Shown here: piece after piece, positions 1 through 47,266 of the stretch
Numbering within the stretch: the first letter of the stretch is position 1
How the letters are laid out: each line of letters opens with the position of its first letter
DNA from: Alphaproteobacteria bacterium
GTDB taxonomy: Bacteria > Pseudomonadota > Alphaproteobacteria > UBA9219
DNA: 47,266 nt
Assembly: GCA_028692635.1 (NCBI GenBank)
Contig: JAQUWX010000009.1
Span: 1 to 47,266, forward strand
Reading direction: 5' to 3'
Notes under the pieces: generated by a model
What the model was told of the DNA's origin: nothing
Database searches by the model: none
Seen by the model: the letters and a program-made list of their open reading frames with translations, nothing else
Translations under genes and position numbers: made by a program

Positions 1-2
1 TA

Positions 3-506
3 TGCGTAGGGGCTTTTGTCGGCGCTCATGGAGTGCGCGGACAGGCGCGTCTGCGCAGTTTTACGGAAAACCCGGAAGATGTTTTTTCTTACTCTCCGTT
101 GACGAATGAAAGCGGCGACAAAGTTTTCGCTTTGAAGCGCATCGGCGTCATGAAGGATTGTTTCATGGTGTCGGTTGCCGGAGTTTCGGATCGAGATGTC
201 GCTGCGGCTCTTAAGGGGACACGGCTTTATGTCGATCGGGATGCTTTGCCGAAAACTAAGGATGGCGAGTATTACGAGGCTGATCTTGTCGGACTTGAGG
301 CTGTCGATCTGAACGGTGAGACAAAAGGAAAAGTCTTAGGCGTTCATGATTATGGCGCGGGATCGTTTCTTGAAATTAAGCCAGTTGTTGGGGCCAGTTA
401 CATGCTGCCTTTTAACGACAGGTTTGTTCCGAAAATCGATATCGCGGCTGGCGTCGTTACGGTGGATGTTCCCGAGGGCTGGCCTGGCGAGGCAAAGGAA
501 AAATAG
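3..506 (+). CDS. rimM: 16S rRNA processing protein RimM (5' end truncated by window edge)
   Basis: Frame is open upstream of the GTG at 33 ([33 protein letters not shown]), typical RimM N-terminus; followed directly by trmD and rplS. Confidence 0.93.
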
Positions 507-508
507 CG

Positions 509-1219
509 ATGGCGTGGAGGGTTAACGTATTAACCTTGTTCCCTGAGATGTTTCCTGGTCCTCTGGGGATGAGTCTTGCGGGAAAAGCTCTTAATGACGG
601 GCTGTGGCGGTTGGAAACGCTGGACATTCGCTCGGTGGCCAGCGATAAGCACCGCTCGGTGGACGATACTCCATACGGCGGAGGGGCAGGAATGGTGCTT
701 CGCCCCGATGTTGTAGATGCTGCTATTAACTGCTCGGTGGCTAGGTTCGGCGAGGTTGCCAGGAAGGTTTTTCTTTCTCCCAGGGGAAAGAGGCTGGATC
801 AGGCAATGGCTAGCAAATTTGTTGCGGATGGCTCGGTTATGCTGGTGTGTGGCCGTTATGAGGGCCTGGATCAGCGCGTAATAGATGCTCAGCGCCTCGA
901 GGAAGTGAGTTTGGGCGATTTCGTGCTGTCGGGCGGCGAGGTTGCCGCTATGGCTCTGATCGACGCCTGCGTAAGGTTGCTGCCGGGGGTCATGGGTAAC
1001 GCCGCTACGGTGGATGAGGAGAGTTTTTCGGCAGGATTGCTTGAGTATCCGCAATATACTCGGCCTCCTGAGTGGAACGGAAGAGATGTGCCAGAGGTTC
1101 TTATCTCGGGTAATCATGAGAAAATTAAGGCTTGGAGACAGGCAGAAGCAGAAAAAATTACCCGCAGCCAAAGGCCGGACTTGTGGGAAATATATCAATG
1201 TACTAGAACACGGACCTGA
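509..1219 (+). CDS. trmD: tRNA (guanine-N1)-methyltransferase TrmD
   Basis: [65 protein letters not shown] motifs. Confidence 0.97.
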
Positions 1220-1235
1220 ATTAAGGAGAATTAAA

Positions 1236-1628
1236 ATGAACTTGTTACAAAAATTCGAACAAAAGCAACTCGAGAAGATGAACGTTACCCGTCCCGATTT
1301 CGCTCCTGGCGATACCGTGCGCATCAACGTGAAGGTTGTTGAAGGCACTCGCGAGCGTATTCAGGCTTATGAGGGCGTTTGCATCGCTCGTAAGAATGCC
1401 GGAATTAATTCGTCGTTCACCGTCCGTAAGATCAGCTATGGCGAAGGGGTCGAACGTTTGTTCCCGCTTCATAGCCCTCGCGTCGCATCTATCGATGTCG
1501 TTCGTCACGGCGCTGTTCGTCGCTCTAAACTTTATTATCTGCGCGGCTTGCGTGGGAAGTCGGCTCGTATCGCTGAGCGTAACGACTATGTCGCTCCTGC
1601 GGAGAAAAAGGAAGCTGCGGCTCAATAA
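1236..1628 (+). CDS. rplS: 50S ribosomal protein L19
   Basis: ATG at 1236 after aaggag; [14 protein letters not shown]...[31 protein letters not shown]...RAKLYYLRG-like L19 sequence; ORF 1014 start is too long. Confidence 0.96.
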
Positions 1629-1649
1629 CGGCTTTGGCTAAAAAAACAA

Positions 1650-1682
1650 AACGGGCAGTCTTTCGGGACTGCCCGTTTTTTG
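1650..1682. terminator. Rho-independent terminator after rplS (possibly bidirectional with murJ)
   Basis: aaaacgggcagtc-tttcgg-gactgcccgtttttt hairpin with T-run. Confidence 0.9.
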
Positions 1683-1695
1683 TTGCCTGAAACAA

Positions 1696-3246
1696 TCACT
1701 CTTTTCTGGTGAGCATGTTTAGGGCTTCGCGCCAGCGCATCGCTTTGGTTAGTTGCAGTAACAGCGCGTAGGCAAAGCCGGATGAGCCGATTATCAGCAT
1801 AAGCCCCAATATCCTGCTCCATACGTTGCCGGGGGCAAAGCGTTCTTCGAACATGTTTACCGTGGCTATTACGACGACGCCCATGCCGGCGGCGCTTAAT
1901 AGCATGCGCTTGGCGCGGAACCAGAATTGCTCGTCGCCTATGTGGCCGCGCTCTTTGCGGATGTATATGAAAAGGACTATGGCGTTCGTCCAGGTCGCTA
2001 TGCTGTTCGCAAGAGCTATTCCGATGTGCTGTAACGGGAAAAGCAGGGCTATTGCGAATACTACGTTCACGACCATTGCCAGTATGGCAATCTTGACCGG
2101 AGTTCTTGTGTCCTGACGGGCGAAAAAGTCGGCGCTTAAAACTTTCACTAAAAGAAAGGCCGGGACTCCAAGCGCGTAAGCCATTAGCGCTTTGGCCGTT
2201 TCAACCGAATCCACGTGGCTGAATTCTCCGTGTTCGAAAAGCGTTTGGATTATAGGCTGCGCGGCGAATATCAATCCCACGGTGGCGGGAAGGCCCAGCA
2301 TCAGGCAGAATTCAATGGAACGGCTCATGTAATGGCGGATCATGCGCTCGTTGCCGGTCGCGACATAGCGTGACAATAGCGGCAGAAGCGTGGTTGCTAC
2401 TGCAATTCCGACGATGCCAAGCGGTAGCTGGTTCAATCTGTCGGCGTAGAACAGGAATGAGACTGCGCCAGTCGGCAATGTCGAGGCCAGCACTGTAGAG
2501 ATAAACAGGTTTATTTGCGTGGCTCCGGCGCCTATTGCTCCCGGTCCTACCTGCTTGAACAGGAGGCAGGCTCGCTTGCCAAATTTAGGGAGGATTAGGG
2601 GTATCGACGCTCCTGCTTTGCGGCAGCTCCATGATAGCCACAGCATCTGGACGACTCCCGATAACGTCATCGCCCATGAAAGAGTTTTGCCAACTTCAAG
2701 ATCCAGCCATTTAGATAAAACAAGCGCGGATATCATTATGATGTTCAGCGCGATCGGAGTTGCCGCCGCCGGACCGAAAATTCCTCGTGCGTTTAGCACT
2801 CCGCCTTGCAGGGCTGTTACGGATATTAAAACCAGATAGGGGAAGGTTATGCGTCCGAACTCTACCGCAAACGCGTATTTTTCAGGATCGTCGTGAAAGC
2901 CGGGGGCCAGCACTCGGATGGCAAGCGGCATGAAAATTATGACCAAAATCGAAAACGGGATAAGGATAAGCAGCAAAAGAGCCAGGGCTTCAGCCGCAAA
3001 CGTTTGCGCCGCATTGTGGCCGTTCTTTTCTTCCTCGGCGCTGTATAGCGGGACAAACGCCGCCGAAAACGCCCCTTCGGCAAAGAGACTGCGAAATAAA
3101 TTCGGGAGACGCTGCGCTACAAAATATGCGTCAGCTATCGGACCGGCGCCGAGCAGCATTGCTGTCAACGTGTCGCGTATGAACCCGCCTATGCGGCTTA
3201 CAATCGTCAGGCCACTTACGGTGAAGAGAGATCGCGCAAAAGTCAT
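1696..3246 (-). CDS. murJ: Lipid II flippase MurJ (MviN)
   Basis: MTFARSLFTVSGLTIVSRIGGFIRDTLTAMLLGAGPIADAYFVAQRLPNLFRSLFAEGAFSAAFVPLY; multi-TM MATE-like family. Confidence 0.96.
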   Translation of the reverse strand: MTFARSLFTVSGLTIVSRIGGFIRDTLTAMLLGAGPIADAYFVAQRLPNLFRSLFAEGAFSAAFVPLYSAEEEKNGHNAAQTFAAEALALLLLILIPFSILVIIFMPLAIRVLAPGFHDDPEKYAFAVEFGRITFPYLVLISVTALQGGVLNARGIFGPAAATPIALNIIMISALVLSKWLDLEVGKTLSWAMTLSGVVQMLWLSWSCRKAGASIPLILPKFGKRACLLFKQVGPGAIGAGATQINLFISTVLASTLPTGAVSFLFYADRLNQLPLGIVGIAVATTLLPLLSRYVATGNERMIRHYMSRSIEFCLMLGLPATVGLIFAAQPIIQTLFEHGEFSHVDSVETAKALMAYALGVPAFLLVKVLSADFFARQDTRTPVKIAILAMVVNVVFAIALLFPLQHIGIALANSIATWTNAIVLFIYIRKERGHIGDEQFWFRAKRMLLSAAGMGVVVIATVNMFEERFAPGNVWSRILGLMLIIGSSGFAYALLLQLTKAMRWREALNMLTRKE

Positions 3247-3249
3247 ATG

Positions 3250-4011
3250 CTAATATAGCGCATAAAACACGCATGCTGCCAGTGACAAACACAGCGCCGG
3301 AGCAAACGGAAACTCTTTATCTCCGCCTTTTAATTGCCAGATAACGCCTATGGCCGCGCCGCTTACCCCAGCCGTTACGAAAAACCATGGGATGAGTTCT
3401 ATCGGTAGCCACAACCCCGCCGCTGCAAAAAACTTTACGTCGCCCATTCCCAGCATATCGCGGCCTCGGAGCTTGCTGTATCCCACAGCCAGAAGTATGC
3501 CAAAGAGCAATAATCCTGCGCTGTTTATGAGCGCCATGAACAGATCTCCGTCGCCTGTCATGATCCAGATCAGGCCAAGCGCTGCCAGCATTCCGTTCAG
3601 AGTGTCCGGGATTATGCCAAAAGCCAGGTCTATGCTGGCAATGGCTGGGAGCAGCCCTATGCCCAGGCAAAGCGGAATGATCGATACGTCCCATCCGGTT
3701 AACGCGACTACTGTCATTCCCATGAGAAATCCGATGAACTCAGTCAGCGGTAATAGCCACAGGCCCTTGCGATCGCCGCAGGGGCAGGGAAGTGCGCGGG
3801 CGTTCTTTCTTAGCAGCCAGCCGAAGAATGGGAATGCTTCATGCCACTCTAAGGGACGCATGCAGAATAGGCACTGCGGCATCATGCTCTCTCCGGGAAG
3901 GCGCTCCGCGGAGCGGGTTCCAAAATGGCAGGCCAGGCCAGCGCTGGCTAAGCCGAGCGCTCCGCCAGCGAGATATTCCAAGATCAGATATAAAATATTT
4001 TCATAGTCCAT
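3250..4011 (-). CDS. Prepilin peptidase (A24 / PilD-like)
   Basis: CLFCMRPLEWHEAFPFFGWLL + CPCGD cysteine region; aspartate motifs SIDLAFGIIPDTLN and GMGDVKFFAAAGLWL. Confidence 0.85.
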   Translation of the reverse strand: MDYENILYLILEYLAGGALGLASAGLACHFGTRSAERLPGESMMPQCLFCMRPLEWHEAFPFFGWLLRKNARALPCPCGDRKGLWLLPLTEFIGFLMGMTVVALTGWDVSIIPLCLGIGLLPAIASIDLAFGIIPDTLNGMLAALGLIWIMTGDGDLFMALINSAGLLLFGILLAVGYSKLRGRDMLGMGDVKFFAAAGLWLPIELIPWFFVTAGVSGAAIGVIWQLKGGDKEFPFAPALCLSLAACVFYALY

Positions 4012-4023
4012 GGCAAAAACACT

Positions 4024-4057
4024 TCGGCTCGAATAGGGTGCGCCCTATTCGAGCCGA
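4024..4057 (-). terminator. Perfect 15-bp-arm hairpin, probable terminator of the 4.1-4.8 kb gene pair
   Basis: tcggctcgaataggg-tgcg-ccctattcgagccga; T-rich stretch follows on minus strand (agtgttttt). Confidence 0.6.
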
Positions 4058-4085
4058 GATTTGCGAAAAGCGCAATAGCGGTTTT

Positions 4086-4364
4086 TTAAAGGGTAAGCGC
4101 TTTGTGAGTCGGCTTTCCTGCTTTTTGCGTAGGAACGATAGGGGTAGGCTCGTCATTTTTAGAGCCTTGCTGCATAGCAGCCTTGATTACCTCTATAGAT
4201 TCCAAAGCGGGGTTTCCAAAATCTTTTATAAGACTTTTCAGAATCTCCTCTGAATGGTGCTTTAAAATATCAGGATTAAGCATGCCCTTGTTTAATCCAA
4301 GGCGGGAAGCGGTTTGCATCGCGTTATTGACCAAAAGGTCATAGTCGTTCATCGCGTTATTCAT
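4086..4364 (-). CDS. Hypothetical protein (92 aa)
   Basis: ORF overlapping the end of the upstream gene by 8 bp; no family recognised. Confidence 0.6.
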   Translation of the reverse strand: MNNAMNDYDLLVNNAMQTASRLGLNKGMLNPDILKHHSEEILKSLIKDFGNPALESIEVIKAAMQQGSKNDEPTPIVPTQKAGKPTHKALTL

Positions 4365-4782
4365 CGTCAGCCTCCAACGTAGCGATTATAGCTCTGGCAC
4401 GTTTTATGTGCATCGGCTCTTCATCGGTGTTCGCAATCAGTTTGTTCTCGTCCGCTTCGGAAAAGAAAGCGTCGTATATCTCCCGCAGCTCTCTTAATTT
4501 AGGAGCGGCTTCGGTTTTTGTTTCCGTGGGGAGATGCTCAAGCTCGGCTTCCATTTTCTCGAGCTGCTTATAAAGGTGCTTTTTCATTTCAGCGTGCACA
4601 GAGCGCTCTATCTGCAAATCTTCGTAGTCTTTGTCGATTTCTTTGATGGTGGATTTTATCACCGGCCAATGATCGCCCTCGTCGCCCATTTCATGCCCGG
4701 CAACCAAAAGCGCGTTGCGGACCAAGCCAACCATTCTGGCTTCGAAATCTGCGGCTTCTTCCTGTTTTCTCTGGGCGTTCAT
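4357..4782 (-). CDS. Hypothetical, charged, probably coiled-coil protein
   Basis: ORF MNAQRKQEEAADFEARMVGLVRNALL...; start chosen at 4782; overlaps downstream ORF. Confidence 0.6.
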   Translation of the reverse strand: MNAQRKQEEAADFEARMVGLVRNALLVAGHEMGDEGDHWPVIKSTIKEIDKDYEDLQIERSVHAEMKKHLYKQLEKMEAELEHLPTETKTEAAPKLRELREIYDAFFSEADENKLIANTDEEPMHIKRARAIIATLEADDE

Positions 4783-4984
4783 GTCATCCACCTTGGTAAT
4801 TGCGATCTCTTTATCGCATGACCAATGAATAGCAGATGTATGCTTAAACAAGCCTTAAAATCCCGGCTTTTTCCCTGTATTTCCGCGCCTTTAGACAATA
4901 TTTCCCATGCAAGTATTTTTTTGATGCATGCAAACAATAAAACTTTAGATAAATCTTTTGGGATTGCGCGGTTTGAGGAGGGGG

Positions 4985-5311
4985 CTAATGTATAACGCGC
5001 TGTTCGGAGACGCCGTAGATTTGCTTTTCGCTGTTTTCTAGTCTGGTGGAGACGGCTCCTAGATCGTGCCTCATTTGTAAATGAGACTCGGCTAGTTTGA
5101 GTAAATTCTGTTCGTAAACTTGCTGCTGTCTTTTCAGCATATCTATTTCTGCGCTTAATCTTTTCGTCGCTTCTATTTGGACCCCTACTGACTCGCTGAG
5201 GACTCGCGAGGTGGCGTTGCGGAATTTCTTTAGCCACAGCAATCCCGCCGCCATAAACGCGACCGACATCACAAAAGACAATGTTGCGAGAACCAGCATA
5301 AGATCGTACAT
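4985..5311 (-). CDS. Hypothetical single-TM protein with cytoplasmic/periplasmic coiled coil
   Basis: MYDLMLVLATLSFVMSVAFMAAGLLWLKKF hydrophobic N-terminus followed by heptad-like helix. Confidence 0.65.
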   Translation of the reverse strand: MYDLMLVLATLSFVMSVAFMAAGLLWLKKFRNATSRVLSESVGVQIEATKRLSAEIDMLKRQQQVYEQNLLKLAESHLQMRHDLGAVSTRLENSEKQIYGVSEQRVIH

Positions 5312-5333
5312 GAATCCCCTCTCTTTATTAGGG

Positions 5334-7286
5334 CTACCTTCTTAAATCCTGCAATATCGTCAGATTCGCTTTTCCGCCGTTAAGTCTGGCGCGGTAAATC
5401 TGGAAGTTTTCCATTATGCGCTGAACGTAGTTGCGAGTCTCGTATATTGGGATGATCTCCAGCCAGTCTATCGGGTCGGTTTTTGTATCTCTCGGATCTC
5501 CGAACAGGTTGATCCATTCCCTTACTCGACCCGGACCCGCATTGTATGCCGCAAGAGCAAGTATATACGATCCGTCAAACCGATTTATTTGCTCTTGTAT
5601 GAAGTAGGTTCCCAACAGCACGTTGTAATCCGGGTCGTTCAGGCGCTGCGCTTTGAACGGCACTCCCACTTTGCGGGCGACGTCTTTCGCGGTGCGCGGT
5701 AGCATTTGCATCAATCCTCGCGCTCCGGCCGGGCTGAGCGCATCGGCGTTGAATAAGCTCTCCTGCCTTATCAAAGAGTGAGTAAATGCCGGATCAGGCG
5801 GCGACGGAATGTGCATGCTTAAAATCGGATAGGCGTTCGACGCCATTATCATGTTCTTTTGATTGGCGGCTTTCGCGGCTGTTATCGCCCAGTCCGGGCG
5901 CTTCAGGCGGTAGGCAAGCTCCGTTAGAAGCACAAACTCTACTCGCTGGTCGGCGGATTCCGTGGCGGCTTTGAAGAATATTCTGGCTCTATCGGTGGCG
6001 CCAATGCGGTAGAGGCGCTCAATCGCTTGCGTAAGATCCCGTCTCATAAATTCGTTTAGGACTTTTCGCGGAATCGCCGGTTCCGGCGAAGCGACGATGG
6101 TAGGTTTCGCGTAGAGCCTTGTTGCGGCCAATTGTCCGTAAAAAGTGGTGTTTAGTGCCGCTGCGTTTTCATACGATTGTTCGGCTTCGCGTTTGTCTCC
6201 AAGAACTTCCATCGTGCGGCCCAGCCAATATGAACCACGCGCACGCGATATCGGAGATGTCGCGCTTTGCAATATGTTGTCAAAGTGGGTGCGCGCCAGA
6301 TCCGGGCGATTTAGAAATTTTAGCGCAAGCCAGCCTGCTATGAACTCAGCGTCCACAAAATCGGAGCCTGCTATCAGCCCGTTATCTGCCGCAAGGCGAT
6401 AGGATAATTTGAAATCTTTGCGCTCCATTGCGCGGCGGATCATGATGTTGCGTTCGTCCCACCATTTGTCAGGCCGTATCAACTGCGCCGGAGCGTTCGA
6501 GAGTATTTCTATGGCGCTTTCGTCGAGATTGTTCTTTCTTCTCCACTTTAAGCGCTCAAACAAAAGGCCGGGGTCGTTCTGCCAGTGATCGGGGACTTTG
6601 GACACTAAAGACTCGGCGTTGCTGAGTTGGTTGGATAGCCCAAGCCTTGCTTCCGCTAGCGCTTTGACGCCGCTATCGACAAATTTGTACATCTGTCTCG
6701 CGTCGGTTATTTCGTTCTCCCACAACAATCTATCAAGGCGGGCATGGTGATCTTTTAAGCTTAATATATGGCTGAAACGACCATGAAATACCGTTAGCTC
6801 ATCGTTCGAAAAGTCTCTCTCGATCCAGCGCGCTCGCACAAGGCTGTAGGCTTTTTGCGCATTCCCCGCAGCTTCAAGCGCGTCTGTATAACGATAAAAG
6901 CCTATCAGCGTTACAGGCGCGTATGCGTTGAACCAGTTGATTACCTGCTCATTAGTGTAGGATTGCGGAATCTTTTGCTCCGCTATCATGAGTATGCCTT
7001 TGATGCAGGGCCAATCAGGATGCGTGGTTATGAATTCCGCCATCTCATGAAAGCTAAAGTTGTTCCCCGGCTGGGCCATGGCATAGCTTTTTATGACTTT
7101 GTTAAGCACTGGGTCGCGGCCATGCGCCGCTATATCAAGCGCTTGTTCCACTCGACCTGCTTCTATGGCGGACAGCGCTCTTCTGTAGTTCTGCGCGTCG
7201 GGGGATGCGGCGCTCGCCTCAACAGGCGGCAGAGCAAGCGTGGCGGTAATTAATAAAACAGGCAAAATATGGTAAAAACTTTTCAT
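5334..7286 (-). CDS. slt: Soluble lytic murein transglycosylase (Slt70-like)
   Basis: Signal peptide; C-terminal SLT domain HSLIRQESLFNADALSPAGARGLMQMLPRTAKDVARK...YILALAAYNAGPGRVREW. Confidence 0.93.
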   Translation of the reverse strand: MKSFYHILPVLLITATLALPPVEASAASPDAQNYRRALSAIEAGRVEQALDIAAHGRDPVLNKVIKSYAMAQPGNNFSFHEMAEFITTHPDWPCIKGILMIAEQKIPQSYTNEQVINWFNAYAPVTLIGFYRYTDALEAAGNAQKAYSLVRARWIERDFSNDELTVFHGRFSHILSLKDHHARLDRLLWENEITDARQMYKFVDSGVKALAEARLGLSNQLSNAESLVSKVPDHWQNDPGLLFERLKWRRKNNLDESAIEILSNAPAQLIRPDKWWDERNIMIRRAMERKDFKLSYRLAADNGLIAGSDFVDAEFIAGWLALKFLNRPDLARTHFDNILQSATSPISRARGSYWLGRTMEVLGDKREAEQSYENAAALNTTFYGQLAATRLYAKPTIVASPEPAIPRKVLNEFMRRDLTQAIERLYRIGATDRARIFFKAATESADQRVEFVLLTELAYRLKRPDWAITAAKAANQKNMIMASNAYPILSMHIPSPPDPAFTHSLIRQESLFNADALSPAGARGLMQMLPRTAKDVARKVGVPFKAQRLNDPDYNVLLGTYFIQEQINRFDGSYILALAAYNAGPGRVREWINLFGDPRDTKTDPIDWLEIIPIYETRNYVQRIMENFQIYRARLNGGKANLTILQDLRR

Positions 7287-7433
7287 GATGTCGTTTTTGA
7301 GCCTATGTCATTGATTGGAAGAAAGCCGTTAGGGCATTTGGGATGACATGCTATTTGATTTATGCAAGACAATGATCCACCATGTCAACCGCGCAAGCCT
7401 TATTAATTTTACGTATTCGTTTAACTATGTGTC

Positions 7434-7925
7434 ATGACTGATAAAAAAAATGCAGATCGTTTGAAGGCTCAGCGCTATGTCGCTATGAATCGTCGCGCTC
7501 GTCACGACTATTTCATAACCGATACTATAGAAGCTGGAATCATGCTCTCTGGGACCGAGGTTAAGTCTCTTCGGCTCGGGCAGGCCAGTATTCAGGAAGC
7601 TTTCGCGAGCGCTAAAAACGACGATATGGTTCTTTTGAACGCCTACATACCGGAGTACCAGCAGGCCGGCGCTCATTTGCAGCACGAGACTCACCGTGCG
7701 AGAAAACTACTCCTTCATGCGCGAGAGATAAAAAGACTCGTCGGGCTTATCAAGCGCGAGGGGGTAACGCTGGTTCCTTTGGGAATTTATTTCAACAAAC
7801 GCGGCATAGCCAAGGTTGAACTGGCTGTAGCAAAAGGCAAACGTCAGATCGATAAGCGCGAAGCTATCAAGGCCAGAGATTGGGACCGGGATAAGGCCAG
7901 AATTTTGCGGAACAATAACAGATAG
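7434..7925 (+). CDS. smpB: SsrA-binding protein SmpB
   Basis: [39 protein letters not shown]...[23 protein letters not shown]. Confidence 0.97.
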
Positions 7926-7938
7926 TTTTTTTTGCTGC

Positions 7939-9126
7939 TTAGCGTGCGTCCGCTTTTGCAATAAAGTTTGTTCCTTTATTGAGGATGTTTAAATATTCGT
8001 GGTAAGCAAAAACCTTGTTTCTTTCCTTGCCCGTAATTTCTTTGATAATCCCGAGCGATGAGAGCGTGGCAAGCGATCGCAGTACAGTTTGCAACGAAAT
8101 ATTGCAAGCATTCTTGATTTTTGTGGTGTTCGCCACAGGGTGTTTTTGAAAATAGCTGTGAATGGCAAGAACGGTCGTTGTTGATTTGCCGGACTCTTCT
8201 ATTGCGGTCCTGTCTTTATTAAAGCGCGACAATATGTCATGCGCGGTTTCCGTCGCTTGATTTGCCGTTTCTGAAACTCCAGTCAGGAAAAATTTAATCC
8301 ACGATTCCCAATCGCCAGTTTCGCGCACAGATTGCAAAAGATCGTAATATGTCTGTCGGTTAGCTTTTAGATAAAGGCTTAGATAAAGCAATGGCTCTTT
8401 CAGAATTCCTTCGACGCACAGTATGAATGTTATCAATAAACGGCCCAAACGACCGTTGCCATCCAGAAAGGGATGGATGGTTTCAAACTGAACGTGCGCT
8501 AGCGCGGCTCTAATTAAGGACGGCAGTATAACTTTATCGTCATGGAGAAATTTTTCGAAAGCGTCGAGAGCTTCCATCAAGCGCTCTGGTGGAGGCGGGA
8601 CAAAACGAGCATTGCCAGGGCGTGAGCCTCCTATCCAATTTTGCGATGTGCGAAACTCACCGGGCATTTTGTGCCCTCCACGCGCATTGTTCATAAGCTT
8701 GGCATGTATTTCGCGCAAAAGACGCAAGGATAAAGGAAGCTCTTTTAGTCGTTCTAGCCCGTAGTCCATCGCCGCAACGTAATTAGAGACTTCGGTTACG
8801 TCATCTATTGGCGTGCTGGGAACCTCATCCGTTTCAAACAAGAGTAAATCTGACAATGAAGATTGAGTCCCCTCAATTTGAGACGACAGAACGGCTTCCT
8901 TGCGCACATACATGTACAGAAAAAGCGAAGGGTCAGGTATAAGCATGCTCATGCCATCCAGACGGCCAAGAGCTGTATTAGCCTTATCGAGTAGAGGATA
9001 GAGTTCGTCCATTGCAAGCGGAGGATTGGGGGGGAGTTTTTGAGGCATATAGGCGCTGTAAGTTTCCTCGCCTGCGGGTATGCCTTTTACATATTGACCT
9101 ATTCTATTTCTATTTTGTGATTTCAT
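7939..9126 (-). CDS. Fic family protein (class II-type, Fic_N + Fic + C-terminal winged-helix-like region)
   Basis: Fic motif HPFLDGNGRLGR; N-terminal inhibitory-type motif SSQIEG; start set to ATG 9126 because longer ORF (9231) runs through palindromes. Confidence 0.93.
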   Translation of the reverse strand: MKSQNRNRIGQYVKGIPAGEETYSAYMPQKLPPNPPLAMDELYPLLDKANTALGRLDGMSMLIPDPSLFLYMYVRKEAVLSSQIEGTQSSLSDLLLFETDEVPSTPIDDVTEVSNYVAAMDYGLERLKELPLSLRLLREIHAKLMNNARGGHKMPGEFRTSQNWIGGSRPGNARFVPPPPERLMEALDAFEKFLHDDKVILPSLIRAALAHVQFETIHPFLDGNGRLGRLLITFILCVEGILKEPLLYLSLYLKANRQTYYDLLQSVRETGDWESWIKFFLTGVSETANQATETAHDILSRFNKDRTAIEESGKSTTTVLAIHSYFQKHPVANTTKIKNACNISLQTVLRSLATLSSLGIIKEITGKERNKVFAYHEYLNILNKGTNFIAKADAR

Positions 9127-9141
9127 GGTGTTTACCCCAAG

Positions 9142-9177
9142 CCCAACTTCCAAAAACACCCATTTTTGGAAGTTGGG
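9142..9177. promoter_or_regulatory. Perfect 15-bp inverted repeat, putative operator of fic
   Basis: cccaacttccaaaaa-caccca-tttttggaagttggg, 15 bp upstream of the fic ATG. Confidence 0.75.
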
Positions 9178-9213
9178 TAAATATAACTTACATCGATGGA
9201 ACTTACAAGAAAA

Positions 9214-9245
9214 TAACTTCCAAAAACCCATTAATATGGAAGTTA
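9214..9245. promoter_or_regulatory. Second palindrome with same half-site and spacing, putative operator of fic
   Basis: taacttcca-N14-tggaagtta; first palindrome also contains aacttcca-N14-tggaagtt. Confidence 0.7.
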
Positions 9246-9288
9246 CTGTTTTGGGATAACAGTCCTAAAACGATAATTGTGAATAATA

Positions 9289-10413
9289 TCAAGCCACTTT
9301 TTGGTTTGTGGCGGCGGTGTGGATGTAAACTCTGTCGGGGCGGTTGCCTAGGTGAGTCATAATTTCGTAATCTATCATCCCGGATTTTGAGGCCAGTTTT
9401 TCTACGTAATTTTCGTAGGTTATCAAATCCGCCATGACGCCCTCTTGCACGACGCTCTCCGGGATGTCGGTTACATCGCAGCAGATTAGGTCCATGGATA
9501 CTCTTCCCGTTATCGGCGCGGCATAAGTTTTGTCGCCGGAAGAAAAATAAACTTCTCCGCAATTGGAAAGTAAGGTCGGCATGCCGTCGGTGTATCCGAT
9601 TGCAAGAGTGGCTATGCGGCTTGGTCGTAGCGCCTGCCATGCCGCTAAATATCCTACAATCTCACCAACGGAGATGTTTGCTGTCTGTATAACTGGCGCG
9701 GATAACTTGAATACTGGGGCGGTGCTGCCGGCGGCGGTTTGTATTCCGTACATGGCGCGACCTACGCGAATTACGTCTTGCTGGAATTCCTTGCCCAGAT
9801 ATAGCGCGTACGATGCTGCAAGGCTTGTGGGCACGTTAGGAAAAAGCTTTTTTATTTCTTTGAATCTGGTCAACTGTTCCCGATTCTTCGGGTGGTCCGG
9901 GGTGTTCGCGCATGCAAGGTGGCTCATCAGTAACGAGAGATTCAATTTTCCCGCCGCCCAATTTTCAACTGCAAACGGAATATCGCCGCTTCTTAAAGCA
10001 AGTCGGTTCATGCCGGTTTCAACGTGGAGCGCTGCTGGTTCCGCTTGTCTTCCCGTTGTGGCGTTCAGCCAGAATCGCAGTTGAGAAAGCGAATTAATGA
10101 CCGGGCGCAATCTTAGAGAGAATATGTCATCTATGCTATCGCTTCCGGGGCCCATAAGCGCATATATGATGGCGTTCGGAGCTTGTTTGCGTAAAACCGT
10201 AGCCTCAGATGCGTGTGCTACCCAAAAGGTTCTGCAACCAGCCTCTAGCAGCGCGGGGGCTACATCGGTCAGGCCAAAGCCATAGCTGTTTGATTTTACG
10301 ACAGCAGAAACTTCAGAAAAAGGAGCGCTTTCCGCCAGTTTCAGAAAATTGTCCCGTATTCTATCGAGATTAATCTCCAGCCGCGGGCGTGTTGGCACAT
10401 ACAAATCGGGCAT
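9289..10413 (-). CDS. alr: Alanine racemase
   Basis: RPRLEINLDRIRDNFLKL, AVVKSNSYGFGL (PLP Lys motif), HVETGMNRLAL, VIRVGRAMYGI, GRVSMDLICCDVTD. Confidence 0.93.
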   Translation of the reverse strand: MPDLYVPTRPRLEINLDRIRDNFLKLAESAPFSEVSAVVKSNSYGFGLTDVAPALLEAGCRTFWVAHASEATVLRKQAPNAIIYALMGPGSDSIDDIFSLRLRPVINSLSQLRFWLNATTGRQAEPAALHVETGMNRLALRSGDIPFAVENWAAGKLNLSLLMSHLACANTPDHPKNREQLTRFKEIKKLFPNVPTSLAASYALYLGKEFQQDVIRVGRAMYGIQTAAGSTAPVFKLSAPVIQTANISVGEIVGYLAAWQALRPSRIATLAIGYTDGMPTLLSNCGEVYFSSGDKTYAAPITGRVSMDLICCDVTDIPESVVQEGVMADLITYENYVEKLASKSGMIDYEIMTHLGNRPDRVYIHTAATNQKVA

Positions 10414-10429
10414 GGCGCGACCTTTGGGC

Positions 10430-11080
10430 TTACGCGACTTCCTGCATGGCTTCTTGCGAGGCCACTAGATTCTGTGTCACGTCTTTAATGCTTGGTTGCG
10501 GAGCGGCGCCGGGAATGTTGACGTCTTTCTGCATCACGGGAGCGTTCGGATCGCGAGCGCGGGCTATGTGTTGAGTAAGGTCCTGTAGCTCGATGAAGTT
10601 ATCGGCCTGACGACGCAGTTCATCCGCGATCATTGGAGGATTCGAGCGCATCGTGCTTACGATGCTGACCCTTACGCCTTTGCGCTGGACGGCTTCGACG
10701 AGGCGGCGGAAGTCTCCGTCCCCAGAGAAAATCATGATGTGATCGACGTGGTCGCACATCTCCATCACGTCAATCGCAAGCTCAATGTCCATGTTGCCCT
10801 TGACCTTGCGGCGGCCAAAAGCGTCTGAAAATTCCTTGGTAGGCTTCGTTACCATCGCGTAGCCGTTGTAATCCAACCAATCAACCAGTGGACGGATGGG
10901 AGAATACTCCTCATTCTCGACCAATGCGGTGTAGTAAAAGGCGCGTACAAGGCGGCCTCTTCCAGCAAAAAGCTCAAGTAACCGCTTGTAATCTATGTCA
11001 AATCCCAGGCCGCGGGCGGCGGCGTAAAGGTTGGCGCCATCGATGAACATCGCCATGCGTTCTTCTTTATAAAAAATCAT
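10430..11080 (-). CDS. NYN (PIN-like) domain ribonuclease-family protein (LabA/DUF88)
   Basis: MAMFIDGANLYAAARGLGFDIDYKRLLE...KGNMDIELAIDVMEM...IMIFSGDGDFRRLVEAVQRKG acidic motifs. Confidence 0.9.
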   Translation of the reverse strand: MIFYKEERMAMFIDGANLYAAARGLGFDIDYKRLLELFAGRGRLVRAFYYTALVENEEYSPIRPLVDWLDYNGYAMVTKPTKEFSDAFGRRKVKGNMDIELAIDVMEMCDHVDHIMIFSGDGDFRRLVEAVQRKGVRVSIVSTMRSNPPMIADELRRQADNFIELQDLTQHIARARDPNAPVMQKDVNIPGAAPQPSIKDVTQNLVASQEAMQEVA

Positions 11081-11505
11081 TTTTCCCTCTTATCGTTCAA
11101 AAGCCATGTTAACCATATAATTTTTTACTGCACAAGGCAGACAAATATCGGCAGACTTTCCCGTTGTATTCGGAAGATGTGGTAAACCAAAAGGTAATAA
11201 AAGGTAACCAAATCTTAAAGAAAAACCGGGGGTTATGCCAAAAATTTCTCCGCTATTAAGTAAGCTTTTAAATGTTTTCACCTATCTTATCGGGTAATAT
11301 ACACCATCAGCGCTTTACATGCATCTGTTAAAAAAGTTAGGATAGGAGGTTCTTCACATACAAGGATAGGTCCCGGTTTTCCCGTAAGGCGATCTTTGGT
11401 CCAGTGAGGAAAAAATTTGAATTAGGAAGGAGCCTCGTTCTGCCGCTCGTTCAAAAGCGACAAGGCGCAGGTATTGTAATCAGAGTTTAAAAAAGGACTA
11501 CGAAT

Positions 11506-11928
11506 ATGGCGCGTGTAACAGTCGAAGATTGCGTAATGCAAGTTCCCAACCGGTTCGAGCTGGTTATGTTGGCGGCGCATCGCGCTCGCGCTCTGGCCTC
11601 CGGCGCCGAGCTTAAGGTCGATCGCGATCGCGACAAAAATCCCGTCGTAGCCTTGCGCGAAATCGCCGAGCTTAAAGTCGATCTCGGTTCTTTGAATGAG
11701 ACCCTCATCAAGGGACTTCAAAAACGTATAGAGCCGGATCAACCGGAAGAAGAAGTCGCCGAGCTTATGGCTGGCGAACAGCAGAATTGGGTCAACGTCG
11801 ATATGGGTGAAGATGCCGACGAGGCCGATGACGAAGATGTTGATAGTGAAGATGGGGAGGCTGAAGTTACCGATGTCGATGTTGTTGACAGCGGTATCAG
11901 TTTTGAAGATGAGGATGTCAAGGACTAG
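11506..11928 (+). CDS. rpoZ: DNA-directed RNA polymerase omega subunit (acidic C-terminal extension)
   Basis: [33 protein letters not shown]...[11 protein letters not shown]; followed by rsh genes. Confidence 0.95.
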
Positions 11929-11966
11929 ACATAAGACCGCCTCTTTAAATAGAGAGCGAGGTTAAT

Positions 11967-13979
11967 ATGGAGGGGGCTGCTCCTAGAAAAATGCAGCCTA
12001 CCCCAGCCACTTCGGCTGTGTTCTCTGCTGCGGGCAAAGAAACCCTCCAATCCACCGGCGCCGTTTCCGGCATTTCTCCAAAACTCGATGAAGTAGCTCA
12101 GATCTTTAAGGCGACCAAAGAATCGTCGCGGGTAGGATTTAGATTTTCGTCCGGGTATATCGCCAAGAAAGCGGGCGGATATGAGCCTTACATAAGAGAG
12201 GCTTTCGAGCTTCTGGAAGAAAACAAAGAAGTCTTGACCAATTATTATCGGGAAAAAATCGGATATAGCGGCGACGATATAATAGGCGATTATTATAATC
12301 CTCTCGCGACTATGGTCGCTGGGATGGGGCTGGATAAGGGAGATGCAGATGGCGTTCGTAAAAAAGCCAGGCATTTCTACACGGTCAGGGAAATAACTTC
12401 CAGAAATGCAGATAAAAACAAAAAAGACCAAAGCGTCTCCGTTCTCTCTTCCGTTCTAAGCGATCTTATGCTTGTGGGGGCGATGACTACGGAAGATGTA
12501 AAGGAAAAATTCGGCAGCAATGTAGCCCATCGGACCAGGCAGATAAGCTCTATAACTCAAGTTCCGATCACCATGAGGCCGTATGATAAGAATGGTCGTT
12601 GGTTGAAAAGGGATTATAAGTTCAATCTCATCCAACACGATCTTGGACAGGATATCATTCATTCGTCCGACAATCAGGCCGTTGTCTGGTTTGTGAAAAT
12701 GGTGTCGTCGCTGCAACAGGCTCGCGTCATGAATAAGGATCAGGAAAAAGATCCTAGGTTCTTTTCCGAGAGTGTGCGCCTTGAGACTAATTCAAAAAGG
12801 ATAATGCGGGCGCTTCACATAAAAGGCATGTATTTACCTGTAGCCAGGGAAATGGGTTCGCCTTTTTATGAGGAGATGCAGGACCTCCTGGTTAAGATAA
12901 TCGATCCTTGCGCATACCGCGCCATCAAAAACAAACTGGCTTCTTTGGGGGCGACAGTAGGTCTCGATGGGGAGATGCGCCCAAGCAATATTATGGGAAA
13001 GATAAAAAACAACATAAATAAACTGCTGTCCAACTATGGATTCAAATACAGAATAGAGGGGCGCGTTAAATCCGTTTTCTCGATATGGCAGAAGATGATG
13101 GATAAGCAGAACGCGAATAAATCGCAGGTGAGGGTTACTTTGGGTTCAGCTCAGAATCTGTCTGTTTTTAACAAAAAATTTAATAAAGGCGTGCGCGACG
13201 CCTTTGCTTTGCGGGCGATCATAGACGATCCAGATGAAAATTCGTGCAAGGTCATGTATGACAGGCTTGCGGAAGATGTCAGCGCAGACAAAAAGAGCGG
13301 TATATCCTTCATCAAGGGACGTCATAAAAACTATTTGGGAGATAATAAGAAAGATACTGGATACAAGGCTATACATGACTGCATGCATATTAATGGAAGA
13401 TGCGTTGAGCTTCAGGTCGTGACAGAGAATATGCACGATGACAATAGCAGCGGCATTACCAGACATGCCGCTCATAAAGGGGAAAACAATAAACTGGATT
13501 CCACAATAACGGTGCACAAAACCTGGAGCGCTCCCAGCACGCACGATCCTAATGAACATGCGGAGATAATGGACGGAGTGCTGTGTAATATGTTCGCTCT
13601 GCTTCAAGGGCAAAAAGTTGTTCACCTGCCTAAGGCTTACGATGTTGTATATGTTTGCGGCAACGATGAACGGTCGGGCATATTGTGCAGAGTTCCTAAT
13701 AATACCAAGGCAAAAGATTTGTTAAAATATGTGAAATATCGTGATTTGATAAATGATGACGGCAGTTTCAAAGATTTAAACAAAATTCTTTATGTGAACG
13801 ATGTCGTCGTTAATGGAAAATCTTATGCGGAAGAAGATACAGAAAATGTTACGCTGAAAAATGGAGACAGTTTCAGGATTGTGTATGCGCAACCTCCGGT
13901 AAAATATGCTCTTCGTTCTGTAAGCGCGCAGCCCGGATCGAGCGCAAAAACAAGCGCGAGCGTGGCTTGTGGCCCTTAG
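11967..13979 (+). CDS. Divergent RelA/SpoT homolog: degenerate hydrolase region, synthetase-like core, TGS-like C-terminus
   Basis: Alignable by eye with neighbouring Rsh: EGRVKSVFSIWQKM vs EGREKNPYSIWRKM; DAFALRAIID vs DIMAFRVTVD; GRHKNYLGDNKKDTGYKAIH vs GRFKDYISTPKPNQYQSLH; VELQVVT vs IEIQIRT. Confidence 0.85.
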   Translation: MEGAAPRKMQPTPATSAVFSAAGKETLQSTGAVSGISPKLDEVAQIFKATKESSRVGFRFSSGYIAKKAGGYEPYIREAFELLEENKEVLTNYYREKIGYSGDDIIGDYYNPLATMVAGMGLDKGDADGVRKKARHFYTVREITSRNADKNKKDQSVSVLSSVLSDLMLVGAMTTEDVKEKFGSNVAHRTRQISSITQVPITMRPYDKNGRWLKRDYKFNLIQHDLGQDIIHSSDNQAVVWFVKMVSSLQQARVMNKDQEKDPRFFSESVRLETNSKRIMRALHIKGMYLPVAREMGSPFYEEMQDLLVKIIDPCAYRAIKNKLASLGATVGLDGEMRPSNIMGKIKNNINKLLSNYGFKYRIEGRVKSVFSIWQKMMDKQNANKSQVRVTLGSAQNLSVFNKKFNKGVRDAFALRAIIDDPDENSCKVMYDRLAEDVSADKKSGISFIKGRHKNYLGDNKKDTGYKAIHDCMHINGRCVELQVVTENMHDDNSSGITRHAAHKGENNKLDSTITVHKTWSAPSTHDPNEHAEIMDGVLCNMFALLQGQKVVHLPKAYDVVYVCGNDERSGILCRVPNNTKAKDLLKYVKYRDLINDDGSFKDLNKILYVNDVVVNGKSYAEEDTENVTLKNGDSFRIVYAQPPVKYALRSVSAQPGSSAKTSASVACGP

Positions 13980-14071
13980 GCCCGGTTTGGCTTGTTGTTA
14001 TCTAATTATTTATAAATTCTGTATCATAAGCACTGTAGCCGTATCCCCGGATTTATATTATTCTTGCCGCA

Positions 14072-16270
14072 ATGCCAGAAACTCAGGTTCTGCCTCAGAC
14101 TAAGCCCAGACTTATGCGCCAGTATGAACTGGTCGAGAGAGTGCGGGCTTACGATCCTACGGCTGATGAGGATTTGCTTAACCGCGCTTATGTCTTTTCC
14201 ATGCAGGCTCATGGGGCGCAGGTAAGAGCTTCCGGCGATCCGTACTTCTCTCATCCTTTGGAGGTCGCTGGAATCCTGACCAGTATGAAGATGGATGCGA
14301 CTACCATCGCTACGGCGCTGCTTCACGATACGGTCGAGGATACTCTCGCTACGTTGGACGATATTGAAAAGCTGTTCGGGCCGGAGGTCGTTCGGCTTGT
14401 CGATGGCGTCACCAAATTATCTCGCATAGAGTTTCAGAACGATCAGGCCAAGCAGGCGGAAAATTTCCGTAAGTTAGTGCTGGCTATGTCCGAGGATATT
14501 CGCGTTCTGCTTATAAAGCTGGCGGATCGTCTTCATAATATGCGCACTTTGCATTATCTGAAGGACCCGGAAAAACGCAGAAGGATCGCTCGCGAGACTA
14601 TGGATATATATGCTCCTCTGGCGGAGCGTATCGGTATCGAGAAAATGCAGGACGAGTTGCAGGATCTCGCGTTCTCTGAGCTTAATCCTGACGCAAGATC
14701 GAGCATTATGACGCGGCTTGGCTATTTGCGTAGCGAAGGCGGCGGATTGGCTTCTAAGATACAGGAGGAGCTGCGCAAGGTGCTGTCTCAATCCGGCATA
14801 AATGCCGAGGTCGAGGGGCGCGAGAAAAATCCGTACTCTATTTGGCGCAAGATGAAGCGCAAGAATATCGCGTTCGAGCAATTGTCCGACATAATGGCTT
14901 TCAGGGTGACGGTTGACAATGTCGGCCAGTGTTATCAGGTGCTTGGCATTCTTCACAGTAATTATCCAGTCGTTCCCGGGCGATTTAAGGATTACATTTC
15001 CACTCCCAAGCCCAATCAATACCAAAGTTTACACACCGGAATAATAGGGCCGGAAAATCAGCGTATCGAGATTCAGATCAGAACCCATGAAATGCATGAG
15101 GTCGCAGAATTGGGCGTGGCTGCTCACTGGGCTTATAAGCAGGACGATCATCGCGCAGACGGATCTCAGTATCGGTGGTTGAGAGAGCTTCTCGATATCG
15201 TCGAGCACGCTCAAAGGCCGGAGGAATTTCTGGAACAGACTAAGCTTGAGTTGTTTCAGGATCAGGTTTTCTGTTTCTCTCCGAAAGGCGATTTGATCGC
15301 TTTGCCTCGTGGGGCTACTCCTGTCGATTTTGCTTATGCGGTGCACAGCCTTGTCGGGGACTCGTGCGTCGGCTCTAAGGTGAATGGGCGCATGGTTCCT
15401 TTGCGTACAGAGCTGCACAATGGCGATCAGGTCGAGATCGTTACTCAGAAGGGCGGCACTCCTTCTCCGGCTTGGGAGCGGTTCGTTGTAAGCGGCAAGG
15501 CCAGGGCCAGGATTCGCCGTTTCGTGCGCACTCAGCAGCGTACCGAATATATTATACTTGGTCGCGCTATGCTTGAGAAGCTTTGCAAACAGGAGGGTAT
15601 AGACTTCGGCGAAAAACCGTTCGAGGCCGTTGCGAAGAATTTTCAAGCGGCTTCGGTCGATGATCTTTTTGCCAATGTCGGCGCTTCGCTTCAACCGTCG
15701 CGGGATGTTTTTCATGCGGCGTTCCCTCAGCATAAATACAAGGTGCAGGAAAAAACTATCGCGGTGACTGAGCCGGGGATGAATATTCCAAAACCGCAGG
15801 CTCGGACTACGACGGCTCCTTTGACGCTTAAGGGGTTGATACCGGGAATGGCTGTTCATTTCGCTCGTTGCTGCCATCCGCTGCCCGGAGACGCCATTGT
15901 GGGCATAGTCGCTACCGGAAGGGGCGTTACTGTTCATACTCGCGATTGCGAGACGTTGGAGAGCTTTCGTGACGCTCCGGAGCGCTGGATAGATGTCGGA
16001 TGGGGCGACGGTTACGGCAAAGAAAGCTCTATGGTTGGGCGGCTTACCGTCATTCTGAATAATCAGCCTAACAGTTTGGGCGCGTTGACGACTATTATAG
16101 GAAAAGGAAACGGAAATATTATCAATCTTAAGATAACCAACCGCTCTACGGACTTTTTCGATATTCTTGTCGATGTCGAGGTTAAGGATGTTCCTCATCT
16201 TATGAATATTGTGGCGGCTCTTAGAGCTAGCGCTGCTATAAATTCAGTTGAGCGCACAAAGGGACGGTAA
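14072..16270 (+). CDS. rsh: Bifunctional (p)ppGpp synthetase/hydrolase Rsh (SpoT)
   Basis: TALLHDTVEDT HD motif, KLADRLHNMRTL, EGREKNPYSIWRKM, GRFKDYISTPKPNQYQSLHT, TGS, zinc-finger-like CCHPLPGDAIVG and C-terminal ACT. Confidence 0.96.
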   Translation: MPETQVLPQTKPRLMRQYELVERVRAYDPTADEDLLNRAYVFSMQAHGAQVRASGDPYFSHPLEVAGILTSMKMDATTIATALLHDTVEDTLATLDDIEKLFGPEVVRLVDGVTKLSRIEFQNDQAKQAENFRKLVLAMSEDIRVLLIKLADRLHNMRTLHYLKDPEKRRRIARETMDIYAPLAERIGIEKMQDELQDLAFSELNPDARSSIMTRLGYLRSEGGGLASKIQEELRKVLSQSGINAEVEGREKNPYSIWRKMKRKNIAFEQLSDIMAFRVTVDNVGQCYQVLGILHSNYPVVPGRFKDYISTPKPNQYQSLHTGIIGPENQRIEIQIRTHEMHEVAELGVAAHWAYKQDDHRADGSQYRWLRELLDIVEHAQRPEEFLEQTKLELFQDQVFCFSPKGDLIALPRGATPVDFAYAVHSLVGDSCVGSKVNGRMVPLRTELHNGDQVEIVTQKGGTPSPAWERFVVSGKARARIRRFVRTQQRTEYIILGRAMLEKLCKQEGIDFGEKPFEAVAKNFQAASVDDLFANVGASLQPSRDVFHAAFPQHKYKVQEKTIAVTEPGMNIPKPQARTTTAPLTLKGLIPGMAVHFARCCHPLPGDAIVGIVATGRGVTVHTRDCETLESFRDAPERWIDVGWGDGYGKESSMVGRLTVILNNQPNSLGALTTIIGKGNGNIINLKITNRSTDFFDILVDVEVKDVPHLMNIVAALRASAAINSVERTKGR

Positions 16271-16272
16271 GT

Positions 16273-17109
16273 CTATTTCTGTTTCGTCTCGCAATAGAAG
16301 CTGGAGCGGCCTCCTTGGGTTATTCTTTTTATTCCTCCGGTTTTTATAACGTTGCAGGTGCATGTTTTGCACTTTTTGCCTTCGCAGCCATATACGGCAA
16401 AATGATTTTGAAACGAGCCGGTAGTGCCGTCCGATCGCACGTAATCTCGTAGGCTTGAGCCTCCGGCTTTAATGGCGGATTGAAGCACTTTGCGTATGGA
16501 CTTGACCAGGCAGGCAAGTTCTTTCGGCGAGCATTTTCTCGCTTCTCGTTTTGGGCTTATCCTTGCGTAGAACAGGGCTTCGCAGACATATATGTTGCCA
16601 AGGCCAGCTATGATGCTTTGATCTAAAAGCGCGGATTTGATGCTGGTTTTTTTGTTTTTAAGCAGCTCTGTCAAGGCGGGCGCTGTGAATTCGGGAGACA
16701 GAGGTTCTATCCCTAAAGATTTTAGCAATGAATTTTCATCGTGAACGATATCGCAAAGCCCAAAGCGGCGGGGATCGTTGAAAATCAGCGCTGGAGAATT
16801 TTTGCCGGAAAAATTGAAGACCAGATGATCGTGCTTGTTCGGGGAATATTCGCGCTTTTGGCGCAGCACCAGTTTTCCCGACATTCCAAGATGGAAGATA
16901 ATAGTTTCATTGCCGCTGAGACTCATGAGTATGTATTTTGCTCGGCGGGTTATCGATATTATTTTGCGTCCTTCTGCGCGAGTTTTAAGATCTGGGGGAA
17001 ACGGTTTGCGCAGGCCCTTTGCTCGTTTTTCAACGCTGGATATTCGTAAGCCCGTTAGGGCTTTGGCAAGGCCTCTGCTGATGGTTTCGACTTCGGGCAG
17101 TTCTGGCAT
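16273..17109 (-). CDS. mutM: Formamidopyrimidine-DNA glycosylase
   Basis: MPELPEVETISRGL N-terminus; C-terminal zinc finger CEGKKCKTCTCNVIKTGGIKRITQGGRSSFYC. Confidence 0.96.
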   Translation of the reverse strand: MPELPEVETISRGLAKALTGLRISSVEKRAKGLRKPFPPDLKTRAEGRKIISITRRAKYILMSLSGNETIIFHLGMSGKLVLRQKREYSPNKHDHLVFNFSGKNSPALIFNDPRRFGLCDIVHDENSLLKSLGIEPLSPEFTAPALTELLKNKKTSIKSALLDQSIIAGLGNIYVCEALFYARISPKREARKCSPKELACLVKSIRKVLQSAIKAGGSSLRDYVRSDGTTGSFQNHFAVYGCEGKKCKTCTCNVIKTGGIKRITQGGRSSFYCETKQK

Positions 17110-17149
17110 TTGATTTGTCTTTCCGGGGCGCGTGTATTATCTTTCGAGC

Positions 17150-17929
17150 ATGGCTAAAAAAGAACAAGCAAACAATCCCGATAATCCAGAGGCTGAGTGG
17201 TTCGGGTATGATCGTGTTTCTCCCGAGGATAAAACCGACCGGGTGCGCGGAGTCTTCGATTCGGTCGCCAGTCGATACGATGTTATGAACGATCTTATGT
17301 CTTTGGGGCTGCATCGGGCGTGGAAAGCCAAATTTGTTAGTCGGCTCCGTCCTAGAGCCGGACAGAAAATTTTGGATGTCGCCGGGGGAACCGGGGATAT
17401 CTCTATGCGCTGCGCTCTGAAGACTAAGGGGATGGCTGATATTACGGTTTGCGATATTAACCCTAATATGCTGGCCGTCGGGCGCGACAGGGCTGTCGAT
17501 AGGGGCTGGTTGCCGGAGCAGATAAAATGGGTTACCGGGAATGCTGAGGCTCTGCCGTTTCCCAGTCGTAGTTTCGATACGGTTTGTATCGCTTTTGGGC
17601 TTAGGAATGTTACTCGTATAGATGTGGCTCTGGCGGAGTTTGCTCGCGTTTTAAAGCCGGGGGGGCGCTTCTTTTGTATGGAATTCAGCCCAGGAATGCC
17701 TCAGGGGCTTAAAAATATTTACGATATTTACTCGTTTGCCATCATCCCCATGTTGGGAGAGGCTGTGGCTAAAGACAGGGCGTCATATCAATACCTTGCC
17801 GAGAGTATTCGCCAATTTCCTCTTCAGCCCGTTCTGGCTAAACGTATGGAAAAGGCCGGTTTCGAGCATGTTGGCTGGGAGAACCTTATGGGCGGAATCG
17901 TGGCTATTCATGAGGGATGGAAATTATAG
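17150..17929 (+). CDS. ubiE: Ubiquinone/menaquinone biosynthesis C-methyltransferase UbiE
   Basis: FDSVASRYDVMNDLMSLGLHRAWK, ILDVAGGTGDI, ITVCDINPNML, GGRFFCMEFSPG. Confidence 0.95.
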   Translation: MAKKEQANNPDNPEAEWFGYDRVSPEDKTDRVRGVFDSVASRYDVMNDLMSLGLHRAWKAKFVSRLRPRAGQKILDVAGGTGDISMRCALKTKGMADITVCDINPNMLAVGRDRAVDRGWLPEQIKWVTGNAEALPFPSRSFDTVCIAFGLRNVTRIDVALAEFARVLKPGGRFFCMEFSPGMPQGLKNIYDIYSFAIIPMLGEAVAKDRASYQYLAESIRQFPLQPVLAKRMEKAGFEHVGWENLMGGIVAIHEGWKL

Positions 17930-18223
17930 GATCGCCTCTCCTGAGTGATAGCGCGTCACTTTTATAGCGCTAGCGTGTTTTTCAATTTGGCTTAGGTCAT
18001 AGGCCGCTTGCATTCTAAGCCATGCTTCCGGCGTTCCTCCAAATGCTTTGGTTAGTCTTACGGCCATTTCCGCTGAAATCCCAGACTTGCAATTGATTAT
18101 ACGAGATAATGTGGGGCGCGTTACGTCCAGGATTATTGCCGCTTTTGTAACGGATAATCCAAGCTCCTCAAGACAAGCGCTTTTTACAATGCGGCCTGGA
18201 TGTGCTGGGTTTTTCATAACCAT
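17924..18223 (-). CDS. higA: HigA-type antitoxin (Xre HTH)
   Basis: NPAHPGRIVKSACLEELGLSVTKAAIILDVTRPTLSRIINCKSGISAEMAVRLTKAFGGTPEAWLRMQAAYDL. Confidence 0.93.
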   Translation of the reverse strand: MVMKNPAHPGRIVKSACLEELGLSVTKAAIILDVTRPTLSRIINCKSGISAEMAVRLTKAFGGTPEAWLRMQAAYDLSQIEKHASAIKVTRYHSGEAIL

Positions 18224-18234
18224 TTTGCCCTCCT

Positions 18235-18513
18235 TTAATGATAATCAATTAATTCCACGTCTCTAATATTGCCATTTTCAAACCGAAAGATGATCCGCCA
18301 GTTGGCGCGGACGGTAATGCTCCAGAAATCCTTCATGTCGCCAACCAGTTTATGAAGGTGATACCCGGGCAAATTCACATCTTCGGGCTTTTCTGCAATA
18401 TTAAGCAAAGAAAGAATGTCCTCCACGCGGCGGACAAGTTTGGGGTGAATTCCGCCGCAATCTGCCTTCTCGTATAGGCGCTTTAGTCCTTTGTGCTTAA
18501 AGCTTTCTATCAC
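18235..18513 (-). CDS. higB: HigB-type toxin (RelE superfamily)
   Basis: MIESFKHKGLKRLYEKADCGGIHPKLVRRVEDILSLLN...LPGYHLHKLVGDMKDFWSITVRANWRIIFRFENGN...DVELIDYH; upstream of higA. Confidence 0.93.
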   Translation of the reverse strand: MIESFKHKGLKRLYEKADCGGIHPKLVRRVEDILSLLNIAEKPEDVNLPGYHLHKLVGDMKDFWSITVRANWRIIFRFENGNIRDVELIDYH

Positions 18514-18528
18514 ATTTTACCCCATTTC

Positions 18529-18552
18529 GTATAGTGTAATGTAACACTATAC
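18529..18552. promoter_or_regulatory. higBA operator palindrome
   Basis: gtatagtgt-aatgta-acactatac, perfect 9-bp arms, 16 bp upstream of higB ATG. Confidence 0.75.
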
Positions 18553-18673
18553 AATAATCAACAAAAAAACAATTAACCTCAAATAATTGTCAGCAAATGC
18601 TTGATTTTCGGGCTTTAAGGGGGTATTCAAGCCCCTCGTTGTGCGCCGGAGCGCTAGACATGCCCGGCCACAG

Positions 18674-18702
18674 AAGGACCTCTAATCCGGTCCTTTGATT
18701 TT
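18674..18702 (+). promoter_or_regulatory. Hairpin in the rpmI-rplT leader (possible attenuator/terminator)
   Basis: aaggacc-tctaatcc-ggtcctt followed by tgatttt. Confidence 0.4.
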
Positions 18703-18726
18703 GTAACTTCTAACCAAGGATGGAAA

Positions 18727-18930
18727 ATGTCTAAGCTTAAGACCCATAGTGGGTCCAAAAAGCGTTTCCGTATTACCGGAAACGGCGACAAAGTAAAAGC
18801 AGGCGCGGCGGGAAAACGCCACGGCATGCGTAAGCGCCCTCAGAAGATGAAGCGCGAAGCCCGTCAAGGCATGATTATGTTCAAGACTGACGGCGATAAC
18901 GTAATCAAGCATTTTTTGCGTAACGGCTAG
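18727..18930 (+). CDS. rpmI: 50S ribosomal protein L35
   Basis: [46 protein letters not shown]. Confidence 0.97.
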
Positions 18931-18947
18931 AGTCTAGGAGATATATC

Positions 18948-19322
18948 ATGGCACGTGTAAAACGGGGCGTGACGTCCCATGCTCGCCACAAAGCGGTTCT
19001 CAAACTTTCTAAGGGATATCGCGGTCGTTCGAGCACTAATTTCCGTATCGCTATCGAAAAGCTGGAAAAAGGATTGCGCTATTCGTACCGCGATCGCAAA
19101 AATCGTAAGCGCGATATGCGCTCTTTGTGGATCGTTCGTATTAATGCCGCCGTTCGTGAAGAGGGGCTTACTTATGCTCGCTTCATCAACGCTTTGAAGC
19201 GTCTTGGCATAGAATTGGATCGCAAACAGCTTTCCGATCTCGCCATTAACGAACCGGAGTCTTTCAAATCTTTGATCGAAGCTGCGAAGAAGGCTGTGGT
19301 TAAGGCTTCTAAGACTGCGTAA
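18948..19322 (+). CDS. rplT: 50S ribosomal protein L20
   Basis: [70 protein letters not shown]. Confidence 0.98.
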
Positions 19323-19356
19323 ACGGCAATACTAATAGTTTTTTATGTTTAAACAT

Positions 19357-19395
19357 GCCCTCGATCGTGTATTTTACGACCGGGGGCTTTCTTTA
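19357..19395 (+). terminator. Probable terminator after rplT
   Basis: gccctcgatcgt-gtattttac-gaccgggggc followed by tttcttt; stem imperfect. Confidence 0.6.
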
Positions 19396-19462
19396 TAGTC
19401 CCCAAACTTAAATATGTGGGGCTGCTCTTTTGTGGCGCCCGATTCAAATAGGGACTGGTTTT

Positions 19463-20527
19463 ATGTCTGACCTTGATGCGCTTAAAAAAGAAATTCTTTT
19501 GGCCGTGACTGCCGCTAATGACGCTGCCTCGCTTGAGGACGTTCGCGTTTCGGCTTTGGGTAAAAAAGGACGCATAACTGAGAAGATGAAGACTCTCGGC
19601 TCTTTGTCTCCGGATGAACGCAAGAGCTTCGGTGCTGCCATCAATGTCGTTAAAGAAGAAATATCGGCTGCTATTGAAAATAGGCGCTCGGCTTTGGCTG
19701 AAAGCATTATGACCGCGCAACTTGAAAAAGAGCGCGTCGATGTGACTCTTTCGCCTCGTCCCGGCGCGGAGGGGCGCGTTCATCCTACTTCGCAGACAAT
19801 CGACGAGGCTATCGCGATCTTCGCCAGTATGGGATTCTCTGTGGCTCGCGGGCCGGATATTGAGACGGACTGGAATAATTTCACCGCTTTGAATATGCCT
19901 CCAGATCATCCTGCCAGGCAGATGCAGGATACTTTCTATCTGCCGTCTTCTGGCGATCAACCTACTATTCTTCGCACGCAGACTTCTCCGGTGCAGGTGC
20001 GCACCATGATGTCGCAGAAGCCTCCTATTCGCATTATCGCTCCGGGGCGGACTTTCCGCTGCGATTACGATATGACCCATACTCCTATGTTCCATCAGGT
20101 CGAAGGACTGGTTATCGATGAGACTACTAATATGGCTCACCTTAAGGGATGTCTGATGGACTTTCTGCGCGCCTTCTTCGGTATTGCGGATTTGCCGGTT
20201 CGCTTTCGGCCTTCTCATTTTCCGTTTACCGAACCTAGCGCCGAGGTAGATATCGGATGTTCGCGCAAAAACGGAGAGCTTAAACTAGGTAATTATGGAG
20301 ACTGGTTGGAGATACTCGGCTGCGGGATGGTTCATCCTAATGTTCTTCGTAATTGCGGCATAGATGCCGATCGCTATCAGGGGTTCGCTTTCGGTATGGG
20401 TGTTGAGCGGCTCGCCATGCTGAAGTATGGCATCCCAGATTTGCGCACTTTCTTCGAGGCCGATTTGCGCTGGCTCAAGCATTACGGCTTCGTGCCTCTC
20501 GATATTCCGAATCCTGCTTTCGCTTAA
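19463..20527 (+). CDS. pheS: Phenylalanyl-tRNA synthetase alpha chain
   Basis: [76 protein letters not shown]. Confidence 0.97.
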
Positions 20528-20543
20528 CATAAAGTGGCTTGAT

Positions 20544-22946
20544 ATGAAATTCACTCTCTCATGGCTTAAAAGACATATTGATACTGACGCTTCGCTCGGC
20601 GAGATTTGCGATAAGCTTACCGCTATCGGTCTTGAGGTCGAGGGGATCGAAGATCGCAGCGTTGCGCTAAAACCCTTTATCGTCGCGCAGATCGTGTCGG
20701 CGGAAAAGCATCCTAATGCCGATAATCTGCAACTGTGCTTGGTCGATACCGGAGCGGAAAAGTTGCAGGTAGTGTGCGGCGCTCCTAACGCTCGCGCGGG
20801 GTTGAAGGTTGTGCTGGCTCGTCCCGGCGACGTTATTCCGATAAACGGAGAGGCTTTGAAAAAAGGCGTAATTCGCGGCGAGGAATCTTGCGGCATGATG
20901 TGCTCGGCTCAGGAATTGATGCTTGGCGAAGACTCTCACGGAATTATCGAGGTGCCTGCCGATGCTCCTCTCGGTGTAAGCTATGCTTCTTATGCGGGGC
21001 TGAACGATCCAGTTATCGAGATAAATCTTACTCCGAATAGAGGGGATTGCGCTGGCGTGCGCGGGGTTGCTCGGGATCTTGTCGCTGCTGGTATGGGTAA
21101 GCTTAAGGAGCTTAAGATCGACAGTCCCAAGGGTAAGGAAAAAAGTCGGATAAATGTGAAGTTGGATTTTCCCGCAGATAAAAAGAACGACTGTTCGCTT
21201 TTCACGGGAAGACTCGTTCGCAACATAAAGAATGGGCCGTCTCCAGAGTGGATGCAAAAATATCTCCGCGCAATCGGGCTGCGTCCGATTTCTGCGCTTG
21301 TCGATATTACTAACTTTATAACTTTTGATTGCGCAAGGCCGATGCATGTTTTCGATGCGGACAAGGTGAGCGGAAATCTTCGCGTGCATTCTTCTGAAGG
21401 CGGAGAGACGTTCAATGCGCTGAACGCTAAAGCCTATGCTCTTGAGCCGGGGATGACTGTTATCAGCGACGATCGCGGGATTCTCAGCCTGGCCGGAATT
21501 ATGGGCGGAGAGGGAAGCGGGTGCGAGCTTGATACCAAAAACGTGTTCATAGAGTCCGCTATGTTCGATGCGGCTCGTACGGCAAAAACTGGACAGGCTT
21601 TGCAGATTTCATCCGATGCCCGCTATCGTTTTGAGCGCGGCGTCGATCCTGCTTTTGTCGTTTCAGGTTCGGATCTGGCTTTGCAGCTTGTGCTTGAGTG
21701 TTGCTCTACCAAGGACACCGTTGTCAGCGAGATGGTTGTTGTAGGAGAGGCGAAGGTGCCGGAGCGCGCAATTGATTATGATCCCAAGCAATGCTTGCAG
21801 CGCATAGGCGTAGATGTCAGCGCGGCTGAGCAGAAAAAAATTCTGACCGATCTTGGGTTTAAGGTAGAAGAGAAAAAACAGAAGTTTGTAATTACTATTC
21901 CCTCATGGAGGCCGGATGTATCGGGAATTGCCGATATCACCGAAGAAGTAATTCGCATTAAAGGGTTTGAGTGCATCCCCGCTTTGTCTTTGCCAAATCC
22001 TTCGGCGGTCACTTCCTCTGCTGTCAGTCGCGAAGATTCGCGCTCCGGGCAGATAAGGAGAGCGCTTGCGGCACAAGGGTTGATGGAGGCCGTTACCTGG
22101 TCGTTTATGTCTCAGCCGTTCGCGGAGTTCTTTGCCGAGATTAATCCGAGTTTGAAGTTGATTAATCCTATCAGCTCGGACCTCGATGTTATGCGTCCTT
22201 CGATAATCGGGAATCTTTTGCTTGCGGCAAAAAGAAACGCCGATCGCGGATTCGCAGATGTGGGATTGTTTGAGGTCGGGCCTACTTATCATAACGCGAC
22301 TCCTGAAGGCCAGGTCATGATGGCGGCTTCGCTGCGGTTGGGGAGCACTTCTCGCCACTGGGCAGACAAAGCTCGGGCGTTCGATGCGTTCGACGCAAAG
22401 GCCGATGCTGTGGCGGCTCTTTCGGCTGCCGGCGCTCCGGTTGTTTCATTGCAGGTTACTGCGGATGCTCCTTCCTGGTATCACCCGGGGAGATCGGGGT
22501 GCTTGCGTCTCGGTCCTATGGTTCTCGGTTATTTTGGAGAAATCCATCCGCGCCTGATGGCTGCTGCGGATGCTCCGGGGCGCGCTGTGGGGTGTGAGTT
22601 GTTTATTTCCGCCATACCTCAACCTCGCTCTTCGGGCTGCGCAAGGCCGCTGCTTAAACTGGAGACTTTGCAACCCGTGTCTCGCGACTTTGCTTTTATC
22701 GTTGATGAGAAAATCGTGGCCGAGAAAATTATCAGAGCCGTTAAAGGCGCAGACAAAAATCTTGTGCGCGATGTGACGGTTTTTGACGTTTATTCCGGAG
22801 ATCGCATAGAGGATGGTAAAAAATCTATCGCGCTTAACGTAATTTTGCAGCCTCAGGACCATACCTTGACTGACGTTGAGATCGAGGGCGTTTCGGCTCT
22901 TATCACCGCAGCGGCAAGTAAGCTGGGCGCAATATTGCGCGGATAA
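20544..22946 (+). CDS. pheT: Phenylalanyl-tRNA synthetase beta chain
   Basis: MKFTLSWLKRHIDTDASLGEICDKLTAIGLEVEGIED; tRNA-bind, B3/B4, B5 and FDX-ACB regions. Confidence 0.97.
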   Translation: MKFTLSWLKRHIDTDASLGEICDKLTAIGLEVEGIEDRSVALKPFIVAQIVSAEKHPNADNLQLCLVDTGAEKLQVVCGAPNARAGLKVVLARPGDVIPINGEALKKGVIRGEESCGMMCSAQELMLGEDSHGIIEVPADAPLGVSYASYAGLNDPVIEINLTPNRGDCAGVRGVARDLVAAGMGKLKELKIDSPKGKEKSRINVKLDFPADKKNDCSLFTGRLVRNIKNGPSPEWMQKYLRAIGLRPISALVDITNFITFDCARPMHVFDADKVSGNLRVHSSEGGETFNALNAKAYALEPGMTVISDDRGILSLAGIMGGEGSGCELDTKNVFIESAMFDAARTAKTGQALQISSDARYRFERGVDPAFVVSGSDLALQLVLECCSTKDTVVSEMVVVGEAKVPERAIDYDPKQCLQRIGVDVSAAEQKKILTDLGFKVEEKKQKFVITIPSWRPDVSGIADITEEVIRIKGFECIPALSLPNPSAVTSSAVSREDSRSGQIRRALAAQGLMEAVTWSFMSQPFAEFFAEINPSLKLINPISSDLDVMRPSIIGNLLLAAKRNADRGFADVGLFEVGPTYHNATPEGQVMMAASLRLGSTSRHWADKARAFDAFDAKADAVAALSAAGAPVVSLQVTADAPSWYHPGRSGCLRLGPMVLGYFGEIHPRLMAAADAPGRAVGCELFISAIPQPRSSGCARPLLKLETLQPVSRDFAFIVDEKIVAEKIIRAVKGADKNLVRDVTVFDVYSGDRIEDGKKSIALNVILQPQDHTLTDVEIEGVSALITAAASKLGAILRG

Positions 22947-23165
22947 TTACGGTTTTAATCGGTATTGAGAAGTCCACGGATTAAATGAAAGTGGCTCTAG
23001 GGAATTGTTGGCCAAAATCAGGAGTCTCTCTTTCTTTGCTTGCTTGTAGGCCAGGCCGGATATGGGCGCTTGAAATGCGCTCCCATCTACCAGCCTTATC
23101 GCTATGTTGACTTCCCTTTGGCAAGGCACGGCTTCCAGTAAAGCCATTAATTCTTCGGCAGTCAT
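22947..23165 (-). CDS. Hypothetical protein (72 aa)
   Basis: ORF with aggagg upstream of ATG at 23165 on minus strand (gttcctcct complement). Confidence 0.6.
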   Translation of the reverse strand: MTAEELMALLEAVPCQREVNIAIRLVDGSAFQAPISGLAYKQAKKERLLILANNSLEPLSFNPWTSQYRLKP

Positions 23166-23211
23166 GGTTCCTCCTTAGTATGTAAGATGAACGGAAGTCA
23201 TGACGTTTTCC

Positions 23212-23367
23212 TCAATGCCACAACATCCAGCCGCACAATAACCCCATGAGCAATCCAGAGATGGCTATAACTGTGAAAGCGACGACTATTGCGCCAGATT
23301 CGGCGCGGACATCTTTCTCATATGAGGCTGTTTTTTCAAAAAATGGTGGTTCAACTAATTGGCTCAT
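23212..23367 (-). CDS. Small single-TM membrane protein (51 aa), below the ORF-track length cutoff
   Basis: Read directly: MSQLVEPPFFEKTASYEKDVRAESGAIVVAFTVIAISGLLMGLLCGWMLWH*; aaaggac upstream of ATG. Confidence 0.6.
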   Translation of the reverse strand: MSQLVEPPFFEKTASYEKDVRAESGAIVVAFTVIAISGLLMGLLCGWMLWH

Positions 23368-23488
23368 AAATTGTCCTTTCATTCTTCTGAGGGTTAGTGC
23401 ACACCCTGAATATAAGTCCGTGTTTTGTGTCGATAGGCCGCATAACTAGGACTCTTAATACGAATTACATACGTCGGCAAGGCTAAAT

Positions 23489-23505
23489 ACCGAATATAAT
23501 TCGGT
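23489..23505. promoter_or_regulatory. Palindrome upstream of Xre regulator
   Basis: accgaat-ata-attcggt, perfect 7-bp arms. Confidence 0.5.
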
Positions 23506-23539
23506 GGTTAATTTCATTTATCTGAGGATAATTGCGGTT

Positions 23540-23899
23540 ATGAAGGAAAAGAATCTCAAAAAACTGTTTGGATTCAAGGTGCAGCAGTTGCGTCACCTGA
23601 AAGGGCTTACCCAGGACGAATTGGCGGAAGCTATCGACCGAAGCGTCGATACCATCAGCAATATCGAAAGAGGGTTCAGTTCTACCAGAATTGAAACAGC
23701 TTCTCATTTAGCAAAAGCATTGGGAGTTTCTCTGCCGGAGATGTTTGAGTTCTCAGGCTCTTCGGAAGACAAATCTAAAACTCACAGGAAAGAGGTTGAG
23801 CGGCTGATGGCTCTTCTCATGCAATGTCCGGCGCAGCATCTTCCTGTCCTCTCCAGGCTTGTTGAGCAGGCCGTTCAGCTTACTCACGAGTCGGAGTAA
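23540..23899 (+). CDS. Xre-family HTH transcriptional regulator
   Basis: FGFKVQQLRHLKGLTQDELAEAIDRSVDTISNIERGFSSTRIETASHLAKALGVSLPEMFEF; ATG 23540 preferred over 23504. Confidence 0.88.
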   Translation: MKEKNLKKLFGFKVQQLRHLKGLTQDELAEAIDRSVDTISNIERGFSSTRIETASHLAKALGVSLPEMFEFSGSSEDKSKTHRKEVERLMALLMQCPAQHLPVLSRLVEQAVQLTHESE

Positions 23900-23979
23900 C
23901 TTCCATAGGCGGTTAATGATCTTTTAATGTGGGATCATCACAGTAAGCGCATAAGGCTGATTTTCTCAATGGAGGTTCC

Positions 23980-24837
23980 ATGTTCTCTTTGCGCGCAACT
24001 TTCGTGTCGTTGATTGCGGTGGGGCTTTTGTTTCCGGCGTTTGTTTCTTATGCCGCTGTGAGCAATGATGTTAATGAGCAGGTTGTTTCTGGCAGCGTTG
24101 TTACCGATCAACATGCCGGACTGCAACTTAAGCATGGTACCAGCAATGTAATTGTGAAAATTATTCCGGGAGAATGCCGCATTCTGTCTAACGGCGGATC
24201 AGAGGATTATTTTGTTCCGGCAAAAACGCATGAGGAATGGAACTCGTTTTTGAATCATCTTCCTCCTGGCGTCACCAGCGCTTTATGCCCTGGTGTTTGT
24301 GGGGCTGCAAACGGGACCACGGTTTATGCTTTGACGGCGACTGATTTATGCAGCGTTGGAACGGCGTCAAGCGTCGCTGGGGCGGGGCCGTGGAGTTGGA
24401 CTTGTGGCGGCAATGGCGATGGTTTTTCTCCATCGCCTTTATGCACAGCGTCATTGAGAACAGATGGCGTTTGCGGAGCGGCAAATGGAATTACTGTTGC
24501 CGATACGACCGCTTTGACAACGGCAGGTTTATGCAATGTGGGGGCATCGTCGAGCATTGCTGGGGTGGGACCGTGGAGTTGGACGTGTGTCGGTAATGGC
24601 GGTACGGTGCCTGCGTGCAGCGCTTCAAAGACGGTGGCTGCAAGTAGCAATAGCGAAGCTTCCTCTGGAACGTCTGGAGCTAGCGGGTGTAATGAGGATG
24701 GTTGCTGGGATGGTAATGGCGGATATATCCCTAACAACGCGAGTAATCCTAATTATTTATCGGCTTGGTGCAACTATAATCCAAGCGATGAAAGCTGCGG
24801 CGGGAATAACTCTGAGATAGGTTATAGCCCCCCGTAA
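23980..24837 (+). CDS. Secreted Cys/Gly/Ser/Asn-rich protein with two tandem ~55-aa repeats
   Basis: Signal peptide; repeats VCGAANGTTVYALTATDLCSVGTASSVAGAGPWSWTCGGNG and VCGAANGITV...TTAGLCNVGASSSIAGVGPWSWTCVGNG. Confidence 0.8.
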   Translation: MFSLRATFVSLIAVGLLFPAFVSYAAVSNDVNEQVVSGSVVTDQHAGLQLKHGTSNVIVKIIPGECRILSNGGSEDYFVPAKTHEEWNSFLNHLPPGVTSALCPGVCGAANGTTVYALTATDLCSVGTASSVAGAGPWSWTCGGNGDGFSPSPLCTASLRTDGVCGAANGITVADTTALTTAGLCNVGASSSIAGVGPWSWTCVGNGGTVPACSASKTVAASSNSEASSGTSGASGCNEDGCWDGNGGYIPNNASNPNYLSAWCNYNPSDESCGGNNSEIGYSPP

Positions 24838-24858
24838 AAACGGGCGGCTATTTTCTTT
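24825..24858. terminator. Terminator after exoprotein gene
   Basis: tagccccccgt-aaaa-acgggcggcta followed by ttttctttt. Confidence 0.75.
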
Positions 24859-25727
24859 TACCTGATTATAGGCACAAAGATTTCAAATTCGCTGTCGGGG
24901 GCGTTGTCTTTCCATTTTGCTCCGTAGAGTTCAAAATCCGGAGCGTCGGCGAGATCAACCCCGGACTGGGGTAGCCAGGTTTTCCAGATAAAGTCATTTG
25001 TTATTGTAATGTTGGATGTCGGCCCCTTGTGGGTGAACACGGCATATTCTTGCGCGGCAATATGTATCTTTTCCATTCCCTCCGGTACTGGCGCGTTCTC
25101 GTTGACGCGAAGCGCTGCCGTATAGTGGAATTTATCCGGCATCGCTTCCTTTTCTTTGGGGGCATAACAAATTCCGTAGCAATCTTCGCCTCGCGTTTGT
25201 TCGATCCGATTTTTTTGAGCCAGAAAAGCGTTCCATAAGGCTCCAATCGTATTGGGATTGGCAAGATTGTAGTCTTTCCCCAAACCAATGACGGTAAAAG
25301 CTTCCTTGCGTTCAAAGCGTGGCTTCATGGTGATAGATCCTGTTCTTATATGTTGAAGATATTTTTCCGTTATTGCTGATTGCCCTTTAGCGTATGGATT
25401 TCCCTTTTGTGCGCGGAAACATCCAGGGGTTTCGCCAAACATGTCTTTGAAGGCTCGGCTAAACGCAGCTTGAGATTCAAATCCTGCATTTTGGGCAATC
25501 TCGATAATGCGATTTTGATCTTGCGATAAAGCTTCCGCTGCTTTGGTCAGGCGCCTTCTTCGGATATAGGCGCTGACCGTCATGCCCGTCAGCGCATGAA
25601 AGATGCGGAGAAAATGATAGTATGAATAGCAGGCGGCATCGGACGTCTCGCTCGATTGAAAGTCGTCGCCAAGGTGGGCTTCGATGTAATTAATCGATTT
25701 CAATACGCGCTGTGTCATTGCTGTCAT
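24858..25727 (-). CDS. AraC-family regulator with C-terminal GyrI-like effector-binding domain
   Basis: N-terminal double HTH (SYYHFLRIFHALTGMTVSAYIRRRRLTKAAEAL...IAQNAGFESQAAFSRAFKDMFGETPGCFR) then GyrI-like C-terminal half. Confidence 0.88.
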   Translation of the reverse strand: MTAMTQRVLKSINYIEAHLGDDFQSSETSDAACYSYYHFLRIFHALTGMTVSAYIRRRRLTKAAEALSQDQNRIIEIAQNAGFESQAAFSRAFKDMFGETPGCFRAQKGNPYAKGQSAITEKYLQHIRTGSITMKPRFERKEAFTVIGLGKDYNLANPNTIGALWNAFLAQKNRIEQTRGEDCYGICYAPKEKEAMPDKFHYTAALRVNENAPVPEGMEKIHIAAQEYAVFTHKGPTSNITITNDFIWKTWLPQSGVDLADAPDFELYGAKWKDNAPDSEFEIFVPIIR

Positions 25728-25809
25728 TTTTCCGTTCTCCGATCTGAACTTAATAGATTTAGCATGACATGTTTTGATTGTTTTTGCGCTTTTGCGTTGA
25801 ATTACGCGG

Positions 25810-26565
25810 CTATTTCGGGAAGGTGAACATGGCGACTGTCAATGCAAGCCCGAGAACGACAATGGCTGTGCGGAGTAGGCGCTCATTAACTTTGTGCAGG
25901 AGCCTTACCCCGACAAAACCTCCGAGGACCGAGCCAACAATTCCGACGCCAGCTTGCGCCCAGGCTATGTCTTTCGAAAATAAGAAAATGATGACCGCAG
26001 ACGCGTTCATAATTCCAGCAAGAATGTTCTTTGTCGCTCCGGCTTTGCGTATTGCCATGCCTCCTAACGTCAGGGCTGCAAGCATGAGAAAGCCGATGCC
26101 TCCGCCAAAATATCCTCCGTAAATGCTTATCAGAAACTGGCTGAGGATGGATCCGGCTCGGCCCAGGTGATAATGGCTGTGAATTTCATCTGGCTTTTTT
26201 CGGAAACTGCCGTACGCAAACACAACCGTTGCAAACAGAATAAGCCATGGAACAAGCTTTGCAAAAAAGGCAGGCGTTGTTAGCAGTAGTAATGAGGCTC
26301 CGATGACGCCGCCGATTAGGCTGATTCCGCATAGCTCTTTTAGGGATAGGCTTGGGCTGTCTCCTGCCATTTTTCTACCGGCGTATCCCGTGCTTAGCTG
26401 CATGGGAAAGAGGGCGATGGTCGATGTTATGTTCGCAGCCCGCGCATCCAATCCGGTGAGGAGCAATGCCGGAAAGGTGAGAAACGATCCTCCGCCTGCG
26501 AGGGCGTTGATGATTCCGGCCGCAAAGGCCGCTGCGAAAAAAATCAGGAAAGAGACAATAATCAT
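25810..26565 (-). CDS. TSUP (TauE/SafE) family membrane permease
   Basis: AAAFAAGIINALAGGGSFLTFPALLLTGLDARAANITSTIALFP; YGGYFGGGIGFLMLAAL; multi-TM. Confidence 0.9.
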   Translation of the reverse strand: MIIVSFLIFFAAAFAAGIINALAGGGSFLTFPALLLTGLDARAANITSTIALFPMQLSTGYAGRKMAGDSPSLSLKELCGISLIGGVIGASLLLLTTPAFFAKLVPWLILFATVVFAYGSFRKKPDEIHSHYHLGRAGSILSQFLISIYGGYFGGGIGFLMLAALTLGGMAIRKAGATKNILAGIMNASAVIIFLFSKDIAWAQAGVGIVGSVLGGFVGVRLLHKVNERLLRTAIVVLGLALTVAMFTFPK

Positions 26566-26636
26566 GTGTAATCTGTTATAGTATGTTCGATTGGAAATAT
26601 AGGTGGAATTTTTCTATTCCAGCCAAGGAAATTAAA

Positions 26637-26907
26637 ATGATTGTTTTTGGCATTTGCGGAAGTCCTAGACAGGGCGGCAATTCTGAATGGGCATTGGAAC
26701 AGCTTTTGAAAGCGTGTGGGGGCTATGGCTGTCAGACAAACAAAATTATGCGATGGATCTTCGCCTAAGGAAAGCGCCGCAATGAAAATTGTGAGTGATT
26801 GTGCGATAAGGCGAGCCTTGATTGATAAGGGGGCTGCTATTTAACTTGAGCAAGTTATTGCTGCGATTTATAAAATCATTATAAGTGAGAAAAAGAAGGA
26901 CTCTTAA
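26637..26907 (+). pseudogene. Remnant of an NAD(P)H-dependent FMN reductase / iron-sulfur flavoprotein gene
   Basis: MIVFGICGSPRQGGNSEWALEQLLKACGGYGCQTNKI then stop at 26768; downstream short frames with in-frame stops; end boundary uncertain. Confidence 0.55.
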
Positions 26908-27001
26908 CGGAACCGGTCCCCCTACGCTCGCTGCGCGAGCTTCGGCGGGACATAAGATTTTCTAAGGCGCGCTTTACGCGCCAAGAAAATCTAATGGTGG
27001 A
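26905..27001. repeat. 97-bp exact direct repeat, copy 1
   Basis: taacggaaccggtccccctacgctcgctgcgcgagcttcggcgggacataagattttctaaggcgcgctttacgcgccaagaaaatctaatggtgga, identical to 27965-28061. Confidence 0.95.
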
Positions 27002-27088
27002 CGGAACGGGAAAAAGATCGGACCACGATAACCTTGACTATTTGGCCAGAATTAGAAATCTCCTTGAAAGAAGAGCGGTTCAAGAAGG

Positions 27089-27358
27089 CTATCCAAAAAG
27101 ATCGGAGTGCGATCCTATTCGATAAAGGCGAACCTCCACTTCTGTAATATCATAGATCATAAGCCAATCCGGCTCTATATGGCATTCCCACAGCTCAGTA
27201 TATTCGCCGGATAGTTTATGAGGACGATTCTTGAGTGGTAGCGGCTTATCGTATAACAGAAGATCAATGATTGTCTGCATCTTTCCGATAGCCTTTCCAC
27301 GCTTGACGGAAAGCTTAAGGTCTTTTTTGAATGTCTTCGAGACAAAAAGCGTTTTCAT
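27089..27358 (-). CDS. yafQ: YafQ-family type II toxin (RelE superfamily)
   Basis: MKTLFVSKTFKKDLKLSVKRGKAIGKM...HKLSGEYTELWECHIEPDWLMIYDI...RIGSHSDLFG. Confidence 0.93.
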   Translation of the reverse strand: MKTLFVSKTFKKDLKLSVKRGKAIGKMQTIIDLLLYDKPLPLKNRPHKLSGEYTELWECHIEPDWLMIYDITEVEVRLYRIGSHSDLFG

Positions 27359-27609
27359 GATAGCAGGTCGTCAACCATCTGCTTCGACGTTTTATACCGC
27401 TTGCCTTTGCCGGTCTTAACTTCCTTGATGGCCTTAAGTGTTGCCTTGTTAGGAATCCGAACATCAAAAGGTAAGCCTTTATTCAGAACCACCTGACTCA
27501 AGAATATAGAAATAGCATCCGTCGTTTTCATGCCAAGCGAACGAAAGATCTTCTCTGCGGACGCCTTTAATGCTGGCTCGATTCGAGCATTCACAACTTC
27601 TGTTTTCAT
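27355..27609 (-). CDS. dinJ: DinJ/RelB-family antitoxin
   Basis: MKTEVVNARIEPALKASAEKIFRSLGMKTTDAISIFLSQVVLNKGLPFDVRIPN; 4-bp overlap with yafQ; start at 27609. Confidence 0.93.
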   Translation of the reverse strand: MKTEVVNARIEPALKASAEKIFRSLGMKTTDAISIFLSQVVLNKGLPFDVRIPNKATLKAIKEVKTGKGKRYKTSKQMVDDLLS

Positions 27610-27629
27610 GGTTGCCGCCTTTTTTAGAT

Positions 27630-27647
27630 GTATGACATTTGTCATAC
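27630..27647. promoter_or_regulatory. dinJ-yafQ operator palindrome
   Basis: gtatgac-attt-gtcatac perfect 7-bp arms just upstream of dinJ ATG. Confidence 0.7.
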
Positions 27648-27814
27648 AGCGTAACACAAATCGCCACTCTTTGCAAGCGGCGCATATATTCCTTTTAACT
27701 GAAGCAAATCTCGTCGGTTTTTTATAAAAGCGAAAGCTGAATCTCGATGGTTCGCATAAAGAGGGGGACGATACTATACTATTTCTGCTCTTCGACGAAG
27801 ACTTGACGAGTCTT

Positions 27815-27873
27815 AAAACGGAATCAAGTCACGCAGGGCATAAGATTTTCTACGCTTCGCTTGCGAAGCGTGA
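27815..27873. repeat. Divergent third copy of the repeat element
   Basis: aacggaa...ggcataagattttcta shared with the 97-bp repeats, followed by its own hairpin acgcttcg-cttg-cgaagcgt. Confidence 0.55.
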
Positions 27874-27964
27874 GTCATGGACCTCGACAATACCCTCCGA
27901 GCCGTGAAGCGGCGCAATAGCGCAAAACAATAGACAAGGGCATTGAGGTAATCAGGAAAAGTTA

Positions 27965-28061
27965 TAACGGAACCGGTCCCCCTACGCTCGCTGCGCGAGC
28001 TTCGGCGGGACATAAGATTTTCTAAGGCGCGCTTTACGCGCCAAGAAAATCTAATGGTGGA
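27965..28061. repeat. 97-bp exact direct repeat, copy 2, overlapping 3' end of tRNA-Ala
   Basis: Identical to 26905-27001; last 7 nt are the CCA and 3' acceptor end of the tRNA. Confidence 0.95.
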
Positions 28062-28130
28062 GCCAAGGGGGATCGAACCCCTGACCTCAACAATGCCATT
28101 GTTGCGCTCTCCCAGCTGAGCTATGGCCCC
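28055..28130 (-). tRNA. tRNA-Ala (anticodon GGC), CCA encoded
   Basis: Minus strand GGGGCCATAGCTCAGCTGGGAGAGCGCAACAATGGCATTGTTGAGGTCAGGGGTTCGATCCCCCTTGGCTCCACCA; cloverleaf arms and loop ATGGCAT. Confidence 0.95.
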
Positions 28131-28285
28131 ACACTTTGTAAAGTCGGCGCTAAAATTGCCGATCTTGGGGGGAAAGACAAGCACTAATTATAATAAATTT
28201 AGACTATATTTTCTCCCGCTCACAAAAACTTGGGCAAATATACCACAAGGACGTCAGAGTTCGGTGGTTCTCGTTCCGTTTGTAT

Positions 28286-29245
28286 CTAATCATTGGTTAA
28301 GGATGGAGTGATTTTGTCCCTTGCTATAATAAGCTCTCCCTGGCTTTTAAATAGCGCCGTTCCGTTGTCAAATAGTCGGAAACGGACGCTTGGTAGGGTG
28401 GGATAGCGATATTCTATGCCGGATTTTATTTCTCCGGATTCTAATAATTTTACAACTTTGGCATCCTCAGACGGAACAACCATTAAACTTCTTTTTCCAA
28501 ATGGAGAAAGAGCAGAGTCCGTACGATTCTCCGTTCCGAACAGGTCGTAAAAGCCGTTGCTAGAATCCAGTTTCTTTTGTTCTTCCGCTCTATCTTTCGC
28601 TAGAGAAATATACTCCCCCATGTCTCGTTGGATAACGGAATTTAGCCGGTATTTTTCCGCAAGCTTGACGAATTCTTCCGCCCCAACAGGAGACATTCTT
28701 CGGGTGATTTCTCTTCCTACTTCATAAAAATTTGGGCGTTCTCCATTCATAAATTCCGGCTGATGAGCTAAATCGTCAAAATATTTTATGCATGGAGCAA
28801 TCATTTTTTCTATTGCGATCGAAGCGTTCTCGGACGCAGTTCTTTTGTCCCCAGAAAGTCTATATCCAGCTAATCCTCTGTCGAGCCAGCCTTTCATGTT
28901 TTCACCGCAGAGAATTATGTGCGGTTCCAGATGATTGTTTCTATGGGTCTTGTCCGTAAGAATTAAAACATCTCCATGATCGTGACCAAATAGAGAAAAA
29001 ACTTTTTTGAAGACATGTATGTCCCAGTTCGCTGTGGAGAGCGTGCCTAATGTGCTGCTGCTTAAGTTGCCTTTAATGTCTAAAGAAAATTTTATGTCTC
29101 TGTCTATTGCTCCAGACAGGAGGTCGCTGAAAATTTCATTTTGCAGCGGCCTAAGAACTTTCGAGTCGCGAACGTCTTTTTCTATTTTTCTCAGAAGGGC
29201 GCTTCCTTGCGCGCTATTTCCGTTTATTTCTGTGTAATCGAGCAT
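28286..29245 (-). CDS. Hypothetical protein (319 aa), no family recognised
   Basis: Long ORF MLDYTEINGNSAQGSALLRKIEKDVRDSKVL...; no signal peptide or obvious domain. Confidence 0.65.
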   Translation of the reverse strand: MLDYTEINGNSAQGSALLRKIEKDVRDSKVLRPLQNEIFSDLLSGAIDRDIKFSLDIKGNLSSSTLGTLSTANWDIHVFKKVFSLFGHDHGDVLILTDKTHRNNHLEPHIILCGENMKGWLDRGLAGYRLSGDKRTASENASIAIEKMIAPCIKYFDDLAHQPEFMNGERPNFYEVGREITRRMSPVGAEEFVKLAEKYRLNSVIQRDMGEYISLAKDRAEEQKKLDSSNGFYDLFGTENRTDSALSPFGKRSLMVVPSEDAKVVKLLESGEIKSGIEYRYPTLPSVRFRLFDNGTALFKSQGELIIARDKITPSLTND

Positions 29246-29355
29246 GACGGGATCTCTCCTCGAAAAAAACTCTTGTAAAAACCATATTTCTTGATTGATG
29301 AAAATGTGCGCGAATGTACGTCTGTTTTGCGGGAAACCATAGAGAAAACATATGG

Positions 29356-30297
29356 TTAATTGGACCCGTGGATTATGTCTTCCCAGGCTTTAAGGACTGC
29401 GGTTTTGAATGTTTCCGGCGTGTAGGACGCCAGCGTTTTTTGGCAGGCTTCGTGGTAAAGCGCCAGCGTTTCCGAGTCTTTGCCGGAAGAGGCCATGTCG
29501 ATCGCTCGTTTCAGTTGCGACAGGCAAATCGGAAAATCGTCCTCGTCGGCCCAGAAGCCGTTTTCTGGTTTTGCATATTCGCGGCCTCCGACTCCTGTGA
29601 AGCCTGCTACTACGCAGCCTGCGGACATGGCTTCAAGAGGGGTCATGCCAAAGCCTTCCAGGCGGCTTAGGGATAAAAATACGGATGACTCTCCTAGTAA
29701 TCTTGCGGTTTCCATTTCGGTTTTGTCTTTGATTATTTCCCAATCCCAGTCTCTGTATTCCGGGTATAAAAATCTGAACATGTCTCGGATGTATATCGCT
29801 TCAAGAGCGCGTTTTCTTGGAATATAGCTTATGCGTTTTTGCTTCGGCATGGGATGAAATACGTTCTTGTCTATGGCGCAGGGAATTACATATGCCTTCA
29901 ACTCGGGGTGGCGAAGGGTGGCGTGGTCATAGATGGTTTTGCTGCTGCAAAGTATATGTGTGACGCCATATTCCGCGTATCCTGAGGACTCTCCTATTCC
30001 TAAGGCTCCGTAAAAATGGTTCTGCGAATAGACGATTTTCTTTTGCGGCCAATTCTTTACCGATGCCAAAAGTTGCGGCTGGTCCTCGGGCAGGATGAAG
30101 CATTGGTCGGGGTTAGGGACAAGGTATCCCTGGCCTATTACGGGGACATTCGTGCTGAACCAGGTCGGTCGGCGCCCCTCCTGCTCGAACACTGTTACCT
30201 CGTGTCCGGCCTCAATAAGCGACTCAGCCATGCGGTAATAGCACTTTATGCCGCCGTTAATTACGACTGCTGGGGGGCCTATGAAAACTATATTCAT
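29356..30297 (-). CDS. Glycosyltransferase (GT-B, GT4-like)
   Basis: MNIVFIGPPAVVINGGIKCYYRMAESLIEAGHEVTVFE; SVFLSLSRLEGFGMTPLEAMSAGCVVAGFTGVGGREY. Confidence 0.88.
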   Translation of the reverse strand: MNIVFIGPPAVVINGGIKCYYRMAESLIEAGHEVTVFEQEGRRPTWFSTNVPVIGQGYLVPNPDQCFILPEDQPQLLASVKNWPQKKIVYSQNHFYGALGIGESSGYAEYGVTHILCSSKTIYDHATLRHPELKAYVIPCAIDKNVFHPMPKQKRISYIPRKRALEAIYIRDMFRFLYPEYRDWDWEIIKDKTEMETARLLGESSVFLSLSRLEGFGMTPLEAMSAGCVVAGFTGVGGREYAKPENGFWADEDDFPICLSQLKRAIDMASSGKDSETLALYHEACQKTLASYTPETFKTAVLKAWEDIIHGSN

Positions 30298-30443
30298 TGG
30301 AATCCTTAGGATAAAGCGCCTCGGGAAGGGAAAGAGTCGACATACATCATAAAGTAACAGTAAACCTCTTGCCAGAGAGGCTATAGAGTGCCAAAAAGAT
30401 TGGAGTTTTTCCTCCATGGTCCATTAAGCAGCAGGTAAAATAG

Positions 30444-31487
<1,044 letters not shown>

Positions 31488-31623
31488 CCGGCGGGCCGCC
31501 GGGGGCGTTAATTGGCGCGGATGTCAGCTGTAGAGCGGATTCTGCTGATTGTGCGCTTCAGCTGTGTTAAGTCCACGCGACAGATAACTCTATAAAATCT
31601 ATGAGAAAGCTCATGACTCATAT

Positions 31624-31667
31624 GGCCCGCAGACGCGGGCCGCTGGATTCCCGCCGATCCGGGAATG
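31624..31667. repeat. REP-like intergenic palindrome in the mreB-mreC gap
   Basis: ggcccgc-aga-cgcgggcc then ggattcccgccgatccgggaatgac, resembling the widespread ggattcccgc..gcgggaatgac element. Confidence 0.6.
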
Positions 31668-31924
31668 ACTCGGGGTTGTGGAGTCGTATGAGATATCTGA
31701 TGTCCCCCAATTTGGGCTTGAATAACGCGACTTTTCCATGAGGCATGCCTGTGGATGTGGGGTGTTGTCACGGCTTAGAAAGCCGGGTAAAAATTCTTAA
31801 TAATTTCTTAAAAACAGCTGGTTTTTCAACAGGCATTTGTTAAACTCTCTTCGTCGCAGAAATTGCGGCGTTCGATTTCGTATGACAACTGTTTTTATAA
31901 CAACTAGATGACGAGCGTGAATTG

Positions 31925-32821
31925 ATGTCTGTTCACCAGCATCATAGCGGCTGGAGCGATGTAGCCGCCATACCATGGCGAGTTGCTGCGCATCGTTTTT
32001 CTTTTATATTTTTTCTTGTTCTCGCCGGATGCTTGCTTATCGTTGAAAAAACAAATCCAATAATGGTTGAGGTCGCAAGAGGACACATCGTCGATGGGGT
32101 CGCTCCTTTGCTCGATGTCGCCGCTCGGCCTCTTGAATTCGCTGAGCAGTTTTCAAAGCGCATTAGCAGTTATGCTCAACTGCAAGTCGAAAACGAAAAA
32201 CTTCGTGCGGAGAATTCTCAACTGTCGCGCTGGAAAAATGCGGTCATCGTGCTCGAGCACGAAAATAAAGAGCTGCGGGAGCTGACGCATTTTAACGCTG
32301 AACCAAACCTTTCTTATATATCCGCTCGCGTAATCGCCGATGCCGGAGGGCCGTATGTGCGAGCGCTTGTTATAACCGCCGGAGCATCTGACGGAGTGCG
32401 CGAGGGCATGGCGGCTATGACCGGAGAGGGACTCGTCGGGCGCGTCGTTGAAGTCGGGGATCGCTCTTCGCGTGTTTTGATGCTGAACGATCTTAATTCC
32501 CGCCTGCCGGTTACTGTCGCCGGAAGCGGGGAGCACGCTATTCTTGCCGGGGATAATTCTTCGCAGCTTAGATTGCTTTATCTTCCGCAGGACTCGGTTC
32601 TGCAAAACGGGGCGCGGGTTATAACCTCCGGTCACGGCGGTATTTTTCCTCCTAATCTGCCGGTTGGAACTGTCGTCGGCAGCTCTGGCGGCGGGTATAA
32701 TGTCGTTCCTTTGGCTGCTATGGGCAGAATTTCATATGTAAGTTTGATAGATTTCAGTCTGGCTGGCGGTCCTACAAATAAAATCGCCGCTAAAATTATC
32801 GCCGATGGCAAGTCGCGCTGA
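31925..32821 (+). CDS. mreC: Rod shape-determining protein MreC
   Basis: TM + coiled coil VENEKLRAENSQLSRWKNAVIVLEHENKELREL; GAVREGM..GLVGRVVEVGDRSSRVLMLNDLNSRLPV. Confidence 0.93.
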   Translation: MSVHQHHSGWSDVAAIPWRVAAHRFSFIFFLVLAGCLLIVEKTNPIMVEVARGHIVDGVAPLLDVAARPLEFAEQFSKRISSYAQLQVENEKLRAENSQLSRWKNAVIVLEHENKELRELTHFNAEPNLSYISARVIADAGGPYVRALVITAGASDGVREGMAAMTGEGLVGRVVEVGDRSSRVLMLNDLNSRLPVTVAGSGEHAILAGDNSSQLRLLYLPQDSVLQNGARVITSGHGGIFPPNLPVGTVVGSSGGGYNVVPLAAMGRISYVSLIDFSLAGGPTNKIAAKIIADGKSR

Positions 32822-33336
32822 TGTTTGCCTCCGCTATGCAACGGATGGACGGTGTCATAAGGCATTTGCTGCCTGCCATTACTGCTATTTTGTTCGTTCT
32901 TCTTGGCGTGGTTCAGTGGCCTCTTCCTTATCTCGGAGCGGTTACTCCTTCGTTGGCTCTTATCGCAGTTTATTATTGGGCGGTTCACAGACCTGATCTT
33001 TTTCGGCCAAGCTCGGCTTTTGTCGTCGGACTCCTTTACGATGCGATCAATGGGTATCCCTTCGGAATGTCGGCTCTTATTTTTGTGGCGATACATCAGT
33101 TGGCTCTGACTCAACGGCGGTTCTTCGCGGGACATTCTTTCTTTATGATGTGGTCCGGCTTCGTCCTGACAATGTTGTGCGCGATGGTGGCAAACTGGTT
33201 GGCGATGACTTTATGGAATTGGGATTTTATGCCTCTGATGCCCATCTTTATTCAGGCGTTATTTACGGTGGTTATTTTCCCCATTCCAGCCTGGATGCTT
33301 ATAAAAATCCAGCGCGGACTGTTGGGTAATGGCTGA
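32821..33336 (+). CDS. mreD: Rod shape-determining protein MreD
   Basis: Multi-TM ORF between mreC and mrdA: LALIAVYYWAVHRPDLFRPSSAFVVGLLYDAINGYPFGMSAL. Confidence 0.88.
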   Translation: MFASAMQRMDGVIRHLLPAITAILFVLLGVVQWPLPYLGAVTPSLALIAVYYWAVHRPDLFRPSSAFVVGLLYDAINGYPFGMSALIFVAIHQLALTQRRFFAGHSFFMMWSGFVLTMLCAMVANWLAMTLWNWDFMPLMPIFIQALFTVVIFPIPAWMLIKIQRGLLGNG

Positions 33337-35150
33337 TGGCACGCGATTACGACCGCTCCCGTCTCTTTACCCGTCGAGCTATTCTTATAGGCGGCGCTAA
33401 GCTTGGGCTGCTGTCTTTGCTGGCGGGACGCATTTATTATCTGCAAATAATTCAGGGCAATAAGTATAAAACTCTGGCCGAGGAGAATAGGATAAACCTG
33501 CGTTTGCTTGCTCCTCCGCGTGGGCAGATTCTCGACTCTCATGGCGCTCCGATGGCTATTAATCAGCAGAACTATCGGCTTGTGCTTCTGCCGGAGCAGG
33601 TTAGCAATCTGGATCAGCTTCTCGACAACATAAACGGATTGTTGCCTATCGCGGATGTCGATAGAAAGCGCATATTTCGAGAAATACGGAATAACAGCAA
33701 TTTAAGCGCGGTGATGGTGCACGACAATCTTTCCTGGGATCAGGTCGCGCAGCTTTCATTGAACAGCATCGATATTCCGGGGACAGACATAGAAGTGGGA
33801 GAAGTTCGCACTTATCCGTACACTCATGCGACGTCGCATATTCTTGGTTATGTCGGATCGGTGAGCGAAAAGGATATGGAAGAAGATGAGCCGGTTATGT
33901 CGGTTCCCGGCTTTAAGATAGGCAAAAGCGGAGTGGAAAAATTTTATGACCGTCCGTTGCGAGGAATGGCTGGGACGGTGCAGCTTGAGGTAAACGCAAG
34001 AGGCCGCGTCGTAAGAGAGCTGAATCGTCAGGAGCCAAAGAACGGTTACGATCTCAAGCTTACCATAGACATAGGGTTGCAGCAGTTTACCGCTCAACGC
34101 CTTAGCTTTACGGAAAGCGCTGCCGCTGTCGTTGTCGATGTTAATACGGGCGCTGTAAAGGCGCTGGTATCGCACCCGGGCTTCGATCCTAACCTGTTCA
34201 CATATGGTATCGCTAAGGACGACTGGGATAGTTTGAACGCCGATCCATATACTCCGCTTTTGAATAAAGTGGTGAATGGGGCTTATGCTCCCGGATCTAC
34301 CTTCAAGCCTATAGTGGCTCTGGCGGCTCTGGACGGAGATATAGTCGATCCCGAATCTACGGTTTTCTGTCCCGGACACTTCGATCTTGGCGAGCATAGA
34401 TTCCACTGCTGGAAAAAAGGCGGGCACGGAAATGTGAATATGGAGCAGGCGATGATGGCGTCTTGCGACACGTATTTTTATGATCTCGGAAAGCGCGTAG
34501 GCATCGATCGCATTCATGCAATGGCGCGAAGATTTGGCATGGGGCAGAAGCTTGGCATAGACATGCCGCAGGAAAGATCCGGGCTTATTCCAAGTCGCGC
34601 TTGGAAGCTGGCTACTCGCGGGGGGCTTTGGAGACAGGGAGAAACTCTTGTCGCGGCTATTGGCCAGGGGTACATGCTGACTACGCCCTTGCAGCTTGCG
34701 ATTATGGCTGCGCGTATTGCTAATGGCGGTAAGGCGGTTGTTCCGAGATTATATATTTCGCCAGATGAAGCGGGGAGCGAATTTCCGTCCATAGGGATAA
34801 AGCCCGAGCATATTAAGTTTATAGGCGATGCGATGAGCAATGTCGTTAACAGCACCAGCGGCACTGCATACAGCGCACGCATAGTCGATCCGAAAATGGC
34901 AATGGCCGGGAAGACGGGGACTGCCCAAGTGCGCCGCATTACTATGGCTGAGCGCGAGGAGGGCATTGCTACTAACGAAAGCCTGCCGTGGAAGGAGCGC
35001 GATCATGCTTTGTTTATCGGATACGCTCCTGTTTCGTCTCCGCGCTATGCTGTGTCCGTTATAATTGAGCATGGCGGCGGCGGTTCACACGTCGCTGGTC
35101 CTGTGGCTCGCGATCTGTTGACGGAAGCTCAAAAGCGGTTGGGGGTTTAG
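33336..35150 (+). CDS. mrdA: Penicillin-binding protein 2
   Basis: PRGQILDSHGAPMAINQQNYR; APGSTFKPIVALAAL; MASCDTYFYDLGKRVG; GKTGTAQV motifs. Confidence 0.96.
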   Translation: MARDYDRSRLFTRRAILIGGAKLGLLSLLAGRIYYLQIIQGNKYKTLAEENRINLRLLAPPRGQILDSHGAPMAINQQNYRLVLLPEQVSNLDQLLDNINGLLPIADVDRKRIFREIRNNSNLSAVMVHDNLSWDQVAQLSLNSIDIPGTDIEVGEVRTYPYTHATSHILGYVGSVSEKDMEEDEPVMSVPGFKIGKSGVEKFYDRPLRGMAGTVQLEVNARGRVVRELNRQEPKNGYDLKLTIDIGLQQFTAQRLSFTESAAAVVVDVNTGAVKALVSHPGFDPNLFTYGIAKDDWDSLNADPYTPLLNKVVNGAYAPGSTFKPIVALAALDGDIVDPESTVFCPGHFDLGEHRFHCWKKGGHGNVNMEQAMMASCDTYFYDLGKRVGIDRIHAMARRFGMGQKLGIDMPQERSGLIPSRAWKLATRGGLWRQGETLVAAIGQGYMLTTPLQLAIMAARIANGGKAVVPRLYISPDEAGSEFPSIGIKPEHIKFIGDAMSNVVNSTSGTAYSARIVDPKMAMAGKTGTAQVRRITMAEREEGIATNESLPWKERDHALFIGYAPVSSPRYAVSVIIEHGGGGSHVAGPVARDLLTEAQKRLGV

Positions 35151-35608
35151 ACCGTTATCAGTTTGCGGAAGTACAGGTCCTGGATTTTTACAGGGCCGCT
35201 GACTTTGTTGACTTCTTTTAGAATGTATTTCTTCATAAAATCCAAGCTGTGGTTCGAGGATATCTCTTCTACCGTGGTGTGGCTGAGGCAGGTTTGGATT
35301 CTGTCTATTATTCGGGGGAGATATCCTTCGAGTTTCTCGGCGTCCTTGGATTCAACCGCGATGCTCAACTCCATTTTTACGGCGCCCATTTTGGCTACGA
35401 CCGACGATATGTTGGTTTTTACTCCGCTTAAATCATAATAGACCGCAGATTCGGACCTACCTGCTAGGGGGTGCCTTTTAAGCTGCTCGGTTCCATATGA
35501 AAAAGCCAGGGTTCCCATGGCTGACAATATGGACAGATAAACGAATACAAACGCCATTATGCGTTTATCCGCGAACTGATCTTTCCATTTTATATCAACC
35601 CGTTTCAT
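35147..35608 (-). CDS. FliL-like single-TM protein
   Basis: N-terminal TM; VKMELSIAVESKDAEKLEGYLPRIIDRIQTCLSHTTVEEI...FMKKYILKEVNKVSGPVKIQDLYFRKLITV resembles FliL C-terminal domain. Confidence 0.6.
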   Translation of the reverse strand: MKRVDIKWKDQFADKRIMAFVFVYLSILSAMGTLAFSYGTEQLKRHPLAGRSESAVYYDLSGVKTNISSVVAKMGAVKMELSIAVESKDAEKLEGYLPRIIDRIQTCLSHTTVEEISSNHSLDFMKKYILKEVNKVSGPVKIQDLYFRKLITV

Positions 35609-35797
35609 CGTTTTTCCCCATTATTGGGTTTTAGGGTCGTTATTTTTTCCTCAAAATCATTCTCTTTTTGCAAAAACTGTTCTTATTTTGCTGCATGTGC
35701 TAATTGTAAGCCCTATGCAGTTAACTTCTTGGTAACTTTCGATAAAATTTGAATTATTGTTGTGGCATTTTTTAAATGGAGCACTAGTATTCATCTC

Positions 35798-36247
35798 ATG
35801 GCTAAGCCCTTAATTCTCCTCGCATCTGACCATCGCGGATTTCGTTTGAAGTCCGAGATCTGCGCTTGGTTAAAAGAACGTAACGTTGATTTTCTCGATT
35901 TGGGACCAGATGGGGAGGATCGTTGCGATGCTTCCGATTTTGCTCTGCGAGTCATCGGGAAAATCAAAGACGATCCGAAATGCATCGGCGTTCTTATCTG
36001 TGGCACCGGGCAGGCTATGGCGATGACTTCTAATCGATTTCAACATATTCGCGCTGCTTTGTGCACAAATACGACTATGGCTCGCCTGGCTAGAGAGCAT
36101 AACGATGCCAATATTCTGGTGATGGGCGCTCATATAACCGGGCTTGAGGTGGCGCTTGATTGTATGGACGTTTTTCTGAAAACTAAATTTCTCGAGGGGC
36201 GTTTCGTTGCGCGTCGGGAAAAGCTGACTGATATGGGCGGACTCTAA
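35798..36247 (+). CDS. rpiB: Ribose-5-phosphate isomerase B
   Basis: ILLASDHRGFRLKSEICAWL...VLICGTGQAMAMTSNRFQHIRAALCTNTTMARLAREHNDANILVMGAH. Confidence 0.92.
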   Translation: MAKPLILLASDHRGFRLKSEICAWLKERNVDFLDLGPDGEDRCDASDFALRVIGKIKDDPKCIGVLICGTGQAMAMTSNRFQHIRAALCTNTTMARLAREHNDANILVMGAHITGLEVALDCMDVFLKTKFLEGRFVARREKLTDMGGL

Positions 36248-36262
36248 AAACGGAGCGATAAT

Positions 36263-37570
36263 ATGGCTGAATGCGCGGCGCATGGCAGAAGAAAACCGGA
36301 ACAACAAGCGTTCTTTACCGATTCAGTCAAAGATAGCGATCCCGAGCTTTATAAATCATTGTCAGGCGAATTGGATCGTCAGCAAAATCAGATCGAGTTA
36401 ATCGCTTCGGAAAATATCGTTTCTCGCGCTGTGTTGGAGGCTCAAGGCTCTGTTCTTACCAACAAGTACGCCGAAGGATATCCCGGCAGGCGCTATTATG
36501 GCGGATGTGAGCAGGTCGATATCGCGGAAAATCTGGCTATCGAACGCGCATGTAAATTGTTCAACTGCTCGTTCGCTAACGTACAGCCTAATTCCGGTTC
36601 GCAGGCCAATCAGGCGGTGTTTCTCGCGCTGCTTCAGCCCGGAGATACTTTTATGGGCATGTCGCTTGCGGCCGGAGGACATTTGACTCATGGCGCTTCC
36701 GTGAATATGTCCGGTAAGTGGTTCAAGTCGATAGGCTATGGCGTCAGCAAGGACGATCATAGAATCGATATGAAAGAAGTCGCCCGGTTGGCTCATGAAA
36801 ACAAGCCTAAGATGATTATCGCGGGCGGATCGGCTTATCCTCGTTTTATAGATTTTGCCGCGTTCCGTAAGATCGCAGATGAGGTCGGCGCTTATTTTAT
36901 GGTCGATATGGCTCATTTCGCCGGGTTGGTGGCTGGGGGCGTTTTTCCAAGTCCTTTGCCGCATGCTCATGTGGTGACTACTACTACTCATAAGACTCTG
37001 CGTGGGCCTCGCGGGGGGATGATACTTACCAACGATGCGGATATCGGAAAGAAGATAAATTCCGCCATATTCCCCGGATTGCAGGGCGGACCTTTGATGC
37101 ATGTTATTGCCGCAAAAGCCGTCATGTTGGGTGAGGCGTTGCGGCCCGGATTCAAAGTTTATGCAAAAAATATAGTCGATAACGCTAACGCTTTGGCGAA
37201 CACTCTGATTGCGCGTGGGTTCGATATAATCTCCGGCGGGACGGACAGCCATTTGCTGCTGGTCGATTTGCGGTCAAAAAATCTGAACGGCAAGGCTTGT
37301 GAGAAAAGTTTGGAGCGCGCCGCCATTACCTGCAATAAAAACGGGATTCCTTTCGATCCTCTGCCGCCCGCCGTTACTTCTGGAATTCGTTTGGGGACTC
37401 CTGCGGCTACTACTCGCGGGTTCGGCATCGCAGAGTTCACCGCCGTCGGCGAGATGATCGCCGAGGTTCTGGAAGGGCTTAGAAAATGTAATTCGGAAGA
37501 TAATTCTATCGCAGAGCAGATCGTTAAAAAACGCGCTCTGGAATTATGCCAACGTTTTCCAATCTATTGA
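36263..37570 (+). CDS. glyA: Serine hydroxymethyltransferase
   Basis: [60 protein letters not shown]. Confidence 0.97.
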
Positions 37571-37582
37571 GGAGCAAAATAT

Positions 37583-38041
37583 ATGCGCTGCCCATTTTGT
37601 GGACATGACGATACTCAGGTTAAAGACAGTCGCCCTAGCGAGGATAACTCGTCTATCAGGCGAAGGCGTTTTTGTCCCAACTGCGCCGCTCGCTTTACGA
37701 CTTTCGAGAGAGTGCAGCTGCGCGAGCTTACAGTTCTTAAATCAGATGGCTCCAAGCAACCGTTCGATCGCGATAAACTTACGCGCTCTATGAATATTGC
37801 TCTTCGTAAGCGCCCCATAGACGAGGAAAAGCTGGAGCAGGTCATCAACAGTCTGGTGCGTCAGCTTGAGACTCTGGGGGACAACGAAGTTTCCACCAAG
37901 AAGATTGGCGAGCTTGTGATGGAGACTCTTTATACGGTCGATCATGTGGCTTATGTGCGTTACGCTTCCGTGTACAAGGATTTCCGTTCGCCCGCCGATT
38001 TCAACGAGTTTGTCGATACGTTGAAGCAGGAAATGCCGTAA
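37583..38041 (+). CDS. nrdR: Transcriptional repressor NrdR
   Basis: [48 protein letters not shown]. Confidence 0.97.
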
Positions 38042-38044
38042 CCG

Positions 38045-38644
38045 ATGTTCACAGGCATTATTCAATCAAGAGGCACCGTTTCCTCTGTGGAGAACGAAGG
38101 GGATAGGCTTTTTGCCATATCGACCAGGATGTCCATGTCCGATGTTTTAATCGGCGCGTCCATTGCTTGCAGCGGAGTTTGTCTTACGGTCATCAAAAAA
38201 ATTAAAGGCGGTTTTATGGTTCAGGCGTCTATGGAGACGCTTGAGACAACTACGGCCTGTAAATGGCGAGTGGGGACAAAGCTTAATCTGGAGCGAGCGT
38301 TGCGTCTCGGGGACGAGATTGGCGGGCATCTGGTTTTGGGCCATGTAGATGGCGTGGCGCGGGTTATCTCGAAAATCGACGATAATGAGAGCGTAAGATA
38401 TGCGTTTGAATTTCCGCAGGAGTTTTCACGGTTTCTCGCTCCTAAGGGATCGATAACTATCGATGGTGTGTCTCTTACTATAAACTCCGCTTCGGAAGTG
38501 CGGGCAGAGGTGAATGTAATTCCTCATACTCAGAGAGAGACTACTCTTGGCTGTCTTATTGCCGGAGATAGCGTGAATTTCGAAGTGGATATGATGGCGC
38601 GGTATATCGACAGGATTATTAGCGATGGAGCGCGCAAACAATGA
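38045..38644 (+). CDS. ribE: Riboflavin synthase alpha chain
   Basis: MFTGIIQSRGTV; GASIACSGVCLTVIK; LGDEIGGHLVLGHVDGVA; KGSITIDGVSLTIN. Confidence 0.96.
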   Translation: MFTGIIQSRGTVSSVENEGDRLFAISTRMSMSDVLIGASIACSGVCLTVIKKIKGGFMVQASMETLETTTACKWRVGTKLNLERALRLGDEIGGHLVLGHVDGVARVISKIDDNESVRYAFEFPQEFSRFLAPKGSITIDGVSLTINSASEVRAEVNVIPHTQRETTLGCLIAGDSVNFEVDMMARYIDRIISDGARKQ

Positions 38645-39753
38645 TGGTCGCCGGGGATAGAAGCGGGATTTCCTCTGCGGAGGAAATAATCGAAGAGGCT
38701 CGCAAGGGTCATATGTTCATTCTGTCTGACGATGAGAACAGAGAGAACGAGGGCGATCTGATTATTCCCGCTGAGTTTGCTTCGTCGGAGGCCGTTAATT
38801 TTATGGCTCGGTTCGGGCGGGGCCTCATTTGTCTCGCGCTTGAGAAGAGTCGTGTGGACAGGCTCGGGTTGTCTTTGATGTCTTCTTCTCACGGCGCTCG
38901 CCATCAGACCGCTTTTACGGTTTCGATCGAGGCTCGCGAGGGAGTTACTACCGGAATTTCCGCTGCGGATAGGGCGCGCACTATAAAGGTCGCCATTTCT
39001 TCGGATTGCGGGCCGCAGGATATTACTTCTCCCGGACATATTTTTCCGCTGGTAGCTCGCGATGGCGGAGTTTTGGTTCGCGCCGGACATACGGAAGCTG
39101 CGGTGGATATATCTCGTATGGCGGGGCTTATACCTGCCGGGGTGATATGCGAAATAATGAACGAAGACGGGTCGATGGCTCGTATGCCCGATCTTTTGAA
39201 ATTCGCGCAAGCTCATGGGATTAAAGTCGGGACGGTCGCCGATCTTATAGAATATCGCCGCAGAAGAGAGACTATTGTCGAACGTCGCCGGACTCTCGAT
39301 ATTAAAAGCTCATATGGCGGAGAATTTATCGCTCACGTTTATGTGAACAAGATGGACGGGGCCGAGCATGTCGCTTTGGTTAAAGGAAATATTTCCGGTA
39401 ACGGTAACTCCCCGGTTATGGTCAGGATGCACTCGCTTAACGTTTTTGAAGACGTTCTCGGCGATATATCCAATGGGCATAAGCGCTCTGAGATTGGGGC
39501 GGCTATGTCCATGATCTCAAAGGCCGGGCGGGGCGTCGTCGTTATGTTGAGCGACGATCCGCTTCCTGCCGCTCAAGGCTATGCGCCGGGAGAGGATCAG
39601 ATTCGTTCGGAGCTTAAGGATTATGGCGTCGGCGCTCAGATTCTGCTTGATCTGGGGGTGCGGGATATGGCCCTTATCTCTAATTCCAGGCGGATAATCG
39701 TGGGTTTGGAAGGGTATGGACTGCGCGTTGTGGAACAGCTCGATATAGGATAA
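38641..39753 (+). CDS. ribB: 3,4-dihydroxy-2-butanone-4-phosphate synthase with degenerate GTP cyclohydrolase II domain
   Basis: [57 protein letters not shown]-terminal GCHII-like [25 protein letters not shown] lacks Cys ligands. Confidence 0.93.
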
Positions 39754-39814
39754 TATGTGCCACTAATCCTTTCAGGGCAAAAATGCTCGGAATTAAACTA
39801 CAGTAGGTTATGCC

Positions 39815-40330
39815 ATGAAGAAAAAAGTTTCTCCGTCCGATATCAAATTTAAGGACGCTCCCCACATAATGATCGTGGAAGGGCGCTTCTACGATGATAT
39901 CGCAGATTTGCAGCTTAAGGGCGCTAAGGCCGTTCTCGATCGCGTCGGCGCAAGCTATGTCGTGCACACAGTTCCGGGGGCTTTCGAAATTCCTCCCGCG
40001 ATTATGTACGCTGTGCGCTCGCTGAATTTTGACGCTGTGCGTCGTCGCTTCGATGGGTATATCGCTCTTGGATGCGTTATACAGGGGCAGACTAAGCATG
40101 CGGATATCATCGCTCATGAAAGCGCTCGCGGACTTCAGGATCTTTCTTTGACTCATGCTCTGGCTATCGGAAACGGCATTCTTACCGTCAATACTCACGA
40201 GCAGGCGGAGGAGCGCGCAGATCCGGCTCGCCTGGATCGCGGCGGAGCTGCCGCCGAGGCTTGCTTGAAGATGGTTGAGTTGAAGCAGATATTCAATTTG
40301 TCTCCGAAGCGTCGCTGGGTAGCGAGATAA
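39815..40330 (+). CDS. ribH: 6,7-dimethyl-8-ribityllumazine synthase
   Basis: IMIVEGRFYDDIADLQLKGAKAVL; HTVPGAFEIPPAI; GYIALGCVIQGQTKHADIIAHESARGLQDLSL. Confidence 0.93.
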   Translation: MKKKVSPSDIKFKDAPHIMIVEGRFYDDIADLQLKGAKAVLDRVGASYVVHTVPGAFEIPPAIMYAVRSLNFDAVRRRFDGYIALGCVIQGQTKHADIIAHESARGLQDLSLTHALAIGNGILTVNTHEQAEERADPARLDRGGAAAEACLKMVELKQIFNLSPKRRWVAR

Positions 40331-40332
40331 TC

Positions 40333-40818
40333 ATGACTCAATCACTACCTAATCAGACGGCAAAACATGCCGCCAAATCCTTTGCGCGTCTTGCTGCGGT
40401 TCAGGCTGTTTATCAGATATCTTATGAGCAGCAGCCGGTTGCTAAGGTTATACAGGAATGTATAGACGGCGGATTCCAGTGCCTGCGCGAAGAGACGGAC
40501 AAGCCTTCCGCGGAGCAGATAGCTCCCGATGTTGAACTGTTCGGCGTAGTGGTGCGCGGAGTCGCGGAAAATCAGGTTGAGATCGATGAGATGTTATCCG
40601 GCGCTTTGTCAGAGCGTTTCTCCGTCGAGCGCATAGAGTTGTTGCTTAAGGCTATTCTGCGAGCCGGGACTTTTGAGCTTTATAAAAATTCCTCCGTTCC
40701 TTCTGGAATTATAATAAACGACTACATCGATGTAACTCGCACTTTCTTCAATGGAAAAGAGCCCGGGTTGGTAAACGCTGTTTTGGATAAATTGGCTCAG
40801 AAGTTGCGCGACGAATAA
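40333..40818 (+). CDS. nusB: Transcription antitermination factor NusB
   Basis: AKSFARLAAVQAVYQISYEQ; IELLLKAILRAGTFELYKNSSVPSGIIINDYIDVTRTFFNGKEPGLVNAVLDKLA. Confidence 0.95.
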   Translation: MTQSLPNQTAKHAAKSFARLAAVQAVYQISYEQQPVAKVIQECIDGGFQCLREETDKPSAEQIAPDVELFGVVVRGVAENQVEIDEMLSGALSERFSVERIELLLKAILRAGTFELYKNSSVPSGIIINDYIDVTRTFFNGKEPGLVNAVLDKLAQKLRDE

Positions 40819-40872
40819 ACGGTAATTCTTTATCAAGTCTTTTGGCTTATTTTCGAATCTTTCAGCAATTCA

Positions 40873-41388
40873 TTGGGGTTTGCGATGAGTAGGCGTGCGG
40901 CGGTTGTTCTGTTTTTGTCGGGCCTTGTTTTCTTTGCTTATCTGACTTTGTCTCCGATTGAGGTCATGGCGGCTCATGGGGGCGGAGAGAAGGCAGAAGG
41001 CGGAGGCAAAGCGGAGGGCGATAAGAAAAAGAAAGATGAAGGCATTTCTGGCGGTCGGTTTGCTGGAGATCCGATGTATGTGCACATCCCTCCGTTTATT
41101 CTGCCCGTAGTGACAGATAAAGGCGCCGAGCAGATTGTTACTCTTATGGTCGATCTCAAGGTTAAGGATGGCTGGTCGGCTGAGAAGATTCACGACAATA
41201 TGCCGCGTATAAAAGATGCTATGATGCAGGCTCTATATGGCGGGCTTGGCGATGGCGCTCTTCGTAACGGCGTGCTTGTCGATGTGTCGAGGATAAGGGA
41301 AAAAATCTTTGAGGCTGTTACTGGCGTCATGGGTCCTGGTCTTATAGAGGAAGTGTTGATACAGGCTATTGCTCAAAGAAGACTTTAG
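40873..41388 (+). CDS. Exported/membrane-anchored FliL-like protein
   Basis: N-terminal hydrophobic segment, Gly/Lys linker, YVHIPPFILPVVTDKGAEQIVTLMVDLKVKDG...MPRIKDAMMQALYGG...RIREKIFEAVTGVMGPGLIEEVLIQAIAQRRL; FliL-like layout. Confidence 0.55.
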   Translation: MGFAMSRRAAVVLFLSGLVFFAYLTLSPIEVMAAHGGGEKAEGGGKAEGDKKKKDEGISGGRFAGDPMYVHIPPFILPVVTDKGAEQIVTLMVDLKVKDGWSAEKIHDNMPRIKDAMMQALYGGLGDGALRNGVLVDVSRIREKIFEAVTGVMGPGLIEEVLIQAIAQRRL

Positions 41389-41594
41389 TAAAAAAACCAG
41401 CTTTCTTGCCGTTTTTTGCGCTTGTCGGGCGTTCTTCTTTATTCCTTCTTGCCATATAGGAGATATTTAGGCATTCTCCCCGCTGCTCGGTGCTTGGAGT
41501 TTCTCCAGAGCCGGCCATGCGATGCTTTTGCCAACTCGTTTGGCATGCACAAGGCGTCAATTGTGTAACATTATAAATTTCTTAGAGGAATCCC

Positions 41595-43694
41595 ATGAGC
41601 AACGAATTTATGCTGATCTTCGGCTGCGGACTTTTGGCTCTCTTGTACGGGCTTTTCACTGTCCGTCAGGTCCTGTCTTCACCCACCGGCACTGCTAGGA
41701 TGCAGGAAATCGCCGCCGCTATTCAAGAAGGCGCGCAGGCTTATCTTGTCAGGCAGTATATGACCATCGCGGTGGTCGGCCTGATTATTATGGCGGCTTT
41801 GGGGGCTTTCCTCGGAGTGCACGTCGCCGTCGGTTTCTTAATCGGCGCGGTGCTCTCGGGCGCTGCCGGTTTTATTGGCATGAACGTTTCCGTTCGCGCC
41901 AACGTTCGTACCGCTGCGGCGGCTCAAAACGGCATGAAGGCCGCTTTGGACATTGCGTTTAAGTCCGGGGCCATCACTGGATTGCTTGTGGTCGGTCTGG
42001 GGCTCCTTGGCGTGGGCGGGTACTATTATGTTCTGCTGCAATGGAAGGGCGCCGATCTTACCGATATGCGACCCATTATCGAGGCTCTTGTCGCTTTGAG
42101 CTTCGGCGCTTCGTTGATATCGATTTTTGCTCGTCTTGGTGGCGGTATTTTCACCAAGGGCGCCGATGTCGGTGCCGATCTCGTCGGTAAGGTCGAGGCC
42201 GGAATTCCTGAAGACGATCCGCGTAATCCTGCCGTTATCGCCGACAACGTGGGCGACAATGTGGGCGATTGCGCTGGCATGGCTGCCGATCTGTTCGAGA
42301 CTTATGCCGTGACTATCGTTGCGACTATGCTGCTTGCCGCTACTTTCTTCTCGGGCGAACAGCGCGGCGTTATGATGATGCTTCCTTTGGTTATCGGCGG
42401 CGTCTGCATTGCCGCTTCGGTAATAGGAACCTTCTTCGTTCGTCTTGGTAAGAGCCAGAACATCATGAACGCTCTTTATAAGGGGCTTGCAGTGACGGGG
42501 TTGGTTTCTGCCGGGCTTATCGCTTTCGCTATTAAGCAGATGATCGGTTTCGATGGTCAGGCTATTAATGTCGATGGTTCTATAATCACCGGAATGCAAT
42601 TGGTTTATTGCTCGGCTGTCGGACTTGGCGTTACCGCGCTTATGGTCGTGATTACCGAGTATTATACCTCCACCGCCTATCGTCCGGTGCGCAGCATCGC
42701 TGCCGCTTCGGCCAATGGTCATGGAACCAATGTCATTCAGGGACTTGCCGTTTCGATGGAGTCTACGGCTCTTCCCGTTCTGGTGATTTCGGTCGGTATT
42801 ATCGCATCCTTCACTATCGCCGGTCTGTTCGGCATAGCGATCGCGGCTACGACTATGCTGGCTCTGGCCGGGATGATCGTCGCTTTGGATGCCTATGGTC
42901 CTGTCACGGATAATGCCGGTGGTATTGCCGAGATGTCCAATATGCCTAAAGATATTCGCGTTACTACGGATGCTTTGGATGCCGTTGGCAACACGACTAA
43001 GGCTGTCACTAAGGGATATGCTATCGCTTCGGCGGGACTTGCCGCTTTGGTGTTGTTCTCGGCTTATATCGAGGACTTGAAGCACTATTTCCCCTCAGTC
43101 GATGTGAAGTTCGATCTTCAGAACCCATACGTTATCGTCGGTCTGTTTATCGGTGGTTTGCTTCCCTATCTGTTCGGGGCAATGGCTATGACCGCTGTGG
43201 GACGCGCTGCTGGAGCCGTGGTTCAGGAAGTCCGTCGCCAGTTCCGCGAGATCGCGGGCATTATGGAAGGTACGGCTAAGCCTCAATATGGCGCAGCGGT
43301 GGATATGCTTACTAAGGCCGCTATCAAGGAGATGATTATTCCTTCGATGCTGCCGGTTGCCGCTCCTATCGTGTTGTACTTCGTCGTCAACTCTTTTGCC
43401 GGTAAGGCTCAGGCGTTTACGGCTTTGGGCGCCATGCTTCTGGGCACCATTGTAACCGGTATCTTTGTTGCTATTTCCATGACCTCCGGCGGCGGAGCCT
43501 GGGATAACGCGAAGAAATATATCGAAGAAGGTCATCACGGCGGTAAGGGTTCAGAGCCTCATAAGGCTGCCGTTACCGGAGATACCGTCGGCGATCCATA
43601 CAAGGATACGGCGGGTCCTGCGGTGAACCCGATGATTAAGATCATCAACATCGTGGCTATTCTGCTCTTGGCGGTTTTGGCCAGCTTTAATTAA
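41595..43694 (+). CDS. hppA: Membrane-bound H+-translocating pyrophosphatase (K+-insensitive type by GNTTKA motif)
   Basis: [97 protein letters not shown]. Confidence 0.97.
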
Positions 43695-43715
43695 GAATTA
43701 AAGCCTTAATAAATA

Positions 43716-43747
43716 AAAACCCTGCGGCGAAAGTCGCGGGGTTTTTT
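43716..43747 (+). terminator. Terminator after hppA
   Basis: aaaaccctgcg-gcgaaagt-cgcggggtttttt. Confidence 0.85.
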
Positions 43748-43776
43748 ATTTCTCATAATTATGCTCAAATGCGGGC

Positions 43777-44532
43777 ATGACCCATACATCAGAAAATATT
43801 CCGACCGCTGCCATTCTTGTCATAGGTAATGAAATTCTGTCAGGGCGGGTGTCGGATATAAACATCAACTACATCGCTCGCAAGATGCACGGTGTCGGCA
43901 TAAAGTTGCTCGAGGTTCGCGTCGTTCCAGATATCGAGGAGGACATCGTTTCCGCGGTGAATGTTTTGCGATCCAGGTATTCTTATGTGTTTACTACCGG
44001 CGGTATTGGACCTACTCACGACGATATTACTTCAGCCAGCATCGCAAAGGCTTTTTCCGTTGAGCTTGTTGAACATCCTGAGGCCAAGAGACGGCTTGTC
44101 GCGTATTATGCTCCGGCGAAACTTAATCGGGCCAGGCTTCGCATGGCTTATGTTCCTGCGGGGGCAGAGCTTATCGATAATCCTATAAGCGTCGCTCCGG
44201 GTTTTAGAATCGAGAACGTGTACGTTTTGGCCGGAGTGCCGGTTGTCATGCAGGCGATGATCGATGCTGTCGTTAGCGGCCTTCGTCATGGGCCGGTTAT
44301 TCACAACATTACCATTGCAGTCAGCGATTTGGCTGAGAGCGTTATCGCGGAAGAGCTGGAAGAAATAGCGGACCATTTTTCAACGACGGATATCGGATCG
44401 TATCCATCCATGCTTGAGGGCAGGCTGAGGCTATCTTTGGTCGTGCGCGGCATCGGGCAGGAAGATGTCAGGCAAGCGGCCAACGCTATCTGCGATTTAG
44501 TAAAGAGGCACGGAGCCGAGCCTATTCTTTAG
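43777..44532 (+). CDS. CinA N-terminal / MoCF-like domain protein (competence/damage-inducible family)
   Basis: AAILVIGNEILSGRVSDININYIARKMHGVGIKLLEVRVVPDIEEDIVSAV...YVFTTGGIGPTHDDITSASIAKAF; no C-terminal PncC domain. Confidence 0.92.
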   Translation: MTHTSENIPTAAILVIGNEILSGRVSDININYIARKMHGVGIKLLEVRVVPDIEEDIVSAVNVLRSRYSYVFTTGGIGPTHDDITSASIAKAFSVELVEHPEAKRRLVAYYAPAKLNRARLRMAYVPAGAELIDNPISVAPGFRIENVYVLAGVPVVMQAMIDAVVSGLRHGPVIHNITIAVSDLAESVIAEELEEIADHFSTTDIGSYPSMLEGRLRLSLVVRGIGQEDVRQAANAICDLVKRHGAEPIL

Positions 44533-44764
44533 GCGGGGTATATCCCTGATCTTCCGGTTGATCGCTTACTTCGGCATCGGGAGCAAGCGATAATGCGTTC
44601 GGGTGAAAATATTTGTAAGCAAGGCTAAGCCCCAGAAAAATTGCCAGCCACAGCGCTATATTGCGCAGGATTTTGCCGCGATTGAGTTTTAAAATGTTTG
44701 GCGCGAACAGTACTACCAGCGCCACCATCATAAGGCCTGATATAATTGCCGATGTTTTATCCAC
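44522..44764 (-). CDS. Hypothetical small protein with two hydrophobic segments
   Basis: MDKTSAIISGLMMVALVVLFAPNILKLNRGKILRNIALWLAIFLGLSLAYKYF; 11-bp 3' overlap with cinA-like gene. Confidence 0.65.
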   Translation of the reverse strand: MDKTSAIISGLMMVALVVLFAPNILKLNRGKILRNIALWLAIFLGLSLAYKYFHPNALSLAPDAEVSDQPEDQGYTPPKE

Positions 44765-44827
44765 GAGATTTTCCTATGCGATTTATTCGTTGGTCGCAAT
44801 ATAAAGCATGTTGTGGAATCTGGCTAG

Positions 44828-45457
44828 CTAAGCCTTGATGCTGTTCGGTTTGGTGTGGGAATCTATTATTATTTTTACCATGTCTATGAAGCGGGATGCC
44901 GGGCCTTCTAAGCCTATGTTCTGTATGCTGGCCTGGACGCCTTCGTAAAGGAGAAATAATTCATCCGCCAATTGCTCCGGGTTGATGATGGAGTTGTTTT
45001 TGCACATCCTTATTAGATCTTCACGGCACTTGTTTTTGTATTCCTCAATTACTCGTCTTCCCGGATGGTTTTTGTCAGGCAATTCCGCTGCCGCATTCGC
45101 AAACGCGCAGCCGCGTTTTTCCAAACTCGATTTCAACATTGGTTCAAGAAAAAGTTCTAACCATGCGACTATGTGGCCTTTGGGGTCGCCTTTGTGGGCT
45201 TTTTCAATCTCTTTCCACATGGCGTCGGCTTCTTCGGCCAGTTTGCGCAGGTATGCGGCAATTAACTCATCTTTCGATGCAAAGTGCCGGTAAAGAGTCA
45301 TTTTGTTTGTGTCAGCTGCCGCGGCTATGGCGTCCACCCCAACCGCGTGCAGGCCCTTGTTGTAAAATAGGTCACAGGCGGCAACTAAAATGCGCTCCCT
45401 TGGCGGGAGTGCGTCTTTATGTGGGATCGTAGGGATTTTTTTAGATTTGCTTGTCAT
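44828..45457 (-). CDS. TetR/AcrR-family transcriptional regulator
   Basis: PRERILVAACDLFYNKGLHAVGVDAIAAAADTNKMTLYRHFASKDELIAAYL HTH; divergent from efflux operon. Confidence 0.93.
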   Translation of the reverse strand: MTSKSKKIPTIPHKDALPPRERILVAACDLFYNKGLHAVGVDAIAAAADTNKMTLYRHFASKDELIAAYLRKLAEEADAMWKEIEKAHKGDPKGHIVAWLELFLEPMLKSSLEKRGCAFANAAAELPDKNHPGRRVIEEYKNKCREDLIRMCKNNSIINPEQLADELFLLYEGVQASIQNIGLEGPASRFIDMVKIIIDSHTKPNSIKA

Positions 45458-45553
45458 ATTCCCCTATGTCTATCTTCCTTGACATGTTACTTACCGGTCT
45501 GTAACATGCCCAATCTTATCAGCTAACCGGGCAGAATACAAGGTATTGTCGTC

Positions 45554-47059
45554 ATGAATTATAGTAATGCCAGTTTACAAGCGGCAGCCAAAGCTTTGGC
45601 TTTGGCGTGTGTGCTTTCCGGATGCGCTGTGGGTCCTGACTTCAGACAGCCGGATGCTCCGAGCGTGAAATCCTATGATGCTGACAATCCTATCGAGCAG
45701 ACGGTTTCGGCCAATGTCGCTGGAGGAGTTTCTCAGAGATTCGTCCATGGACAGGATATACCCTCGGCGTGGTGGACTCTTTTTCGTTCGGAGTCGCTTA
45801 ACAAGTTGATTGCGAAATCTTTGGAATCCAATCCCAGCTTGCAGGCGGCTCAGGCTTCCTTGCGTAGCGTAGAGGAAAATTTTTATGCGGGCGAGGGAGC
45901 TTTCTTTCCGTCTGTAACTGCCGGAGGCACTGCTACCAGGCAGAAGGCCAATGGAAACATCTCAAGTCTCTATAACGCTTCCGTGAGCGTGTCTTATAAT
46001 CTGGATGTGTTCGGCGGAACTCGCAGGACTGTCGAAGCTTTGGACGCTTACGTCGAGAACGAGCGCTTTCAACTTGAGGCTACTCACCTGAGCCTGACTT
46101 CGAATGTCGTTACAGCCGCTATTCAAGAAGCGTCCGTTCGCGCACAGATCGAAGCTCTGCGCGAAGTTATCGCGGGCGAGAGAAAGCAACTCGATATTAT
46201 GAAAAAGCAGTTCGAGTTGGGCGCTATTTCTGCGGCTCCGGTTTTGGCTCAGACTGCCGCTTTGTCGCAGACCGAAGCAAGTCTGCCCGCTCTCGAAAAA
46301 CAATGGATGCAGGCCAAGCATCAACTCAGCGCTTTGGCCGGGAGATTCCCGAGCGAAGCTATGGAAACCGTTGATCTTGACGTTTTGCAATTGCCGGAAG
46401 ACTTGCCGCTTACTCTTCCGTCAAAGCTGGTTGAGCAACGTCCCGATATAAAAGCTGCTGAGGCAATTATGCGTGCGGCTAATGCAAAAATAGGCGTCGC
46501 TACGGCTAATATGCTTCCGCAGATAACTTTGAGCGGGAGCACAGGATCGTCCGCTACGGATTTTGCTAATCTGTTTACTCCGGGGGCTGCAATATGGAGC
46601 CTTGCCGGTGGAGTTACTCAGCCCATTTTCCGCGCCGGGGAATTGATGCACAAACGCCTGGCGGCTAAAGCTGATTACGATGCGGCCGAGGCTCTTTATC
46701 GCAGCACTGTAATCGCTGCGTTCCAGAACGTGGCCGATACTTTGCGCGCTTTGCAGAAGGATGCTGAGACTGTCAAATTGCGGCTCGCTGCGGAAAAGGC
46801 CGCTTTAGCCAGTCTTGCAATCACACAGAGCCAATTCCAGAACGGGGCTGTCGATTATGTCGCGGTGCTGACTGCCGAAGAAACATATCAGCAGGCTAAG
46901 ATGGAGCTGGTTAAGGCCAGGGCAAGCCGTTATGCCGATACCGCGGCTTTGTTCCAGGCTCTTGGCGGCGGATGGTGGAATCGCGCTAACGATAAAATCA
47001 TTTCAGAAAAAGAGAAAAAGGATGAGGCCGTAGTTGCTTCCTCCAAGGGAGACGAATAA
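45554..47059 (+). CDS. NodT-family outer membrane efflux lipoprotein
   Basis: Lipobox ACVLSGCAVGPDFRQP; OEP repeats; LVEQRPDIKAAEAIMRAANAKIGVATANMLPQITLSGS. Confidence 0.93.
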   Translation: MNYSNASLQAAAKALALACVLSGCAVGPDFRQPDAPSVKSYDADNPIEQTVSANVAGGVSQRFVHGQDIPSAWWTLFRSESLNKLIAKSLESNPSLQAAQASLRSVEENFYAGEGAFFPSVTAGGTATRQKANGNISSLYNASVSVSYNLDVFGGTRRTVEALDAYVENERFQLEATHLSLTSNVVTAAIQEASVRAQIEALREVIAGERKQLDIMKKQFELGAISAAPVLAQTAALSQTEASLPALEKQWMQAKHQLSALAGRFPSEAMETVDLDVLQLPEDLPLTLPSKLVEQRPDIKAAEAIMRAANAKIGVATANMLPQITLSGSTGSSATDFANLFTPGAAIWSLAGGVTQPIFRAGELMHKRLAAKADYDAAEALYRSTVIAAFQNVADTLRALQKDAETVKLRLAAEKAALASLAITQSQFQNGAVDYVAVLTAEETYQQAKMELVKARASRYADTAALFQALGGGWWNRANDKIISEKEKKDEAVVASSKGDE

Positions 47060-47266
47060 TGAAAAAACGTATGCTTATTATGCTCATTCTTATGGGCCTG
47101 GCCGGTGGCGGACTTGTGGGCTGGCAAATTTTTAAAGGGAAGATGATCGAAAAAGTTATGGCGGCCGCGCGCTCTCCTATACTTACGGTTTCTGCTCTAA
47201 CAGTAGAAGTGCAGAAATGGCAGCCCAAGCTTGATGCCGCAGGATCTCTGCGTGCGGTTAAGGGAG
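47059..47266 (+). CDS. RND efflux periplasmic adaptor subunit (N-terminus; truncated by window end)
   Basis: TAATG overlap with OMF gene; MKKRMLIMLILMGLAGGGLVGWQIFKGKMIEKVM...PILTVSALTVEVQKWQPKLDAAGSLRAVKG. Confidence 0.85.
   Translation, partial: MKKRMLIMLILMGLAGGGLVGWQIFKGKMIEKVMAAARSPILTVSALTVEVQKWQPKLDAAGSLRAVKG

Follow-up and report, generated by a model that had tools for sequence, protein, structure and literature searches.

Tycheposons are cargo-bearing elements inserted at tRNA genes, and some of them do not have a recombinase of their own. Genomic islands that are anchored at tRNAs are well known (PMC6917214), and the term tycheposon occurs in PMC10872708. In Micavibrio, tRNA-flanked islands carry lambda-type integrases and addiction modules (PMC3189940). 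Palindromic REPs with a GTAG or CGTC tag, including CGTC-1 of Micavibrio, have also been described (PMC3733652). Here, we describe a duplicated sequence at a tRNA-Ala(GGC) gene in a 47,266-nt stretch of DNA (the window; contig JAQUWX010000009.1) from the draft genome of an alphaproteobacterium (GCA_028692635.1), along with the family of elements to which it belongs.

The duplicated sequence is a 97-bp direct repeat (Table 1). As the initial annotation had stated, the two copies are identical: in a pairwise comparison within the window, 97 of 97 bp matched. The spacing from start to start is 1060 bp, which leaves an interval of 963 bp, and an exact repeat of this length at this spacing is far beyond chance. 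It was also correctly noticed that copy 2 overlaps tRNA-Ala(GGC) by the last 7 nt of the tRNA (TCCACCA, 28055-28061) and that copy 1 has the same 7 nt without a tRNA body. An intact tRNA is present at one boundary of the unit; at the far boundary, the tRNA sequence amounts to TCCACCA only. The identity covers these 7 nt, the element, and about 5 nt past the element's conserved end, and it breaks off abruptly at either side. Both copies can form a pair of strong hairpins, which the initial annotation had not noticed. Along the tRNA strand, TCCACCA is followed by hairpin B (CATTAGATTTTCT ... AGAAAATCTTATG) and then by hairpin A (TCCCGCCGAAGC ... GCGTAGGGGGAC).

Table 1. Features at the tRNA-Ala(GGC) locus, in coordinates of the window
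Feature	Position	Strand	Remarks
Repeat copy 1	26905..27001	-	identical element, no tRNA body (TCCACCA only); model R1, 71.1 bits
Hairpin A, copy 1	26916..26950	-	
Hairpin B, copy 1	26951..26996	-	
YafQ-family (RelE superfamily) toxin	27089..27358	-	
RelB/DinJ-family antitoxin	27355..27609	-	probable start ATG at 27609; longest ORF from GTG at 27657
Possible degenerate remnant of a third element	27833..27862	-	80% over 30 nt; model match not significant
Repeat copy 2	27965..28061	-	7 nt of tRNA-Ala 3' end plus two-hairpin trailer; model R1, 71.1 bits
Hairpin A, copy 2	27976..28010	-	TCCCGCCGAAGC...GCGTAGGGGGAC
Hairpin B, copy 2	28011..28056	-	stem starts with CA of the tRNA's CCA, paired with ATG
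tRNA-Ala(GGC)	28055..28130	-	intact

We considered whether copy 1 might be the end of a different tRNA, but none of the tRNA ends that we compared in this genome matches CCCGTTCCGTCCACCA, and we dropped this idea. The sequence before copy 1 (CCCGTTCCG) also had no match among the tRNA 3' ends compared. By eye, there is no target-site duplication in the flanks of copy 1 (CCCGTTCCG / AGAGTCCTTC). We rejected intrinsic termination as the function of the hairpins, as a simple scan of both copies gave no terminator. Just before copy 1, a stretch of 19 nt imperfectly repeats the final part of yafQ (84%; 27011-27029 and 27095-27113) and is possibly a recombination scar. A short truncated ORF (26638-26768) adjoins copy 1 and looks, by eye only, like the beginning of a protein from the flavodoxin/FMN-reductase family.

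The repeat belongs to a family of palindromic elements with two hairpins, in which the first stem starts at the CCA of the tRNA itself; this family, too, was not noticed in the initial annotation. The genome is a 1.87-Mb draft in 120 contigs, with an estimated contamination of 5.98%, and we read the 3' flanks of most of its 44 tRNA genes. Searching for the repeat elsewhere in this genome turned up family members, and five tRNAs carry the two-hairpin unit immediately at their CCA: tRNA-Ile(GAT), Lys(CTT), Leu(TAG), Leu(CAG), and Ala(GGC). Single palindromes that begin at the CCA or include it are present at many other tRNAs. In an alignment of ten members, seven base pairs have changed on both sides, and shifting the partner strand by 1 to 3 columns abolishes this covariation signal. 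Both hairpins of each copy fit a covariance model (R1) at 71.1 bits per copy, a score that is partly by construction, as the model was built on ten sequences with this repeat among them. Copy 2 is anchored at the CCA of an intact tRNA, and copy 1 is not. Rfam has no family for the two-hairpin element, and its exact pattern had no match in viral contigs.

Other pairs of elements in the genome are 67 to 85% identical, versus 100% for copies 1 and 2, so the making or homogenizing of this pair appears to be recent relative to the family. The identical pair would mark a recent copying or homogenizing event, much as the initial annotation had argued (a recent event or gene conversion). One element copy sits close to the end of another contig (C22). 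The ~14 nt before it resemble the end of tRNA-Ala(CGC), with a 1-nt gap, and this tRNA is 16 kb away on the same contig. We do not claim a second island there: the contig does not encode an integrase, and its genes read, by eye, as core metabolism.

The element is also found in relatives. The model matched 23 of the 33 genomes of the order, and 30 of 36 inspected matches start exactly at the CCA of a tRNA; since the model starts with CCA, it favors matches that begin with those three bases, but not tRNA-adjacent ones. Among these are 18 of all 19 matches in the near-complete genome G029, across many isoacceptors. The elements at different tRNAs of G029 form two groups (68 to 95% alike within groups and 50 to 64% between them), which makes it probable that copies spread, or underwent conversion, between tRNA loci. 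A class-wide sample gave strong matches in 7 of 189 other genomes; among 12 matches inspected, 8 start exactly at the tRNA's CCA, and a ninth overlaps tRNA-Tyr by six bases. Many genomic copies unrelated to tRNAs, which would have refuted the initial annotation's reading, were not found: the other copies are overwhelmingly linked to tRNAs. The named genomes that share the element pattern include Micavibrio MAGs. A hairpin-B-like sequence is present in a Parcubacteria MAG (L057 602-651; PCWD01000025.1), and no tRNA was found near it.

Like the GTAG/CGTC REPs (PMC3733652), these elements are short, extragenic, multicopy palindromes with complementary stems, and CGTC-like palindromes adjoin some hairpin-A-like sequences in relatives (L016, L018, and L174). 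Unlike those REPs, the element is ~90 bp, combines two different hairpins, and is anchored exactly at the tRNA's CCA. A terminal GTAG or CGTC tag is absent; the element's ends read CCATTAG... and ...GGACCGGTTC.

The interval between the copies holds what appears, from family matches, to be an ordinary member of the DinJ-YafQ family of type II toxin-antitoxin modules. The genes are in antitoxin-toxin order and overlap by 4 nt. The antitoxin matches the curated families PF04221 (60.5 bits; cutoff, 22.4) and TIGR02384 (78 bits; cutoff, 45.65), and the toxin matches PF15738 (103.8 bits; cutoff, 30). The toxin also aligns nearly end to end with a solved YafQ (4ml2, over residues 7 to 89). However, its score for the stricter NCBIfam model of YafQ, TIGR00053, is 65.9, which is under the cutoff of 87.25. 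No integrase is encoded in 27002-27964, and there is no transposase in the interval, so the initial description of a toxin-antitoxin pair without an integrase is accurate. The interval has no second copy in the genome; its nearest partial matches, in G014 (73%) and G032 (66%), have neither a tRNA nor an element nearby. As in tycheposons, cargo is present at a tRNA gene, but the unit is much smaller and has no recombinase; this comparison is with the general description of tycheposons.

In three relatives (G013, G016, and G018), a glycosyltransferase-like protein that is 55 to 58% identical to the product of 29359-30423 in the window adjoins tRNA-Ala(GGC), so the upstream side of the locus is orthologous. 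At this glycosyltransferase-tRNA-Ala locus, the relatives have neither the repeat nor the toxin-antitoxin pair. In all of the genes examined from family relatives, the element is absent after tRNA-Ala(GGC), and one member of the class has other palindromes there. Because the interval also has no second copy in the genome, the repeat pair and the toxin-antitoxin pair appear to be lineage-specific additions at tRNA-Ala. The comparison of this locus across relatives, which the initial annotation had proposed, is informative in part: the repeat and the toxin-antitoxin pair are missing, but the relatives belong to other genera, since the collection covers a single genome of this genus, and do not offer an empty site with one repeat copy.

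Other insertions at tRNA ends have displaced the same element. In most cases, an element that has no intact tRNA comes after a 3' fragment of one. For example, displaced elements follow a fragment of tRNA-Thr(CGT) in G011 and of tRNA-Leu(CAA) in this genome, and by eye, those in G014 and G009 are preceded by 3' halves of tRNA-Val and tRNA-Thr. This is clearest on contig C68, where tRNA-Cys (23585-23655, minus strand) is followed by a 414-amino-acid integrase, a G2P-like replication protein, and a 14-nt copy of the tRNA's 3' end; after this copy comes the two-hairpin element (19337-19263, minus strand), which is displaced by 4.2 kb from tRNA-Cys. The G2P replication protein of this 4.2-kb island (L201 8264-12656; G000:C68:19263-23655) is filamentous-phage-like. 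On contig C51, an integrase comes after tRNA-Met(CAT), which we take to be the initiator, and a 15-nt copy of the tRNA's 3' end lies 10.6 kb on. Besides the integrase, this 10.6-kb island (L186; G000:C51:241-10935) encodes an AAA_15 (OLD-like) protein and a STAND-like NTPase, which are possibly defense cargo. At tRNA-Leu(CAA), the 21-nt tRNA 3' end is repeated 185 bp on and is followed by displaced hairpins. At tRNA-Pro(CGG), Thr(CGT), and Val(CAC), the 3' end and/or the trailer is directly repeated downstream over 111, 62, and 26 bp, respectively; thus, duplication of tRNA ends or trailers is frequent in this genome.

We surveyed 42 tRNA loci for downstream copies of the 3' end, allowing one mismatch and treating copies of 10 nt or shorter as background. 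Copies of at least 14 nt (14 to 21 nt) were present at five loci (Met, Pro, Val, Cys, and Leu), and all of the others had copies of 10 nt or shorter. On tRNA sequence alone, tRNA-Ala(GGC) is in the background class, with 7 nt kept in copy 1; the case for this locus rests on the hairpin element and not on the tRNA fragment.

A noncoding unit of ~165 to 185 bp is also present at tRNA 3' ends: directly after tRNA-Leu(CAA), Thr(CGT), Pro(CGG), and Gly(CCC) on contigs C25, C24, C113, and C66 (L206, L192, L194, and L189, respectively), and in G011 (L144). It contains a palindrome that includes the CCA, a hairpin such as ACAAAACAGTCCGGGGGACTGTTTTG (Leu, Thr, and Pro), a terminator-like hairpin, and a short 3' copy of the same tRNA, which is 19 to 21 nt at Pro and Leu and shorter at Thr and Gly. 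This unit looks like a tiny nonautonomous element that targets tRNAs. Contig C95 of G011 (L063/L017) has tandem units, each ending in the 3' end of tRNA-Gly(CCC) before a two-hairpin element.

The tRNA-Ala locus resembles Islander-type islands with a displaced tRNA fragment (PMC6917214) in that there is an intact tRNA at one end, a direct repeat that takes in the last 7 nt of the tRNA at the other end, and accessory cargo that is absent in relatives from other genera; true examples of such islands in this genome are those at tRNA-Cys and tRNA-fMet. It differs from them in its size (~1 kb), in the absence of an integrase, in that only 7 nt of the tRNA are duplicated, and in that most of the repeat is a hairpin element beyond the tRNA. 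The initial annotation's reading, a minimal island with an att-like duplication, therefore stands in part: relatives are without the repeat and the cargo, and the genome has real tRNA islands with integrases and duplicated 3' ends, in which displaced elements look like copy 1. However, most of the 97 bp is a repeat family that trails tRNAs rather than an attachment core.

As the most likely explanation, we see about an even chance that a small unit was inserted at the 3' end of tRNA-Ala, with the element as a shared end, so that one copy is on the tRNA and one is detached. The two-hairpin element would normally sit on tRNA 3' ends in this lineage, with the CCA starting its first stem, and a ~1-kb unit with the RelB/DinJ-YafQ pair would have been added, probably recently, at the 3' end of tRNA-Ala(GGC). 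Copy 2 would then be the element that was kept on, or supplied to, the tRNA, and copy 1 would be the element left on the far side, detached, with only TCCACCA. The interval may have arrived like the genome's other insertions at tRNA ends, either via an integrase in trans (integrases are encoded elsewhere in the genome and could act in this way) or as a tandem insertion of two units with this left end in common. Such a history fits repeated insertion of small mobile DNA at tRNA ends. The five CCA-anchored elements in the genome, its duplications on C68 and at tRNA-Leu(CAA), Pro, Thr, and Val, the CCA anchoring across the order and the class, the state of the locus in relatives, and the identity of the two copies all argue for insertion. 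On the other side, only 7 nt of tRNA are duplicated, versus 14 to 21 nt in the five clear cases; the interval is without an integrase; CCCGTTCCG is unlike any of the tRNA 3' ends compared; a target-site duplication is not seen; and in G014 and G032, neither tRNAs nor the element adjoin the relatives of the toxin-antitoxin pair.

The data do not firmly separate insertion from movement of the element or from gene conversion or recombination. We think it unlikely that the element moves by itself or is copied whole, in the manner of a REP or MITE, in which case copy 1 would be a recent copy of the tRNA-Ala element placed ~1 kb away and the toxin-antitoxin pair would be incidental. The extent of the identity (the element, only 7 nt of tRNA, and about 5 nt past the conserved end) fits this explanation, as do the two groups of elements in G029, which imply spread or conversion between tRNA loci, and the sporadic presence of the element in other families of the class. 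However, a displaced tRNA 3' end accompanies most elements that have no intact tRNA, which is what insertion at a tRNA predicts, and neither a target duplication nor a transposase was seen at the interval. It seems quite improbable that two older elements were homogenized by gene conversion, or that homologous recombination between them brought in the interval or will remove it: identical 97-bp direct repeats 1 kb apart are a plausible substrate for recombination, and the identity stops sharply at both ends, but a tRNA-type element at copy 1 is not explained without an earlier insertion or duplication. A short-read contig misjoined through the repeat is very improbable, even for a draft of 120 contigs with some estimated contamination and with the C22 element near a contig end, because the contig continues through the two copies, whose flanks differ on each side, and the upstream flank is syntenic with relatives.

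Whichever event made the pair, the CCA-anchored family is more interesting than the toxin-antitoxin pair. We found no description of a CCA-anchored repeat in tRNA trailers in the part of the open-access literature that was searched, which is weak evidence that such anchoring is new. We tentatively suggest, while leaning somewhat against it, that the element might be an undescribed mobile palindromic family that targets tRNA 3' ends, takes the CCA into its own stem, and leaves the tRNA intact; it might spread between alphaproteobacterial tRNA loci, with adjacent cargo such as toxin-antitoxin pairs forming recombinase-free tRNA cassettes.

If tRNAs across the order carry a covarying hairpin element fused to the CCA, then the termination and trimming of pre-tRNAs would be affected. 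This would also bear on how islands recognize tRNA ends and on the buildup of small cargo, toxin-antitoxin pairs for example, at these sites. The duplicated copies at tRNA-Ala provide a concrete locus for testing movement of the element, recombination, or displacement.
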